A stretch of DNA of 64,000 bases from Desulfuribacillus stibiiarsenatis (lineage in GTDB: Bacteria; Bacillota; Bacilli; Desulfuribacillales; Desulfuribacillaceae). Both the position numbers and the translations under genes were made by a program. Below the pieces are notes generated by a model. The model was not told where the DNA came from. It was given only the letters and a program-made list of their open reading frames with translations, and made no database searches. Positions 1 through 64,000 of the stretch are shown here, in pieces. The stretch is from positions 1-64,000 of the forward strand of contig NZ_MJAT01000005.1 of the NCBI RefSeq assembly GCF_001742305.1, read 5' to 3'. Each line of letters starts with the position of its first letter. Within the stretch, counting starts at the first letter, position 1.

Positions 1-48
1 ATAGTGATATGTTAAGCGGACAGATACTAATCGGTCGAGGGCTTAACC
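1..48 (+). rRNA. 23S ribosomal RNA, 3' end (partial)
   Basis: The first 48 bases match the conserved 3' tail of Firmicutes 23S rRNA, including the segment ACTAATCGGTCGAGG followed by CTTAACC. The body of the gene lies before the window. The exact 3' end is estimated from this conserved tail. A 5S gene follows about 80 bases later, so this is the distal end of an rRNA operon read on the + strand. Confidence 0.85.
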
Positions 49-131
49 AAAAGGGTTAACCCAAAAACGCACACAGAGTAAGACAAAAAATGTTTCGATG
101 TCGATAGTAGGTTTTAGCGTGTAGTTGAATG

Positions 132-248
132 TCTGGTGGCGATAGCGGAGGGGACACACCCGTTCCCATACCGAACACGATCGTTAAGCCCTCCAGCGCC
201 AATGGTACTTAGGACGTAGGTCCTTGGGAGAGTAGGACGTTGCCAGGC
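132..248 (+). rRNA. rrf: 5S ribosomal RNA
   Basis: A 117-base segment with the 5S signature: TCTGGTGGCGATAGCGGAGG at the 5' side, the conserved CCCATACCGAACACG block in the middle and TTGCCAGGC at the end, which pairs with the start to close helix I. Length is normal for bacterial 5S. It follows the 23S tail and is followed by a strong terminator, as expected for the last gene of an rRNA operon. Confidence 0.93.
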
Positions 249-256
249 ATACATGA

Positions 257-304
257 GAAAAGCACTTATGGTAAGGATAAGACCTTACTATAAGTGCTTT
301 TTTT
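257..304 (+). terminator. rRNA operon terminator
   Basis: A long hairpin has arms AAAGCACTTATGGTAAGG (from about 258) and CCTTACTATAAGTGCTTT (ending at 300) with one G-U pair, and runs into a T stretch. It sits 10 bases after the 5S gene and is a convincing intrinsic terminator. Confidence 0.9.
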
Positions 305-372
305 GCGTATCAAAACTTATGATAATTCTGACAATCTATATATGGATAATCTATATATGTAGCTTTGCATTA

Positions 373-405
373 GCAAAACACAGTAATAAATTACTGTGTT
401 TTTGC
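373..405 (+). terminator. second hairpin, terminator-like
   Basis: The arms GCAAAACACAGTAA and TTACTGTGTTTTTGC are separated by TAAA and followed by a mixed sequence. It may be a backup terminator for the rRNA operon. The AT-rich stretch from about 406 to 588 after it shows no gene; a short repeat AGACTTATGC occurs twice there (about 436-475). Confidence 0.5.
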
Positions 406-588
406 GTCAGTGTAACTAGGTCATTCTTAAAGTAAGACTTATGCTAAGCATTTAGCGAGACTTATGCGCTTGTGTGCTTCGCCAAAGCTTTCTTTTTATA
501 CTTATAGCTAAGTGAAATCCAGTATACATTTCACAAGGTTCTTGGAAACTTAAGCGATATTTAATACAAATCACCAATAATATGGTAC

Positions 589-612
589 TATTTATATATG
601 CATATATAAATA
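589..612. promoter_or_regulatory. 24-bp perfect AT palindrome before the PstS-like gene
   Basis: The bases from 589 to 612 read the same on both strands (halves TATTTATATATG and CATATATAAATA). The palindrome ends six bases before the ribosome binding site GGGAGTG at 618-624. It could be an operator overlapping the promoter, or a 5' hairpin of the message. No known regulator box was recognised in it. Confidence 0.45.
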
Positions 613-630
613 CTATTGGGAGTGATATAA

Positions 631-1473
631 ATGAAGAAAATATCGATAACAGCTTTCCTTATTGTGACTTTGTTGCTTATAATATGTCATCCGATTTATG
701 GACAAGCAAATAAAATTGATATTTCAGGTTCTAGTACGATGTTGCCTTTTATAACTGAAATTGCAGAGTTGCATAAAGAAATACAAGGGATAGACTTTTC
801 TATTTCGGCAGGTGGTAGCGGCACAGGCGTCAAGAATACGATTAGCGGTACATCTCACATCGGAATGGCTTCAAGGGTCATTAAAGCGGAAGAGAAACAA
901 CAGCTAGCAGACTTGCTTGTTGGATTAGATACGATAGTATTTGTAGTGAATGAAAGAAATCCGGTGAATGAAATTAATAAACAACAACTCATCCAAATAT
1001 ACAGCGATGGTAAGACATCATGGGAACAATTTGGTGGGGAAAAAACTCCTATATTTTTAGTAAGTAAAGAGATCGGAAGAGCAACTTTAGAGTTATTCGA
1101 AGAGTTTACAGGTCTGAAAAGTCCAAAGAGAAAATTAGAAAATCAAATAGAGATTCTCGATACAGCTATAGAAGTAGGTGCGAATATTGAAGTAGCAACG
1201 CTTGTTGGGGGCATTCCGAATGCTATTGGATATTTATCATTAGGAACGGCTATCGAATTACAAGAGAAAGGTATGCCTATAAAGATACTTAAGCTTGAGG
1301 GTGTAGAAGCTAATGTAGAAAACGTCGTAAACGGAAGTTATCCTATACTAAGGGAATTGAACGTTGTATATCGTGACGCGAACGAACTACAGGTTCGAAC
1401 CTTACTAGATCTGTTATTAAGCGAACAGGGGCAAGCAATTATTGAAAAGCATTCTTTTATACCAGTGCGATAG
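631..1473 (+). CDS. PstS-like substrate-binding protein
   Basis: This is a 280-residue periplasmic-type binding protein of the phosphate-binding (PstS) family. An N-terminal signal peptide of about 25 residues is followed by the anion-binding loops SGSST (residues 32-36) and GGSGTG (about 61-66) that bind phosphate in PstS. The segment ahead of C19 reads LIIC, which is a poor lipobox because residue -1 is Ile, so a lipid anchor is doubtful. The length is shorter than classical PstS. No pstCAB transporter genes follow; the next gene, 12 bases later, is a chemoreceptor. A role as a ligand sensor for that receptor is an inference. The start has GGGAGTG six bases upstream. Confidence 0.85.
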   Translation: MKKISITAFLIVTLLLIICHPIYGQANKIDISGSSTMLPFITEIAELHKEIQGIDFSISAGGSGTGVKNTISGTSHIGMASRVIKAEEKQQLADLLVGLDTIVFVVNERNPVNEINKQQLIQIYSDGKTSWEQFGGEKTPIFLVSKEIGRATLELFEEFTGLKSPKRKLENQIEILDTAIEVGANIEVATLVGGIPNAIGYLSLGTAIELQEKGMPIKILKLEGVEANVENVVNGSYPILRELNVVYRDANELQVRTLLDLLLSEQGQAIIEKHSFIPVR

Positions 1474-1485
1474 GGGGACGGACAT

Positions 1486-3120
1486 ATGCGAATTACAATT
1501 GGTAGAAAAATAATTATTCCATTTGCTGTCCTAGGAATTTTTATTGTAAGTGTATTAATAGGAATGAATTATTATCAGAACAATACATTAGATACGTTAT
1601 TAAAGACAGAGCGAACAGTAGGCGCTATTCAGAGTAATAGCAAATCGATTATAGGGAATATAAAAAGCGGGATACTTACAGGAAATGATTATTACGCAGT
1701 ACTTGCAGCGAATCAATCACTAGAAATATATGACTTAATCGAAGAGTTAAAGAAGTTCGACGCAGAGCAAGCACTCAATATTGAGACAGAGTATGTTAGC
1801 TTTTACTCTAGTGTAGTGGCAGTGCAAGCTGTTTTCTTAGAAAACCGCATTGAAGAGGGTTCCCAAAGGCTAGCTGAAATTGCAGATAAGGAACATATGA
1901 TGAACCGTTTCCTTGATGCAATATTAACGAAATTAAATAAGGAATACGAACATGCTCGTAATATAATGGCAATCGTGATGACGATTGTGGTTATTGTATT
2001 TGTACTGATGATAACTGCGGTACGTTTTATTGTACTACCGAAATTCGTCTTAAAACCGATAGAACAGACTGTTCATTTCGCTGAGGCATTTGGCGATGGA
2101 GATCTTACTAAAACCATTAAAGTTTCTTATGATGACGAAATTGGAGATCTTGCAAAAGCATTAAATCAAGGGATTGAGAAAACCCGTTCTGTTATGAAAG
2201 ATGTCTTACACTCAGCAACAGAAGTAAGTGCATCAAGTGAAGAGTTATCAGCTACTACACAGGAGATCTTGGCCCAAACACAAAATATAAATCATAGTAG
2301 CCATGAGATATCGTCAGATATGGAATCCACCCGTTATGCGACAAAATCAGTAGAATCGATTGGTGGTCAGATTGTTGAACTAGCACATACCTTAGTTGAG
2401 AAAGTAGACGATGGAAATCGCTCTGTAAAAGAAATAGAACAAAGAGCAGAATCGCTCAAAACAAACGCTGAAAATTCATTGTCCAATAGTAGAAAGATGT
2501 ACGATGAAAAACACTCTTCGATTGTTCGAGCCATTGAAGAAGGAAAGATTGTTGAAGAAATAGGGAAGATGGCAGACACTATTTCAGAAATTGCTTCGCA
2601 AACCAATTTACTTGCTTTAAATGCGGCGATTGAGGCTGCTAGGGCAGGAGAACAAGGGAAGGGATTTGCTGTTGTAGCTGATGAAGTAAGGAAATTGGCT
2701 GAACATTCATCGAAAACAGTTGCAGAAATCCAAAATACTATATTACTTGTTCGAAAAGCTTTTGATAACTTGTCCACCAATACGGAGCAGATATTGCAGT
2801 ACATTGATGAAATAGTAGGTCAGGATTATCGAGATATGGTGAGCAATGGTGAAGCATACTCAAATGATGCAGAAATGGTAAGTAAATTATTTGCTGATTT
2901 CTCTCAAACTTGTGAGCAACTTGTTGCTTCAATGGGAGAGGTCAATCAAGGGATACAAAATGTTTCAGTAGGAGTTGAAAATGCAACGACTAGCTCCCAA
3001 GGTATTACATCTAATATTAATGAAACAGCTCAAGCCGTCGAAGACATTGCAAAGGTAACCCAGTCTCAGACTGAACTAGCAGAGCACTTGAATGAGTTAG
3101 TACACAGATTTAAAGTATAA
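1486..3120 (+). CDS. Methyl-accepting chemotaxis protein
   Basis: A 544-residue transmembrane chemoreceptor. TM1 lies at about residues 9-27, then comes a short extracellular helical region of about 130 residues, TM2 at about 160-183, a HAMP domain (about 183-240) and a cytoplasmic signalling domain. The hairpin tip that contacts CheA and CheW is seen at about 372-405 ([20 protein letters not shown] and onward). It starts 12 bases after the PstS-like gene with the site AGGGGG, so the two are probably co-transcribed. The small sensor domain lacks a Cache fold signature and resembles a four-helix-bundle type. The ligand is unknown; contact with the upstream binding protein is possible but unproven. 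Confidence 0.92.
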
Positions 3121-3250
3121 TAAACATTAGATTGAGGTTATTGGATGTCATTCAGTGTCGATGCAGTGAGCAAGGTATGAATGCAAATTCGTAACGACTT
3201 ATAAGATTGCAGAATTTCATATCAAAATAGAAAATGTTTAAAAATAGAAA

Positions 3251-3291
3251 AGGGTAGTGACTGATATGTATTAGATATCAGTCACTACCCT
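3251..3291. terminator. Bidirectional terminator between the chemoreceptor and hflC genes
   Basis: A perfect 17-bp stem (arm AGGGTAGTGACTGATAT) has a 7-base loop. On the minus strand it is followed by a T-rich run, so it best serves the hflK-hflC unit that converges on it. It also lies downstream of the chemoreceptor gene on the + strand. Confidence 0.8.
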
Positions 3292-3345
3292 AAGTTTTAT
3301 ATAAGTTTTATATAAGTTTTATATAAGTTTTATATAAGTTTTATG
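3291..3345. repeat. Five tandem copies of an 11-bp unit
   Basis: TAAGTTTTATA is repeated five times without a gap, the last copy ending in G instead of A. It is followed by two degenerate copies built on AAAGCTTATTG. The tract lies between the terminator and the stop codon of hflC, in the 3' untranslated region of the hflK-hflC message. It is probably slippage-derived, with no function assigned. Confidence 0.85.
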
Positions 3346-3368
3346 AAAGCTTATTGAAAGCTTAAAGT

Positions 3369-4376
3369 TTAATTTCCGCGTAAGAATTTTGCGTAAGGAG
3401 AGTTAAGTGGAAGTATGATTACAGGTTCTCCGCGTAAAGTGGTACGATATGATTCCAGAGTTCGGTAAAGTTCATAAAAATTAGGATCCTTCCCGTAGGA
3501 GTCATTATAAATTCTCGCCGCTTCATTTTCCCCTTGAGAAATGATGATTTTGGCTTCAGCATTAGCAGTTGCAATCATTTCTTGCACTTCACGGTCAGTT
3601 TCTGCTTTGATTTTCGTAGCTTCTGCATCACCTTGAGATAAATACTGCTGGGCTGTACTTTCGCGCTCTGAAATCATTCGATTAAACACAGCTTGTTCAT
3701 TACTTGCCGGTAAGTCCGTTCGTTTCATACGGATATCCACTACTTCAATACCGTTTGAGTTTGCTAGAAGTGTATTATTAACCTGCGTGCGTACCAAATC
3801 GTTAATATTTCCTCGGCTACCTTTTTCTTCATTAATAATTTCATCGTAATTTAATCGCCCTAATTCTGTGCGGATATTAGAGTAGATAATGTCTCCTAAG
3901 CGACCTTCGGCTGCATTCATCGTTCTGAGAGTCTCTATCATAGACCGCGGTGATGTAATTTTCCACACGGCATAATGGTCTACCATAATTCGCTTTTTAT
4001 CAAAGGTATTAATCTCGGCTGGAGCTACATCGTATATTAATAAATGCTTTGGCAGAGAAGTAATACTTTGAATAATAGGGAGCTTATAGTTTAAGCCAGG
4101 TTCATCAATCACTCTAACGACTTCACCGAATTGTCGGACCAGCTTATATTCATTAGGTTTTACAATATATAAGTTACTTAACGCGACCATACTGACTACG
4201 AGAAATAACGCTATAGCAATAAAAGATGAACCATACCTTTTGAAATCAAACCCACTTCCCGATGTTTTTGGAGATACATTGATATACTCTTTAGGGTCAG
4301 AACCCTTTTGAGAACCGCCACCATTTTGATCGGTAAAAGCATTAATAGCATCTATAAACTTTTTGAAGTCGGACAT
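3369..4376 (-). CDS. hflC: HflC, SPFH/band-7 membrane protein
   Basis: A 335-residue membrane protein of the SPFH (stomatin/prohibitin/HflK/C) family. In bacteria HflK and HflC form a large cage around the FtsH protease and modulate its activity. A short Gly/Ser-rich cytoplasmic N-terminus precedes one TM helix (about residues 50-70), then the band-7 domain and a long coiled coil rich in Ala, Glu and Lys (about 220-290). A longer reading from 4406 exists, but the start at 4376 has AGGAGGAG just upstream and begins one base after the hflK stop, so it is preferred. It is translationally linked to hflK. Confidence 0.88.
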   Translation of the reverse strand: MSDFKKFIDAINAFTDQNGGGSQKGSDPKEYINVSPKTSGSGFDFKRYGSSFIAIALFLVVSMVALSNLYIVKPNEYKLVRQFGEVVRVIDEPGLNYKLPIIQSITSLPKHLLIYDVAPAEINTFDKKRIMVDHYAVWKITSPRSMIETLRTMNAAEGRLGDIIYSNIRTELGRLNYDEIINEEKGSRGNINDLVRTQVNNTLLANSNGIEVVDIRMKRTDLPASNEQAVFNRMISERESTAQQYLSQGDAEATKIKAETDREVQEMIATANAEAKIIISQGENEAARIYNDSYGKDPNFYELYRTLESYRTTLRGEPVIILPLNSPYAKFLRGN

Positions 4377-4377
4377 A

Positions 4378-5307
4378 TTATCGTGCTCCTCCTCTCGTAG
4401 CGTCAATCGGCAGATATTTCACAGTACTGCTACTATCTTCCATAATATAGATTTGCGCGCCAGGAAGAATTTCTTCAAGCACCTCTAAGATTAGACGCTG
4501 CTTTGTTATATTTGGGTTGTTGGCATATTCTTTGTGAATTGCATTAAACTTCGCAACGTCCCCACGAGCACCTTCGATTCTTTCAATTTTTTGGCCTTCA
4601 GCTCTACTGATAATGGCCTCTTTCTCCCCAAGTGCTACGTTAACTTTTTCATTACGATAACGATTGGCTTGATTGATTTTCGTATTACGTTCTTCACGGG
4701 CATCCGTCACTTTACGGAAAGCAAGACTCACCTCTTCGTTTGGCAAATCTACGTCCTGTAGGTTGACATTCACGATGGTAATACCAACGTTATACATGTT
4801 CACCATTTCTGTTAATAAGTCACGAATATCGTTCATGATAGTGCTTCTACCATCAGTAAGAGCATCATCTACGCTAGAGCTACCTATAACACCCCTTAAC
4901 GAGGCTGATGTTGCATTGTATAAGACTCTTTGAGGGTCAGAGGTGTTGTAAAGATAAGCAACAGGATCTGTAATTCTCCATTGCACTTCAAGGTCTGCTA
5001 AGATAATATTTTCATCACCTGTCACCATTTTGGCATCCTTCTCGTGCTGAATAAAGCTATCGCGTGTTTCTTCATAACCAAAGGTAAGACTGAATGTTTC
5101 GCGGGATAACTTTTTTACTTGTTGAATCGGGTATGGCAATTTGAAATGCAATCCTGCTGGGATGATGGATGGGTCTGGATTTCCTAATGTAATTAAAATT
5201 GCTTGTTCGGATTGATCGACTGTATACCAGCAAGTAAAGGCACTTATGACAATGATTACAAGGGCAATCACGCCGAAAAAACTAGAAATTAACTTTCTAT
5301 TACCCAT
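4378..5307 (-). CDS. hflK: HflK, SPFH/band-7 membrane protein
   Basis: A 309-residue partner of HflC. One N-terminal TM helix (about residues 7-26) is followed by the band-7 domain (about 26-210) and a C-terminal helical region. Unlike the enterobacterial protein there is no long Gly/Pro-rich N-terminal extension, as is common in Gram-positive versions. The start has AAGGAGG six bases upstream. It is the first gene of a two-gene minus-strand operon with hflC. The pair is known to regulate FtsH; no ftsH gene lies in this window. Confidence 0.88.
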   Translation of the reverse strand: MGNRKLISSFFGVIALVIIVISAFTCWYTVDQSEQAILITLGNPDPSIIPAGLHFKLPYPIQQVKKLSRETFSLTFGYEETRDSFIQHEKDAKMVTGDENIILADLEVQWRITDPVAYLYNTSDPQRVLYNATSASLRGVIGSSSVDDALTDGRSTIMNDIRDLLTEMVNMYNVGITIVNVNLQDVDLPNEEVSLAFRKVTDAREERNTKINQANRYRNEKVNVALGEKEAIISRAEGQKIERIEGARGDVAKFNAIHKEYANNPNITKQRLILEVLEEILPGAQIYIMEDSSSTVKYLPIDATRGGAR

Positions 5308-5605
5308 GTTCTTCCTCCTTATCGATTCTATTGATAGACAACAACTAATTAATTATACCTTAAAAACATGTGTATTTATACAGATATCAGAAAACCATAC
5401 ATAATCACTATATAAAATGGCCATATAATATCATCAATTAAATTCATGCGGATTTAGTATATCGGTAAATATACAGGACTGCATCTACACATTCAATATC
5501 AAACAATTAAGTAAATTCTATTTATAAAAATGAGTTGTAAGCCTGAGGAATTAATACGTCAGTGTTTTAATCTAACAAAAACAATAATAAATAAATGAAA
5601 AAATA
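5308..5605. other. Divergent intergenic region
   Basis: About 300 AT-rich bases lie between the divergent hflK gene and the soluble chemoreceptor gene. It must hold the hflK promoter on the minus strand. No gene, tRNA or clear operator was seen. Confidence 0.5.
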
Positions 5606-5634
5606 TACACAGGAAACTGTTAATATAGTATAAT
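5606..5634 (+). promoter_or_regulatory. Putative SigA-type promoter of the soluble chemoreceptor gene
   Basis: A -10 box TATAAT at 5629-5634 stands 17 bases after a weak -35 box TACACA at 5606-5611. The message would begin near 5641, about 48 bases before the chosen start codon. Confidence 0.45.
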
Positions 5635-5688
5635 GTTAAAATACATAACATACGGTGTCAGAATAATTACAACTGAGGGGTGATGTTG

Positions 5689-7170
5689 ATGTTTTGGAGT
5701 AATCGAACGGCACTTAAGAAGCTTACGAATATAGTATCCAAGTATGCATCGGGTAAATTATCGGAAAAAATAAAGTTAGAAGAGTACCCTTCAGAGTACC
5801 AAGAGCTCGCTAATTACATCGATCAGTTAGCAGATACGATTCGAGAGTTCACGAAAGCAACACAAGTATCATCTAGTAAGGTTGTTGCTGCGGTGAATCA
5901 GGTAAACCAAGCAATTGGCAGTACCAATGAGATTGCATTAGATATTCATAGAGATATCGATCATACGAAACAAATGACAAATAACATTGTCGATGCGGTA
6001 CAACAAGCGAATGAACAAATTGAAGAAGTGAAGTCCGCGGCAGAAATGATAACATCGATTGCGGGTGGGATTTATCAAGATAGCATCAATACGAATGACA
6101 TTGCGAAGAAAGGCAGTTTAGCTGTAACGGAAGCAAATCACTCTATGATTGAAATTGCACAAGCTTCAGAAGAAATTGCAGAGAAGATACAAGCGCTAAC
6201 ACACATAACGAAAGAAATAGATAATTTCTTAGCAGCAATTCAAGGGGTATCTGTGCAAACCAATCTATTGGCATTAAATGCATCCATAGAAGCAGCGCGT
6301 GCCGGAGAACATGGTAGGGGTTTTGCAGTAGTAGCACAAGAGATTCAGAAGCTATCGAATGACAGTTCCACTGCTGCAGGTTCTGCCAACCGCCTTTTAG
6401 TCCAAATCAATAGTGGTGTGAATGATGCGGCTAGAGCCGTAGAAAAGGGAGCAGGTGCTGTAGAAAAGGGCATAAGTGCTACCAATGCGGCAGAAGCAAA
6501 TTTACGGCTCATTCTTGAGGCGAGCGCAACAATGGAAGGGAAACTTGGGAAAGCCAGTGATGCAAGAAAAGCACAGTTAGATGCAAATCTTAAAGTCTCA
6601 AACTTCTTAAATGAAATGGTTGATATATGTAGAGAAGCGGATAAACACGTGTTGGGCATAACAGAAGCCCTGCAATTACAAGAAGAACACCTGCAGGAAA
6701 CGCAGAATATGGGAGAGCTACTTGAGAATGTGGCGGATACACTAGTGAAAAATACGAATAAAATTTCACTTGTTAACTTATCTGAAGCCGATCGGATTGC
6801 ATTGGATCAAAAGATTAAACATCTACAGAAAATTTTTGAGCAGGAGATAGCTAATCCGGAAATCTTAACGATGAACAAATCAAGTCATCAAATGATTTTG
6901 GAAAGACTAATGAGGCAGCATAAGGAATTAGAAGCTGCATGGACGAATAACCTCAAGGGGGAATTTATTATTTCATTACCTCCGGCAGGAATAGCCAATG
7001 CCTCCGATCGTGATTGGTTTAAAGAAGCGGCAAAGGGAAGTTTTTACATATCTCCAATTTATGTATCTGCAATTTCACAACAGTTATGCATTACTATCTC
7101 CATGCCAATACAGGCACCTGACAAAAAAATTATTGGAATACTAGGAATCGATTTAACGGTAGGATTTTGA
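5689..7170 (+). CDS. Soluble methyl-accepting chemotaxis protein with C-terminal Cache-like module
   Basis: A 493-residue protein with no membrane segment. The MCP signalling domain is central, with its CheA/CheW tip at about residues 190-225 ([20 protein letters not shown] and onward). The last 70 residues (about 423-490) resemble the second half of a Cache/PDC sensor: a DRDWFKEA motif, then IS-Y-S, and a final [10 protein letters not shown]. In most receptors the Cache domain is extracellular and N-terminal; here it is cytoplasmic and C-terminal. The ATG at 5689 is preferred because GAGGGG (5675-5680) is 8 bases upstream; GTG 5680 and ATG 5683 are alternatives. The gene stands alone, with promoter and terminator of its own. 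Confidence 0.85.
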
Positions 7171-7218
7171 TGTTTTGACAGATTTGAAATATGTAGTAGA
7201 ATATAGAAAGTCAAATAT

Positions 7219-7250
7219 GACTTGAACGAGTAATCGTTCGAGTCAAGTTT
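7219..7250 (+). terminator. Terminator after the soluble chemoreceptor gene
   Basis: An 11-bp stem (GACTTGAACGA against TCGTTCGAGTC, one G-U pair) with a 4-base loop is followed by AAGTTTATTT. Confidence 0.6.
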
Positions 7251-7269
7251 ATTTAAGGGGTGTAAATAT

Positions 7270-7701
7270 ATGGCAAAACAAGCGAAAATCACTATGGAGA
7301 ACGGCAATGTTGTTGTATTAGAACTATTTGAAGCTGATGCTCCGAATACTGTAGGAAATTTTGAAAAGCTAGTAAATGAAGGCTTTTACAATGGTCTAAC
7401 ATTCCATCGTGTCATTTCGAATTTCGTAGCACAAGGGGGCTGCCCTCGTGGTAACGGAACTGGTGGTCCTGGGTATACAATCAATTGTGAAATCAACCCG
7501 AATAAGCATGAGCGTGGATCATTAGCAATGGCGCATGCTGGTAGAAACACTGGCGGCAGTCAGTTCTATATTTGCTACCAGCCACAACCGCACTTAGATG
7601 GACAGCACACTGTTTTTGGCAAAGTTGTATCAGGAATGGAACATGTGGATACAATCAAGGGCGGAGACGTTATGCAAAAGGTTGAAGTTTACGAAGCGTA
7701 A
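7270..7701 (+). CDS. Peptidyl-prolyl cis-trans isomerase, cyclophilin type
   Basis: A 143-residue single-domain cyclophilin that catalyses cis-trans isomerisation of prolyl bonds in folding proteins. The family core is clear: FHRVI (about residue 45), the GNGTGGPG loop, the [16 protein letters not shown] segment (about 85-100) and HTVFGKV near the C-terminus. There is no signal peptide, so it is cytosolic. The size matches bacterial PpiB-type proteins. It is preceded by AAGGGGTG and followed by a terminator, so it is monocistronic. Confidence 0.93.
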
Positions 7702-7743
7702 ATCAATTGCGATTTAACGAAAGAATGTTAAAACCATTTATAG

Positions 7744-7773
7744 AAAAAAGCTGAGCCTATGGCCAGCTTTTTT
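7744..7773 (+). terminator. Terminator after the cyclophilin gene
   Basis: The hairpin arms AAAAAAGCTG-A-GCC and GGCCAGCTTTTTT have a single bulged A and end in a T run. Confidence 0.85.
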
Positions 7774-7879
7774 CATTGCCTATCATGCATAATCATACTG
7801 CGTGTTGCGTCACGGCAACCAAGGCATTTACCTACGTCTACATAGACCAAGTGGTTGCCAAGTTATGTATATTGTCATC

Positions 7880-7907
7880 TTGTAAGACAACGTGAGTAGT
7901 ATATAAT
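7880..7907 (+). promoter_or_regulatory. Putative promoter of the DUF2867-fetAB unit
   Basis: TTGTAA (7880-7885) and TATAAT (7902-7907) are spaced by 16 bases. The leader would be about 90 bases. Upstream, at 7814-7859, an 8-bp inverted repeat GGCAACCA/TGGTTGCC encloses two smaller inverted repeats. No Fur box was seen. Confidence 0.5.
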
Positions 7908-8004
7908 GTGACGTAAGGTAGAATCTTTTCCATAGAGTCGAATGATAGCCTATATTGTTTATTGTTTGTAGTTTACATGTAAAGTGTCTGAAGGGGTTAG
8001 CGGA

Positions 8005-8493
8005 ATGTTAGATATACAGAGAGAATACATCACTGATAAAAAAACAATTCATATCCATGCACCTAGGAGCACAGTTTTTGATGTAGTTACTAGTATAGGC
8101 GGACAGAATGGTTGGTATTATGCGAATGCTCTTTGGCAAATTCGCGGCTGGATTGATGAGCAGTTAGGTGGAGTTGGAATTGCGCGTGGAAGATTACATC
8201 CACAGCAGTTAAGTGTTGGTGATTACTTAGATTTTTGGCGTGTAGAAGCATGGGAAGAACATAAGTTATTGCGTTTGCGTGCAGAGATGAAGATTCCAGG
8301 AAAAGCATGGCTTGAATATCAATTGACTACCAACGAAGAAAATAGCACTACTATCGTAAAGCAGACGGCCTATTATGAACCTCATGGAGTATGGGGCTAT
8401 TTATATTGGTATGCGATGGTGCCAGCACACTATTTCATATTCAACGGAATAGTCCGTGAAATAAAACAACGCACTGAAAAGAAAGGGATGTAG
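8005..8493 (+). CDS. DUF2867 family protein
   Basis: A 162-residue protein of the DUF2867 family, which also occurs as the C-terminal part of some SDR-type (NAD(P)-binding) proteins. Family features seen here are GWYYANALW, RGWIDEQLGG, the VGDYLDFWRVEAWE segment and LLRLRAEMKIPGKAWLE. The fold is probably START/SRPBCC-like, suggesting a lipid or hydrophobic ligand; this is inference. The SDR half is absent, so the protein is stand-alone. ATG 8005 is chosen because AAGGGG at 7991-7996 is 8 bases upstream; a GTG at 7984 would add seven residues. It ends 2 bases before the fetA-like gene and is probably co-transcribed with it. Confidence 0.8.
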   Translation: MLDIQREYITDKKTIHIHAPRSTVFDVVTSIGGQNGWYYANALWQIRGWIDEQLGGVGIARGRLHPQQLSVGDYLDFWRVEAWEEHKLLRLRAEMKIPGKAWLEYQLTTNEENSTTIVKQTAYYEPHGVWGYLYWYAMVPAHYFIFNGIVREIKQRTEKKGM

Positions 8494-8495
8494 CC

Positions 8496-9113
8496 ATGTT
8501 TTCGTTACATCAAGTTACCTATAAAAATATTTTGTCGATTGAGCATATGGAGATTCCAGATAAAAAGTTAACTTGCATTATAGGAGAAAGCGGAAGTGGA
8601 AAATCTACGTTATTAAAACTACTGAATCAGATGATCTCTCCAGATAGTGGAGAAATCTTATATAATGGCAAGTCGATAGACGTGTTAGATTCCATAGTCT
8701 TGAGAAGGGATGTTGTTATGCTTTCGCAAACGCCAATCATGTATCCAGCTTCTGTAAAGGAAAATTTATTGATAGGATTAGATTTTTCTGAACAAGAGCA
8801 CCCCAGCGAACAAGCTTTAAACGATGTTTTGCGAGATTTCCACCTAAACAAAAGACTGGAGGACTCCTGTGAGAGGCTTTCTGGTGGGGAAAGACAAAGG
8901 ATAGCTTTAGCGCGCATTACGCTTATGCAGCCCAAGGTATATTTGCTAGATGAGCCACCAGCATCACTGGATGAAGATACTGCAGATTGGATAATTCAAT
9001 ATCTAAAGGATTTAACCAGGCAACAAGGTGCGACTGTTGTTATGGTTACCCATTCACAAAATATAGCCCAGCAATACGCCGATCATTTGGTTGTGTTGAA
9101 AAAGATTGGGTAG
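8496..9113 (+). CDS. fetA: FetA-like ABC transporter ATP-binding protein
   Basis: A 205-residue ABC ATPase. Walker A GESGSGKST is at about residues 30-38, the signature LSGGERQR at about 127-134, Walker B YLLDEPPASLD at about 149-159 and the switch histidine in VTHS near 185. The short length and the pairing with a UPF0014-type permease match FetAB (YbbL-YbbM), described in E. coli as an iron exporter that helps resistance to oxidative stress. The start has AAAGGGA 7 bases upstream, within the end of the DUF2867 gene. It is followed 32 bases later by the permease gene. Confidence 0.85.
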   Translation: MFSLHQVTYKNILSIEHMEIPDKKLTCIIGESGSGKSTLLKLLNQMISPDSGEILYNGKSIDVLDSIVLRRDVVMLSQTPIMYPASVKENLLIGLDFSEQEHPSEQALNDVLRDFHLNKRLEDSCERLSGGERQRIALARITLMQPKVYLLDEPPASLDEDTADWIIQYLKDLTRQQGATVVMVTHSQNIAQQYADHLVVLKKIG

Positions 9114-9145
9114 TGCTGAAAAAGACGGAGAAGGTGGGATTTTCT

Positions 9146-9925
9146 ATGTCGAGTGTCATTGAACTACAGATGTGGCAGTTAGGGGCTGCTTATGTTTTCA
9201 TTCTAATATTATTAGTAATAGTAAGAGTCAAAGGGATTAAAAGGGAGACTGAAATTGTCCTTGCCAGTATTCGAATGACATTACAGCTTATTCTGGTAGC
9301 ATATATTTTGAGCTATATGTTTGATGTGAATCAGCCAATGTTAACGGTGATATTTCTTATTTGTATGCAAGTGTTTGCTATACATAATATTTTTAATCGT
9401 GTAAAAATAGAGCTACTTAAAGCAACTAAACTTGTCATTGCTTTTTCTATGGTGGTGGGAACGGTAACGAGTATACTCTACTTTAATTTAATAGTCATTC
9501 AATTTAGCCCTTGGCATGACCCGCGCTATTTTATACCAATTGCAGGGATGATTATTGGAAACTCTATGACAGGTATTAGCTTAGGAGTGACTCGTTTAGT
9601 GAGTGGCTTTCATGAGCAAAGGGAAATGGTGGAATGTTCATTGATGTTAGGGGCGACACCGAAGATGGCATCTAGATCGATTATAAACCAAGCGTTTGAC
9701 TCGGCAATATTACCCACGATAAACTCGATGGTTGGGATGGGCATAGTGTTTCTGCCAGGAATGATGACGGGGCAAATTTTATCTGGTATATCTCCGATTG
9801 TGGCGGTAGAATATCAAATTGCCATAATGCTAGGAATCGTCGGCAGTGTAACTTTGTCTGTCATTTTATTTGTGCAGTTAGGATACAAGACATTTTTCAA
9901 TCAAAAGGCGCAGTTGAATATTTAA
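9146..9925 (+). CDS. fetB: FetB-like ABC transporter permease (UPF0014)
   Basis: A 259-residue integral membrane protein with about seven hydrophobic segments. It belongs to the UPF0014/FetB family: IAGMIIGNSMTGISLGVTRL, then the conserved cytoplasmic coupling segment with E-x-SLMLGATP and the motif FLPGMMTGQILSG. A longer frame open from 8987 overlaps fetA; the ATG at 9146 is preferred because AAGGTGGG is just upstream and the protein then begins like its relatives. With fetA it should form an iron (or other metal) export ABC transporter. The substrate here is not tested. Confidence 0.87.
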   Translation: MSSVIELQMWQLGAAYVFILILLVIVRVKGIKRETEIVLASIRMTLQLILVAYILSYMFDVNQPMLTVIFLICMQVFAIHNIFNRVKIELLKATKLVIAFSMVVGTVTSILYFNLIVIQFSPWHDPRYFIPIAGMIIGNSMTGISLGVTRLVSGFHEQREMVECSLMLGATPKMASRSIINQAFDSAILPTINSMVGMGIVFLPGMMTGQILSGISPIVAVEYQIAIMLGIVGSVTLSVILFVQLGYKTFFNQKAQLNI

Positions 9926-10072
9926 AATAAGACTCTTTCAATTTTAAAAATAGCCGTAGAGTAGTGTGTTTAGGCTATTGCAGCTTTGTACTGAAAGCAG
10001 TACAATCAGATATTGAGATGAAATACAGTAATTATTTACTATTGTATGAAAAGAATTTAGGAGGATATTTTG

Positions 10073-11089
10073 TTGGACTTTCTTATGTCAGATTTTCTAG
10101 TATTTGTGTATTTTTTCATTGCGGCAGGCGTAACAGTTTATTCAGCAGTAAAATTATCAACCTATGCAGATGTCATAAGCGAGAAGACTTCTTTTGGTGG
10201 TCTGTTGATTGGGACGGTTCTTCTTGCGGCAGCTACATCACTGCCAGAGGTAACTACTACAGCATCGGCTGTCCTAATTGATAATCCGGACATAGCAATT
10301 GGTAATGTGTTAGGAAGTAATATTTTCAACGTATTGATACTAGCGGTGCTCGACATATGGTTCAGAAGAGGACGACTATTCTTATTTGCTTCTGCAACCC
10401 ATAGAATTACAGCGCTCCTAGGAATTATGATGTCAACGATTGTAATCGTTGCGATGCTATCGAATGTTTCCTACGAGTTTCTTGGTATTGGACTCAGTAG
10501 CTATATCATTGTTGCAACGTATATCATTGGCATGTGGGCAATTTCGAAGATTAACATGAAAGTAAAGTCGTCGATTCTCCAAGAAGAGATAAAGCCTCCA
10601 GCAAGTGACAATGAAGATATATCTGTAAAAACGGCAGTAATCGGTTTTGCTTCATTCTCTGTGGTCATTATGCTTTCGGGAACTGCATTAGCTGTGTTTG
10701 GAGATAAAATTGCAGTCATTACAGGTCTAGGCTCAACATTTGTCGGCAGTTTCTTAATTGCCGCTACAACCTCCTTGCCAGAAGTAGTCAGTGTGTATGC
10801 AGCGTTTCGATTATCGAATGTGAACCTGGCAATAGGCGCAGTATTAGGAAGCAATATTTTCAACATGTTAATTATTCCGTTTGCCGATCTTATGTATCGA
10901 AAGGGTAATATCTTGACGGCGATTGATTCAGTTCAGGTAATTACAGCCTTTGGTGGTGTTACTCTATCTGCACTTCTAATGTTTACGTTATACTACCGTA
11001 AGGCCAAGACAATTTGGCAATACTCTATACCGCCAGCCGTCATTACGGTTGTATACTTTGTCGTTACGTATATCATTTTTAACTATTAA
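10073..11089 (+). CDS. Sodium/calcium exchanger family protein (CaCA), copy 1
   Basis: A membrane antiporter of the calcium:cation family (YrbG-like), about 338 residues with some ten TM helices. The two inverted alpha-repeats that form the ion path are clear: one around GTVLLAAATSLPE with GNVLGSNIFNV, the other around FLIAATTSLPE with GAVLGSNIFNM. The acidic residue of each SLPE motif is the expected cation ligand. A loop of about 35 residues separates the halves. The start is TTG; AGGAGG (10059-10064) is 8 bases before TTG 10073 and 5 before TTG 10070, so either is possible. A closely similar second copy lies at 21545-22549. Confidence 0.9.
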   Translation: MDFLMSDFLVFVYFFIAAGVTVYSAVKLSTYADVISEKTSFGGLLIGTVLLAAATSLPEVTTTASAVLIDNPDIAIGNVLGSNIFNVLILAVLDIWFRRGRLFLFASATHRITALLGIMMSTIVIVAMLSNVSYEFLGIGLSSYIIVATYIIGMWAISKINMKVKSSILQEEIKPPASDNEDISVKTAVIGFASFSVVIMLSGTALAVFGDKIAVITGLGSTFVGSFLIAATTSLPEVVSVYAAFRLSNVNLAIGAVLGSNIFNMLIIPFADLMYRKGNILTAIDSVQVITAFGGVTLSALLMFTLYYRKAKTIWQYSIPPAVITVVYFVVTYIIFNY

Positions 11090-11136
11090 GTCAAATCTAA
11101 CGCTTAAACAAAATTTAACTGATAAGTCAAAAAGTA

Positions 11137-11178
11137 GTCTCGTGAAGTGCTTGTGAAAGTACTTTGCGAGACTTTTTT
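11137..11178 (+). terminator. Terminator after antiporter copy 1
   Basis: The stem GTCTCG...CGAGAC extends through a partly paired AAGTGCTT/AAGTACTT segment and ends in TTTTTT. Confidence 0.8.
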
Positions 11179-11263
11179 CGTTTCGAAATGTCGATGACTC
11201 GCTTTATAGAAGTATATTATGATTAAAATCTTCCTAAGGGGTATGATGAAATTCTTAGAAATG

Positions 11264-11306
11264 TGTGATGGAATTCACTGCGGAGGGAATTCTATAAGAT
11301 TATAAT
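11264..11306 (+). promoter_or_regulatory. FNR/CRP-like site with class II promoter for the cupin gene
   Basis: TGTGA-TGGAAT-TCACT (11264-11279) matches the CRP/FNR-family site TGTGA-N6-TCACA except for the final base. A perfect -10 box TATAAT lies at 11301-11306, so transcription should begin near 11313. The centre of the site is then about 41 bases upstream, the standard position for activation by FNR or CRP. No good -35 box is present, which fits activator dependence. Which regulator binds is inferred, not shown. Confidence 0.6.
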
Positions 11307-11389
11307 CAAGATAACAAGTAACATTGATTATTGATATCGATGATGTTCGGCGAATACTTTTGACAAAAAACTAAGGGGGTTTTTTATTT

Positions 11390-11734
11390 ATGCAACAACA
11401 ATTTATTAAGAATATACCATTTTCTCAAGCCTTATCTATGCAAGGGCTAATTGATTACCAACCAGGTAAGGTCGTAAGTTTAACATTATCACAAAGGTTA
11501 GACTTCAACATGACGCTATTTGCATTTGAAAAGGGAGAAGGAATTAGTGCTCATTCTGCGCCTGGTGATGCGCTGGTTCATATTTTGGATGGTAAGGCGG
11601 AAATCACAATTGGCGATGAGAAGATTATTGCTTCCGCAGGTGAAGTGGTAGTAATGCCAGCGAATATCCCTCACGCATTAGATGCAATTGAGAGATTTAA
11701 GATGTTTCTAGTGGTGGTAAAGCCGTCAGTGTAA
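11390..11734 (+). CDS. Small cupin-domain protein
   Basis: A 114-residue single cupin barrel. The two cupin motifs are recognisable: a first motif around GISAHSAPGDALVHILDGKAEI and a second around AGEVVVMPANIPHALDA. The first motif keeps only part of the usual metal-binding set (one His and one Glu-like position are replaced), while the second keeps its His. A small-molecule or metal-binding role is likely; catalysis is not evident. The start has AAGGGGG upstream. It is monocistronic, between an FNR-like promoter and a terminator, which suggests a function under oxygen limitation. Confidence 0.8.
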   Translation: MQQQFIKNIPFSQALSMQGLIDYQPGKVVSLTLSQRLDFNMTLFAFEKGEGISAHSAPGDALVHILDGKAEITIGDEKIIASAGEVVVMPANIPHALDAIERFKMFLVVVKPSV

Positions 11735-11771
11735 AAAAATAATTATCAAATCGAATAAGCAGTATAAAGAG

Positions 11772-11808
11772 AACCTTGTAGAAACGGTAGTTTTTACAAG
11801 GTTTTTTT
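11772..11808 (+). terminator. Terminator after the cupin gene
   Basis: The arms AACCTTGTA and TACAAGGTT are followed by TTTTTT. Confidence 0.85.
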
Positions 11809-11847
11809 GCATGCAAAATGCTGTGTTTTTTAAAAAAACCATAAAAA

Positions 11848-11862
11848 TAATTATCATTATCA
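11848..11862. promoter_or_regulatory. Fur-box-like site, upstream copy
   Basis: TAATTATCATTATCA keeps the right half (ATTATCA) of the 7-1-7 Fur box TGATAATnATTATCA and differs at two places in the left half. It lies about 60 bases upstream of a perfect copy. Confidence 0.6.
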
Positions 11863-11903
11863 AAAATGTGATATAAATCATAGATTTTCAAGAAACAATC
11901 CTA

Positions 11904-11936
11904 TATAATTCTGATTGTAAATGATAATTATTATCA
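11904..11936. promoter_or_regulatory. Promoter -10 box and perfect Fur box
   Basis: A TATAAT at 11904-11909 predicts a start near 11916; the -35 region is weak. TGATAATTATTATCA at 11922-11936 is an exact match to the 7-1-7 Fur consensus of Bacillus and lies just downstream of the predicted start, where Fur-Fe2+ would block transcription. With the upstream copy the two sites bracket the promoter. The operon 11956-18561 is therefore predicted to be iron-repressed. Confidence 0.85.
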
Positions 11937-11955
11937 AAAACAGGGGGAATGTACG

Positions 11956-12942
11956 TTGAAAAAAGTATTGTTATTCAGTCTAATTCTTGTAGCAACCTTT
12001 GTGTTTATGGTTGGGTGCGATATGGAAGAGGTAGCTCAACCAGCACTAAAGGAAACACCAAAAGAAAATGTGGTAGCAGAAAAAGCAAATTATGTGTTTC
12101 TAACACCAAAGTCAGCACCTGCATACCCAGCGTTGTTAATGAAGGAGCAAGGTATTGATAATTTAGAAATTAACACTTGGGACACGGTAGAACAATTAGT
12201 GGCTAGCCTGCAGAAAAATGAAGCACAATTTACAGCTGTTCCTTTAAATGTAGCTGCTACTTTAGCTAAGAAAATGCCATTACAGTTGATTAACGTAAAT
12301 ACATGGGGCACTATTTTCATGGTTAGTACGGATGAATCAGTGAAAAGTTTAGCAGATTTACAAAACGAAACAATATTTGTATCACATAAAAGTGGACCAC
12401 CTGATGTGTTAATTCGATACTTATTAGAAAAAGAAGGTCTACTAGATAAAGTAACTCTACAATATGCAACACCGCCGGAAATCTCTCAACTAATCATTAG
12501 TGGAAAGATTAAACATGCGGTACTTCCAGAGCCTTCACTTAGCGGGGTTAGAATGCAATTAAAAGATAAGCTCTTTGAAGTAATCGATTTCCAAAAAACG
12601 TGGATGGCAGAGTACAATCAAAGCTTGCCACAAGCAGGCATAGTAGTAAATGCAAATTGGGCAAAAGCGAATCCAAAAGCAGTACAAGAATTCTTAGAAG
12701 CATATCAGCATGCTGCTGAAAACATTATGGTCGATCAAGCGAAAACAGCAAGTGTAGTAGCACGAGCTTTTGAGATGAAAGAGCCTGTAGTTCAAAGCTC
12801 ACTTAATAAAATGATCATTCAAGCAGTACCTGCACTAGAAGCAAAGCCTGCCATTGAAAAATATTTTAATACATTATTATTGCTGCAACCAGAAGCTATT
12901 GGGGAGAGTTTACCTGATGAAGGGTTTTATTATAAACCTTAA
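11956..12942 (+). CDS. NMT1/SsuA-type substrate-binding lipoprotein
   Basis: A 328-residue ABC-transporter binding protein. The signal peptide ends in a lipobox FMVGC, giving a lipidated Cys at residue 21. The mature part shows the type II fold of the nitrate/sulfonate/taurine and NMT1/THI5 group: AYPALLMKEQG, EQLVASLQKNEAQFTAVPLNVAATLA and LADLQNETIFV. The ligand cannot be read from the sequence. The start is TTG with AGGGGG 8 bases upstream; the perfect Fur box lies 20 bases before it. It is the first gene of a four-gene set with permease, ATPase and a giant activase. Confidence 0.88.
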   Translation: MKKVLLFSLILVATFVFMVGCDMEEVAQPALKETPKENVVAEKANYVFLTPKSAPAYPALLMKEQGIDNLEINTWDTVEQLVASLQKNEAQFTAVPLNVAATLAKKMPLQLINVNTWGTIFMVSTDESVKSLADLQNETIFVSHKSGPPDVLIRYLLEKEGLLDKVTLQYATPPEISQLIISGKIKHAVLPEPSLSGVRMQLKDKLFEVIDFQKTWMAEYNQSLPQAGIVVNANWAKANPKAVQEFLEAYQHAAENIMVDQAKTASVVARAFEMKEPVVQSSLNKMIIQAVPALEAKPAIEKYFNTLLLLQPEAIGESLPDEGFYYKP

Positions 12943-13687
12943 AAAAATAATATTAGGCTCGTTAGCGATAGCAACGGTGATTCTGATTTGGTGGGGGATA
13001 TCGAAAAACGTATCCCCTATCGTTTTACCGTCTCCTATAGAGACTATCGAAGCATTACAGAAGCTAGCGGAAAGTGGCAAGCTTTGGAAAGAAATAGCAA
13101 TTACGGCAGAGCGTGTATGTATTGGATTCACAATATCACTAGTTCTTGGCACCTTTCTAGGATGCATGATTGGATCGTTTCCTATGTTGTTTCATTTTTT
13201 CAAGCCAATCATTGTCATAATTCAGACAACCCCACCTATATCTTGGATTATTCTAGCTATCATATGGTTTGATTTTGGGGGCGCAGCGCCAATCTTTGTA
13301 GTTGTCATAGCAACGTTTCCGATTTTTGTTATAAACGCGATACAAGGAACTCGCCAGATTCCTTCTTCTTTAGTTGAAATGGCAAAGATATTTCATGCAA
13401 GTTTTCTGCAAATTGCAAAAGACATATATTTTCCTGCCCTATGGCCATTTGTATCCTCAGCTATCTCGATTTGTATAGGAATAAGCTGGAAGACAATTGT
13501 TATGGCTGAATTGTTAAGTAGTAGTTCAGGAGCTGGTGCTGCTCTAAGCTGGGCGCGCTTGCAATTGGAAACAGCACAGGTGTTAGCTTGGACGTTAGTC
13601 ATTGTAATACTTGGAGTTACGATTGAACAAGTTTTCCAAAGAATAAGTGATATGACAAGAGCCGGGAGGATTCAAGAATGGAAATAA
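12917..13687 (+). CDS. SsuC/TauC-type ABC transporter permease
   Basis: A 256-residue inner-membrane protein with about six TM helices (BPD_transp_1 family). The EAA-type coupling loop that docks on the ATPase is seen around EMAKIFHASFLQIAKDIYFP, and WLPSPIETI-like residues (VLPSPIETIEAL) open the periplasmic segment as in SsuC. It overlaps the end of the binding-protein gene by 26 bases; the ATG at 12917 is chosen over one at 12854 because it gives the normal length and has GGGGAG upstream. It is translationally coupled to both neighbours. Confidence 0.88.
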   Translation: MKGFIINLKKIILGSLAIATVILIWWGISKNVSPIVLPSPIETIEALQKLAESGKLWKEIAITAERVCIGFTISLVLGTFLGCMIGSFPMLFHFFKPIIVIIQTTPPISWIILAIIWFDFGGAAPIFVVVIATFPIFVINAIQGTRQIPSSLVEMAKIFHASFLQIAKDIYFPALWPFVSSAISICIGISWKTIVMAELLSSSSGAGAALSWARLQLETAQVLAWTLVIVILGVTIEQVFQRISDMTRAGRIQEWK

Positions 13688-14400
13688 AAAACCTTACTTT
13701 TTCATATCAAGGGAAACACGTATTTCAAGACTTCTCAATGACGATCCCGTCTCAAAAAATCACTTGTATATTAGGAAGGTCCGGGATTGGGAAGTCAACA
13801 TTACTACAGCTCATCGCAGGAATCAAAACACCTAAGCTTGGAATGATAACTCACCGGAATCACCCGACGAATGATTGTAAAATTAGCTATATTTTTCAAG
13901 AACATAGACTTCTTCCATGGAAAACAGCGTTAGAAAATGTTGAATTCGTGCTATTCAATAGTTATGAGCAAGTCAAGAGAAAAGAGCTAGCCAAACAAAT
14001 GCTAATGGCAGTCGGACTTGAGCAAGATTTACATGCATTCCCCCACGAGTTAAGTGGAGGCATGCGGCAGCGGGTATCGATTGCTAGGGCATTTGCTGTG
14101 AATCCAGACATTTTACTATTAGACGAACCGTTACAAGGGCTTGATATTACAACTCGGGGAGAAATCCAAAGACTATTCTTAAAGCTCTATCAAGAGTATA
14201 ATCCTACGGTTGTCTATGTGACGCACGATTTAGAGGATGCATTGATGGTCGCGGATTGCATTGTGGTATTTGCATATCAGCCAGTATATATCGGTTTCGA
14301 TGAATGTATTAATATATCAATTTATGAACGTGACAAAGATCCGCAAATACAAGATATTAGGCAGCGGTTATATAAACATATGGGACATATAGGGAAGTAA
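13678..14400 (+). CDS. SsuB/TauB-type ABC transporter ATP-binding protein
   Basis: A 240-residue ABC ATPase. Walker A GRSGIGKST is at about residues 36-44, the Q-loop FQEHRLLPW near 75-83, the signature LSGGMRQRVSIARA near 124-137, Walker B ILLLDEPLQGLD near 144-155 and the H-loop YVTHD near 180. The FQE-RLLPW form is typical of nitrate/sulfonate/taurine importers. It overlaps the permease by 10 bases, so the three transporter subunits are one translational unit. A fusion or extra regulatory domain is not present. Confidence 0.9.
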   Translation: MEIKNLTFSYQGKHVFQDFSMTIPSQKITCILGRSGIGKSTLLQLIAGIKTPKLGMITHRNHPTNDCKISYIFQEHRLLPWKTALENVEFVLFNSYEQVKRKELAKQMLMAVGLEQDLHAFPHELSGGMRQRVSIARAFAVNPDILLLDEPLQGLDITTRGEIQRLFLKLYQEYNPTVVYVTHDLEDALMVADCIVVFAYQPVYIGFDECINISIYERDKDPQIQDIRQRLYKHMGHIGK

Positions 14401-14433
14401 AGAAAGACATGAATCAATGAGGGGGAAAACATT

Positions 14434-17400
14434 ATGCCATCCAGTCTTGGGATTGATATAGGATCATCTTCAGTTAAGGTAGCAATCGTTGATAAACATA
14501 ACAAAACGCAATATACAAAGTATGTCTTACATTTTGGAAAGCCGCTAGATATATTGAAAGCAATACTAAATGAAATGCCTGATTCACTTCAAAAGGAAGT
14601 CCAATCCGTAGGTTTCACAGGAAATGGCAGTAAACAGTTTAAAGACTTAGACATTCCATATTTTAGCGAGCTATCTTCTCAATCGGTTTGGGCGAAGCAT
14701 GTTTACCCTGACGTAAAAACGATTATAGAAATGGGTGGGCAAGAGACCAAACGCATTCGCTTTACTGATCGTGGTATGCAAGTCGATATGAGTAGTGATT
14801 GTTCTGCGGGGACAGGGTCTTTTTTAGAACATCAAGCAGAACGTTTAGGGTTACCGCTTGATTGCTATCGAGATGCATTAGCAAAACATACAGATATACC
14901 AAGAATAGCCGGGCGATGTAGCGTGTTTGCCAAGACAGATATTATTCATTTACAACAAGAAGGCACATCGATTGATAATATCCTCATGGGATTAAGTTAT
15001 GCCGTTGCCCGCACTTTTAAAGGTGCAGTCATTAAGAAGCAAAGACTTGAATTACCTATCCTTTTTCTTGGCGGTGTAGCATCAAATCCTGCGATGGTTC
15101 ACGCAATTGAGAAACTACTGGACGTGGAAGGGCAGCTAGTGGTACCAGAAGAACATAATGTTTCAGGTGCTATCGGTGCCGCGATGCAGGCATTACAACA
15201 AGCTAATGAATTAAAATGGGACGATATAGTATTAATCATCAACAGCTATAGTGATAATAAAATGGTAAGCACTGCAAGCTTAGCGAAACTAGAAATGGAT
15301 AGCGATAGACGATTCAATCCGTTAACTGCAAAAAGCAGCAAAGGAATCTATGACGGCCCAAAAAACACTACTATCGATACATCAGAAATAACTGGCGTAT
15401 ATATAGGGGTTGACGTAGGTTCAACGAGTACCAATGTAGTAATGTTAAGCCAAAACGGTGATGTGCTTGATTACCGCTATCTTGCAACGGCTGGAAAACC
15501 ATTACAAGTAGTTCAACAAGGGTTACAAGAAATTGGAGTGAATGTAAAAGGTATTAAAGTACTAGGGGTAGGTGTGACAGGGTCAGGCAGATATCTAACT
15601 GGTGAATATGTTGGAGCAGATCTCGTAAAGGATGAGATTACAGCTCAAGCACGTGCAGCAGCTGAATATAATGCAAACGTGGATACAGTTCTAGAAATTG
15701 GCGGTCAGGATTCCAAGTTTATTAGGCTCAACCAGGGTACAATTGTTGATTTTGAGATGAACAAAGTCTGTGCGGCAGGTACGGGATCGTTTCTTGAAGA
15801 ACAATGCAAGAAATTGAACATACAAGTAGAGGACATGGGAGAAATGGCATTGGCGGCCGAGGAACCGAGTAATCTTGGGGAACGCTGCACTGTTTTTATG
15901 GAAACCAGCCTCACATCTTACTTACTGCAAGGGGCAAAGTTGAATGACTTAGTGGCTGGATTATGTTACGGGGTAGCTGCGAACTATCTTAACCGTGTTG
16001 TAGCTGGCAGACCATTAGGTGATAATATTGTATTTCAGGGCGGAGTCGCCAATAACTTAGGTGTATTAGCGGCCTTCGAGAAATTAACAGGGAAAAAAAT
16101 TACACAGGCTCCCCATGCGAGTATTACAGGCTGTATTGGAGCGGCACTATTAGCAAAAGATGCGAACATCATCGAAAGCCAATTTAAGGGTTTTGATAAA
16201 TTTGCAGGTTCTATCGATGTAGAATCTATAAAATTAAACGTAAAGGCAGTCGGGAATCTATCAAACGCTGACGTAAGTACGGGTAAAAATCCTAGTAGTG
16301 AGCCGGAATTATTTGCACTCCGTAACCAGCGATACCTTGCACATTACACTGGCGAAAAAATCCCTGGAAAGAAAACAATCGGGATTCCAAGGGTGCTATT
16401 TGTCCATAAGATGTTCCCAATGTTCCGCACTTTATTTACGCATCTAGGTTATAACGTGGTTCTTTCTGATGCTACGGATGAGTCTATTGTCAAGGCAAGT
16501 CAGGAGTATAGCTTTGAGGAAGCATGTTTCCCAGTGAAATTAATTAACGGGCATGTGGCCAATCTATTAGGTCAAGGTGTAGATTATGTATTCTTGCCGA
16601 ACGTCGTAACAATGAAACACCCTGTATCTAAGACTCGACAGGATTATCCGTGTACGTTCATGCAACAGGCAGCACTAACTGTGAAACTGGCAATGGATTT
16701 AGAAGGTAAGGGAGTTGAGTTGCTAAACCCCACTCTCTCATTTAAATTCGGTAAATTGTATATGATGAAAACATTCGTTAAGTTAGGACTGAAACTTGGC
16801 AGTCTACCACATAACACGATTAAGGGCGTTAAGAAAGCCTTTGGAGCATTTGAAGCTTTTGATAAAGGCTTAGAAACTATGGGCAAGGAATATCTAAGCA
16901 AGGTATCTACGAATGAGTTGGTCTTCGTGTTGATGACTCGTCCTTATGGGGTTATTGATCCAGTGCTGAACATGAAGATACCACAAAAACTTCATCAAAT
17001 GGGCCATAAGGTTATACCGATGGATGTACTACCAGTGCACGGATATGATATGAACGTAGATTATCCGAACATGTATTGGCCATTTGGTCAACATATTTTG
17101 GCAGCAGCCAAAATCATTAAGGATACACCGAATCTCTATGCAATCTATCTCACAAACCATGGTTGTGGTCCAGATACGATGATATCGCATTTTATGCAAC
17201 AAGAAATGGGTGACAAGCCTTATCTTCATCTTGAGGTTGATGAACACTATTCCAGTGTCGGGGTACAAACTCGCTTGGAAGCATTTATAAATAGTCTAGA
17301 AAAGCAAATATCGTCAAGGGTTGATGTAACCGATACTGCGCCTAACCAAGTTGCAGCCACTACAGAAGCGCATGTGGAAGCTGTTAATACAGCTACGCAA

Positions 17401-18561
17401 TCAATACTGACCAAACAAGGCCTGCATCAAGTACTTGTATTACCAAACTGGGGTAGCTATTCTAAAGTGGCAGCGAAATACTTAATCAATCGCGGTCATA
17501 AGGTGGAGATACTTCCACAAACCACTACTGTTTCGATGGCGATAGGTAGGAAGTTCAGCATATCGAAGGAATATTTCACCATGGTCAGTCTCTTAGGAGA
17601 TGTGTTTTCTTATTTGGCTAAGCCTACCCAGGAAAACACGCAAGTATCGCTGCTAATACCAACTTCCGAGGGTGCTGAAATTCATGGTTTATATGGGCAG
17701 CTAGTACAGAGAGAATTATTGAATGCTAATTATACCGACGTCAAAGTAGTGAGTCCATTCATTGAAGACCTGTTCCAGGATGGAGCGTGGTTGTCTTATG
17801 GAGAAGATTTGTTTAAAAGAATGCTAGCAGTTGACTGGTTAAATTATGTATTAAGTCAGTGTGGTGGTATATATGGGGCTAACAAACAAACGCTTACAGA
17901 ATATGATCATGCGATTGATACGATTGAAGAATGGTTTGAAGATGGTTCGCAATGTAAAGCAATAGCTGCGAAACTTTTACAAGGTCATAACCCTAATCTC
18001 ATTCCGATAGGGATGATTGGTGAAGCATGGGCAATTTACAATCCTGCTCTGCGCAAAGAGTTTGAGTTGGAAATCAACCGCTTAGGGGGCACATTGATTA
18101 ATCCTCCCCTTTCAGAGTTAGTGCTTACGAACATCATGCAGAAACGTGATGAACACGCGGCACAAAAAGAAGGGAAGAAATATCTTCAATATATGATGCT
18201 TTATATGAAAACACACGGGCTCTATCAAGATTTTGCGAAAAAAGTAGAAGACTCCGGCACTATCTTTGCTGATCCTAAAGAAATTATGTTGGAAGGTACG
18301 AAATATTTAAAACATTTCTTTGCAGGTTTGGCGCAGCACCGTTTAGGAAAACCAAAAATCATGAGACAACAAGGCATAAAAGGCGTGATACACTTTACGA
18401 GTATGTATGAAAATGTCGGTATTATTGTCAATCTATTGAGTGGTAAAGCGAGGGAAGAAGCGAACGTACCATGGCTTAACTTCGGATATGATGGTAGATT
18501 AACACAGAAGGACGAACTCAACTTAGAGGCTTTCGTAGAGTCCTTAAAAGAAGAAAAATAG
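14434..18561 (+). CDS. Giant tandem acyl-CoA dehydratase activase-like Fe-S protein
   Basis: A 1375-residue protein. Two ASKHA ATPase domains of the BcrAD/BadFG (HgdC-type activase) family are fused: GIDIGSSSVKV near residue 6 and GVDVGSTSTNV near 325. In dimeric activases two Cys per subunit hold one [4Fe-4S] cluster; here each domain has both (C123 in CSAGTGSF and C162 in RCSVF; C446 in CAAGTGSF and C485 in RCTVF), so one chain could carry a whole cluster. Residues about 650-1375 contain a DUF2229-like region with further Cys (C698, C740, C911, C1143). No separate HgdA/HgdB dehydratase is nearby. It follows the ABC ATPase gene by 33 bases with GAGGGGG and is the last gene of the Fur-boxed operon. 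The substrate is unknown. Confidence 0.85.
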   Translation: MPSSLGIDIGSSSVKVAIVDKHNKTQYTKYVLHFGKPLDILKAILNEMPDSLQKEVQSVGFTGNGSKQFKDLDIPYFSELSSQSVWAKHVYPDVKTIIEMGGQETKRIRFTDRGMQVDMSSDCSAGTGSFLEHQAERLGLPLDCYRDALAKHTDIPRIAGRCSVFAKTDIIHLQQEGTSIDNILMGLSYAVARTFKGAVIKKQRLELPILFLGGVASNPAMVHAIEKLLDVEGQLVVPEEHNVSGAIGAAMQALQQANELKWDDIVLIINSYSDNKMVSTASLAKLEMDSDRRFNPLTAKSSKGIYDGPKNTTIDTSEITGVYIGVDVGSTSTNVVMLSQNGDVLDYRYLATAGKPLQVVQQGLQEIGVNVKGIKVLGVGVTGSGRYLTGEYVGADLVKDEITAQARAAAEYNANVDTVLEIGGQDSKFIRLNQGTIVDFEMNKVCAAGTGSFLEEQCKKLNIQVEDMGEMALAAEEPSNLGERCTVFMETSLTSYLLQGAKLNDLVAGLCYGVAANYLNRVVAGRPLGDNIVFQGGVANNLGVLAAFEKLTGKKITQAPHASITGCIGAALLAKDANIIESQFKGFDKFAGSIDVESIKLNVKAVGNLSNADVSTGKNPSSEPELFALRNQRYLAHYTGEKIPGKKTIGIPRVLFVHKMFPMFRTLFTHLGYNVVLSDATDESIVKASQEYSFEEACFPVKLINGHVANLLGQGVDYVFLPNVVTMKHPVSKTRQDYPCTFMQQAALTVKLAMDLEGKGVELLNPTLSFKFGKLYMMKTFVKLGLKLGSLPHNTIKGVKKAFGAFEAFDKGLETMGKEYLSKVSTNELVFVLMTRPYGVIDPVLNMKIPQKLHQMGHKVIPMDVLPVHGYDMNVDYPNMYWPFGQHILAAAKIIKDTPNLYAIYLTNHGCGPDTMISHFMQQEMGDKPYLHLEVDEHYSSVGVQTRLEAFINSLEKQISSRVDVTDTAPNQVAATTEAHVEAVNTATQSILTKQGLHQVLVLPNWGSYSKVAAKYLINRGHKVEILPQTTTVSMAIGRKFSISKEYFTMVSLLGDVFSYLAKPTQENTQVSLLIPTSEGAEIHGLYGQLVQRELLNANYTDVKVVSPFIEDLFQDGAWLSYGEDLFKRMLAVDWLNYVLSQCGGIYGANKQTLTEYDHAIDTIEEWFEDGSQCKAIAAKLLQGHNPNLIPIGMIGEAWAIYNPALRKEFELEINRLGGTLINPPLSELVLTNIMQKRDEHAAQKEGKKYLQYMMLYMKTHGLYQDFAKKVEDSGTIFADPKEIMLEGTKYLKHFFAGLAQHRLGKPKIMRQQGIKGVIHFTSMYENVGIIVNLLSGKAREEANVPWLNFGYDGRLTQKDELNLEAFVESLKEEK

Positions 18562-18584
18562 AGTCCCTAGGTAGAAACGGAAAA

Positions 18585-18623
18585 ATCGAAAAAGTGTATC
18601 GAAAAAGTGTATCGAAAAAGTGT
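18585..18623. repeat. Three tandem copies of a 13-bp unit
   Basis: ATCGAAAAAGTGT is repeated three times without change, just after the activase stop codon and before the terminator. No function is apparent. Confidence 0.85.
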
Positions 18624-18640
18624 ATAGGATTGAAGGAAAT

Positions 18641-18666
18641 AAAAGCCAGGCGAATGCCTGGCTTTT
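18641..18666. terminator. Bidirectional terminator
   Basis: A perfect 11-bp stem AAAAGCCAGGC/GCCTGGCTTTT with a GAAT loop has A and T runs on the two sides. It serves both the activase operon and the convergent P-type ATPase gene. Confidence 0.9.
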
Positions 18667-18677
18667 ATTAGTTATGC

Positions 18678-21335
18678 TCATTGTTTCTCAAGACGAAACT
18701 TAAACAATTCCATTACTACTAGCAGGAAAGATGCTAATAGTAAAAGTGGAAAGAATGTACCGAGCGGTATTGGTTCTACTTGCAGAATGTTTTGCAGCAC
18801 GCTGTTATGAGTCGCAAAAATATGGATTCCAAAAGCGGCGACAACGCCGCCGATGACATAGTAATTTCGAGAGATGGGAACGCGGAAAGCGGAAAGCGTC
18901 TCGGAGCGGCAATTGAATACGTGTATATTCTCAAACAGCACCATTAGCATCAAGATTAGATTTCTTGCCATATGCTCATCCATACCTAATGATAAGAGTG
19001 AAGCCCATAATCCAAACGCCCCAATGGCCATAGTGGCTCCAGAAATACAAATTTGTTTGATCATGACTGGATTGAATATGCCTTCGGAAGGTTTTCTCGG
19101 AGGCCTTTTCATAATATCTCGCTCTGCGCCCTCTAAGGCTAGTGTTACATGCTGAAAGCCATTGGTTACTAAGTTCAACCATAATATCTGTACGGCAAGG
19201 AGCGGAATTGGTAGACCAAATAAAAGAGCAAATAGGAATAATAATACCTCTGCAAAGCCTGTTGCCACAAGAAGGTATATAACTTTGCGGATATTAATAT
19301 AAGCTGTCCTTCCTTCTTCAATTCCAGCTACAATGGATGTGAAATTATCATCTGTAACAATGATTGATGCGATTTCTTTTGTAACGTCTGTTCCAGAACC
19401 CATTGCAACACCAATATTGGCATTCTTGAGGGCGGGAGCATCGTTGGCGCCGTCACCAGTAACGGCAACGAAATTTCCTAATTGCGTCAGGGCCTGTACA
19501 ATTTGCAGTTTCTGTAAGGGAGTTACCCTTGCAAATACGCGAACACGCTTGACAACTTCAAGGAATCCCGGATGAGTAAAATCTTCGAAAACAGCTAATT
19601 GAGATCCTGTGATTACATCTTTCCCATTGTTTGCAATCCCTAACTCTTTAGCAATTGCAAGGGCGGTCAATGGGTGATCGCCAGTAATCATAGCGACTTG
19701 GACGCCTGCTTGGTGGCAAGTATCTACAGCTGCTTTTACTTCTGGTCGCAGTGGGTCGATAAGAGCAATCAGACCGAGAAGGTTTAAGTTCCTTACATCG
19801 GAAATCGCAGGTGTTACTCTTGGAACGTGTTGAGAAAGTGTAGCGTCAGCAATTGCGATCACTCGGTAGCCTTGATTCGCTAAATCATTTGCTTGTTGCT
19901 CAATCGCTTGTGTATCGATTGACGCCACTTCACCAGAGCTCATGGTATGGCTGCATAGGGGTAGAATCGACTCTAGAGCGCCTTTGATTGCTAATTTCAC
20001 TACCTCCCCATCTTGATAAAAGGTTGCTGAATAACGCAATTCGGACTCAAAAGGGATGTCGTGAATAATTTTCTTGGAATTTCTAAACGCCTTGGGCTGT
20101 ATGCCATGCTTATACCCTAGCGCTAATAATGCCACATCTACCGCGTCGCCACTATGGACCCATTCTTGTTGTTCGTCATCTAAGGTTGCTTCGTTCGTCA
20201 TGATAGCCGACTCGACAATTCGATTGAGATGGGATGAATTATTTAGAATCTCCCCCGTGCCATTATAACCTTCCCCTGTGATTTTGAACTTGTCCCCGCT
20301 TGGCAGTACAATTAATTTTACAGTTTGTTGGTTCACGGTAAGTGTTCCTGTTTTGTCACTCGCAACAAAAGTACAGCTACCTAAACTCTCCACAGCTGTC
20401 AGCTTGCGAACAATGACACTTCGCTTCGACATCCTTTTTGTCGCGACTGACAATGCAACAGTAATGGCCACTGGTAAGCCTTCGGGAATCGCAGAAACAG
20501 CCAAAGCAACAGCCAAAAAGAATATGTCTACATAAGCAATACCTTGATAGGAGGCTAGCACAGCCAGTAGAACACAAACTCCTAGCACGATATAACTGAT
20601 ATCCTTTGAGAACTTCTCCATTCGAATAGAAAGTGGCGGCTTATTTGACTCTGTTGAAACAGTAGCATCAGCTATTTTCCCTAACTCTGTGCTATGCCCT
20701 GTTGCTACCACAATTCCTATGCCACGACCAGAAACAACAGTTGAACCTGCATACCCCATATTTAAACGATCACTTATAGGATTGTCTGTGGATAAGGACT
20801 GTACATCCTTCATTCTAGCTATCGATTCCCCTGTTAGTAGAGATTCGTCAATCGTTAATTGATTGACTTGCACAAAGCGTACATCCGCAGGGACTTTATT
20901 CCCGGATTCTAAATAGATAATATCTCCAGGTAATAATTCTTCTGCAGGAAGGTCGATGATTTTGCCATCACGTTTTGTTCTAGCATAAATCTTTAGTAGA
21001 TTTTGTAGCGCTGCAGCACTTTTCTCCGCTCCATATTCTTGAAACGAGCCAAGTAATGCATTGGCGAGGATTACTATAAAAATAAACAACGCATCAATCG
21101 TTTCACCAATCATAGTTGAGAACAAACCAGCCGCAATCAGGATATAAATTAATGGACTTAGAAACTGGCGTGCAAATATTTCAAGCATGGTAGGGAGCTT
21201 TTTCGAAGGTAGCACATTCTGACCGTATACCTTTATGCGATTATTGGCATCAACAGTGGTCAAGCCTTCTTGTTCGTTTGTTTGAAGAAAATCTACTACA
21301 TCTTTTATCTCTAATGCATGCCATTGATGATTCAT
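18678..21335 (-). CDS. P-type cation-transporting ATPase (P2 type)
   Basis: An 885-residue P-type ATPase. An N-terminal cation-ATPase domain (WHALEIKDVVDFLQT) is followed by TM1-2, the actuator domain with LTGES, TM3-4 with the ion-site motif PEGLP, the phosphorylation site DKTGTLT with Asp327, the nucleotide domain, the hinge TGDGANDAPAL and about six further TM segments. The TM6 motif reads NLVTNG, where Ca2+ pumps of the SERCA type have NLVTDG, so one acidic ion ligand is missing and the ion is uncertain. The start has GGGAGGTGG upstream. It diverges from antiporter copy 2, whose family and position make calcium a reasonable but unproven substrate. Confidence 0.9.
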   Translation of the reverse strand: MNHQWHALEIKDVVDFLQTNEQEGLTTVDANNRIKVYGQNVLPSKKLPTMLEIFARQFLSPLIYILIAAGLFSTMIGETIDALFIFIVILANALLGSFQEYGAEKSAAALQNLLKIYARTKRDGKIIDLPAEELLPGDIIYLESGNKVPADVRFVQVNQLTIDESLLTGESIARMKDVQSLSTDNPISDRLNMGYAGSTVVSGRGIGIVVATGHSTELGKIADATVSTESNKPPLSIRMEKFSKDISYIVLGVCVLLAVLASYQGIAYVDIFFLAVALAVSAIPEGLPVAITVALSVATKRMSKRSVIVRKLTAVESLGSCTFVASDKTGTLTVNQQTVKLIVLPSGDKFKITGEGYNGTGEILNNSSHLNRIVESAIMTNEATLDDEQQEWVHSGDAVDVALLALGYKHGIQPKAFRNSKKIIHDIPFESELRYSATFYQDGEVVKLAIKGALESILPLCSHTMSSGEVASIDTQAIEQQANDLANQGYRVIAIADATLSQHVPRVTPAISDVRNLNLLGLIALIDPLRPEVKAAVDTCHQAGVQVAMITGDHPLTALAIAKELGIANNGKDVITGSQLAVFEDFTHPGFLEVVKRVRVFARVTPLQKLQIVQALTQLGNFVAVTGDGANDAPALKNANIGVAMGSGTDVTKEIASIIVTDDNFTSIVAGIEEGRTAYINIRKVIYLLVATGFAEVLLFLFALLFGLPIPLLAVQILWLNLVTNGFQHVTLALEGAERDIMKRPPRKPSEGIFNPVMIKQICISGATMAIGAFGLWASLLSLGMDEHMARNLILMLMVLFENIHVFNCRSETLSAFRVPISRNYYVIGGVVAAFGIHIFATHNSVLQNILQVEPIPLGTFFPLLLLASFLLVVMELFKFRLEKQ

Positions 21336-21544
21336 CTTACCACCTCCCAGTGCTGAGTGTCCGTATAAATTAGTATATAGAATGTGTTGAATGGATTCAT
21401 TGATTTATGTGTTTCTGCTCGTGTCAAACCCCAAGTTAAAGCCTCGTCTCGTATGCTCGGATTGAATAAACAGGATTGGGGCATATTGAAATTAAGCATA
21501 AATCATTTGGAACGAGAATAAATCATTGAAACGAGGCGACTGAT

Positions 21545-22549
21545 TTGGTATTTGTATACTTTTTAATAGCTTCTATAGTTACTGTGTATTCTGCGATGAA
21601 GTTATCGAATTATGCAGATGTACTGAGTGAGAAAACATCATTCGGAGGTTTACTCATTGGTACTGTATTGTTAGCCGCTGCAACTTCACTACCGGAAGTT
21701 ACAACAACGATTTCAGCCATTGTCATTGACAATCCGGACATTGCCATTGCTAATGTTCTTGGAAGTAATATATTCAATGTACTGGTGATAGCGGTCTTCG
21801 ATATCCTGTTTCGTCGGAAACGACTGTTTTTGTTAGCTTCTTATACCCACAGAATTACTGCAACTTTAGGTATCGTATTAACGATTATTGTCATGGTCGC
21901 CATGCTCCTAGATACGACATATCAATTGATTGGTATTGGATTAAGTAGCATCCTCTTAGTTATTGTGTACGGATTAGGGATGTGGGTCATATCGAAAATC
22001 AACATCCAAGTAAAGTCGCATATTTTACAGGAGGAAATACAAGCAGAATCGAAGATTACCGAACCTAAAGTTGCAGATATATCAGTAAGGCAAGCGGTGA
22101 TAGGATTTGCGGTTTTCTCGCTAGTCATCTTAGTCTCAGGAAGCGCCCTAGCAATCCTAGGAGATAAGATTGCGATTATCACTGGCTTAGGGTCTACCTT
22201 TGTAGGTAGTTTCTTGATTGCGGCTACAACGTCCCTTCCTGAGGTAGTCAGTGTATACGCAGCACTAAAGCTATCCAATGTGAATCTAGCCTTGGGTGCT
22301 GTTCTAGGTAGTAATATATTTAACATGTTGATTATTGCTTTTGCAGACTTAGTATATCGGCATGGTAGTATTCTTGGAGCCATTGATCCAATTCAGTTTG
22401 TTACAGCATTTGGTGGTGCAGTGATGGCGTTACTGTTACTTGTTACGCTGTTTTATCGGAAAGCCAAAAATCTATGGGTATACTCCATTCCACCTACAAT
22501 TATAGTAATCACTTATTTTATCGTGACCTTTATCATCTTTACGCAGTGA
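21545..22549 (+). CDS. Sodium/calcium exchanger family protein (CaCA), copy 2
   Basis: A 334-residue paralogue of the antiporter at 10073, with the same alpha-repeats (GTVLLAAATSLPE with ANVLGSNIFNV, and FLIAATTSLPE with GAVLGSNIFNM) and the same ILQEEI stretch in the central loop. The N-terminus is a few residues shorter. The start is TTG with GAGG 8 bases upstream; no ATG start is available in frame. It is transcribed divergently from the P-type ATPase gene, 209 bases apart. The close similarity of the two copies suggests a duplication followed by insertion or separation of the genes in between. Confidence 0.9.
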   Translation: MVFVYFLIASIVTVYSAMKLSNYADVLSEKTSFGGLLIGTVLLAAATSLPEVTTTISAIVIDNPDIAIANVLGSNIFNVLVIAVFDILFRRKRLFLLASYTHRITATLGIVLTIIVMVAMLLDTTYQLIGIGLSSILLVIVYGLGMWVISKINIQVKSHILQEEIQAESKITEPKVADISVRQAVIGFAVFSLVILVSGSALAILGDKIAIITGLGSTFVGSFLIAATTSLPEVVSVYAALKLSNVNLALGAVLGSNIFNMLIIAFADLVYRHGSILGAIDPIQFVTAFGGAVMALLLLVTLFYRKAKNLWVYSIPPTIIVITYFIVTFIIFTQ

Positions 22550-22823
22550 TGGAGCTATTGTACGATTAAGGCAATCGTATATAAGAATTATACTAGGATG
22601 TTATATATTGCATGCCGACAATGGGAAGGACTTATGCCATTTCGTGTAGAATAGATATATAAGGTGTAAAATAGATACATAAATAGATGTGAGTGAATAA
22701 ATACGGGATTTTAACTTTATGATTTTAAACTTTTTAAATTTGAATAGTATTCTCATAATCAAATAAACAATTATAATATTTAATAATACTTTCAAATTAA
22801 GTAAGTGTAATATAGAGTATGTG
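22550..22823. other. AT-rich intergenic stretch
   Basis: About 270 AT-rich bases precede the hexanucleotide tract. No gene, terminator or clear promoter was recognised. The open frame on the minus strand here is an artefact of the repeat. Confidence 0.5.
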
Positions 22824-22895
22824 GAGATAGAGATAGAGATAGAGATAGAGATAGAGATAGAGATAGAGATAGAGATAGAGATAGAGATAGAGATA
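22824..22895. repeat. Hexanucleotide microsatellite (GAGATA)12
   Basis: Twelve perfect copies of GAGATA occupy 72 bases and end 21 bases before the start codon of the GGDEF-EAL gene, just ahead of its ribosome binding site. Copy-number changes by replication slippage are expected in such tracts. It lies in the presumed leader or promoter region, not in the coding frame. Confidence 0.95.
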
Positions 22896-22916
22896 GAATA
22901 GTTATGGGGTGAAAAC

Positions 22917-24965
22917 ATGGTAGACAATAACAGTTTCTTTGTTTATCGTCAAAAAACATTTGAAGCTTTATTTGAGCATTCCCCAGATGCGTTTGTTTTT
23001 TTTGATACAGACGAGCGAATTATTAACATCAATCGACAATTTACGAATCTTTTTGGGTATACCCTTGAGGACGTTAATGGTGAGAACTTAAACCGTATCT
23101 TAGACCCAGCAAAAAAGGCTGAGAGTTACTTTTCTGGAAAAATCCTTAGCGGTGAATTAGTCAATTCTGAGATAGTGAGATATAGAAAAGATGGTCAAGC
23201 CATTCCTGTATTGTTAAGAGGGATTCCTGTTATTGTTGATAACAAAACCGTTGGTGGATATGCGGTGTATACTGACTTAACGAACTTGATAAAAGCGCGA
23301 GAAGAAGCGAATTTGCTACTAAAAGCGGTAGAAAATAGTCCGTCATGTTTAGTAATCACAGATGTTGATGGGAACATAGAGTATGTCAATTCAAAGTTCA
23401 TTGAGGTTACAGGTTATACAGCAGATGAAGTGATCGGAAGCAATCCAAGGGTTCTAAAGTCTTCGAATACTAGTCCAAAGACCTACGAGGAGCTTTGGCA
23501 AAGCATAACATCTGGCAATGAGTGGCGTGGTGAGCTTCAGAACAAGCGGAAAAATGGCGAGATATATTGGGAGTCTCTTTCCATCTCGCCTATCATGAAT
23601 ACAAAAGGTGCAATCACTCACTTTGTAGCTGTCAAAGAAGATGTGACGAAAAAGAAAGAACTAGAAGCCAATAACTATTACTTAGCATACCATGACCCGC
23701 TTACAGGACTCGCAAACCGAGTAAAATTTACTGAATATCTGCACAAGATGATTATCTCTCAAGAAGATGCGCAGCCATTTGCAGTGCTATTTATTGATAT
23801 CGATCGATTTAAAAACATTAACGATTCTATCGGCCATGAATTTGGCGATTTACTTTTACAAATTGTCGCGGACCGTCTTGCGGAAGAGCTGCTTCCTATG
23901 AGTGATGTGTTTCGCATTGGTGGAGATGAATTCACGGTCATTGTGAAGAATTTAGATGACGTAGAAAGAATCGCCCAAGCAATACTTTTGTTACTCACAC
24001 AACCGTTTATTATTATTGATAAACAGTTATTCATCACGGCTAGTATTGGTATTAGTATTTACCCGAAAGATGGCTTTGAAATGAACATGCTTTTGAGAAA
24101 TGCTGACACTGCCATGTATAAAGCAAAGGAAAAGGGTAGAAATCAGTATCAGTACTACACGATTGAAATGAATGAACGTGCCGAAGAAATGCTATCCTTG
24201 GAAGTTGAGCTTCGACAAGCGATAGACCGAGAAGAATTAAGGCTCCATTTCCAACCGCAAATTGATATGCAAACAGGAAAAGTGATTGGCGCAGAAGCAT
24301 TGATTCGATGGCAGCATCATGATAGGGGCATGATTTCTCCAGGCGAGTTTATCCCCTTAGCGGAAGAAACGAATCTCATTATTCCAATTGGTGAATGGGT
24401 TATACGTACAACTTGTCAGACCATTAGACATTGGCAAGAAGAGGGATTACAACAGGTACCAGTTGCTGTGAACATTTCAGCCAGGCAGTTCATGCAGAAT
24501 AACTTTGTAGAATTAATCGAGAGAATTATAAAGGAAGAAAATATTCAGCCTCACTTACTCGATGTAGAAATAACGGAGTCTGTTGCAATGGAAGATATCA
24601 ATTTAGTGGTAGATGTCTTGCATAAATTAAACAAGATAGGCGTATCAATTTCTATTGATGACTTTGGAACGGGCTACTCGTCATTAAACAACTTCCGCCA
24701 ATTCCCTATTGATAAATTGAAAATTGATCAGTCTTTTATTCGCAGAATTACACAAGATTCAAAGGATTTAGCGATTGTAACAACCATCATTAATTTAGCG
24801 CACAGTTTAGGACTTAAAGTAGTAGCAGAAGGGGTAGAAACTAGCGAACAAAGGGATTCCTTGAAAAATTATCAATGCGATATGTATCAAGGATTCTTGT
24901 TCAGTCGTCCGATTCCTATTCATGAGTTCAATCAACTGTTAGCATCGGAGAATCAATCTCTATAA
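22917..24965 (+). CDS. PAS-PAS-GGDEF-EAL c-di-GMP signalling protein
   Basis: A 682-residue cytosolic protein with two PAS sensor domains (about residues 10-125 and 130-250), a diguanylate cyclase GGDEF domain (255-415) and a phosphodiesterase EAL domain (430-675). The GGDEF motif (335-339) is intact. No RxxD inhibitory site precedes it. The EAL motif (E460 in EALIRW) and the DDFGTGYSS loop are intact, so both synthesis and breakdown of c-di-GMP are possible. There is no TM segment. The second PAS is of the type followed by a PAC motif. The start has GGGGTG upstream and is preceded by the (GAGATA)12 tract; the gene is monocistronic. Confidence 0.93.
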   Translation: MVDNNSFFVYRQKTFEALFEHSPDAFVFFDTDERIININRQFTNLFGYTLEDVNGENLNRILDPAKKAESYFSGKILSGELVNSEIVRYRKDGQAIPVLLRGIPVIVDNKTVGGYAVYTDLTNLIKAREEANLLLKAVENSPSCLVITDVDGNIEYVNSKFIEVTGYTADEVIGSNPRVLKSSNTSPKTYEELWQSITSGNEWRGELQNKRKNGEIYWESLSISPIMNTKGAITHFVAVKEDVTKKKELEANNYYLAYHDPLTGLANRVKFTEYLHKMIISQEDAQPFAVLFIDIDRFKNINDSIGHEFGDLLLQIVADRLAEELLPMSDVFRIGGDEFTVIVKNLDDVERIAQAILLLLTQPFIIIDKQLFITASIGISIYPKDGFEMNMLLRNADTAMYKAKEKGRNQYQYYTIEMNERAEEMLSLEVELRQAIDREELRLHFQPQIDMQTGKVIGAEALIRWQHHDRGMISPGEFIPLAEETNLIIPIGEWVIRTTCQTIRHWQEEGLQQVPVAVNISARQFMQNNFVELIERIIKEENIQPHLLDVEITESVAMEDINLVVDVLHKLNKIGVSISIDDFGTGYSSLNNFRQFPIDKLKIDQSFIRRITQDSKDLAIVTTIINLAHSLGLKVVAEGVETSEQRDSLKNYQCDMYQGFLFSRPIPIHEFNQLLASENQSL

Positions 24966-24996
24966 GCATTGTGTCCAAGGGCACGATGCTTTTTTT
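24965..24996 (+). terminator. Terminator after the GGDEF-EAL gene
   Basis: A 9-bp stem AGCATTGTG/CACGATGCT (one wobble pair) is followed by seven T. Confidence 0.8.
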
Positions 24997-25100
24997 AGTC
25001 GAAATTTTAATGCACACGCACAAGTTTATTTGGATAACAATTACAGCAAAATGATTTATAGATAAAAACTCCTTGTGATACACTAACAGAAATATTGAGT

Positions 25101-25231
25101 TATAAAGAAAACTTAGTTCAGGTGGGGTTTTTACTCCGAATGAACTCTAGTTGCACTTATTTCGAAGCTTGGCGGCACTTATCTCCCGCTTATAGAAGAA
25201 GTGGGAGTATTAGTAAAGCCGTTGAGATAAA
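25101..25231 (+). repeat. Structured ~130-bp repeat element, copy A
   Basis: This segment is highly similar to 62284-62412 read on the minus strand. Shared blocks include GAAAACTTAGTTCAG, TAGTTGCACTTATTTCGAAG with CTTGGCGGCACTTA, GGGAGTATTAG and GAGATAAA. It can fold: AGTTCA pairs with TGAACT, CGGC with GCCG, and CTCCCGCTT with AAGTGGGAG. The last hairpin resembles the terminal palindromes of IS200/IS605-type elements, so a MITE-like remnant or a structured RNA are the leading ideas. It forms the region just before the HAD gene. Confidence 0.75.
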
Positions 25232-25247
25232 GTGTGGAGGAACATAC

Positions 25248-25916
25248 ATGATACAACATATGATTTTTGACTTGGATGGCACTCTGTTTGAAACAGAGCG
25301 AATTGCAGTCCCGGCATTTGTCGATACATTTAAGAAGTTACGCGACGAAGGCTTATTTGATGGGGAAATGCCTAAGGAAGAAACCTTTCTAAGAATGTTT
25401 GGGCTCACACTCAACGATATATGGAACAAATTATTACCTAGTACAGATCAGCAGACGAAGGATATAGCCGATCGATACATGGGACAGTTTGAGAAAGATT
25501 ACATAGATAAGGGAAATGGGAAGCTATATGACGGCGTACTGGAAACTTTGAATGAACTGCGCTCCCGTGGCATACAAATATTTATTGCAAGCAATGGTGC
25601 GAAGGAATATGTCGATTATGTATTGGAAAAAATGGGAATCGAACAGGTGATAACAAAAGCATATTCAGCAGGCGAGTATCAAACAGTAAGTAAAGTAGAT
25701 TTAGTCGCACAACTGCTAAAGGATAATCAGTTGAATCCAACTGACACATGGATGATTGGAGATAGAAGCTCTGACATTGAAGCTGGTCAGAAGAATCATT
25801 TGAGAACTGTAGCCTGTGCCTACGGTTTTGCAGATCAGACAGAGTTAGCACATGCTAATGATTTCATCCATTCATTTTCCGAGCTGATACCATTACTTGC
25901 AAAACATAATGAATAA
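25248..25916 (+). CDS. HAD-family hydrolase (phosphatase)
   Basis: A 222-residue HAD-superfamily hydrolase, beta-phosphoglucomutase/phosphoglycolate-phosphatase like. Motif I DLDGT (residues 8-12) holds the nucleophile D8 and the acid/base D10; an alpha-helical cap follows; motif II is IASNG near 105; motif IV is IGDRSSD near 170. The substrate cannot be told. The ATG at 25248 has GGAGG 7 bases upstream and gives the family start; the longer frame from 25095 reads through the repeat element and is not believed. The gene lies just before ctsR but has its own leader. Confidence 0.88.
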   Translation: MIQHMIFDLDGTLFETERIAVPAFVDTFKKLRDEGLFDGEMPKEETFLRMFGLTLNDIWNKLLPSTDQQTKDIADRYMGQFEKDYIDKGNGKLYDGVLETLNELRSRGIQIFIASNGAKEYVDYVLEKMGIEQVITKAYSAGEYQTVSKVDLVAQLLKDNQLNPTDTWMIGDRSSDIEAGQKNHLRTVACAYGFADQTELAHANDFIHSFSELIPLLAKHNE

Positions 25917-25927
25917 TTTTATAATAA

Positions 25928-25944
25928 GGTCAAAGTAAGTCAAA
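25928..25944 (+). promoter_or_regulatory. CtsR operator
   Basis: GGTCAAA-GTA-AGTCAAA is the heptad direct repeat bound by CtsR (RGTCAAA, three bases, RGTCAAA). It lies about 65 bases before the ctsR start, so the heat-shock operon should be autoregulated. Confidence 0.88.
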
Positions 25945-26007
25945 GTTAAGTCGGCGTAAATGAGTAAGAAGTGAATGTGTTCACTAGACGCTAACGGGGT
26001 GATTCTC

Positions 26008-26475
26008 TTGTTAAACGTATCGAATATTATTGAAAAACATCTTAAGGAAATTTTCCTCAAGAATAATACGTCGATGATTGAAATTCGACGCAATGAGCTT
26101 GCAGAGCGATTTGAGTGCGCTCCTTCACAAATTAACTATGTGATGCAAACGCGTTTTAGCCTAGAAAAGGGTTATGTAGTCAAGAGTAAACGCGGTGGTG
26201 GTGGGTTTATACGAATTCAAAAAATTGATATTCCTAAGCAGCGCAGTTTACATCGAGCAGTGTTGCAGCTTGTTGGCGATGAAGCATCTCAAGAGCAAGG
26301 TTTGGGCATTATACAGAGGCTTCATGATGAACGAATTATCACAAATCGTGAGAAACAAATGTTAAAAGCAGCAATCTCCCGCGATATATTGGATTATGAA
26401 ATGATTCAAAGGGAGAAGTTTCGCGCTAAGATTTTGAGTTCGATGCTTGCTGCTATTTTAGGGAAAGAACTTTAA
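26008..26475 (+). CDS. ctsR: CtsR, heat-shock transcriptional repressor
   Basis: A 155-residue repressor of clp genes. The winged helix-turn-helix DNA-binding domain (about residues 1-70) includes the glycine-rich wing KRGGGGFIRI, whose heat-sensing glycines are intact. The C-terminal half is the helical dimerisation domain. In Bacillus the protein is inactivated by heat and handled by McsA/McsB. TTG 26008 is preferred because it has ACGGGGTG upstream and yields the usual N-terminus NVSNIIE and length; the frame is open from ATG 25975. It is the first gene of ctsR-mcsA-mcsB-clpC. Confidence 0.93.
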   Translation: MLNVSNIIEKHLKEIFLKNNTSMIEIRRNELAERFECAPSQINYVMQTRFSLEKGYVVKSKRGGGGFIRIQKIDIPKQRSLHRAVLQLVGDEASQEQGLGIIQRLHDERIITNREKQMLKAAISRDILDYEMIQREKFRAKILSSMLAAILGKEL

Positions 26476-26487
26476 GGAGGGATAGCG

Positions 26488-26979
26488 ATGGATTGCCAAG
26501 AATGTAATCGTCGACCAGCAACAGTTCATTTAACTAAAATTATCAACAACCAAAAAACAGAAAGTCACTTATGTGAACAATGTGCTCAACAAAAAGGAGA
26601 GTTTTCACAGGGGTTTAGCTTTCACGAACTACTATCGGGTTTGTTGAGCTCTGATATAAATAAAGCACCAACCCAAGAACATTCACAATGCGATACCTGC
26701 GGCATGACATTCCAACAATTTTATAAAGTTGGCAAATTGGGTTGTGCAGACTGTTATAAATGTTTCAACAATCAATTGGATCATATTTTGCGAAAAGTCC
26801 AAGGCAATTTAACGCATACAGGGAAAATACCTTCCCGTATGGGTGAGGAAATCCTTATGAAACGTAAAGTTAATGAACTTAGACATACACTTCAGCGAAA
26901 AGTCTATGAAGAAAAATTCGAAGATGCAGCAGAAATTCGCGATCAAATCAAAGCACTAGAAACAAAACTACAAGCATAG
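26488..26979 (+). CDS. mcsA: McsA, activator of the McsB arginine kinase
   Basis: A 163-residue zinc-binding protein. Four CxxC pairs (C3/C6, C29/C32, C68/C71, C86/C89) form two zinc modules, and a C-terminal UVR domain (about 125-160) with EEKFEDAAEIRDQIKAL mediates protein contacts. McsA activates McsB and helps deliver substrates to ClpC. It starts 12 bases after ctsR with AAGGAGG and is followed 10 bases later by mcsB. Confidence 0.93.
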   Translation: MDCQECNRRPATVHLTKIINNQKTESHLCEQCAQQKGEFSQGFSFHELLSGLLSSDINKAPTQEHSQCDTCGMTFQQFYKVGKLGCADCYKCFNNQLDHILRKVQGNLTHTGKIPSRMGEEILMKRKVNELRHTLQRKVYEEKFEDAAEIRDQIKALETKLQA

Positions 26980-26989
26980 GAGGTTGAAT

Positions 26990-28060
26990 ATGGCACTGAA
27001 TGATTTTATCGAAAAGGGTCTTAGTGAATGGATGCAACAAGCAGGACCTGATTCCGATGTGGTAATCAGTAGTCGGATTCGCCTAGCTAGAAATATTGTA
27101 AATATACCGTTCTCACCTTTTATGACAGATAAGACAACGGAAGAGGTGATGGACAAAGTAGAACATATTATTCATGAAGACAAGTTTAAAGCATTAGGTG
27201 AATATGAACTGATTCGTATGAAAGACATCAGCCTTCTGGAAAGAACAATTTTAGTTGAGAAACACCTGATTAGTCCGAAGTTAGAAGCGGAGTACCAGCA
27301 GAGTGCAGTCATCTTACGAAACGACGAAGCAGCCAATATTATGATTAATGAAGAGGACCATTTACGCATACAATGTATTTTTCCAGGATTTCAATTACGA
27401 GCAGCCTATGATGTCGCGAATACGATTGATGACACTGTTGAACATGCGGCTGAGTTTGCGTTTGATGAGAAAATTGGATATTTAACTAGCTGTGTAACAA
27501 ATGTGGGTACTGGATTGCGCGCTTCAGTTATGGTTCACATCCCAGCCCTCGTCATGTCTGGCCAAGCGAAACGCTTACTTGGAGCGGTGCAACGCGTAGG
27601 GCTTGCTGTCCGTGGATACTACGGGGAAGGTAGTGAAGCGGTAGGCAATATTTTTCAGATATCAAATCAAATCACCTTAGGATTTAGTGAAAGCGAAATC
27701 ATAGAAAGCCTAGAAGATGTAATTAAACAAGTGGTGGAACACGAACGAGAAGCCCGCAAACAAGTCTTCGAACAGTCAAAAGAACAGCTAGAAGATAAAG
27801 TCTTCCGTTCTTTAGGTATTCTGTTACATGCCAGGGTGATTAGTACGAGAGAAGCGATGGAAAGGATATCGAATGTAAGACTAGGGATAGATTTAGGACT
27901 GATCGATGGAATCTCATCGAATATTTTGAAGGAGCTTATGGTTCTTACGGGCTCTGGGTTTCTGCAAAAGTATTCAGGAAGAGAATTAACACCAGAGGAA
28001 AGAGATATTAAACGAGCCAATGTAATTCGCGAACGTTTGAAATCTGTAGAAATTGAATAG
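26990..28060 (+). CDS. mcsB: McsB, protein-arginine kinase
   Basis: A 356-residue kinase that phosphorylates arginine residues, marking proteins (including CtsR) for ClpCP. It is related to phosphagen kinases: SSRIRLARN (near residue 25), the NEEDHLRIQ loop (near 118), CVTNVGTGLRASV with its catalytic Cys-like position (near 165) and GEGSEAVGNIFQISNQ (near 210). ATG 26990 has AGGAGG 6 bases upstream. It is the third gene of the heat-shock operon. Confidence 0.94.
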   Translation: MALNDFIEKGLSEWMQQAGPDSDVVISSRIRLARNIVNIPFSPFMTDKTTEEVMDKVEHIIHEDKFKALGEYELIRMKDISLLERTILVEKHLISPKLEAEYQQSAVILRNDEAANIMINEEDHLRIQCIFPGFQLRAAYDVANTIDDTVEHAAEFAFDEKIGYLTSCVTNVGTGLRASVMVHIPALVMSGQAKRLLGAVQRVGLAVRGYYGEGSEAVGNIFQISNQITLGFSESEIIESLEDVIKQVVEHEREARKQVFEQSKEQLEDKVFRSLGILLHARVISTREAMERISNVRLGIDLGLIDGISSNILKELMVLTGSGFLQKYSGRELTPEERDIKRANVIRERLKSVEIE

Positions 28061-28105
28061 ATTGAAATCAAATAGAACTTAAATAGAAAATTGGAGGGAT
28101 AAACT

Positions 28106-30529
28106 ATGCTGGGAAGATTTACGGAAAGAGCACAAAGGGTTCTGAATTTGGCGCAGGAAGAGGCAATGTCCCTTGGTCATGAAAACGTTGGGACAGAGCA
28201 TCTGCTTCTAGGATTAATCCGAGAAGGTGATGGGATTGCTGCTAAAGCTCTAAAGGCGTTAGAAGTTAACTTAGATAACATCCAAAAAGAAATAGAGAAG
28301 ATGATTGGTGCCAGTGAGCAGCAGGTCGACAGTGTTACGTATACACCACGGGCAAAAAAGGTCATCGAGTTATCAATGGATGAGGCGCGCAAGTTAGGCC
28401 ATACGTATATCGGGACAGAACATATTCTGTTAGGGCTGATTCGTGAAGGTGAAGGTGTTGCTGCGAGGGTTCTCAATAATCTTGGTGTTAGCTTAAATAA
28501 AGCCAAGCAACAAGTGCTTCAGCTCCTTGGTGGATCGGAAATCACACATAATCAGCATACCAATCATCAAAAAGGGAATACAAGCACGCAAACACTGGAT
28601 AGTATTTCTCGTGATTTGACGGAGATTGCAAAAGAAGGCAAGCTTGATCCAGTCATCGGCAGAGATAAAGAGATAGAGCGTGTGATTCAGATTCTTAGCC
28701 GCAGAACCAAGAACAACCCTGTAATCATTGGTGAGCCAGGTGTTGGTAAAACCGCTATTGCGGAAGGATTAGCACAAAGGATAATCAACAATGAAATTCC
28801 TGAGACACTTCGTAATAAGCGTGTTGTATCGTTAGATATGGGAACTGCGGTTGCGGGTACGAAGTACCGTGGGGAATTCGAAGATCGATTAAAGAAGATT
28901 ATGGAGGAGATTCGTCAAGCAGGGAATGTCATCCTATTTATTGATGAGTTACATACTCTCATTGGTGCTGGTGGAGCGGAAGGGGCAATTGATGCCTCAA
29001 ATATTTTCAAACCAGCTCTAGCGCGTGGAGAGTTACAATGCATAGGTGCAACGACCATCGATGAATATCGAAAGCATATTGAGAAGGATGCAGCTTTAGA
29101 GCGAAGATTTCAACCAATTAAAGTCGATGAGCCGAATAAGGAAGAGGCAATTAAAATCCTACTCGGTCTTAGAGACCGTTACGAAGCTCATCACCGTGTC
29201 AAGATATTAGATGAAGCGGTTGACGCGGCAGTCAATTTATCAGACAGGTACATAACAGATCGTTTCTTGCCTGATAAAGCGATTGATTTAATTGATGAAG
29301 CAGCGTCGAAAGTACGATTAAAATCGTATACGCAACCACCAAATTTGAAAGAACTTGAGAAACAATTAGAAGAAGTAAAAAATGAAAAAGAAGCGGCAAT
29401 CCAAGGGCAAGAATTCGAGAAGGCCGCGTCCTTAAGGGATAAAGAGAAAGACCTTAGAATGCAGCTAGAAGCTATTAAGGAAAGCTGGAAAAGCCAGAAG
29501 GTTCGCGAGGATTCCGTCGTCAGTATAGAAGATATTGCGCAAATTGTATCGGTGTGGACTGGCGTACCAGTGGATAAGATATCACAAGATGAATCGAGCC
29601 GATTATTAAACATGGAAGAAATCTTGCATAAACGAGTCATCAGTCAGGATGATGCAGTGAAGGCTGTGGCGCGGGCCATTCGTCGCGCAAGGGCAGGTCT
29701 TAAGGATCCAAAGCGTCCAATCGGGTCGTTTATATTCCTTGGTCCTACTGGTGTTGGTAAGACAGAGCTAGCTCGGGCATTAGCAGAGAGTTTGTTCGGT
29801 GACGAAGATGCGATGATCCGCGTTGACATGTCAGAATACATGGAGAAACATAATGTTTCAAGGCTTGTGGGCTCCCCACCAGGGTATGTCGGTTTTGAAG
29901 AAGGTGGACAATTAACGGAAAAGGTACGCCGTAAGCCGTATTCTGTTGTACTATTAGATGAGATTGAAAAAGCGCATCCAGAAGTTTTTAATATCCTGCT
30001 ACAGGTCTTAGATGATGGGCGACTAACGGACTCTAAAGGGAGAACCGTTGACTTCCGCAACACCGTAATTATCATGACTTCCAATGTAGGCGCAAGTATG
30101 CTCAAACAAACAAAACCACTTGGGTTTACTACCGATGCAGGAAGTAAGGACTATGAGCATATGAAGACGAGAATTATGGCAGAATTGAAAAAGACATTCC
30201 GACCAGAATTCTTAAATCGTATCGACGAGCTGATTGTCTTCCATTCATTAGAGAAGGAACATATTGCTCACATTGTATCTTTAATGGTGGCGGAACTACA
30301 GAAACGTCTGCAAGAGCATCAGATTGAATTTGAGATGACAAACGAGGCATTAGAGTTCCTAGCAAAAGAAGGCTTTGATCCAGAGTATGGGGCAAGACCG
30401 TTAAAGCGTGCGATTCAAAAGCACATTGAAGATATGTTGTCTGAAGCCCTGTTAATAGGTGATATTAAGCCAGGAAGTAAAATACAAATTCAACTCCAAG
30501 ATAATAAATTGATATATAATAATAAATAA
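28106..30529 (+). CDS. clpC: ClpC, Hsp100 AAA+ unfoldase of ClpCP
   Basis: An 807-residue ATP-dependent unfoldase. Two Clp_N repeats (about residues 1-145), AAA+ module 1 with Walker A GEPGVGKT (near 209), a coiled-coil M-domain with a UVR-like segment (about 410-460), and AAA+ module 2 with GPTGVGKT (near 547) and a C-terminal D2-small domain. Length matches ClpC. It is the last gene of the CtsR operon and would act with ClpP, which is not in the window. Confidence 0.96.
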
Positions 30530-30540
30530 AAACGAATTTG

Positions 30541-30568
30541 AATAAGGGCGCATTTTTGCGTCCTTATT
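30541..30568 (+). terminator. Hairpin after clpC
   Basis: A 12-bp stem AATAAGGGCGCA/TGCGTCCTTATT (one G-U pair) surrounds a short T loop. The following T run is poor, so termination may be partial. Confidence 0.6.
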
Positions 30569-30650
30569 CTACATGTGCGCAGAAGCTCTTGTAGACTGCC
30601 AGTAGTAATAGTATCTGGTATGCGAAATTCATTTTGGATAGGAGCTTGTT

Positions 30651-32024
30651 ATGAAAGTAAAATCAAAGTATATATGCCAAGAGTGTGGCCTAGAGTCCCC
30701 TAAATGGTATGGTAAATGCCCTAGCTGCAATCAGTGGAGTACCCTTGTAGAAGAACTTACACAGAATAAAACGCAAACGAATAAACATAATTCCTTGGGG
30801 ATTACTATGCCAACGAAGAAGGCTCAATCTATTCTAGAGGTAGAGTATGAGAAAGAGCAGAGAATTTCCACTAGCATCAATGAATTGGATCGAGTACTAG
30901 GTGGTGGGATAGTAAAAGGTTCGTTGATTCTTCTTGGCGGAGATCCTGGAATCGGAAAATCTACAATCATCTTACAAGTAGCATATAATCTAGCCAAGCA
31001 AGGTAAGAAGGTTATGTATGTGACAGGTGAAGAATCTTTGAGTCAATTAAAAATGCGTGCAGAGAGATTAACGGCTTTACATGAGAATATTCTAGTTTTA
31101 GCAGAAACAAATCTCGAGGACATTACATTACAAGTATATAACGTAAATCCGGATTTACTCATCATAGACTCAATTCAGACTATGTACATACCTGATATCG
31201 CTTCTGCTCCAGGTAGTGTTTCTCAGGTCCGAGAGGCGACAGCTAAGCTTATGCATATAGCAAAAGAATTCCAAGTGGCAACTTTTATTGTAGGACATGT
31301 AACAAAACAGGGGGCCATTGCAGGACCGAAAATATTAGAGCATATGGTAGACACGGTATTATACATAGAAGGGGATAAGAATCATTTCTTCCGCCTCATA
31401 CGCACAGTCAAAAACCGATTTGGATCGACCCATGAGCTAGGTGTTTTTGAGATGAATGAAACTGGTTTAGTTGAAGTAGATAACCCATCGGAGATTTTTT
31501 TGCCGGAGCGTGATCGTGATACTATAGGAGCGGCAATTGTTGCGAGTCTGGAGGGTAGTAGACCCTTCTTGATCGAGATTCAAGCATTAATTTCACCGAC
31601 TAGTTATCCAAGTCCGAAGCGGACGGCTACTGGAATCGATTATAATCGTGTTGCTTTAATCATTGCGGTTTTAGAGAAGAAAGCGGGTCTCCAACTGCAG
31701 AGCCAAGATGCGTTTGTAAATGCTGTGGGTGGAGTTAGGCTCGATGATCCAGCCGTTGATTTAGGGGTTGCCTTATCAATTGCTTCTAGTTTTCGCAATC
31801 TCCAGTTACCAAGGGAATTAGTTGCTATCGGGGAAATCGGTTTAACGGGCGAAATACGCTCGGTACCGCAAATGGAAATTCGCATTGCGGAAGCACATAA
31901 ATTAGGATTTAAACAAATGATTTTACCGCATACGAACAAGGGGATTGATGGGAAAGGCATGACATTAATATATGTGCGAAATATTACAGAAGCATTAGAA
32001 GCCGCCTTAGGAGGATTGAGATGA
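30651..32024 (+). CDS. radA: RadA, DNA repair ATPase/helicase
   Basis: A 457-residue RecA-like protein acting in recombination-intermediate processing. An N-terminal zinc finger (C9, C12, C23, C26), a RecA core with Walker A GGDPGIGKST (about 99-108), the RadA-specific KNRFGS motif (near 256) and a C-terminal Lon-like domain that keeps the structural but not the protease role. It overlaps disA by 4 bases, a conserved Firmicutes arrangement in which RadA and DisA interact. Confidence 0.95.
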   Translation: MKVKSKYICQECGLESPKWYGKCPSCNQWSTLVEELTQNKTQTNKHNSLGITMPTKKAQSILEVEYEKEQRISTSINELDRVLGGGIVKGSLILLGGDPGIGKSTIILQVAYNLAKQGKKVMYVTGEESLSQLKMRAERLTALHENILVLAETNLEDITLQVYNVNPDLLIIDSIQTMYIPDIASAPGSVSQVREATAKLMHIAKEFQVATFIVGHVTKQGAIAGPKILEHMVDTVLYIEGDKNHFFRLIRTVKNRFGSTHELGVFEMNETGLVEVDNPSEIFLPERDRDTIGAAIVASLEGSRPFLIEIQALISPTSYPSPKRTATGIDYNRVALIIAVLEKKAGLQLQSQDAFVNAVGGVRLDDPAVDLGVALSIASSFRNLQLPRELVAIGEIGLTGEIRSVPQMEIRIAEAHKLGFKQMILPHTNKGIDGKGMTLIYVRNITEALEAALGGLR

Positions 32025-33091
32025 GGACGGATGATAAAAGCTATAAAATTCTAAAAACAGTAGCGCCAGGCACAGCTCTACGAGAAGGCCTTGATAATGT
32101 TCTGCGAGCTAAAACAGGTGCTTTAATCGTCATAGGGAATACTGAGGAATTCAGTCACATTATGGATGGTGGCTTTCCTATCAACTGCGAATTAACTCCG
32201 GCAAATCTTTATGAATTAGCGAAGATGGATGGAGCAATAATAATTAGTGAAGATGGCAGGAAGATACTATACGCCAATGCACTTATGCTTCCTGATGCTT
32301 CTATCCCTTCTGTTGAGACAGGGATTCGACATCGGACGGCGGAACGCATCGCCAGACAAACGAAGCAATTGGTTGTATCAATATCGCAGCGGAGAAATGT
32401 TATAACATTATATAAAGGGTCATGGCGTTACGCATTAAAAGAAATTAATGTCATACTCAGCAAGGCGAATCAAGCAATTCAAACGCTAGATAAATACAAG
32501 AATGTACTTGATAAAGCATTATCGAATTTAACGGCACTTGAATTTGAAGATATAGTGACATTCAATGATATTGTGACAGTGATTCACCGAGCAGAGATGG
32601 TTTTACGCATAAAAGAAGAAGTAGAGAAATATATTATTGAACTAGGGACTGAAGGAAGACTGATTAGCATGCAGTTGGAAGAGCTAGTCACTGGTGTTGA
32701 GTTAGAGGTCTATTGGGTCATTCGCGATTACTGTTTTAACGGTCAAGAGTGTAACGTTCGTGAGTTGTTAAAAACCGATCTGAAGAATTTAACGCCAGAT
32801 GAATTATTAGACCCTGCAAATATTGTGCGAATTTTAGGATATCATTCAGAGTTTAATTATAGTGAACGTTTCCTACAGCCGCGCGGATATAGAATATTAA
32901 ACAAAATCCCACGCCTTCCTATATCAGTGATAGACAACCTCGCGGACGCTTTTGATGGATTGTCTGAAATTGTATCAGCTTCTTTGGAGCAGTTGGATCA
33001 AGTGGAAGGAATAGGAGAAGCTCGTGCTAGGGCTATACGTGAAGGATTACGTAGGATTCGAGAGCAGGCGTTTTTTGAGCGGCACATTTAG
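32021..33091 (+). CDS. disA: DisA, diadenylate cyclase and DNA-integrity scanner
   Basis: A 356-residue DAC-domain protein making c-di-AMP from two ATP. Active-site motifs D70-G71-A72 and R103-H104-R105-T106 are intact. The linker is helical and the C-terminal helix-hairpin-helix (LEQVEGIGEARARAIREGL-like; QLDQVEGIGEARARAIREG) binds branched DNA. In spore formers DisA halts sporulation when DNA is damaged. It is translationally coupled to radA through an ATGA-type overlap. Confidence 0.95.
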   Translation: MRTDDKSYKILKTVAPGTALREGLDNVLRAKTGALIVIGNTEEFSHIMDGGFPINCELTPANLYELAKMDGAIIISEDGRKILYANALMLPDASIPSVETGIRHRTAERIARQTKQLVVSISQRRNVITLYKGSWRYALKEINVILSKANQAIQTLDKYKNVLDKALSNLTALEFEDIVTFNDIVTVIHRAEMVLRIKEEVEKYIIELGTEGRLISMQLEELVTGVELEVYWVIRDYCFNGQECNVRELLKTDLKNLTPDELLDPANIVRILGYHSEFNYSERFLQPRGYRILNKIPRLPISVIDNLADAFDGLSEIVSASLEQLDQVEGIGEARARAIREGLRRIREQAFFERHI

Positions 33092-33177
33092 AAAGTTGTG
33101 AAAATGTCCAAAATAACGTAAAATATAATGGATACGCTTTTTTAGTATTAAGATTACAATCGGGAAGGATTTGCTTA

Positions 33178-33819
33178 ATGGAAAAACATGCATTACGAGA
33201 CGAAGGAATAGTTAGTATACTGGTAGCGGTTGCTTTTACTGTTATTTTATATCTAATTTACTTACCGCTTATGGTATTAGGTTTAGGTCTTATTATCTTT
33301 ATTTTATATTTCTTTCGAGACCCTAAGCGTGAAATTGTACAAGATGAGACGATTATATATGCTGGTTGCGATGGTACTGTCGTTGAAATCAAAGACATTG
33401 TAGAAGATAGATTTTTCCACGGACCTGCGAAAGCAATTCATATTTTCATGTCGCCAGCAAATGTGCATGTCAATAGAGCCCCGATTTCTGGGCGCGTTGC
33501 TTACACACATTATCAAAAAGGAAAGTTTGTTCCGGCAACTAGAGAGAATTGTTATGAGGTCAATGAAAGGAATTATATAGGTTTTGAAAACGACAAGATG
33601 AAAGTCTTAATCGTGCAAGTGGCGGGTATTATGGCGCGTAGGGTTGTCTCTTGGGTGACAACCAACCAAAACGTCCAACAAGGAGATAAGGTCGGTATGA
33701 TTAAGTTTAGTTCAGGAACCCAACATATGCTACCAATCGATGTAGAAGTACTTGTCAAACCTGGAGATACTGTGCAAGCAGGAATTACTCCTATAGGGAA
33801 GGTGTTGCAATGCAAGTAA
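33178..33819 (+). CDS. psd: Phosphatidylserine decarboxylase-family protein, short type
   Basis: A 213-residue protein of the short PSD family, which makes phosphatidylethanolamine using a self-made pyruvoyl group. Two TM helices open the protein (about residues 12-45). The family segments FMSPANVHVNRAPISG (near 90) and VGMIKF are present. The autocleavage site is usually Gly-Ser (FGSR/LGST types); here it reads F177-S178-S179-G180, so the Gly before the reactive Ser is replaced. Activity is thus uncertain, though Ser179 remains. It overlaps pssA by 10 bases, giving a phospholipid pair. Confidence 0.85.
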   Translation: MEKHALRDEGIVSILVAVAFTVILYLIYLPLMVLGLGLIIFILYFFRDPKREIVQDETIIYAGCDGTVVEIKDIVEDRFFHGPAKAIHIFMSPANVHVNRAPISGRVAYTHYQKGKFVPATRENCYEVNERNYIGFENDKMKVLIVQVAGIMARRVVSWVTTNQNVQQGDKVGMIKFSSGTQHMLPIDVEVLVKPGDTVQAGITPIGKVLQCK

Positions 33820-34523
33820 TTAAAGCGGTTCCAAGTGTCTTTACTGTTGGGAATTTATTTATTGGGATATTGTCAATTATTTTGGCATTTCAGGGTCAGG
33901 TGGAATATGCCGCCATTATGGTGGTCATTGGTATGTTGTTAGACGGTTTAGATGGTCGCATGGCTAGAATGCTTAATGCTCAGAGTGAATTTGGTAAAGA
34001 GTTAGACTCTTTATCGGATATAATCTCATTCGGGGTAGCGCCAGCTTTTATTATGTATGTTGTGATTTTGCAGGATTATAGCTACTTAGGATGGATTATA
34101 ACTGCTGTGTTCCCAATTTGTGGAGCACTACGTTTGGCTAGATTTAATGTTCAAGAAGGTGCGCCAGGTTACTTTATCGGTTTACCGATTACTGCGGCAG
34201 GGGGCATATTAGCAACTTTGACTTTGTATATTGACTCTTTACATCCACTAGTTTTGACGGCAGGGATGCTTGGACTTAGCTATTTGATGGTTAGTAATGT
34301 GCATTACCCAAGCTTTAAGAAACTTGGTATTCCGAAGTTTGTGTATTGGATATCGGCGATTTTAGTATTGGTCATTTTAATCGTATCGATGTTTTATCCA
34401 ACGCAAGTAAATAAAATCTTGTTTGTACCTTTAGCGGTATACGCGTTTTATGGATTAAAAAAAAACGTTAGAATCTTCGGTAAAAAAAAGAAAGTTCCTG
34501 GGGAAATTCGAAATAACTATTGA
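33810..34523 (+). CDS. pssA: CDP-diacylglycerol-serine O-phosphatidyltransferase
   Basis: A 237-residue membrane enzyme joining serine to CDP-diacylglycerol to form phosphatidylserine. The CDP-alcohol phosphotransferase motif DG-x2-DG-type is intact: DGLDGRMAR, then G-KELD-SLSD (about residues 44-69), with the three catalytic Asp. About six to eight TM helices. Substrate choice (serine) follows from pairing with a PSD-like gene. The basic C-terminus KKNVRIFGKKKK is a likely cytosolic tail. Confidence 0.92.
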   Translation: MQVIKAVPSVFTVGNLFIGILSIILAFQGQVEYAAIMVVIGMLLDGLDGRMARMLNAQSEFGKELDSLSDIISFGVAPAFIMYVVILQDYSYLGWIITAVFPICGALRLARFNVQEGAPGYFIGLPITAAGGILATLTLYIDSLHPLVLTAGMLGLSYLMVSNVHYPSFKKLGIPKFVYWISAILVLVILIVSMFYPTQVNKILFVPLAVYAFYGLKKNVRIFGKKKKVPGEIRNNY

Positions 34524-34616
34524 CGGATGATATTCTTATATGCTAACATATTTTGCTTTTGACTTTTCTCCCGTTTTCTGATAACCTTAAAATGGAATAC
34601 TCAGTGGAGGTGTCCT

Positions 34617-35111
34617 ATGTTTAATGTAGGTGATAAAGTAGTCTATCCAATGTATGGCGCAGGCGTCATTGAATCCATTGAAGAAAAGGAAATCCTGGGG
34701 GAAACGCGTAGTTACTATGTAATGAGAATGCCTGTTGGAGATATGAAAGTGATGATTCCAATCAGCAATGTTCAAAACATTGGGCTAAGAGACGTAGTGG
34801 ATGCAAGTTCTATCAACTGTGTGATTGATAGCATGCGACATGAAGAGCAGGATTTATCGATCAACTGGAATCAGAGATACCGTGCGAATATGGATAAGGT
34901 TAAAAGTGGTGACATTTTCAAGGTAGCTGAAGTAGTTAGAAGCTTAATGCTAAGAGAAAGAGAAAAGGGACTATCCACGGGAGAACGAAAAATGCTTGAA
35001 AATGCAAAACAAATATTTGTTAGTGAACTGGTTCTAGTCAAGGAAATAGATGAAGTAGAAGCAATGTGTATTATAACTGAAATGATTGAAAACAAAAATG
35101 CGTCAGTATGA
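34617..35111 (+). CDS. carD: CarD/CdnL-type RNA polymerase-binding regulator
   Basis: A 164-residue CarD_CdnL_TRCF protein. The N-terminal Tudor-like RNAP-interaction domain (about 1-65; FNVGDKVVYPMYGAGVIE) binds the RNAP beta lobe and the C-terminal helical domain contacts promoter DNA. Such proteins stabilise open complexes, notably at rRNA promoters. The start has GGAGGTG upstream. It is monocistronic; its stop codon lies inside a terminator hairpin. Confidence 0.93.
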   Translation: MFNVGDKVVYPMYGAGVIESIEEKEILGETRSYYVMRMPVGDMKVMIPISNVQNIGLRDVVDASSINCVIDSMRHEEQDLSINWNQRYRANMDKVKSGDIFKVAEVVRSLMLREREKGLSTGERKMLENAKQIFVSELVLVKEIDEVEAMCIITEMIENKNASV

Positions 35112-35122
35112 CGCATTTTTTG
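35095..35122 (+). terminator. Terminator overlapping the end of carD
   Basis: AAAAATGCGTCA pairs with TGACGCATTTTTT around a GTA loop; the left arm contains the last carD codons. Confidence 0.9.
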
Positions 35123-35236
35123 TGAAATGATTATATTTATTTTACATGGACTATTTCATTGGAAATTGAACTATTTATTAGTAATATAGTTATAGAATCA
35201 ATAAATATGGTAAATAATGAATAAAGGAGGTGAAGG

Positions 35237-36322
35237 ATGTTGTTGAAGAAAATAATCTATAGTTTTTTCATAGTAATGGGGGTTGCTTTAGGGTATCAGT
35301 TCGGCCCTGCTTTATTTGTTTTCATGGATTCGGTTTTAAATCTTGGCGGTGTTTCCTATCCTGAATATATAGGGGCAGTGTTAGGCGCAATCATATTCGC
35401 ATTAATTATAGCTTCCCGATTTATTGATTATGTAATTGGACTCATAAAATGGTTTGAAGAAATTTTATCGAATACTCCATTAGTTGAAATTATTATGGGC
35501 GTTGTGGGAATGGTCGCAGGATTACTGGTTGCGTATCTTATCTATCCTGCAGTGAGTGGACTTCCGATTTTAGGGCCAATCATTCCGATATTCATGTCAT
35601 TGATTTTAGGATATGTTGGGTACAAGGTTGCCATTTCGAAACGTGAAGAATTGCTTGGAGTTTTTCAATTTAAAGGCTTTAAAGAGCGGAATAAAAAAGC
35701 GGAAAATTATTCTTGCAAAGGGAAAATTCTTGATACAAGCGTAATCATAGATGGTAGAATCGCTGATATCTGTAACACTGGCTTTGTTGATGGCACCATC
35801 ATTATCCCGGCGTTCGTATTACAAGAGCTACAGCATATTGCGGATTCCTCGGATACGCTAAAACGTAATCGTGGCCGTAGAGGATTGGACATTCTAAAAA
35901 GGATTCAAAAGGAATTACAAGTAAAGGTTGAGATTTGGGAAGGCGATTTTGAAGAAACCAGTGAAGTCGATGCGAAGCTTGTGAAACTAGCCAAACTCAT
36001 TGATGGCCAAGTGGTGACCAACGACTTTAATCTAAATAAGGTTTGTGAGTTACAAGGTGTATCCGTACTAAACATTAACGACTTAGCGAATGCAGTAAAG
36101 CCTGTTGTGTTACCAGGAGAAGAAATGCGAGCGCTAGTAATTAAAGATGGTAAGGAACACGGTCAGGGTGTAGCGTATCTGGATGATGGAACGATGATAG
36201 TCATCGAAGGTGGAGGCACGTTTATAGGAAATGAAATTGATGTCATCGTTACGAGTGTGTTACAGACATCTGCTGGTAGAATGATTTTTGCGAAACCAAA
36301 ATTATTAGAAAAAGCGCAATAA
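35237..36322 (+). CDS. yacL: YacL-type PIN/TRAM-domain membrane protein
   Basis: A 361-residue protein with about four N-terminal TM helices (residues 5-130), a PIN nuclease-like domain (about 155-285; [15 protein letters not shown] and [12 protein letters not shown], with the acidic residues expected for metal binding) and a C-terminal TRAM RNA-binding domain (about 295-355). The same layout is YacL of Bacillus; its RNA target is not established. AAAGGAGGTG is near ideal. It lies where yacL is expected, upstream of ispD. Confidence 0.92.
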
Positions 36323-36403
36323 TAAAGTTGCCTAAGGATTTAAGTTAAGTTTTACTAGGCATAATTTTTGATAATATGGTATTATATTGGTTGATATTTC
36401 TTT

Positions 36404-36441
36404 GATAGGCTTCTACAATGCAGAAGCCTATCTTCTATTTA
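36404..36441 (+). terminator. Terminator after yacL
   Basis: An 11-bp perfect stem GATAGGCTTCT/AGAAGCCTATC has a 7-base loop and is followed by TTCTATTT. Confidence 0.8.
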
Positions 36442-36646
36442 TACTATCAAAAAGCATATAAGTGCAAAATACGGCATTACTGTGTTAATGCTCACGGCAC
36501 TAAGGCATTTAGAAGCGATATTTATACTTGCGTGCTTTCGTTGGTGCAGTATGAAAATATAAGCAGTAAAGAAAATATAAAAGTAATAGAAGATTAAGAA
36601 GTAATGACTCGAAACTGAGTAATAGAAATGGAGAGGCAGGAAGAAC
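36442..36646 (+). other. Intergenic leader of ispD
   Basis: About 200 AT-rich bases between the yacL terminator and ispD must contain the ispDF promoter. No convincing -35/-10 pair, riboswitch or gene was recognised. Confidence 0.4.
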
Positions 36647-37333
36647 ATGACCATTTCCGCAATTATACCTGCTGCCGGTGTCGGGAAACGGTTGGGTGTA
36701 GGTTATAACAAGCAATACGTCCCACTACTAGACAAGCCGATGGTGGTGTACACAATCGAGGCTATTAGCTTGCATCCCAAAGTACTGGAAGTTATATTTG
36801 TTGTCGGCAAGGACGAGCTCGAATATGCGCAGGAATTAGTTGATACATATCAATTAAGCAAAGTCAGACATGTGATTGCCGGTGGCGCTGAACGAATTTA
36901 CAGCGTCATAAACGGTCTCAAGATTGTCGATGAGAAGTGTGAATACGTTCTTATTCATGATGGAGCAAGACCACTTATTACTCAGGAAATTATAGAGGAA
37001 TGTATTGGTAAGTCCATTGAAGTTGGGGCGGCTATTGTAGGAGTCCCAGTAAAGGACACGATTAAAATTGTGAAGAATCAATACATAGAAACAACACCAA
37101 GCAGAGAGCATTTATGGGCTGCTCAAACGCCGCAAATCATTAAAAAATCCTGGTATTTAGAAGCCATAGATAAGATTGAAGATCCATTAAGCATTACAGA
37201 TGATGCGATGATTATGGAGCGTATGGACAGACCTGTCGCCGTGGTGAAAGGTAGTTATGAGAATATAAAAGTAACGACGCCCGAGGATGTGGGCTTTGCA
37301 GAAATGATACTACGTAGGAGGATGCAACAATGA
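36647..37333 (+). CDS. ispD: IspD, 2-C-methyl-D-erythritol 4-phosphate cytidylyltransferase
   Basis: A 228-residue enzyme of the non-mevalonate isoprenoid pathway that joins CTP to methylerythritol phosphate. The nucleotide-binding loop [10 protein letters not shown] is at residues 8-17, HDGARP near 105 and the [10 protein letters not shown] segment near 185, all typical. The ribosome binding site is modest (GGCAGGAAG). It overlaps ispF by 4 bases. Confidence 0.95.
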
Positions 37334-37803
37334 AGGTTGGAATAGGATTTGATGTTCATCAATTTGCAGAGAACCGAAAGCTCATCATGGGCGGTGTTGA
37401 GATTGCCTATGAAAGTGGCCTGCTAGGCCACTCGGACGCAGACGTCTTAGTTCATGCAATTATGGACGCAATACTAGGAGCCCTAGGTAAAGGTGATATT
37501 GGTAAGCATTTTCCTGACACAGATGAAAAGTATCGCGGTATATCGAGCATACTTTTGCTGGAACATGTATGGCAGCTCGTCAAAGATGAGGGTTATACAA
37601 TGGGAAACCTCGACTGTATAATTATTGCCCAAAAACCAAAGATGTCACCACATATTGAAAGTATGCGTGAGATGCTAGCGAAATCTTGTGGTTGTGCTGT
37701 GCAGCAAATCAATGTGAAAGCAACGACTACAGAACAACTAGGCTTTACAGGCCGTGAAGAGGGAATCGCAGCGCAAGCAATCGTGTTGCTACAAAAAGCA
37801 TAA
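37330..37803 (+). CDS. ispF: IspF, 2-C-methyl-D-erythritol 2,4-cyclodiphosphate synthase
   Basis: A 157-residue zinc enzyme of the same pathway. Metal ligands D8 and H10 (DVHQF) and H42 in [15 protein letters not shown] are present, with the conserved [15 protein letters not shown] segment near the C-terminus. It is translationally coupled to ispD. The normal IspF size is about 158 residues. Confidence 0.96.
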
Positions 37804-37903
37804 CAACCATTGTCAAAGAAGATATAGGAAGAAACACTAAGACATAGAAGAAGTATGGAATAATGAAGACATAGAAGAAACATTAAATATTGGAGGCTAT
37901 TCT

Positions 37904-39358
37904 ATGAAAGAGACAAGAGTGCGTTTTGCTCCTAGTCCTACAGGACACTTACATATCGGTGGTGCAAGATCTGCACTATTTAATTGGCTTTATGCGAAGA
38001 AACATAATGGCAAATTTATTCTTCGCTTTGAGGATACGGATCAAAATAGAAATGTCGATCAAGCAGAACAAAAGATGATGGATAGCCTTTCGTGGCTAGG
38101 CTTGACTTGGGATGAAGGACCAGGGGTAGGAGGGCCGAATGGGCCGTATCGTTCATCGGAGCGACTCCATCTATACCAACCATACATCGACCAATTACTG
38201 GGGAAAGGCATAGCGTATCGCTGCTATTGCACCCCAGAAGAGTTGGAGCAAGAACGTGAGACTTTAATGGCGAGCGGACAAACGCCTCGGTACTTAGGCA
38301 AGTGCCGTAAGCTATCGGAAGCTGATGAGGCACAGTGCGTGGCGGAAGGAAGAAAGCCTGTAATCCGTTTTCGAGTTCCTGGGAACGAAACAATTGTCAT
38401 CCACGATCAAGTACGTGGGCGAGTAACATTTGATAGTGAGGGCATCGGAGATTTTGTCATAATTAAGTCCGATGGTATGCCAACATATAACTTGGCCGTT
38501 ACCATCGACGATTATTTAATGGGAATTACGGATGTGATTCGTGGGGAAGAACATTTGTCCAATACCCCTCGACAAGTTCTGATTTATCAAGCATTAGGGT
38601 TTGATACCCCGACTTTTGCACATGTTTCTCTGATCTTAGGAAAAGATCGTCAAAAAATGAGTAAGCGAGACGAGACGGTTATACAATTCGTAGAGCAGTA
38701 TAGAGATTTAGGTTTCTTGCCTGAAGCGCTTAACAATTTCCTAGCACTATTAGGTTGGTCTCCAGAAGGGGAGAGAGAAATCTTTTCACTAGAAGAATTG
38801 GCGCAAGAATTCAGCTTGGACCGCGTAGCGAAGAATCCAGCAGTCTTTGACCCTGAGAAACTCAATTGGATGAATAATCATTATCTGAAACAAGCAGATA
38901 TTCAAGTCGTAACACAATTATCGATTCCTCACTTACAAAAGGCTGGATACATCGGCGAAGAAGTGACAGAGGAGAAAATGCATTGGATTCGGGCGCTTGT
39001 TGCGTTATATGTGGAGCGTATGGACTCGCCTGCGCAGCTTCCGCAACTGGTGAATCTGTTCTTTGAGCAAGAAGTAGTATTTGCAGAAGGGGCAGATGAA
39101 GTTCTTCGTGAGGAAAACGTCCCTGCGGTATTGGGTGAATTCATTAACCAACTACAGGAAGTTTCTGAGTTCTCTCCTGAGACAATTCAAAGCGCATTAA
39201 AAGCAGTGCAAAAGCAAACGGGATACAAAGGGAAACAATTATTCATGCCAGTGCGTGTTGCTACTACAGGTGTAATTCATGGTCCTGATTTAAATCAATC
39301 GCTTTGGCTGCTTGGGAAAAATCGTGTGATTGAGCGTTTGCAGGCGCACTTGTCTTAG
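37904..39358 (+). CDS. gltX: Glutamate-tRNA ligase
   Basis: A 484-residue class I synthetase that charges tRNA with glutamate. The HIGH-type motif reads PTGHLHIGGARSALFN (near residue 10) and the KMSKS-type motif KMSKRDE (near 251). The C-terminal anticodon-binding cage is present. In Bacilli this enzyme also charges tRNA-Gln, which is then amidated. A TTGGAGG-type site precedes the start, and short GAAGACATAGAAGAA-like repeats lie in the 100-base leader. Confidence 0.95.
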   Translation: MKETRVRFAPSPTGHLHIGGARSALFNWLYAKKHNGKFILRFEDTDQNRNVDQAEQKMMDSLSWLGLTWDEGPGVGGPNGPYRSSERLHLYQPYIDQLLGKGIAYRCYCTPEELEQERETLMASGQTPRYLGKCRKLSEADEAQCVAEGRKPVIRFRVPGNETIVIHDQVRGRVTFDSEGIGDFVIIKSDGMPTYNLAVTIDDYLMGITDVIRGEEHLSNTPRQVLIYQALGFDTPTFAHVSLILGKDRQKMSKRDETVIQFVEQYRDLGFLPEALNNFLALLGWSPEGEREIFSLEELAQEFSLDRVAKNPAVFDPEKLNWMNNHYLKQADIQVVTQLSIPHLQKAGYIGEEVTEEKMHWIRALVALYVERMDSPAQLPQLVNLFFEQEVVFAEGADEVLREENVPAVLGEFINQLQEVSEFSPETIQSALKAVQKQTGYKGKQLFMPVRVATTGVIHGPDLNQSLWLLGKNRVIERLQAHLS

Positions 39359-39387
39359 TTGCAAAATCAACCGACCTATGATATAAA
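39359..39387 (+). promoter_or_regulatory. Promoter of the cysteine T-box leader
   Basis: TTGCAA (39359-39364), 17 bases, TATAAA (39382-39387). The -35 box begins directly after the gltX stop codon. Transcription would begin near 39394, just before the T-box. Confidence 0.65.
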
Positions 39388-39393
39388 AAGGAT

Positions 39394-39627
39394 TAATAGA
39401 ATACGACAAGGCTACGATAAGGAAAGTAAAAAACGGAGCATTACAGAGAGTGGGCAAACAGCTGAAATTGCTTACATGTTGAAGTTTTTGAAAATGCACC
39501 TTGGAGCCGTGCAGAATGATTCTGCAACGGGGAAACCCGTTATTCGTTTGAGTGATGCAAAGGACTTTGCATAATCAGAGTGGAACCACGAGAAATCGTC
39601 TCTGTTTTTAGAGATGGTTTCTTTTTT
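39394..39627 (+). ncRNA. T-box riboswitch, cysteine-specific
   Basis: The leader has the T-box landmarks in order: AAGGAAAGTAA near 39419, ACAGAGAG..GGG..GCTGAAA (about 39443-39468), the specifier segment GAAAA-TGC-ACC with UGC (Cys) at 39495-39497, TTGGAGC, the T-box core AGAGTGGAACCACG (39577-39590) and a terminator (arms from 39591 and to 39622, then T6). Uncharged tRNA-Cys should pair with the core and allow read-through into cysE-cysS. Confidence 0.9.
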
Positions 39628-39735
39628 ATATTTATAGGAAACTAGTGAAATGATAATCCGTTCTCTTGGTAGGAGGATTTGCGAAACGGGTTTATCGATA
39701 GATAGAAGTAATATTTCGGATGGGGTGAAGTAGTA

Positions 39736-40389
39736 ATGTTTAAAGGATTAAAATCAGACATAGATGCAGTATTCGAGAGAGATCCAGCAGCGAGGAATAT
39801 TTTTGAAGTGGTGACTTGTTACTCCGGATTGCATGCCATCTGGTTTTATAGACTTTCGCATAAACTATATAAGAATAATTGGTATGTGACAGCCAGAATC
39901 ATATCGCAAATTAGTAGATGGCTTACGGGCATAGAAATCCATCCAGGGGCAACAATCGGGAAGCGCTTATTTATTGACCACGGCATGGGAGTGGTTATCG
40001 GGGAAACGGCAGAGATAGGTGATGACGTTACCTTGTATCAAGGTGTCACTTTAGGTGGTACAGGGAAAGAAAAAGGAAAACGCCATCCGACAGTGAAAAA
40101 TGGTGCGTTAATTGCTACTGGTGCGAAAGTGTTGGGGTCTATTACGATTGGCGAGAATGCGAAAGTAGGTGCGGGGTCAGTGGTTCTCCGTGATGTACCA
40201 GATAACTCTACTGTAGTTGGGATTCCGGGAAGAATTGTTATCCAAAATGGGGAACGTGTAAGGACGGAACTTGACCACGTCAACCTCCCAGACCCAATCG
40301 CGAATATGGTCTGTGATATGCAGAGACAGATTGCGATTTTGAAGAATGAAATCGATGAGTTGAAAGGAATGATGAGAGATGACGATTAA
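39736..40389 (+). CDS. cysE: Serine O-acetyltransferase
   Basis: A 217-residue enzyme transferring acetyl from acetyl-CoA to serine, the first step of cysteine synthesis. An N-terminal helical domain is followed by a left-handed beta-helix of hexapeptide repeats (about residues 75-180; [27 protein letters not shown]). His and Asp of the active site are present. It overlaps cysS by 11 bases. Both genes are predicted to be under the Cys T-box. Confidence 0.95.
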
Positions 40390-41785
40390 GTTATATAATA
40401 CCCTGTCTCGCAAAAAAGAAGAGTTAAAGACTGTTGAGCCTGGAAAAGTTAAGATGTACGTTTGCGGGCCTACGGTCTACAATTATATTCACATTGGAAA
40501 TGCGAGAGCGTTTACTATGTTCGATGTCGTACGTAGTTACCTTGAATATCGCGGATATGACGTGACATATATTCAGAATTTTACCGATGTGGATGATAAG
40601 TTAATTAACCGTGCACAAGAAGAAGGGACTACCGTAGATGAGGTAGCGACGAAGTACATAGATGCGTACTATGCTGACGCCGATGCGATGGGGGTCAAGC
40701 GTGCAGATGTCCATCCTAGGGTTACGGATCATATTCAAGAAATCATAGAGTTTGTTCAAGGGTTGATTGAGAAAGGCTTTGCTTACGTAACACAAGGGGA
40801 CGTGTATTTTGATACACAGGCATATCATCAATATGGCAAGCTTTCGCAGCAAGACTTAGATGAGTTGCAATCGGGAGCAAGGGTCGAAGTGGATGTACGG
40901 AAGAAGAACCCGCTTGATTTCGCTCTATGGAAAAGCATCAAACCGGGAGAAATTTTTTGGGAGAGTCCGTGGGGAAAAGGTAGACCTGGATGGCACATTG
41001 AGTGTTCGGCAATGGTAAAGAAATATTTAGGCGAAACGATTGATATCCATGCTGGCGGACAGGATTTAGTATTTCCGCATCATGAGAACGAAGTAGCTCA
41101 AAGTGAAGCGTTAAATGGTAAGCCTTTCGCGAACTATTGGATACATAATGGGTATATTAATATCGAGAACAAGAAAATGTCTAAATCCTTAGGCAATGTG
41201 ATGACGGTACATGAGTTGCGCAAACTGCACAGTCCAGAGATTTTACGCTTCTTCTTATTGTCAGCGCATTACAGAAGCCCGATTAACTTTAGTGAAGAAC
41301 TGTTAGAGCAAGCGGCAAACGGTTTAGACAGACTACGGACTACTTATCAGAATCTTTCCCATCGACTAGACACTTCTATGGATATTGGAATTGACATTGA
41401 GTCTACAGTGAAACAGTTAGAGGGTATGAAAGAGAAATTCGAAGCATCTATGGACGATGATTTTAATACATCTGAAGCCCTTGCTGTAGTATTTGATATT
41501 GCTCGAGATGCCAATGTTTACCTAAGGAATGAAACGACGGACGAGAGAATCTTAAAATTGTATCTAGAAGCTATGGAATCAATGTTAAAAGTGTTCCGCA
41601 TTTCCGTTAAACAAGCAGATACAGAGATGGAAGCCGATATCGAGGCATTAATTGAAGAGCGTCAAACGGCGAGAAAGAATAAAGATTTTAAACGATCAGA
41701 TGAAATCCGCGATCAACTCTTAGAACAAGGCATTATCTTAGAAGATACACCACAAGGAGTGCGCTGGAAGCGAAAACGCTCTTAG
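40379..41785 (+). CDS. cysS: Cysteine-tRNA ligase
   Basis: A 468-residue class I synthetase. [15 protein letters not shown] (near residue 29) holds both the zinc-ligand Cys and the HIGH motif; KMSKSLGN is near 265; further zinc ligands are seen in the WHIECSAM and HHENE segments. The start ATG lies inside the end of cysE. With cysE it couples cysteine supply to tRNA charging, the usual Bacillales arrangement. Confidence 0.96.
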
Positions 41786-41812
41786 AGGTTTGTCGCTAGA
41801 AAGGTGATAGAT

Positions 41813-42217
41813 TTGCAAAAACCAAACTATAAAGAACTATCAAGCTTAGCGCTTGCCTATATTGGAGATGCCATATATGAAGTCATGGTGCGTCAGCAAT
41901 TATTGAATCAAGGGATTGCTAAAGTGCAATATTTGCATAAAGAAGCGACGAAATATGTAAGTGCGAGAAGCCAATCGCAATTTATACAAATGCTCATGGA
42001 TCAACTGACGGAAGAAGAACGGAATATCGTCATGCGTGGTCGTAATACGAAGTCCTATACTACGGCAAAGAATGCAACAGTACTAGAGTATCGCCACAGT
42101 ACCGCATTTGAATGCTTGGTGGGATATTTATATTTAACAGATCAGAACGAAAGATTAGAATCGATATTTCTACAAATTGTAGATTTTGTATCAGCACAGA
42201 AGAAAGAAAAGAAATAA
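41813..42217 (+). CDS. mrnC: Mini-ribonuclease III
   Basis: A 134-residue RNase III-like protein lacking a dsRNA-binding domain; in Bacillus it matures 23S rRNA. The nuclease signature ALAYIGDAIYEVMVR, with the acidic residues, is near residue 14. TTG 41813 is preferred because GAAAGG is 8 bases upstream and the length fits; GTG 41804 overlaps that site. It follows cysS by 27 bases in the conserved order. Confidence 0.92.
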   Translation: MQKPNYKELSSLALAYIGDAIYEVMVRQQLLNQGIAKVQYLHKEATKYVSARSQSQFIQMLMDQLTEEERNIVMRGRNTKSYTTAKNATVLEYRHSTAFECLVGYLYLTDQNERLESIFLQIVDFVSAQKKEKK

Positions 42218-42257
42218 AAGAAATAGTATGATTCAATAAATCTTAGGGGGAAAAGTT

Positions 42258-42905
42258 ATGAAAATACAGTTGATCAACAAAACTCCGGACTTTTTACGAA
42301 CAATTTGGACGGCAGCCCGTACATGCTACAGCGCCCAAACGCCTTTGCAGCTATGGAATTCTGAAGTTTCTAGAGAAGAGATGCTACGTCTTGCGAGCAG
42401 GATTATTGATTCACAGCACCATAGTGTTGTTGAACATTGTAGTGTAACCTATGCGATAGAAGAGATTAGCCGCACGTTATTGGCGCAATATAGCCGTCAT
42501 CGCATTGGTATCAGCCTGTCTGTCCAATCCCAGCGCTATGTTACAGAGCTTTCGGAAAAGAATGATGGCTTATTCGATATCGTTATGCCTCCTAAAGTTA
42601 CAAACAATGAGGAAGCCACCAAAGAATACTTAAGAATCTGTCAAGAAATACAAGATTCCTACGACCGTTTAATTTCTCTTGGAATCCCAAAAGAAGATGC
42701 TCGCTTCGTGTTACCTGGCGGTGCTGGCACGAATATGGTCACTACGCTAAACCTTAGAGCGCTCTTTGATTTATATAGAAAGCGCTGCATAACGAAAGGT
42801 GCACAATGGGAGATTAAAGACATGGTTCAGGTAATGGTAGATCAACTTCTTGAACAAGAGCCATGGTTAGAACAATTCTTTGCAAAAGAGGGATCGAATG
42901 AATAG
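42258..42905 (+). CDS. thyX: ThyX, flavin-dependent thymidylate synthase
   Basis: A 215-residue FAD-dependent enzyme that methylates dUMP to dTMP without producing dihydrofolate. The ThyX motif is seen as SRHRIGISLSVQSQRY (near residue 79), with FVLPGGAGTNM (near 152) and a further NLRALFDLYRKRC segment. GGGGGA precedes the start. It sits between mrnC and rlmB, where most Bacillus genomes lack it but several Firmicutes relatives carry it. Confidence 0.95.
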   Translation: MKIQLINKTPDFLRTIWTAARTCYSAQTPLQLWNSEVSREEMLRLASRIIDSQHHSVVEHCSVTYAIEEISRTLLAQYSRHRIGISLSVQSQRYVTELSEKNDGLFDIVMPPKVTNNEEATKEYLRICQEIQDSYDRLISLGIPKEDARFVLPGGAGTNMVTTLNLRALFDLYRKRCITKGAQWEIKDMVQVMVDQLLEQEPWLEQFFAKEGSNE

Positions 42906-43809
42906 GGATCGCCCAATGAACCCAAAAAATAGACAAGCGAATCATCCAAATTCCAAGAATAAACCGTCAGAGCAGATGAAGCAGACGAAACAAAAACACA
43001 CGGAAAAAATAAAAAACAAATTGCCTGAGAATCTACGAAATCAGGAACACCAAATACAAGAACAACGAACAGAAGAAGAAACGGAATTCATGCAAATCGA
43101 AGGCAAAAATCCAATTATTGAGGCACTGCGTGCTGGCCAACAGATGGACAAGATTCTAATTGCCGAAGGGCTTCATCAAATAGATGAAATCAAACAATTA
43201 GCGTCGGAGCGTGGAGTCAAATATCAATTTGTCACAAGACAGAAGATTGAACAAATTGCTACGACGAAAGTGAACCAAGGGCTTATCGCATTTGTAGCTC
43301 ATGCTCAATATATCGAGATGGATCAATGGTTAGATAGTTTGGATATGTCTAAGAACCCGGTAGTAGTTATGCTGGCGGAATTACAGGATCCTCATAATGT
43401 GGGTTCGATTATACGTTCGGCAGAAGCATCAGGAGTAGCGGGTGTGGTAATTGCGAAGCATCGATCGGTAGGGATAACTGCCACGGTAGCGAAATCTTCG
43501 GCTGGCGCTGTAGCGCATATGCCAATTATCCGTGTTACGAATCTGGCACAATCCTTGGAAGAGATGAAAGCGCGCGGATTTTGGGTTGTAGGTACAGATG
43601 CCAAAGCAGACAAGCACTACTATGACATACAATATAATATGCCAACCGTTTTAATTATTGGCAGTGAAGGTAAGGGTATGGGTCCTTTACTGGAGAAGAA
43701 GTGTGATTATTTGACGAAGATACCGATGCTTGGTAACGTAACTTCTCTAAATGCTTCGGTAGCTGCAGGTATCATGCTATTTGAAATAGTGAAACAGCGA
43801 CTACGATAG
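42898..43809 (+). CDS. rlmB: RlmB/TrmH-family 2'-O-ribose rRNA methyltransferase
   Basis: A 303-residue SPOUT methyltransferase. After a charged, Asn/Lys/Gln-rich N-terminal extension (about 1-60) of no known fold come a substrate-binding L30e-like domain (about 65-140) and the knotted SPOUT domain (140-300) with QDPHNVGSIIRSAEASG, GSEGKGMG and NVTSLNASVAAGI. The ATG at 42898 has AGAGGG 5 bases upstream; the frame opens earlier at 42880. It overlaps thyX by 8 bases. Confidence 0.92.
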   Translation: MNRDRPMNPKNRQANHPNSKNKPSEQMKQTKQKHTEKIKNKLPENLRNQEHQIQEQRTEEETEFMQIEGKNPIIEALRAGQQMDKILIAEGLHQIDEIKQLASERGVKYQFVTRQKIEQIATTKVNQGLIAFVAHAQYIEMDQWLDSLDMSKNPVVVMLAELQDPHNVGSIIRSAEASGVAGVVIAKHRSVGITATVAKSSAGAVAHMPIIRVTNLAQSLEEMKARGFWVVGTDAKADKHYYDIQYNMPTVLIIGSEGKGMGPLLEKKCDYLTKIPMLGNVTSLNASVAAGIMLFEIVKQRLR

Positions 43810-43823
43810 AAAGATGTGACTTC

Positions 43824-44333
43824 ATGGAGATTCTAGTAGTAGATGGGTATAATGTAATCGGTGCCTCAATAGAATTGTCAGAACTTAAAGAGGTAAGCCT
43901 TGAGGAATCGAGGAACAGGTTACAAGAGGACCTTATGGAATATAGTGCATATACGGGTAGGAAAGTAATTCTTGTTTATGATGCCCATCTTACCAAAGGG
44001 ACTACTAGTAAGACTACAATGAATAATATCGAGGTGCATTTCACGAATGAAGGGAAAACGGCTGACGAATATATAGAAAAGCTTGTTGCGGGCCTAATAA
44101 AGCCAAAAAGCAATACAAAAGTGTATGTAGCTACGTCCGATCTATTAGAACAGCGTTTGGTGTTTGGGCTAGGTGCACTGCGCGTATCGTCTCGTGAACT
44201 ATTAATAGAAATCAAGATGATGAAAGACCAAATATCAAACGACATCCATCGACATAGTGCAGTTTCGCCGCGAATGAATCGACGAATAAATCCAGAAATC
44301 GCTAAAATTTTTGAAAGTTGGCGTAGGCAATAA
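43824..44333 (+). CDS. rae1: Rae1/YacP, NYN-domain endoribonuclease
   Basis: A 169-residue PIN-like (NYN) nuclease that in Bacillus cuts mRNA in the ribosomal A site. The acidic catalytic set is visible: VDGYNVIGA (near residue 7), DAHLTKG near 53, and DEYIEKLV with TSDLLEQ further on. The ribosome binding site is weak, suggesting coupling to rlmB 14 bases upstream. The basic tail RMNRRINPEIAKIFESWRRQ may contact RNA. Confidence 0.92.
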   Translation: MEILVVDGYNVIGASIELSELKEVSLEESRNRLQEDLMEYSAYTGRKVILVYDAHLTKGTTSKTTMNNIEVHFTNEGKTADEYIEKLVAGLIKPKSNTKVYVATSDLLEQRLVFGLGALRVSSRELLIEIKMMKDQISNDIHRHSAVSPRMNRRINPEIAKIFESWRRQ

Positions 44334-44413
44334 ATTGGAAGTGGATAGAAGTTGACGTAATTTGGCGACATAATGTATAATTATCCTAGCTATGTTCATG
44401 GAGGGGATTCATT

Positions 44414-45073
44414 TTGGTAGTTAACACGAAACTTAACAACATAACAACTACCCTTCATGTAATGGAAGATGAGGATTTGTTAACGAATATTCATAAAGGC
44501 GATGAAATTGCTTTAGAATATTTAATCAATAAGTATAAGAATTTTGTTCGTGCGAAAGCAAGGTCATACTTTCTTATTGGTGCAGACCGCGAAGATATTA
44601 TCCAAGAAGGGATGATTGGCCTTTATAAATCGATTCGCGATTTTAAAGGGGATAAGCTTTCTTCGTTTAAGGCTTTTGCCGAATTGTGCATTACTCGACA
44701 AATTATTACAGCCATTAAAACAGCGACAAGACAAAAACATATCCCACTAAACTCTTACATTTCATTAGACAAGCCTATATATGATGAAGATTCCGATCGA
44801 ACGTTATTGGACGTGATTTGTGGAACGAAAGTAACAGACCCTGAAGAGCTCATTATTAACCAAGAAGAATTTGACGATATTGAAATTAAGATGGCTGAGA
44901 TATTGAGCGACCTTGAGCGAAAAGTGTTGATGCTATATCTGGATGGCCGTTCTTATCAAGAAATAGCCGTCGATTTAGATCGCCATGTGAAATCGATAGA
45001 TAATGCCTTACAAAGGGTAAAGCGGAAATTAGAGAAGTACCTGGAAGATCGAGACTTGCCCATTGAAATATAG
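44414..45073 (+). CDS. sigH: SigH (Spo0H), sporulation sigma factor
   Basis: A 219-residue sigma-70 family protein. Region 2 (YLINKYKNFVRAKARSYFLI, then DREDIIQEGMIGLYKSIRDF) binds core and the -10 element; region 4 (LSDLERKVLMLYLDGRSYQEIAVDL) binds -35. SigH drives early sporulation and competence genes in Bacillus. TTG 44414 has GGAGGGG 7-8 bases upstream. It precedes the secE-nusG unit as in most Bacillales. Confidence 0.95.
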   Translation: MVVNTKLNNITTTLHVMEDEDLLTNIHKGDEIALEYLINKYKNFVRAKARSYFLIGADREDIIQEGMIGLYKSIRDFKGDKLSSFKAFAELCITRQIITAIKTATRQKHIPLNSYISLDKPIYDEDSDRTLLDVICGTKVTDPEELIINQEEFDDIEIKMAEILSDLERKVLMLYLDGRSYQEIAVDLDRHVKSIDNALQRVKRKLEKYLEDRDLPIEI

Positions 45074-45075
45074 TG

Positions 45076-45113
45076 AAACATAAATGGGGCCCTGAAGGGC
45101 TCCATTTATGTTT
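45076..45113 (+). terminator. Terminator after sigH
   Basis: The 17-bp stem AAACATAAATGGGGCCC / GGGCTCCATTTATGTTT has one wobble pair and a TGAA loop. Confidence 0.85.
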
Positions 45114-45146
45114 GCATAGATTTTTTCTTGAAAAAAAGGAACTTTA

Positions 45147-45175
45147 TTGACATTGGATTCTGTTTGTGATAAATT
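45147..45175 (+). promoter_or_regulatory. Promoter of rpmG-secE-nusG
   Basis: TTGACA (45147-45152), exactly 17 bases, TAAATT (45170-45175). It lies between the sigH terminator and rpmG. Confidence 0.75.
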
Positions 45176-45242
45176 ACTTTAGGTAACCGTGAGAAAATAG
45201 GATTCTTGCGACATAGATATTTTGACTCTAGGAGGTGTTCCC

Positions 45243-45392
45243 GTGCGCGTAATCGTTACTTTGGCTTGCACAGAATGCAAAAGACGTAACTACTCATCTA
45301 AGAAAAACAAGAAAAACAACCCAGATCGTATCGAATTCAAGAAGTACTGCCCTTACTGTAATTCACACACATCACACAAAGAAACTCGTTAA
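45243..45392 (+). CDS. rpmG: 50S ribosomal protein L33
   Basis: A 49-residue zinc-ribbon ribosomal protein of the large subunit; it is short and easily missed. Two CxxC pairs, C9/C12 (CTEC) and C36/C39 (CPYC), would hold zinc. The start is GTG with AGGAGGTG upstream. It lies 35 bases before secE, the usual place in Bacillales. Some genomes also carry a Cys-less copy; none is seen here. Confidence 0.94.
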
Positions 45393-45427
45393 TACCTGGT
45401 AGTCGCACGCGGAAAGAAGGTGTTGAA

Positions 45428-45637
45428 ATGTCATTTGTTGAAAAAATCAGAGGTGGTTTAACAAGCACCAAAGAGTTTATTGTCGAAGGATGGCATGAAC
45501 TGAAAAAGGTTCGTTGGCCAAACCGCAAGGAACTTAAGGGTTATACGGCTGTAGTACTGAGTGTAGTTGTCGGTATTACTTTGTATTTCTATGTGTTTGA
45601 TTTGGCGTTGAAATACGTGTTGAACTTATTCTTTTAA
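45428..45637 (+). CDS. secE: Preprotein translocase subunit SecE
   Basis: A 69-residue single-span membrane protein. The conserved amphipathic motif ELKKVRWPNRKEL (about residues 23-35) precedes one TM helix (about 40-64). SecE stabilises the SecYEG protein-export channel. It lies between rpmG and nusG. Confidence 0.95.
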   Translation: MSFVEKIRGGLTSTKEFIVEGWHELKKVRWPNRKELKGYTAVVLSVVVGITLYFYVFDLALKYVLNLFF

Positions 45638-45672
45638 AGTTGAGTTGGTTGGGAGGGTAATATTCCAAAATC

Positions 45673-46206
45673 ATGGAAAAACACTGGTATGTAGTTCATA
45701 CCTATTCAGGGTATGAAAATAAAGTTAAGGCGAATCTGGAAAAGCGCGTGGAATCTATGAATATGTTAGATAAGATTTTTCGCGTGCTAGTACCGATGGA
45801 AGAAACATCTGAAACTAAAAACGGAAAAAAGAAAATCGTCATGAAAAAAGTGTTTCCAGGGTATGTACTTGTGGAAATGGTTATGACTGACGATTCTTGG
45901 TATGTCGTTAGAAACACACCGGGCGTGACTGGTTTTGTTGGTTCTTCAGGTTCAGGTTCTAAGCCTAGCCCGCTCCAACCTGACGAAGTTAAAAGACTCC
46001 TCAAGAAAATGGGCGTAGAGGTAACTAGGGTAAACATTGACTTTAGTGTAAAGGAAAATGTTCGAGTTACAGAAGGTCCGTTTAATGATTTTGTTGGAAT
46101 CGTCGAGGAAATTAATCACGAAAAAGGGAAGCTAAAAGTTTTAGTTTCTATGTTTGGTAGAGAGACCCCAGTTGAGCTTGATTTTACTCAAGTGGAAAAA
46201 ATATAG
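45673..46206 (+). CDS. nusG: Transcription termination/antitermination factor NusG
   Basis: A 177-residue factor. The NGN domain (WYVVHTYSGYENKVKANLEKR, PGYVLVEM, VRNTPGVTGFVGS) binds RNA polymerase and a C-terminal KOW domain (VTEGPFNDFVGIVEEIN) follows. The ATG at 45673 is 15 bases after GGAGGG, a longer gap than usual, but no in-frame start lies closer. Confidence 0.95.
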   Translation: MEKHWYVVHTYSGYENKVKANLEKRVESMNMLDKIFRVLVPMEETSETKNGKKKIVMKKVFPGYVLVEMVMTDDSWYVVRNTPGVTGFVGSSGSGSKPSPLQPDEVKRLLKKMGVEVTRVNIDFSVKENVRVTEGPFNDFVGIVEEINHEKGKLKVLVSMFGRETPVELDFTQVEKI

Positions 46207-46297
46207 GTTTCTAGTGTAAGGCTATGGTTTGCATAGGCTTTTCAAGTGGGAGGGAATCATCCCGTATACCACATATTGGACAAGGAGGTGTATTGAT

Positions 46298-46723
46298 ATG
46301 GCTAAAAAAGTCATTAAGGTGATAAAGCTTCAAATTCCTGCTGGTAAAGCAAATCCAGCGCCACCAGTTGGTCCTGCATTAGGTCAAGCGGGTGTTAACA
46401 TCATGGGATTCTGTAAAGAATTCAATGCTCGTACAGCGGAACAAGTGGGTTTAATTATCCCAGTTGAAATCACAGTTTACGAGGATCGTTCATTTATCTT
46501 CATCACGAAGACTCCACCAGCAGCAGTTCTATTAAAGAAGGCAGCAGGTATCGAGTCTGGTTCAGGAGAGCCTAACAAGAAGAAGGTTGCTACTGTAAAT
46601 AGAGATAAAGTTCGTCAAATCGCTGAAGAAAAAATGGAAGACTTAAATGCAGCAAGTGTTGAAGCTGCTATGCGCATGATTGAAGGTACTGCTCGCAGTA
46701 TGGGTATCGTGATAGAAGGTTAG
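46298..46723 (+). CDS. rplK: 50S ribosomal protein L11
   Basis: A 141-residue ribosomal stalk-base protein, with the N-terminal [20 protein letters not shown] segment at the thiostrepton/factor site. ATG 46298 has AAGGAGGTG upstream; an in-frame ATG at 46229 would add 23 unrelated residues and is rejected. Full family length. Confidence 0.96.
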
Positions 46724-46808
46724 TCAACAGATATGGGTTGGTGCTTAGCGCCAGCCCTCGTTAGTGGGAGGTATCAACCGCTAATACCACAAAGGAGGAT
46801 ATTTTATT

Positions 46809-47501
46809 ATGGCGAAACATGGTAAGAAGTATTTAGAAGCTTCGAAGCTTGTAGATAAAGAAACTGCTTATGATCCAGAACAAGCAGTAGAATTAGCGAA
46901 AAAGACGACTGTAGCAAAATTCGATGCTACTGTTGAAGTTGCTGTTCGTTTAGGAGTAGATCCTAAGAAGGCAGACCAACAACTTCGTGGTGCTTTAGTA
47001 TTGCCACATGGCACAGGCAGAACACAACGCGTGTTAGTATTTGCTAAAGGCGAAAAGGCAAAAGAAGCAGAAGCTGCTGGTGCAGATTTTGTTGGTGATG
47101 ACGACATGATCGCTAAGATTTCTGGCGGATGGTTTGATTTTGATGTAGTAGTAGCAACACCTGACATGATGGCTAACGTGGGTAAGCTTGGTCGTGTACT
47201 TGGACCTAAGGGCTTAATGCCAAACCCTAAAACGGGAACTGTTACATTTGATGTTGATCGTGCAGTGAAAGAAATTAAAGCAGGTAAAATTGAATACCGT
47301 GTAGACAAGGCTGGAAACATCCATGCGCCTATCGGTAAAGTATCTTTTGACGATGTTAAGTTAATTGAAAACTTAACGGCAGTGATTGATACATTAAAGC
47401 GTGTTAAGCCTGCAGCTGCAAAAGGGCAATATGTTAGAAATATTACTCTATCAACAACAATGGGTCCTGGTGTTCGCGTAAACTTACAAAAGTTCCTATA
47501 G
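46809..47501 (+). CDS. rplA: 50S ribosomal protein L1
   Basis: A 230-residue protein of the mobile L1 stalk. [14 protein letters not shown] (near 132-145) and the Lys-rich N-terminus are typical. AAAGGAGG precedes the ATG. It may also repress its own message, as known for L1 in other bacteria; no such site was identified here. Confidence 0.97.
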
Positions 47502-47525
47502 GATTCAACGGTTTGTTTGAAGTTG

Positions 47526-47554
47526 TTGACTTTAGATAAACGTTATGATATAGT
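47526..47554 (+). promoter_or_regulatory. Promoter of the rplJ-rplL operon
   Basis: TTGACT (47526-47531), exactly 17 bases, TATAGT (47549-47554). The message would start near 47561, just ahead of the L10 leader. Confidence 0.75.
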
Positions 47555-47580
47555 ATCATCTGTTCGACAAAAAATGAATA

Positions 47581-47706
47581 CTCCGTAGACAGTAGGTTGC
47601 TTAGGCATAAAATATCCTACCGAGGTAAAGCTTGAATGCATAGTAATCAATTGATTTGATTCCTTATGATATTTATTGCCCTCGCGTGTCTGCGAGGGCT
47701 TTGTTT
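47581..47706 (+). ncRNA. Ribosomal protein L10 leader RNA
   Basis: The leader has the L10-leader signature: CCGTAGACAGTAGGTTGC paired across the internal loop with AATATCCTACCGAGGTAA, followed by an intrinsic terminator (GCCCTCGC/GCGAGGGC at 47678-47699, then TTGTTT). L10-L12 binding to this leader is known to attenuate rplJ-rplL in Firmicutes. Confidence 0.85.
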
Positions 47707-47765
47707 ATTCTCAGAATAGAAAAGAAGCTATATTTCATTGATATTTGAAACCAGGAGGTGTGTTC

Positions 47766-48266
47766 ATGGGCGTTCGTGAGGAAAAAGCACAAGTTGTTGA
47801 GCTATTAGTTGAGAAAATTCAAAATAGCAAAAGCACAATTGTAGCTGACTACCGTGGATTGAATGTTAAGCAAGTAACAGAGCTTCGTAAGAAACTTCGT
47901 GAAAGTGGAATCGAGTTTAAAGTAGTGAAAAATACTCTAACTCGTCGTGCTACTGAAAAGACGAATTTTACTGCTCTTGATGAAGTTTTAGTAGGACCTA
48001 CTGCAATTGCATTTGGTGAAGAAGATGCAGTTACTGCAGCAAAGGTACTAGTTGACTTTGCTAAGAAAAACGACAAGCTTGAAATTAAAGGTGGAATCGT
48101 TGAAGGTCAAGTAGTAAGTGTGGATGAAATTAAAGCACTTGCAAGCCTGCCTTCACGCGAAGGACTTATCTCTATGTTCTTAAGCGTTCTTCAAGCACCT
48201 GTGCGTAACTTCGCATTGGCAGTTAAAGCAGTTGCTGAAAAGAATGGAGATACGCAACAAGCGTAA
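47766..48266 (+). CDS. rplJ: 50S ribosomal protein L10
   Basis: A 166-residue anchor for L7/L12 dimers. [20 protein letters not shown] (near 25-45) and [10 protein letters not shown] are typical. The ATG at 47766 has AGGAGGTG upstream. The L10 leader just before it makes autoregulation very likely. Confidence 0.96.
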
Positions 48267-48309
48267 TCACGAAAAAATTTTAATTTAACTATAACGGGAG
48301 GTTTTTTAC

Positions 48310-48672
48310 GTGTCAAAAGAGCAAATCATTGAAGCGATTAAAGGTATGAATGTATTAGAATTAAACGAGCTTGTTAAAGCTATCGAAGAAGAGTTTGGTG
48401 TAACTGCTGCAGCTCCTGTAGCTATGGTTGGTGGCGCTGTTGCTGAAGCTGCTGAAGAGCAATCAGAATTTGATGTAATTCTTACAAATGCTGGAGCTTC
48501 TAAAATCAATGTAATTAAAGTTGTTCGTGAGTTAACTGGCTTAGGCTTAAAAGAAGCTAAAGCTGTTGTTGACGGTGCTCCTGCACCTCTTAAAGAGAAA
48601 ATCGGTAAAGAGGAAGCAGAAGCAATCAAAGCTAAGCTTGAAGAAGCTGGCGCTGTTGTTGACATTAAGTAG
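48310..48672 (+). CDS. rplL: 50S ribosomal protein L7/L12
   Basis: A 120-residue stalk protein. N-terminal dimerisation domain ([19 protein letters not shown]), Ala-rich hinge (about 35-50) and the factor-binding C-terminal domain ([19 protein letters not shown]). The start is GTG with GGGAGG upstream. A terminator follows. Confidence 0.97.
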
Positions 48673-48681
48673 TCATATGAT

Positions 48682-48716
48682 AATAAAACCCTTGTCTATG
48701 GGCAGGGGTTTTTATT
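48682..48716 (+). terminator. Terminator after rplL
   Basis: The arms AATAAAACCCTTG and CAGGGGTTTTTATT form a stem with one wobble pair, ending in a T-rich run. Confidence 0.85.
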
Positions 48717-48792
48717 ATCGAAATTTCAGTAATTGGTATAATTTGATGGATTATGCCGAAGCTAGAAGTAGACTGTGTCAGGAGTGAAGCGC

Positions 48793-49389
48793 GTGGATTA
48801 TTATTATAGTAAGAACCCGCAAGTTAGCTCGAATGAATCTACTATTAAAGCGCATTTGCGAGGGAACGAATGGACTTTTGTTTCGGACGCAGGAGTCTTT
48901 TCTAAAAAAGGCATTGATTTTGGCTCTCGGCTATTAGTAGAAACAATTCAAATCACGAATGGTGAATCGCTATTAGATTTAGGGTGTGGTTATGGAGTTG
49001 TAGGAATTGTGTTAGCTTATGAGACGCCAGCAGGCAGAATTCTAATGACCGATATCAATGAGCGTGCGATTTCGCTTGCTCGCAAAAATTGTATAATCAA
49101 CCTTGTTAGAAATGCCAATCAATTAGTGAGCGATGGCTTTGAACAAGTCCCGCGTACACCATTTCATCATATCGCACTGAACCCGCCAATACGGGCAGGG
49201 AAAGCTAAAATCTATAGTATGTTTGAAGACTCAGTACAATTTCTTGACGAAAAAGGCTCTTTTTGGATTGTCATGCACAAGAAGCATGGCGCAATGTCTG
49301 CGGTGAAAAAGTTAGAAAGTATGTATAAAACCGTAGAAATTGTCAATAAAGAGAGCGGATATCAAATAATAAAGGCAACGAACGGTTGA
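48793..49389 (+). CDS. RsmC-like class I SAM-dependent methyltransferase (YbxB)
   Basis: A 198-residue Rossmann-fold methyltransferase. The SAM site LLDLGCGYGVVG is near 58-69, the acidic loop TDINERA near 88, and the catalytic LNPPIRAGK (NPPI type for N-methylation of RNA bases) near 131-139. Related to RsmC/YbxB; the rRNA target is inferred. GTG 48793 has AGGAG 8 bases upstream; the frame is open from 48775. It lies between rplL and rpoB as ybxB does in Bacillus. Confidence 0.9.
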   Translation: MDYYYSKNPQVSSNESTIKAHLRGNEWTFVSDAGVFSKKGIDFGSRLLVETIQITNGESLLDLGCGYGVVGIVLAYETPAGRILMTDINERAISLARKNCIINLVRNANQLVSDGFEQVPRTPFHHIALNPPIRAGKAKIYSMFEDSVQFLDEKGSFWIVMHKKHGAMSAVKKLESMYKTVEIVNKESGYQIIKATNG

Positions 49390-49405
49390 CAAAAATAGAT
49401 GCGCA

Positions 49406-49434
49406 TTGACACGAAAAAATGCTTGTGATATTAT
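49406..49434 (+). promoter_or_regulatory. Promoter of rpoBC
   Basis: TTGACA (49406-49411), exactly 17 bases, TATTAT (49429-49434), giving a leader of about 90 bases. It is a near-consensus SigA promoter. Confidence 0.85.
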
Positions 49435-49530
49435 GATTTAATGTATAATAATCAGTTTTTTTGTGAAAAATGGTTTTTATCCATTTTTTATTTTTGTTTG
49501 CACGAAAACGGGCATGAGGGGTGAAAGTCA

Positions 49531-52500
49531 TTGGCGGGCAAGTTGGTTACATACGGAAAACGTCAACGCAGGAGCTATTCGAGTATTAGAGAGGTTTTGG
49601 AACTGCCAAATCTTATTGAGATTCAGCAAGCCTCCTATCGATGGTTTCTAGAGAATGGACTTAGGGAAATGTTTGAAGATATATCCCCAATTCAAGATTT
49701 TACTGGGAATCTAGTCCTTGAGTTTATTGATTATCAATTAGGTGATCCAAAGTATTTAGTAGATGAATCAAAAGAAAGAGACGCAACTTACGCTGCTCCT
49801 CTTAGGGTTAAGGTTAGACTTATCAACAAGGAGACAGGGGAAGTAAAAGAGCAAGAAGTATTTATGGGAGATTTCCCATTGATGACAGAAACGGGTACCT
49901 TTGTAATTAACGGAGCAGAACGCGTTATTGTCAGTCAGCTTGTTAGATCCCCAAGTGTGTATTTTAGTTTAAAAAACGATAAAACTGGTAAAGAGACCTA
50001 CACGGCTACTGTGATTCCAAATCGTGGCGCTTGGCTTGAACTTGAGATTGATGCGAAGGATATTATCTATGTGCGCATTGATCGTACGAGAAAGCTACCT
50101 GTTACGGTTCTTTTGCGTGCCCTTGGTTTTGGTAGCGATGTAGAGATATTGGATCTTTTCGGTGAAAACCAGTTTATAAAGAATACATTAGAAAAAGACA
50201 ACACAGATAATACGGAGAAGGCATTACTTGAGATCTATGAAAGGCTTCGCCCTGGTGAGCCACCTACGGTAGATAATGCAAAGAGTTTGCTATACTCTAG
50301 ATTTCTAGATCCAAAACGCTACGATTTAGCGAGTGTTGGTCGATATAAAATCAATAAAAAGCTGCATATTAAAAATCGTATCTTCAATCAAAAGCTAGCA
50401 GAAACCATTGTGGACAAAAACACTGGTGAAATTATAGCGGAAGCTGGAGATTTAATCGATAGAAGACTATTAAATAAGTTAATAGCTTTAATCGAAGAGG
50501 GCATTCTTGACACTTCTGTCATGCCGCATAACGGAGTTCTAGAAGATGAGCCTGTGAACCTGCACTCCCTTAAGATATATTCACCACTCGAAGATGGCGA
50601 AGTCATTCGTGTCATTAGCAATGGTGCCATTGATAAAAAAGTTAAAAACATTACAGGGTCCGATATCGTAGCATCATTAAACTACTTTATCAATCTATTG
50701 CAAGGGGTAGGTGATGTTGATGATATCGACCACCTTGGTAATAGAAGACTTCGTACAGTCGGCGAGCTTTTACAGAATCAATTCCGTATCGGTTTATCGC
50801 GTATGGAACGTGTAGTACGTGAACGCATGTCAATCCAAGACATTAATGCAATTACGCCACAAGCGTTAATTAACATTCGTCCAGTAATTGCTTCTATTAA
50901 AGAGTTTTTTGGAAGTAGCCAGTTGTCCCAGTTCATGGACCAGACAAACCCGCTAGCAGAATTAACGCATAAGCGCCGTTTATCTGCGTTAGGGCCTGGT
51001 GGTTTGACAAGAGAAAGAGCCGGCTTCGAAGTTCGTGACGTCCATCACTCTCACTACGGCAGAATGTGCCCGATTGAGACACCAGAAGGACCGAACATTG
51101 GACTGATTAACTCCTTATCCACATATGCAAGAATCAACGAATATGGTTTTATCGAAACTCCATATCGAAAAGTAGATCAAGATTCCAATCAAGTAACAGA
51201 GAAAATTGATTATTTAACAGCTGACGAAGAAGATAATTTCGTAGTAGCACAGGCGAATGCTGAGCTTAACGAAGATGGAAGCTTTACAAATGATCAAGTG
51301 GTATGCCGCTATCGTGATGAGATACAGCCAGTGAATCGTGACAAGATTGACTATATGGACGTATCGCCAAAGCAAGTTGTTTCTGTAGCTACGGCGCTTA
51401 TTCCTTTCTTAGAAAATGATGACGCCAACCGTGCTCTAATGGGATCAAACATGCAACGTCAGGCAGTACCTCTGTTAGTAACAGACGCACCTCTCGTAGG
51501 CACAGGGATGGAGCACAAAGCTGCGAAAGATTCAGGAGTTGTAACGACGATTCGTCACGATGGAGTGATTGAATTAGTTACAGCGAATGAGATACGTGTA
51601 AGAAGAATAGCAGAAGTTGATGGCAAGCAAGTCAAAGGTGACGTCGACGTTTATAAATTACAAAAATTTGTTCGTTCTAACCAAGGGACATGTATCAACC
51701 AGCGACCAATTTGCAAGCTGGGAGACCATGTGAGAAAAGGTGATATCGTAGCAGATGGACCAGCTACTGATATGGGAGAACTAGCATTAGGAAGAAATGT
51801 ATTAGTAGCATTTATGACTTGGGAAGGTTATAACTACGAGGATGCGATTCTATTATCTGAAAAGCTAGTAAAAGAAGATGTATATACTTCTGTTCATATT
51901 GAAGAGTATGAATCGGAAGCTAGAGATACAAAGCTAGGCCCTGAAGAAATAACACGCGACATACCGAACGTCGGTGAAGATGCTTTGAAGAATCTTGATG
52001 AGCAAGGTATTATCCGTATCGGTGCCGAGATCAAGCCAGGAGACATTTTAGTTGGTAAAGTTACGCCAAAGGGTGTTACGGAATTAACAGCCGAAGAGCG
52101 ACTTTTACATGCAATTTTCGGTGAAAAGGCAAGAGAGGTAAGAGATACTTCATTGCGCGTTCCTCATGGTGAAGAAGGTATTGTAGTCGACGTTAAGATT
52201 TTCACTCGTGAAAATGGCGATGAGCTTCCACCTGGTGTGAATCAACTGGTCCGTGTATACATTGCGCAGAAACGTAAAATCTCTGTAGGGGATAAGATGG
52301 CAGGACGCCACGGTAACAAGGGTGTTATTGCACGTATTATGGCAGAAGAAGATATGCCGTTCTTACCGGATGGAACTCCAGTGCAAGTAGTTCTTAACCC
52401 GCTTGGTGTACCTTCACGTATGAATATTGGTCAAGTACTAGAAACCCACTTAGGGATGGCGGCTCGTTATTTAGGAATACACATGGCAACCCCGGTATTT

Positions 52501-53067
52501 GACGGAGCAACAGAAGAAGATGTATTTGATGCATTAGAGGAAGCGAGATTGCCAAGAGATGGCAAGACCGTCCTATATGATGGAAGATCAGGAGAAGAGT
52601 TTGAAAGTCATGTAACCGTAGGGGTTATGTACATGTTGAAACTTGCTCACATGGTTGATGACAAGATTCATGCTCGTTCGACTGGACCATACTCTTTAGT
52701 AACGCAACAACCCTTGGGTGGTAAAGCACAGTTTGGTGGACAGCGTTTTGGAGAGATGGAGGTATGGGCACTTGAAGCATATGGTGCCGCGTACACGCTT
52801 CAAGAAATCCTCACAGTTAAGTCCGATGATGTCATCGGCCGTGTGAAGACTTATGAAGCAATCGTTAAAGGTGAAAACGTACCAGAGCCAGGAGTTCCGG
52901 AATCGTTTAAAGTATTGATTAAAGAACTTCAAAGTCTTGGTATGGATGTAAAAATCCTATCGGCGAACGAAGAAGAAATCACTATGCGCGAATCGGATGA
53001 TGATGATGAGTCACCTGATAAGTTGAACTTAAGCATCGATGATATTATCGAAAATGAAGGAAAATAG
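49531..53067 (+). CDS. rpoB: RNA polymerase beta subunit
   Basis: A 1178-residue core subunit. The rifampicin-pocket region is wild type ([20 protein letters not shown], near 465-485), as are the [20 protein letters not shown] and [12 protein letters not shown] active-site segments. The start is TTG with GAGGGGTG upstream, and the protein begins [10 protein letters not shown] like relatives. It precedes rpoC by 22 bases. Confidence 0.97.
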
Positions 53068-53089
53068 ATTAACATAGGGGGAATGACCC

Positions 53090-56000
53090 TTGTTGGATGT
53101 CAATAACTTTGAAAGTATGAAAATAGGATTAGCATCACCGAACAAGATTCGTTCATGGTCTTTTGGTGAGGTTAAAAAACCTGAAACGATTAACTACAGA
53201 ACGTTAAAGCCGGAGAAAGAAGGTCTTTTCTGTGAAAAGATCTTCGGTCCTACCCGCGACTGGGAATGTCATTGCGGTAAGTACAAGCGTGTTCGCTATA
53301 AAGGCGTTGTTTGTGATCGCTGTGGCGTTGAAGTGACAAAGGCTAAAGTTCGAAGAGAGCGTATGGGGCACATTGAATTAGCAGCACCTGTATCGCACAT
53401 TTGGTATTTTAAAGGCATCCCTAGTAGAATGGGTCTTGTCCTTGACATGTCACCGAGGGCTTTGGAAGAGGTAATTTATTTCGCAGCTTATGTGGTAACG
53501 GATGCAGGGGAGACAACTCTAGATAAGAAGCAACTACTATCTGAGAAAGAATACCGCAGCTATAAAGATAAGTATGGTGATAGCTTCAAAGCATCAATGG
53601 GTGCGGAAGCAATTAAGAAGTTACTTCAAGACATTAACATCGAAAAAGAGAGTGCTCAGCTAAAAGAAGAGCTAAAAACGGCACAAGGTCAACGCAAGAA
53701 CAAAGTTACAAAACGATTAGAAGTGCTGGAATCTTTTAAAGCATCTGGCAATCTACCAGATTGGATGATTCTTGACGTACTTCCAGTCATCCCACCGGAG
53801 CTACGCCCAATGGTACAGTTAGATGGTGGACGTTTTGCAACTTCTGACCTGAACGATTTATATCGCCGCGTGATTAACCGTAATAACCGTTTGAAGCGTT
53901 TATTAGATTTAGGCGCACCAGAAATCATTGTACAAAATGAAAAACGCATGCTTCAAGAAGCGGTCGATGCATTAATTGACAACGGAAGAAGAGGTCGTCC
54001 TGTAACAGGTCCTGGTAACAGACCACTAAAATCTTTAAGCCATATGCTTAAAGGAAAGCAAGGGCGTTTCCGTCAGAACCTATTAGGTAAGCGTGTTGAC
54101 TATTCTGGTCGTTCCGTTATCGTAGTAGGCCCGAACTTAAAGATGTATCAGTGCGGATTACCGAAGAAGATGGCGCTTGAGCTATTTAAACCTTTTGTTA
54201 TGAAAGAGTTAGTAGCCAAGAAGATTGCCCATAATATCAAGAGTGCAAAACGTAAGGTTGAGCGTGTACATCCAGAAGTGTGGGATGTTTTAGAAGATGT
54301 AATTCGCGAGCATCCAGTACTGTTGAACCGTGCCCCTACATTGCATAGATTAGGAATTCAGGCATTCGAACCTGTACTTGTAGAAGGAAAAGCAATTCGT
54401 TTGCATCCTCTGGTATGTACAGCATATAACGCGGACTTTGACGGTGACCAAATGGCCGTCCACGTGCCATTATCATCTGAAGCTCAAGCAGAAGCTCGAC
54501 TTTTGATGCTTGCATCAAATAACATTCTAAATCCTAAGGATGGGAAACCAGTTGTAACACCTACCCAGGACATGGTATTAGGTTGCTATTACCTAACGAT
54601 CACGAAAAAGGGTGACAAGGGCGAAGGAAGCATATTCTCGAACCCTAATGAAGCAATTTTGGCGTACCAAGTAGGGAAGACTTCGCTACATGCATTAGTA
54701 GCAATACCGGCGAAAACTTTAGGAAAAACTAGTTTCAATGAAAAACAACAAAACGCATTTCTTGTGACTACTGTTGGTAAGATTATTTTTGATGAGATAT
54801 TCCCTCCAGAATACCCGTTTATTATGGAGCCAACGGCGAGTAACATGACCGATCGTATTGATGATCGTTTCTTTATCTTTGAAAAGGGAACGAACATTAA
54901 AGAGTTCATTGAAAAACTAGACGAAGTACCAGCATTGACGAAGGGAAATCTAGGGAAAATTATCGGTGAATGTTTTGATCGATACAAAACAACTAGAACT
55001 GCCCAAATCCTTGATAAACTTAAGGCTCTTGCGTTCCAATATGCTACAAAAGCAGGGATCACGATTGCCGTTTCTGATATCATTGTTCCAGATGAGAAGC
55101 ATACAATTCTAGCAGCAGCAGAAGAAAAAGTAGAAACAGTAGTTAAGCAATTTAAACGTGGTCTAATTACAGACAACGAAAGATACGACCGTATTATCTC
55201 CATTTGGAGTGCAGCTAAGGATGAGCTTACAAAGGCACTTATGTCAACCCTTGACCGCAACAACTCCATTTATATGATGGCTAACTCTGGTGCCCGTGGT
55301 AACGTATCGCAGATCACTCAGTTAGCAGGTATGCGTGGACTTATGGCAAATCCTTCAGGACGTATCATTGAATTACCAATCAAATCAAACTTCCGTGAAG
55401 GATTAACAGTACTTGAGTACTTTATCTCGACACACGGTGCGCGTAAAGGTTTGGCCGATACAGCCTTAAGAACAGCTGACTCAGGATACTTAACACGTCG
55501 TCTTGTTGACGTAGCACAGGATGTAATTGTTCGTGAGAACGACTGTGGTACAGAACGCTACCTCGAAGTTGAAGAAATGCGTGATGGAAGTGAAATTATT
55601 CAAGATTTACATGATCGTATGGTAGGTCGTGTAACCTTTGGAGAAGTCGTTCATCCAGAAACAAATGAAGTGATTGTAGCAGATGCTGAGATGATTGATG
55701 ATGCGAAAGCAAGTCGAATTCTAGCGGCTGGAATCAAGAAAGTCAAAATTCGTTCCATCATTACTTGCAAAACAAGTCATGGTGTATGCATAAAATGCTA
55801 CGGAAGAAACCTTGCAACAGGTCACAATGTAGAAATCGGTGAAGCGGTAGGAATTATTGCTGCTCAATCGATTGGGGAACCAGGTACACAGTTAACAATG
55901 CGTACGTTCCATACAGGTGGAGTAGCAGGGGACGACATCACACAAGGTTTACCGAGAATTCAGGAGCTATTTGAAGCGCGTAACCCGAAAGGGCAAGCAG

Positions 56001-56701
56001 TAGTATCGGAAATCGAAGGTAAGGTCGTTGAAATTCGCGATATTAAAGGCAAGCGTGAAGTTGAAATCCAGAATGACCGCGAGAATAAGGTATACCAAAT
56101 TCCGTATAACTCTCGTATAAAAGTATATAAAGATATGGAAGTTATCCCTGGTCAGGAATTGACGGAAGGATCTATTGATCCAAAAGAACTTTTAGCTGTA
56201 CGAGGTATTCGCGGAGTTCAGAATTACCTGATTCGTGAAGTACAACGAGTATATCGTTTACAGGGTGTTGATATTGCCGATAAGCACATTGAAGTTATGG
56301 TTCGCCAAATGCTAAGAAAAGTTAAAGTTCTAGAAGCTGGAGATACATCATTGCTACCTGGAACATATATCGATATTAGCGATTTTGAAGAAGCTAACAA
56401 AGTTGCGTTCCGTGCAGGAAAAGATCCTGCGGTCGCAAGACCAGTGCTATTTGGTATTACCAAAGCATCGTTGGAAACAGATTCCTTCTTATCAGCAGCG
56501 TCCTTCCAGGAAACGACTAGAGTTCTTACGGATGCAGCAATCAAAGGTAAGATTGACCGCTTAATCGGACTAAAAGAAAATGTTATCATCGGTAAATTGA
56601 TTCCTGCCGGAACTGGCATGGCGAGATACCGGAATACAAACATAGAGGTAAGCACACCAGAGGAACCAATAGAGAACGGTGCAACCGTTGTAGCTGAGTA
56701 A
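53090..56701 (+). CDS. rpoC: RNA polymerase beta' subunit
   Basis: A 1203-residue catalytic subunit. The N-terminal zinc site is C-H-C-G...C-D-R-C (near residue 60-80), the catalytic loop NADFDGDQM is near 448, and a second zinc site is [15 protein letters not shown] (near 890). The start is TTG (53090 or the next codon 53093) with AGGGGGA upstream. Full family length for Firmicutes. Confidence 0.97.
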
Positions 56702-56747
56702 TATTATCACGGGATGTATACAATAATAGCAACATTAAAAAATAATA

Positions 56748-56776
56748 TTGACTTTAGTATTTCTAAGTGCTAATAT
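56748..56776 (+). promoter_or_regulatory. Putative promoter of the rplGB-str operon
   Basis: TTGACT (56748-56753), 17 bases, TAATAT (56771-56776), about 47 bases before the L7Ae-like gene. Confidence 0.55.
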
Positions 56777-56822
56777 ACTCTAGTGTGTGAATATGGATGA
56801 ATAGGTTAGGGGGATTCGTTCA

Positions 56823-57074
56823 TTGCCATACCTTAAATTAAAAGATGCTAATCATATAACCATTGGCTCGAAGCAAACACTGAAAGCCATTGAAACAGGA
56901 GTGGCACTGGAAGTTCTGATCGCTAAAGATGCAGATCTGAAGGTGACAGTAAAAATTGCAGAAAAATGCAAGGAAAAGAATGTGCCTGTTATATATGTCG
57001 ATTCTATGAAGAAGCTTGGAAAAGCCTGCGGAATTGAAGTAGGAGCTGCAACAGTAGCAATTACAAAAGCATAA
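56823..57074 (+). CDS. L7Ae-family ribosomal protein (YbxF type)
   Basis: An 83-residue RNA-binding protein of the L7Ae/L30e/Gadd45 family, which binds kink-turn [18 protein letters not shown] and [23 protein letters not shown] are typical of the Bacillus YbxF/YlxQ group. It is known to associate with ribosomes, but is not essential. TTG start with AGGGGG upstream. It lies just before rpsL, as in Bacillus. Confidence 0.93.
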
Positions 57075-57193
57075 CGGATTACAAATGCGTTTTTGATGCG
57101 GCGCAGGAAACTTTGCCGCATCAAAGACTTTTCATTTGGAGAAAAATGAATCGCCTGGAACTGTGGGCTTATTTTGAAAGGAGGTGGACGAAA

Positions 57194-57613
57194 GTGCCAA
57201 CAATTAACCAATTAGTACGTAAAGGACGTCAAGATAAAATTGAGAAGTCTACTGCTCCTGCTCTTCAAAAGGGATACAATAGCTTCAAAAAGACTCAAAC
57301 GAACCAAAGCTCACCTCAAAAGCGTGGGGTTTGCACTCGTGTTGGAACAATGACACCTAAGAAGCCTAACTCAGCGCTTCGTAAGTACGCTCGTGTACGT
57401 TTAACTAACGGTATTGAGGTTACAGCTTATATTCCTGGAATCGGACACAATCTACAAGAACACTCAGTAGTTCTTGTTCGTGGTGGTCGTGTGAAAGACT
57501 TACCAGGGGTGCGTTACCATATTGTACGTGGTGCGCTAGATACTTCTGGCGTTCAGAACAGACTACAAGCTCGTTCTAAGTACGGAGCAAAAAGACCTAA
57601 GAAAAAATCATAA
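57194..57613 (+). CDS. rpsL: 30S ribosomal protein S12
   Basis: A 139-residue decoding-centre protein. [11 protein letters not shown] and the [13 protein letters not shown] loop are wild type at the positions known for streptomycin resistance (Lys in both). A Tyr follows ALRK where Val is more common. GTG 57194 has AAAGGAGGTG upstream; an earlier in-frame ATG at 57113 adds unrelated residues. Confidence 0.96.
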
Positions 57614-57669
57614 TATTGCCTAAAATAGGCAAGCGGAATCATTGAATTTCCCGTAAAGGAGGTAACAGA

Positions 57670-58140
57670 ATGCCAAGAAAAGGACCAGTAACTCGTAGAG
57701 ATGTATTGCCTGATCCAGTTTACAATAGCAAGCTTGTTACACGTTTGATTAACAAGTTGATGATTGATGGAAAGCGTGGAGTATCTCAACGTTTACTATA
57801 TAACGCATTTGAAATCATTCGTGAGAAAACAGGGCAAAACCCTACTGAAGTTTTCGATCAAGCGCTTAAGAACATTATGCCAGTTCTTGAAGTTAAAGCT
57901 CGCCGTGTAGGTGGAGCGAACTACCAAGTTCCAGTAGAAGTTAAGCCTGAAAGAAGAATCACTTTAGGACTTCGTTGGTTAGTAAACTACTCTCGTCTTC
58001 GCAATGAGAAGACAATGGAAGAGCGTTTAGCGAATGAAATTTCAGACGCAGCTAACAATGCAGGTGCTAGTGTGAAGAAACGTGAAGAAACACATAAGAT
58101 GGCAGAAGCAAATAAAGCATTTGCTCACTATCGTTGGTAG
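57670..58140 (+). CDS. rpsG: 30S ribosomal protein S7
   Basis: A 156-residue assembly-initiating 16S rRNA-binding protein. The [21 protein letters not shown]-terminus, [12 protein letters not shown] and the C-terminal [13 protein letters not shown] are typical. AAAGGAGG precedes the start. It lies in the str operon order rpsL-rpsG-fusA-tuf. Confidence 0.97.
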
Positions 58141-58175
58141 GATAAATAGGTTTTACAATTTAAGGAGGATATTCA

Positions 58176-60248
58176 GTGGCCAGACAATTCTCGCTTGAAA
58201 GAACTCGTAACATCGGAATTATGGCTCACATCGACGCTGGTAAGACGACAACAACTGAGAGAATTCTGTTCTACACAGGTCGTCTTCACAAAATCGGTGA
58301 AGTTCATGATGGTGCCGCTACAATGGACTGGATGGAACAAGAGCAAGAGCGTGGTATCACAATAACTTCTGCTGCAACTACTGCACAATGGAAAGAGCAT
58401 CGCATCAATATCATTGACACACCTGGACACGTAGACTTCACAGTTGAAGTTGAACGTTCATTGCGTGTTCTTGATGGAGCTGTAGGTGTATTCTGTGCTA
58501 AGGGTGGGGTTGAACCTCAGTCTGAAACAGTTTGGAGACAAGCAGATAAGTACCACGTTCCTCGTATTGGCTATGTTAACAAGATGGATATCATGGGTGC
58601 TGACTTCTATAGAGCAGTATCAATGATGCGCGATCGTTTAAAAGCTAATGCAGTTCCTGTTCAATTACCAATTGGAGCCGAGGATACATTCCAAGGAATC
58701 ATAGATTTGATTGAAATGAAAGCTTACATCTATCTTGATGACTTAGGCACTCAAAGTGAAGCTCGTGAAATCCCTGCCGATCTTAAGGATAAAGCAGATG
58801 AATATCGTGGGATTCTTTTAGATGCTGTCGCAGAGTTAGATGAAGAGCTTATGATGAAATACCTTGAAGGTGAAGAGCTTACGAATGAAGAAATTAAAGT
58901 AGCCCTTCGCAAAGGAACATGTAATGTTCAAATCACTCCTGTTTTCTGCGGATCTTCTTATAAGAATAAAGGTGTACAATTCTTACTTGATGGTGTTATT
59001 GCTTACATGCCTGCACCAACAGATGTACCAGACATTAAAGGTACATTAGAAGATGAAGTAGAAGCAGTTCGCAAATCTAGTGACTCTGAACCTTTCGCAG
59101 CATTAGCATTTAAGATTATGACTGACCCATTCGTTGGTAGATTAACATTCTTCCGCGTTTACTCAGGAACTATCGAAAGCGGTTCTTACGTATTGAACTC
59201 TACTAAGAACAAGCGCGAGCGTTTAGGTCGTATTCTGCAAATGCACGCAAACCACCGTGAAGAAATCAAAACGGTTTACTCTGGTGACATTGCTGCAGCA
59301 GTAGGATTGAAAGATACAACAACTGGTGACACACTATGTGACGAAAAGAACCCAATTGTTCTTGAGTCAATGGTATTCCCTGATCCAGTAATCGACGTAG
59401 CAATCGAGCCAAAATCAAAAGCTGACCACGATAAGATGTCAATCGCTCTTAACAAGCTGGCAGAAGAAGATCCAACGTTCAGAACGCATACGGACGAAGA
59501 AACAGGTCAAACAATTATCTCTGGTATGGGTGAGCTTCACCTTGAGATTATCGTTGACCGTATGATGAGAGAATTCAAAGTACAAGCTGATGTAGGTAAG
59601 CCACAGGTAGCTTACAGAGAAACTTTCCGCTCTAGCGCGAAGGTTGAAGGTAAGTTCGTTCGACAATCAGGTGGACGTGGACAATTCGGTCACGTTTGGG
59701 TTGAGTTCGAGCCACAAGAGCAAGGTAAGGGATATGAGTTTATTAACAAGGTAGTGGGTGGAGCAATTCCTAAGGAATACATCCCTGCAGTTGATGCTGG
59801 TATCAAAGAATCTCTACAAAACGGTGTACTAGCGGGTTACCCACTAGTAGACGTAAAAGCAACACTCGTAGATGGATCTTACCATGATGTTGACTCATCA
59901 GAAATGGCATTCAAAATTGCTGGTTCGATGGCGTTAAAAGCAGCGAAGGTTAAGTGCGACCCTGTTCTTTTAGAGCCAATCATGAAGGTTGAAGTAACGG
60001 TTCCTGAGGACTACATGGGAGATATCATGGGTGACGTAAACTCACGTCGTGGCCGTGTAGATGGAATGGAGACTCGTTCAGGTGCATCTGTTGTAAGAGC
60101 ATTTGTACCACTTTCTGAAATGTTCGGTTACTCTACAACTTTACGTTCAAAAACACAAGGTCGTGGAGTATACTCTATGGAATTCGCTCATTATGAGCAA
60201 GTACCTAAGAACATTGCTGAAGAGATCATTAAGAAGACACAAGGCTAA
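58176..60248 (+). CDS. fusA: Elongation factor G
   Basis: A 690-residue translocation GTPase. G1 AHIDAGKTT, the switch II region DTPGHVDF, G4 NKMD and the five-domain layout are complete. GTG start with AAGGAGG upstream. The C-terminal domain IV loop is intact, so a canonical EF-G is expected rather than a recycling-only paralogue. Confidence 0.97.
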
Positions 60249-60337
60249 TAATAAGCATAATCTTAAATTATGCTACATGATTTAAGAAAACATAGAAAAT
60301 CAAATTATTCAAAAATATTAAGGAGTGAATGTTTACA

Positions 60338-61528
60338 ATGGCAAAAGCTAAATTTGAAAGAAATAAGCCACATTGCAACGTTGGTACAATCGGACACGTT
60401 GACCATGGTAAAACTACTTTAACAGCTGCTATTACAACAGTATTAGCAACTCGCGGTTTCGCAAAAGCTATGGACTACGGTTCAATCGACGCTGCTCCAG
60501 AAGAGCGCGAGCGCGGTATCACAATTTCTACTGCACACGTTGAGTATGAAACTGAAAATCGTCACTATGCACACGTTGACTGCCCAGGCCATGCTGACTA
60601 TGTTAAAAACATGATCACTGGAGCTGCTCAAATGGACGGAGCGATCTTAGTAGTATCTGCTGCTGATGGTCCAATGCCACAAACTCGTGAGCACATCCTT
60701 CTTTCTCGCCAAGTAGGCGTACCTCACATCGTTGTATTCTTAAACAAGTGCGACATGGTTGATGATGAAGAACTACTTGAGTTAGTAGAAATGGAAGTAC
60801 GTGACCTATTATCTGAGTATGAATTCCCTGGAGACGATATTCCAATCGTTAAGGGTTCTGCTTTAAAAGCATTAGAAGATCCAACTGGTGAGTGGGCTGC
60901 TAAAATCGACGAGCTAATGGCTGCTGTTGATAGCTACATTCCACAACCAGAGCGTCAAAAAGACAAGCCTTTCTTAATGCCTGTTGAGGACGTGTTCTCA
61001 ATCACTGGTCGTGGTACAGTTGCTACTGGTCGTGTTGAGCGTGGACAGCTTAAGACAACTGACGAAGTTGCAGTTGTAGGACTTAAGGAAGAAACTAAGA
61101 AGTATGTTTGCACAGGAATCGAAATGTTCCGTAAGATTCTTGATTATGCAGAAGCTGGTGACAACATCGGTGCATTACTTCGTGGTGTTGACCGTAAAGA
61201 TATCGAGCGTGGTCAAGTATTATGTAAGCCAGGTTCAATCACTCCACACACTCAATTCGTTGGAGAAATCTACGTATTAAGTAAAGAAGAAGGTGGACGT
61301 CATACTCCATTCTTCGCTAACTACCGTCCTCAGTTCTACTTCCGTACAACTGATGTAACTGGTATCATCACATTACCAGAAGGTTCTGAAATGGTAATGC
61401 CTGGTGACAACGTAAACCTAACAGTAGACCTAATTGCACCAATCGCTATCGAAGAAGGAACTCGTTTCGCGATTCGTGAAGGTGGACGTACAGTTGGAGC
61501 AGGCGTTGTAACTAAAATCCTTAAGTAA
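60338..61528 (+). CDS. tuf: Elongation factor Tu
   Basis: A 396-residue GTPase that delivers aminoacyl-tRNA. G1 GHVDHGKT (near 19-26), DCPGHADY (81-88), NKCD (136-139) and a complete three-domain structure. ATG 60338 has AAGGAG upstream; an in-frame ATG at 60329 would add three residues. A terminator follows, separating it from the S10 operon. Confidence 0.97.
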
Positions 61529-61563
61529 TAATTCAATAACTAAGAGTGCCTAAAGCATTCTAG

Positions 61564-61596
61564 AAACTACTGAGATGATTCTCGGTAGTTTTTTTA
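61564..61596 (+). terminator. Terminator after tuf
   Basis: AAACTACTGAGA pairs with TCTCGGTAGTTT (one wobble) and is followed by a run of T. Confidence 0.9.
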
Positions 61597-61701
61597 TTGT
61601 AGGTAGTTTTTGTTGACTGAAGGGATTCCCTTAACACGCACGTCTAAAGATATATGCACAGTTAAAACAAAGGATTTTAATAGGAAAGAGTAGGCGTAAT
61701 C

Positions 61702-61884
61702 ATGAAGACGTGGAAAGTTGGAAGAATTACTTTAGGTTTGTTTTTAACAGGTATTACTAGCCTTATTATCTTTACTGTACAATCAGTTGGAGTATTACCT
61801 ATGATTAAAGATGCTATAACAAGAACTCGTCATTCAATTGAAATTAATAAAACAATCGAAATAACTGAAAGAGCACAGGATTAG
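61702..61884 (+). CDS. Small single-span membrane protein, unrecognised
   Basis: A 60-residue ORF. Basic residues at the N-terminus (MKTWKVGR) precede one hydrophobic helix (about residues 9-32) and a charged tail with RTRHSIEINKTIEITERA. This is the layout of a small membrane protein with N-terminus inside. AAAGAGTAGG-like bases upstream give only a weak binding site, 8-12 bases away. No family was recognised. It sits in an unusually long tuf-rpsJ gap. It could be a real small gene or a chance frame; no codon evidence beyond the clear hydrophobic pattern. Confidence 0.45.
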   Translation: MKTWKVGRITLGLFLTGITSLIIFTVQSVGVLPMIKDAITRTRHSIEINKTIEITERAQD

Positions 61885-61998
61885 AATTGCAAATACTAAA
61901 TAGCAATATTACTATCCAACAATAAATCTTCAACAATAATCTTCAATTAATAAATCTTCAATAAAAAAACTAATATATAATAACAATAAGTATAAGAA
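61885..61998. other. AT-rich tract with direct repeats
   Basis: Low-complexity sequence in which AATAAATCTTCAA-like words recur three times (about 61920-61965). No gene seen. Confidence 0.5.
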
Positions 61999-62046
61999 AT
62001 ATATAGAAATAGGATCGGTTCTAAATCCGATCCTATTTCTATATAT
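61999..62046. terminator. 20-bp perfect hairpin in the tuf-rpsJ gap
   Basis: Left arm 61999-62018 (ATATATAGAAATAGGATCGG) and right arm 62027-62046 are exact complements around an 8-base loop. It is followed on the + strand by a mixed tract, so it may be a weak terminator of the small ORF or a mobile-element palindrome. Confidence 0.6.
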
Positions 62047-62283
62047 GTAATTGAGATCTAATCTTTAATCATAGCATCTAAATCAACTCACAATCATCGA
62101 CTCAGACGTGGGAGTTTACCGTCTTCCCAAAGACTGTATTCAACACCCTTCTTTACAATGAGCAACTTCGCGTAACATCCAGTGCTTAGTGAACATTCGA
62201 TCAGCTCCTTTCTAAAAATAAGGCTTACTTCATTATATAAAATATTAGGAAAAACATGCATGGTTTTATGTGTAATCAAGAGA

Positions 62284-62412
62284 TTTATCTCAGCGGCATT
62301 TCTAATACTCCCGCTTTTATAAGTGTGAGGTAAGTGCCGCCAAGCTTCGAAATAAGTGCAACTAAAGTTCAGGTGGAGTAAAAAATCCATCTGAACTAAG
62401 TTTTCATTATAG
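62284..62412 (-). repeat. Structured ~130-bp repeat element, copy B
   Basis: The inverted counterpart of 25101-25231. Read on the minus strand it begins TATAATGAAAACTTAG and ends at GAGATAAA. The hairpins are kept: AGTTCAG-A-TGG with CCA-C-CTGAACT (better paired than copy A) and GCGGCA with TGCCGC. The inner hairpin is weaker than in copy A. The flanking DNA down to about 62060 has no gene and may belong to the same insertion. Confidence 0.75.
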
Positions 62413-62449
62413 CCTGTATAAAATACTTAAAAAATATTTAAGAAAAAAC

Positions 62450-62478
62450 TTGCGTAAAACTATGCATTAGTATATAAT
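62450..62478 (+). promoter_or_regulatory. Promoter of the S10 operon
   Basis: TTGCGT (62450-62455), exactly 17 bases, TATAAT (62473-62478). Transcription should start near 62485. Confidence 0.75.
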
Positions 62479-62500
62479 TTGATATTGTTGACTGCTATGA

Positions 62501-62917
<417 letters not shown>

Positions 62918-63030
62918 GGACTTGCATAACTAGTAATCCTAGCAAGCAAGAACAATAACTTTAGAAACTACTATACTTAAGAGTATGTTTCAAATAAAGC
63001 AAACATGCAATAAAACTGGGAGGTGCAAGC

Positions 63031-63663
63031 ATGACAAAAGGAATCTTAGGCAAAAAACTTGGTATGACTCAAGTTTTCGGCGAAAACGGTCAAGTGTTTC
63101 CTGTGACTGTAATCGAAGCTGGACCTTGCGTAGTATTACAAAAGAAGACAATTGAGACTGATGGTTACGAAGCAATCCAAATAGGTTTTGGTGATCAAAA
63201 AGAACACCGCACAAACAAGCCTAATCTTGGACACTTCAAAAAAGCAGGATCCACTCCTAAGCGCTTCGTGAAAGAAGTAAGAGGAGTTAATCTAAGCGAG
63301 TATGAAGTAGGTAAAGCGGTTACAGTTGAAATCTTTGAAGCTGGTGAAATGGTTGATGTAACTGGTACATCAAAGGGTAAAGGTTTCCAAGGATCAATTA
63401 AACGCCATAACTTCTCTCGTGGACCAATGGCACACGGATCTCGTTATCACCGTGGACCGGGATCATTAGGATCGATTGACCCTATGCGCGTTTTCAAAGG
63501 TAGACCACTACCTGGCCGTATGGGTGGCGAAAAAGTTACTGTACAAAACCTTCAAATCGTGAAGATTGATACAGAGCGCAACTTACTTCTAATTAAAGGT
63601 GCGATTCCAGGCCCTAAAAAGTCAGAAGTTATAATCAAACAAGCGCTGAAAAGCTCGAAATAA
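63031..63663 (+). CDS. rplC: 50S ribosomal protein L3
   Basis: A 210-residue early-assembly protein near the peptidyl-transferase centre. [13 protein letters not shown] at the start, and the [20 protein letters not shown] and [17 protein letters not shown] segments, are typical. GGGAGGTG precedes the ATG. Confidence 0.97.
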
Positions 63664-63693
63664 GTAATTTTGTTCAGAAAGGAGGACTCGTAA

Positions 63694-64000
63694 ATGCCTA
63701 AAGTAGCATTATACAACGTAAATGGAGATCAAGTGGGCGAAATCGAGCTAAGTGAAAGCGTATTTGGTATAGAGCCAAATAAAAGCGTAATCTTTGATGC
63801 AGTAGTTATGCAACAAGCAACGTTACGTCGTGGAACACATGCCGTTAAAAATCGTTCAGCAGTAAGAGGTGGAGGCCGTAAACCTTGGAAACAAAAAGGT
63901 ACAGGTCGCGCTCGTCAAGGTACAATTCGTGCGCCACAATGGAAGGGCGGCGGAGTAGTATTTGGACCAACTCCTCGTAGTTATGCATATAAGTTACCGA
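63694..64000 (+). CDS. rplD: 50S ribosomal protein L4, partial
   Basis: The first 102 codons of L4, cut by the window end: [19 protein letters not shown] at the start and the [20 protein letters not shown] loop, which reaches into the exit tunnel. AAAGGAGG is upstream. It follows rplC in the standard S10-operon order. Confidence 0.96.

Follow-up and report, generated by a model that had tools for sequence, protein, structure and literature searches.

A Fur-box-associated operon of Desulfuribacillus stibiiarsenatis joining an ABC importer to a giant activase with an apparently rebuilt iron-sulfur site

Described systems and the layout of the operon

ATP-driven activase/DCCP machines carry out some of biology's hardest reductions. 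Among them are DCCP:DCCP reductase, HadBC-HadI and BzdNOPQ (2-hydroxyacyl-CoA dehydratase / class I benzoyl-CoA reductase), in which the activase and its partner are separate chains. The giant CoA-enzyme activase family (about 1400 aa) combines two BcrAD_BadFG domains, DUF2229 and a C-terminal domain, and we know of no function for such giant single-chain forms. In BzdO, the [4Fe-4S] cluster is held by Cys95, Cys128 and Cys380 (PMC11971306). On the transporter side, the ssuA2-ssuB2-ssuC2 genes of Clostridioides difficile form an operon with an iron hydrogenase-like gene (CD630_29890-29920) that is up-regulated under low iron; its control by Fur was reported to be indirect, with no Fur site (PMC6311696).

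The window analyzed here is a stretch of 64,000 nucleotides of D. stibiiarsenatis (contig NZ_MJAT01000005.1, positions 1 to 64,000), to which coordinates refer unless stated otherwise. On its + strand, the gene for a substrate-binding lipoprotein (SBP, 11956..12942; NMT1/SsuA-like, with a TTG start and a ..VGC lipobox) overlaps by 26 nt an ABC permease gene (about 12917..13687), which itself overlaps by 10 nt an SsuB/TauB-like ABC ATPase gene (13678..14400). The gene for a giant activase of 1375 aa, hereafter ACT (14434..18561), follows after 33 nt. No terminator-like site was found between the four genes by a scan, in agreement with the contiguous arrangement given in the preliminary description. 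The transporter trio belongs to the Pfam families NMT1 (SBP), BPD_transp_1 (permease) and ABC_tran (ATPase), i.e. it is an ABC importer of the SsuA/NMT1 superfamily. The SBP ends with the motif IGxxLPDEGFYY, common to its family, and its nearest solved relative by sequence profile is 3hn0. The earlier label "SsuABC-like" holds for the domain families only: the SBP scored 44.9 bits with the SsuA subfamily model (cut-off 163.5), and far under the cut-offs of both the SsuA and TauA models, which does not place the trio among SsuABC aliphatic sulfonate importers.

Two Fur sites flank a putative promoter, as had been proposed. The downstream operator is a perfect 7-1-7 Fur box, TGATAATTATTATCA (11922..11936, 0 mismatches). 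The upstream operator (11842..11862) consists of two near-matches with 2 mismatches each, at 11842-11856 and 11848-11862; their 6-base shift gives the overlap pattern of extended Fur boxes. Between both sites, a TATAAT-like -10 element (11904..11909, + strand) with a weak -35 was recognized by eye; it was not picked up by a promoter scan. The box at 11922-11936 is the only perfect Fur site in the whole genome (3.1 Mb), which has four sites with 1 mismatch and four Fur-family genes. Sites with up to 2 mismatches showed no genome-wide enrichment (62 versus 65 for a reversed control pattern), so that only perfect and near-perfect sites carry much meaning, and the scan of this genome was restricted to 0-1 mismatch. 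Boxes with 1 mismatch precede flavodoxin-DUF3793 and a DUF2325 gene. Judging from these sites, the importer and ACT are probably switched on together in D. stibiiarsenatis when iron runs short. A cupin gene upstream of the operon and outside it (11390..11734, + strand) encodes a protein 52% identical to the cupin located between transporter and ACT at another clade locus, L203. It possibly belongs to the same module.

Domains and cysteine pattern of the giant activase

The Pfam content of ACT is twice BcrAD_BadFG, DUF2229 and a partial HGD-D. Domain 1 (approximately 14434..15333, + strand) and domain 2 (15403..16155, + strand) are two ASKHA activase copies with conserved Cys123/Cys162 and Cys446/Cys485, respectively, pairs of the type that bridges a [4Fe-4S] cluster between two copies. 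Among solved structures, domain 2 is closest to the activators of 2-hydroxyacyl-CoA dehydratases and benzoyl-CoA reductases. A sequence search of the PDB with a profile of the C-terminal part gave no match; its relation to known proteins was found by fold search instead. The predicted structures of domain 3 (16375..17358, + strand) and domain 4 (17419..18558, + strand) both have the HadC/BzdO/DCCP fold, with matches to 3o3m_D for domain 3 (Z 16.3, rmsd 3.8, 273 aligned) and to 7yzm_A for domain 4 (Z 14.9, rmsd 4.9, 283 aligned; next unrelated structure 8.4). According to these models, ACT is self-contained, as previously surmised, with two activase domains and two DCCP/2-hydroxyacyl-CoA-dehydratase folds on one chain.

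The two folds differ in their cluster site. Domain 3 retains the three cysteines (Cys698, Cys740, Cys911), whereas in domain 4 the three conserved cysteine positions are occupied by Tyr1047 (17572-17574), Glu1082 (17677-17679) and Glu1326 (18409-18411; all + strand). Nine full-length members of the ACT clade were compared with 28 other giant activases, and an alignment of 81 sequences was also used. Ten cysteines are present in 28/28 giants outside the clade. In the ACT clade seven cluster cysteines are kept, the 4-Cys linker is missing and the second fold carries Tyr/His, Glu and Glu/Asp. None of the nine members is thus a canonical giant activase, defined by the 4-Cys linker plus three C-terminal cysteines. 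This clade-specific loss had been overlooked in the preliminary description. In addition, His729, His887 and His909 of domain 3 are specific to the clade and invariant there. Together with the near-invariant Y/E/E, these new histidines give the look of a new site rather than of mere loss. One iron-sulfur site appears to have had its cysteines exchanged for tyrosine and glutamates in what is apparently an undescribed branch of nitrogenase-like reductases.

Synteny and Fur boxes in relatives

Nine ACT orthologues (39-47% identity over the aligned part), all from other classes of the phylum, came from a phylum-wide genome search. A contig scan with peptide patterns gave distant canonical giants only, because the patterns missed the true orthologues. 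The giants of same-class organisms (26-28%) were ruled out as orthologues, being of canonical type. The trio stands beside ACT in seven of the nine orthologue loci and in 8/10 clade loci overall, in several gene orders; no transporter of this kind was seen at 83 further loci with giant activases, about 55 of which span 12 kb or more. The SBP is present in 7/8 ACT-bearing genomes versus 86/389 others (p=2e-4). Trios linked to ACT are scattered over about four parts of the transporter tree, which indicates that the pairing arose repeatedly. Conserved synteny, whose absence would have counted against the preliminary description, was seen, and the functional pairing of transporter and activase put forward there is supported. 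The trio is also frequent in the absence of ACT (in most of 94 genomes), and what it binds may therefore differ from the substrate of ACT.

A Fur box with up to 2 mismatches marks the trio or ACT operon at six orthologue loci (five independent), and one further locus has a box before ACT alone. No box was seen at L203, and L204 has 3-mismatch sites only. The boxes kept at the operons of most relatives point to control by Fur, as anticipated.

Cupin, flavodoxin, Fur, Suf and CRP-like neighbours recur around ACT, a feature that had escaped the first reading of the window. A CRP/FNR-like regulator is near ACT in 8 loci, Fur-family genes are found at L202 and L205, SufCB-like genes at L202, and a FecCD-like siderophore importer, as read from sequence, at L205. 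At L201, flavodoxin-DUF3793 lies directly 5' of ACT, which is found there together with the trio and a hydrogenase-like gene similar to that of the C. difficile ssuA2B2C2 operon. SAM-methyltransferases also recur near the trio, but their families differ from locus to locus and they were rejected as part of the module.

Possible function and comparison with known systems

We give about even chances to the view that the operon is an iron-starvation module in which a small molecule is imported and then processed by a self-contained ATP-driven reductase. Fur-Fe(II) would occupy both operators and keep the promoter shut, a drop in iron opening the operon, as the conserved sites suggest. By analogy with its family, the SBP lipoprotein would catch a small ligand to be brought in by permease and ATPase. 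The two activase domains would reproduce within one chain the dimer that activases usually form, bridged by a single [4Fe-4S] cluster. ATP hydrolysis would deliver low-potential electrons, perhaps from an iron-stress flavodoxin, to a [4Fe-4S] cluster on the three cysteines of domain 3. The substrate reduced by this cluster would lie between domains 3 and 4, the latter supplying Tyr/Glu/Glu in place of a second cluster. The substrate would be the imported molecule, and the step would serve iron supply, e.g. by breaking down the chelator or by reductively freeing the iron of an imported chelate, and not carbon metabolism. A ferric chelate is a plausible substrate. That ACT is specifically an ATP-driven metal-chelate reductase, with a hard-ligand pocket of Tyr-Glu-Glu (plus His) binding imported Fe(III) or an iron chelate and a very low-potential reduction freeing the iron, is rather unlikely; to our knowledge, it would be the first activase/DCCP machine in iron acquisition.

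Alternatively, ACT could be an iron-sparing isoenzyme, a low-iron giant activase that carries out an unchanged housekeeping reduction using fewer Fe-S clusters, much as flavodoxin substitutes for ferredoxin. The transporter would then bring in a nutrient that the cell cannot make when iron is lacking. The clade has indeed lost the 4-Cys linker and one 3-Cys site, probably two clusters, it is associated with Fur boxes, and flavodoxin precedes ACT at L201. We nevertheless consider this unlikely: near-invariant residues replace the lost cysteines, the three histidines are invariant, seven cysteines are kept, and the genome has no canonical giant to be replaced, only a split COG3580-COG3581-COG1924 set. 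ACT might instead activate a separate enzyme, the operon merely co-regulating two unrelated iron-starvation functions. A candidate is the dehydratase-type gene at C34 (162143-164123) of this genome, which is complete (PF06050, 378 bits), or else a DCCP-like protein. The C34 enzyme already has its own single activase next to it, ACT has two predicted substrate-domain folds of its own, and its pairing with the transporter arose repeatedly, all of which makes this improbable. An equally low probability is given to sulfur/nitrogen scavenging, in which a sulfonate or related compound would be taken up and opened reductively by ACT, its sulfur going into the making of Fe-S clusters. The SsuA/TauA/NrtA-like family of the transporter, the trios adjoining sufBC-like genes (five loci) or [FeFe]-hydrogenase-type genes (about seven), and the iron co-regulation of the C. 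difficile ssu operon are in line with it. However, the subfamily scores are low, no desulfonation enzyme was seen nearby, and the operon is marked by Fur and not by a sulfur regulator.

Under the preferred reading, import coupled to a self-contained reductase, the iron-stress role would be new for a family known chiefly from amino-acid and aromatic fermentation. A clade that combines an altered cluster site with an importer of its own and putative Fur control offers iron starvation as a physiological cue, the importer as a candidate substrate route and exact residues to mutate, and its function becomes testable. No description of this module was found in the literature searched, which is weak evidence since subscription papers lay mostly outside it.

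Compared with SsuABC/TauABC/NrtABC importers, the trio matches in domain families and fold class but stays well under the subfamily cut-offs, and has no sulfonate or nitrate genes nearby. The C. difficile ssuA2B2C2 operon is alike in layout, with an SsuABC-like importer next to a redox Fe-S protein. It differs by a hydrogenase-like partner where ACT stands here, and no direct Fur site has been reported for it; L201 merges this layout with ACT. Like DCCP:DCCP reductase, HadBC-HadI and BzdNOPQ, ACT has activase domains and tandem DCCP/Had folds, with three cysteines in domain 3, but on a single chain, with one of the two substrate folds cysteine-free and in another gene neighbourhood and regulation. 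ACT resembles the giant CoA-enzyme activases in domain order and length (34-37% identity, full length), whereas its clade is without the 4-Cys linker, has Y/H, E and E/D for the C-terminal cysteines, and is linked to Fur boxes and a transporter.

The operon and its surroundings

Re-inspection of the window bore out the preliminary description of an operon with Fur boxes, overlapping genes and an activase gene downstream. A perfect Fur box (7-1-7 pattern) is located at 11922-11936 and two near-matches, overlapping each other, at 11842-11862. Between them lies a TATAAT-like element with a weak -35, which is absent from the promoter-scan list for the window. The genes for the binding lipoprotein (SBP), permease (PERM) and ATPase (ATP), here called the trio, overlap one another, and only 33 bases separate the ATPase gene from the start of the gene for the 1375-residue giant activase (ACT, 14434-18561); a scan of the window found no terminator-like site between these two. 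According to a genome-wide scan, the box at 11922-11936 is the sole perfect copy in the 3.1 Mb genome, which encodes four Fur-family proteins. Boxes with one mismatch are found at a flavodoxin-DUF3793 pair, at a DUF2325 gene, near cobT and at an HTH gene, the latter two assignments having been read by eye.

About 2 kb upstream of this Fur-controlled operon, an ABC ATPase gene and, after it, one for a UPF0014 (FetB-like) permease (8496-9925) resemble the FetAB iron exporter. Na/Ca-exchanger-like genes on both sides (10070-11089 and 21545-22549) and a P-type cation ATPase downstream (18678-21335) form a local cation-transport neighbourhood. Just past the ACT stop codon, the 13-base repeat ATCGAAAAAGTGT is present in three perfect copies (18585-18625). 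The hexamer GAGATA is repeated 13 times (22824-22901) just upstream of a PAS-GGDEF-EAL gene, where phase-variable spacing is possible. The T-box leader (39405-39606) and ribosomal L10 leader (47565-47714) are both ordinary.

Architecture of the giant activase

A domain scan of ACT gave two ASKHA activase domains, DUF2229 with part of HGD-D, and a C-terminal region without family match. In a fold search, AlphaFold models of residues 636-1375 (pLDDT 86.8, pTM 0.87) and 996-1375 (pLDDT 87.7, pTM 0.89) matched solved dehydratases, benzoyl-CoA reductases and double-cubane proteins. The modelled domain 3 reached Z 16.3 with 3o3m_D and domain 4 Z 14.9 with 7yzm_A, the next unrelated folds being near 8-10. 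Domains 3 and 4 can also be aligned with each other by profile comparison (E = 4.6e-7). Judging from these predicted folds and this alignment, ACT combines two activase domains and two substrate-type folds in a single fused chain.

An alignment of 81 full-length giants shows about 95% conservation of ten cysteines and of a 4-Cys linker motif. The clade formed by ACT and its orthologues (the ABC-linked clade, support 1.000 in the ACT tree) retains the first seven cysteines in 10/10 members. The last three positions are Y or H, E, and E or D in all nine members with the C-terminus read, and the linker motif is lost (0-1 Cys); in all 28 non-clade members of the tree set, the ten cysteines are present, along with 4-5 Cys in the linker. 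In the domain 3/4 alignment, Y1047, E1082 and E1326 stand opposite C698, C740 and C911. In BzdO, the [4Fe-4S] cluster has three cysteine ligands and an aqua ligand (PMC11971306). Also invariant in the clade are His729, His887, His909 (next to Cys911), Glu1079, Tyr1325 and Asn1327. From the sequences, the altered positions suggest that the site was rebuilt, perhaps as a hard-ligand pocket for a metal or a substrate. The same genome carries a giant split into three genes, COG3580-COG3581-COG1924, beside spoIIA/spoVA-like sporulation genes (G000:C12:144683-147615; L042 6678-9778), which retains the cysteines lost by ACT.

Association of transporter, activase and Fur boxes

No ACT orthologue was found among the sampled same-class genomes, which carry only canonical giants (ten cysteines and linker motif) or shorter relatives. 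Orthologues (39-47% identity over the aligned part) come from eight genomes of a phylum-wide sample and one from a further class search, and their presence is sporadic in class searches around them (2/4, 2/82 and 3/15 genomes). The proposed search for a conserved neighbourhood with a Fur box in relatives was positive: the trio adjoins ACT at 7/9 loci and Fur boxes occur at most of them, counts that rest on small, partly related sets of loci with mechanically assigned start codons. The order in L199 is SBP-PERM-ATP-ACT, as in the window; L207 has ACT-SBP-PERM-ATP, and L198 and L200, 95% identical to each other and so one independent case, have ACT-ATP-SBP-PERM. In L201, ACT is followed by a hydrogenase-like gene, SBP, two permeases and ATP, while SBP-PERM-ATP is separated from ACT by a CRP gene in L202 and by two cupins in L203, one having 52% identity with the cupin that precedes the window operon. 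L204 and L205 have ACT without the trio. SBP or permease of this kind is found in 0/83 other loci with a giant activase, some 55 of which are at least 12 kb long, and SBP is present in 7/8 ACT-bearing genomes versus 86/389 others (p = 2e-4).

In a concatenated-transporter tree, the window trio clusters with ACT-less transporters of its own class (support 100), that of L201 with L262 (support 100) and those of L202 and L203 with L183 (support 99); the L198, L199 and L207 trios form one group (support 90). The two trees disagree, since L199 is the sister of the window in the ACT tree. By the scatter of ACT-linked trios in the transporter tree, the pairing arose about four times, and such repeated joining is good evidence for a functional linkage.

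Six of the relatives (L198, L199, L200, L201, L202 and L207) carry Fur boxes with up to two mismatches at the operon of the trio or of ACT, one of those in L202 being perfect. In L205 such a box stands in front of ACT only; L203 lacks them, and the sites at L204 all have 3 mismatches. Eight loci together show 8 two-mismatch sites versus about 1.7 expected and 8 with 0-1 mismatch versus essentially none expected, several of these standing at other iron genes. Such boxes mark 7/9 ACT loci versus 7 of about 48 transporter-only loci (p = 4e-4, related loci counted) and 3/78 other giant-activase loci. As transporter-only loci also carry them (L182 and L036, relatives of the window trio, and L183, L037, L186 and L262), Fur control may primarily be a trait of these transporter branches.

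A CRP/FNR-like regulator neighbours ACT in 8/9 relatives, the exception being L201; there is none in the window. Fur-family genes are near ACT in L202 and L205, SufCB-like genes in L202, and a FecCD-type importer in L205, whose genes were read from sequence. In L201, a flavodoxin-DUF3793 pair, whose homologue in D. stibiiarsenatis has a 1-mismatch Fur box, is directly upstream of ACT.

Possible function and known systems

In the favoured reading, with about even odds, the module imports a small molecule and reduces it in an ATP-driven manner under iron starvation, the reduction taking place within one chain and with flavodoxin as a plausible donor. Gene content suggests an anaerobic organism. 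SBP falls in the NMT1/SsuA class with a score far under the SsuA cut-off, and its closest solved relative, 3hn0, was deposited as a nitrate transport protein. Given the iron-linked neighbours, a substrate related to iron is an attractive idea; a role of ACT as a ferric-chelate reductase is conceivable, at low probability.

L262 (4783-11692), with a Fur box, CRP gene, cobW-like GTPase, ABC-like ATPase, second SBP and the trio, without ACT, is another layout of the same importer. This transporter family recurs beside SufBC-like genes (L247, L251, L260, L263, L202) and [FeFe]-hydrogenase-type genes (L201, L039, L239, L257, L265, L267, L271), which may point to a broader connection with the supply of Fe-S clusters. 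The ACT-less trios closest to that of the window (L181, L182, L036) neighbour a SAM-methyltransferase and a saccharopine-dehydrogenase-like gene, joined in L181 by an MFS exporter-like gene; this combination recalls opine metallophore clusters. A C. difficile operon that resembles the window module in gene content, comprising ssuA2B2C2 and a hydrogenase-like gene, rises under iron limitation although it lacks its own Fur site (PMC6311696).
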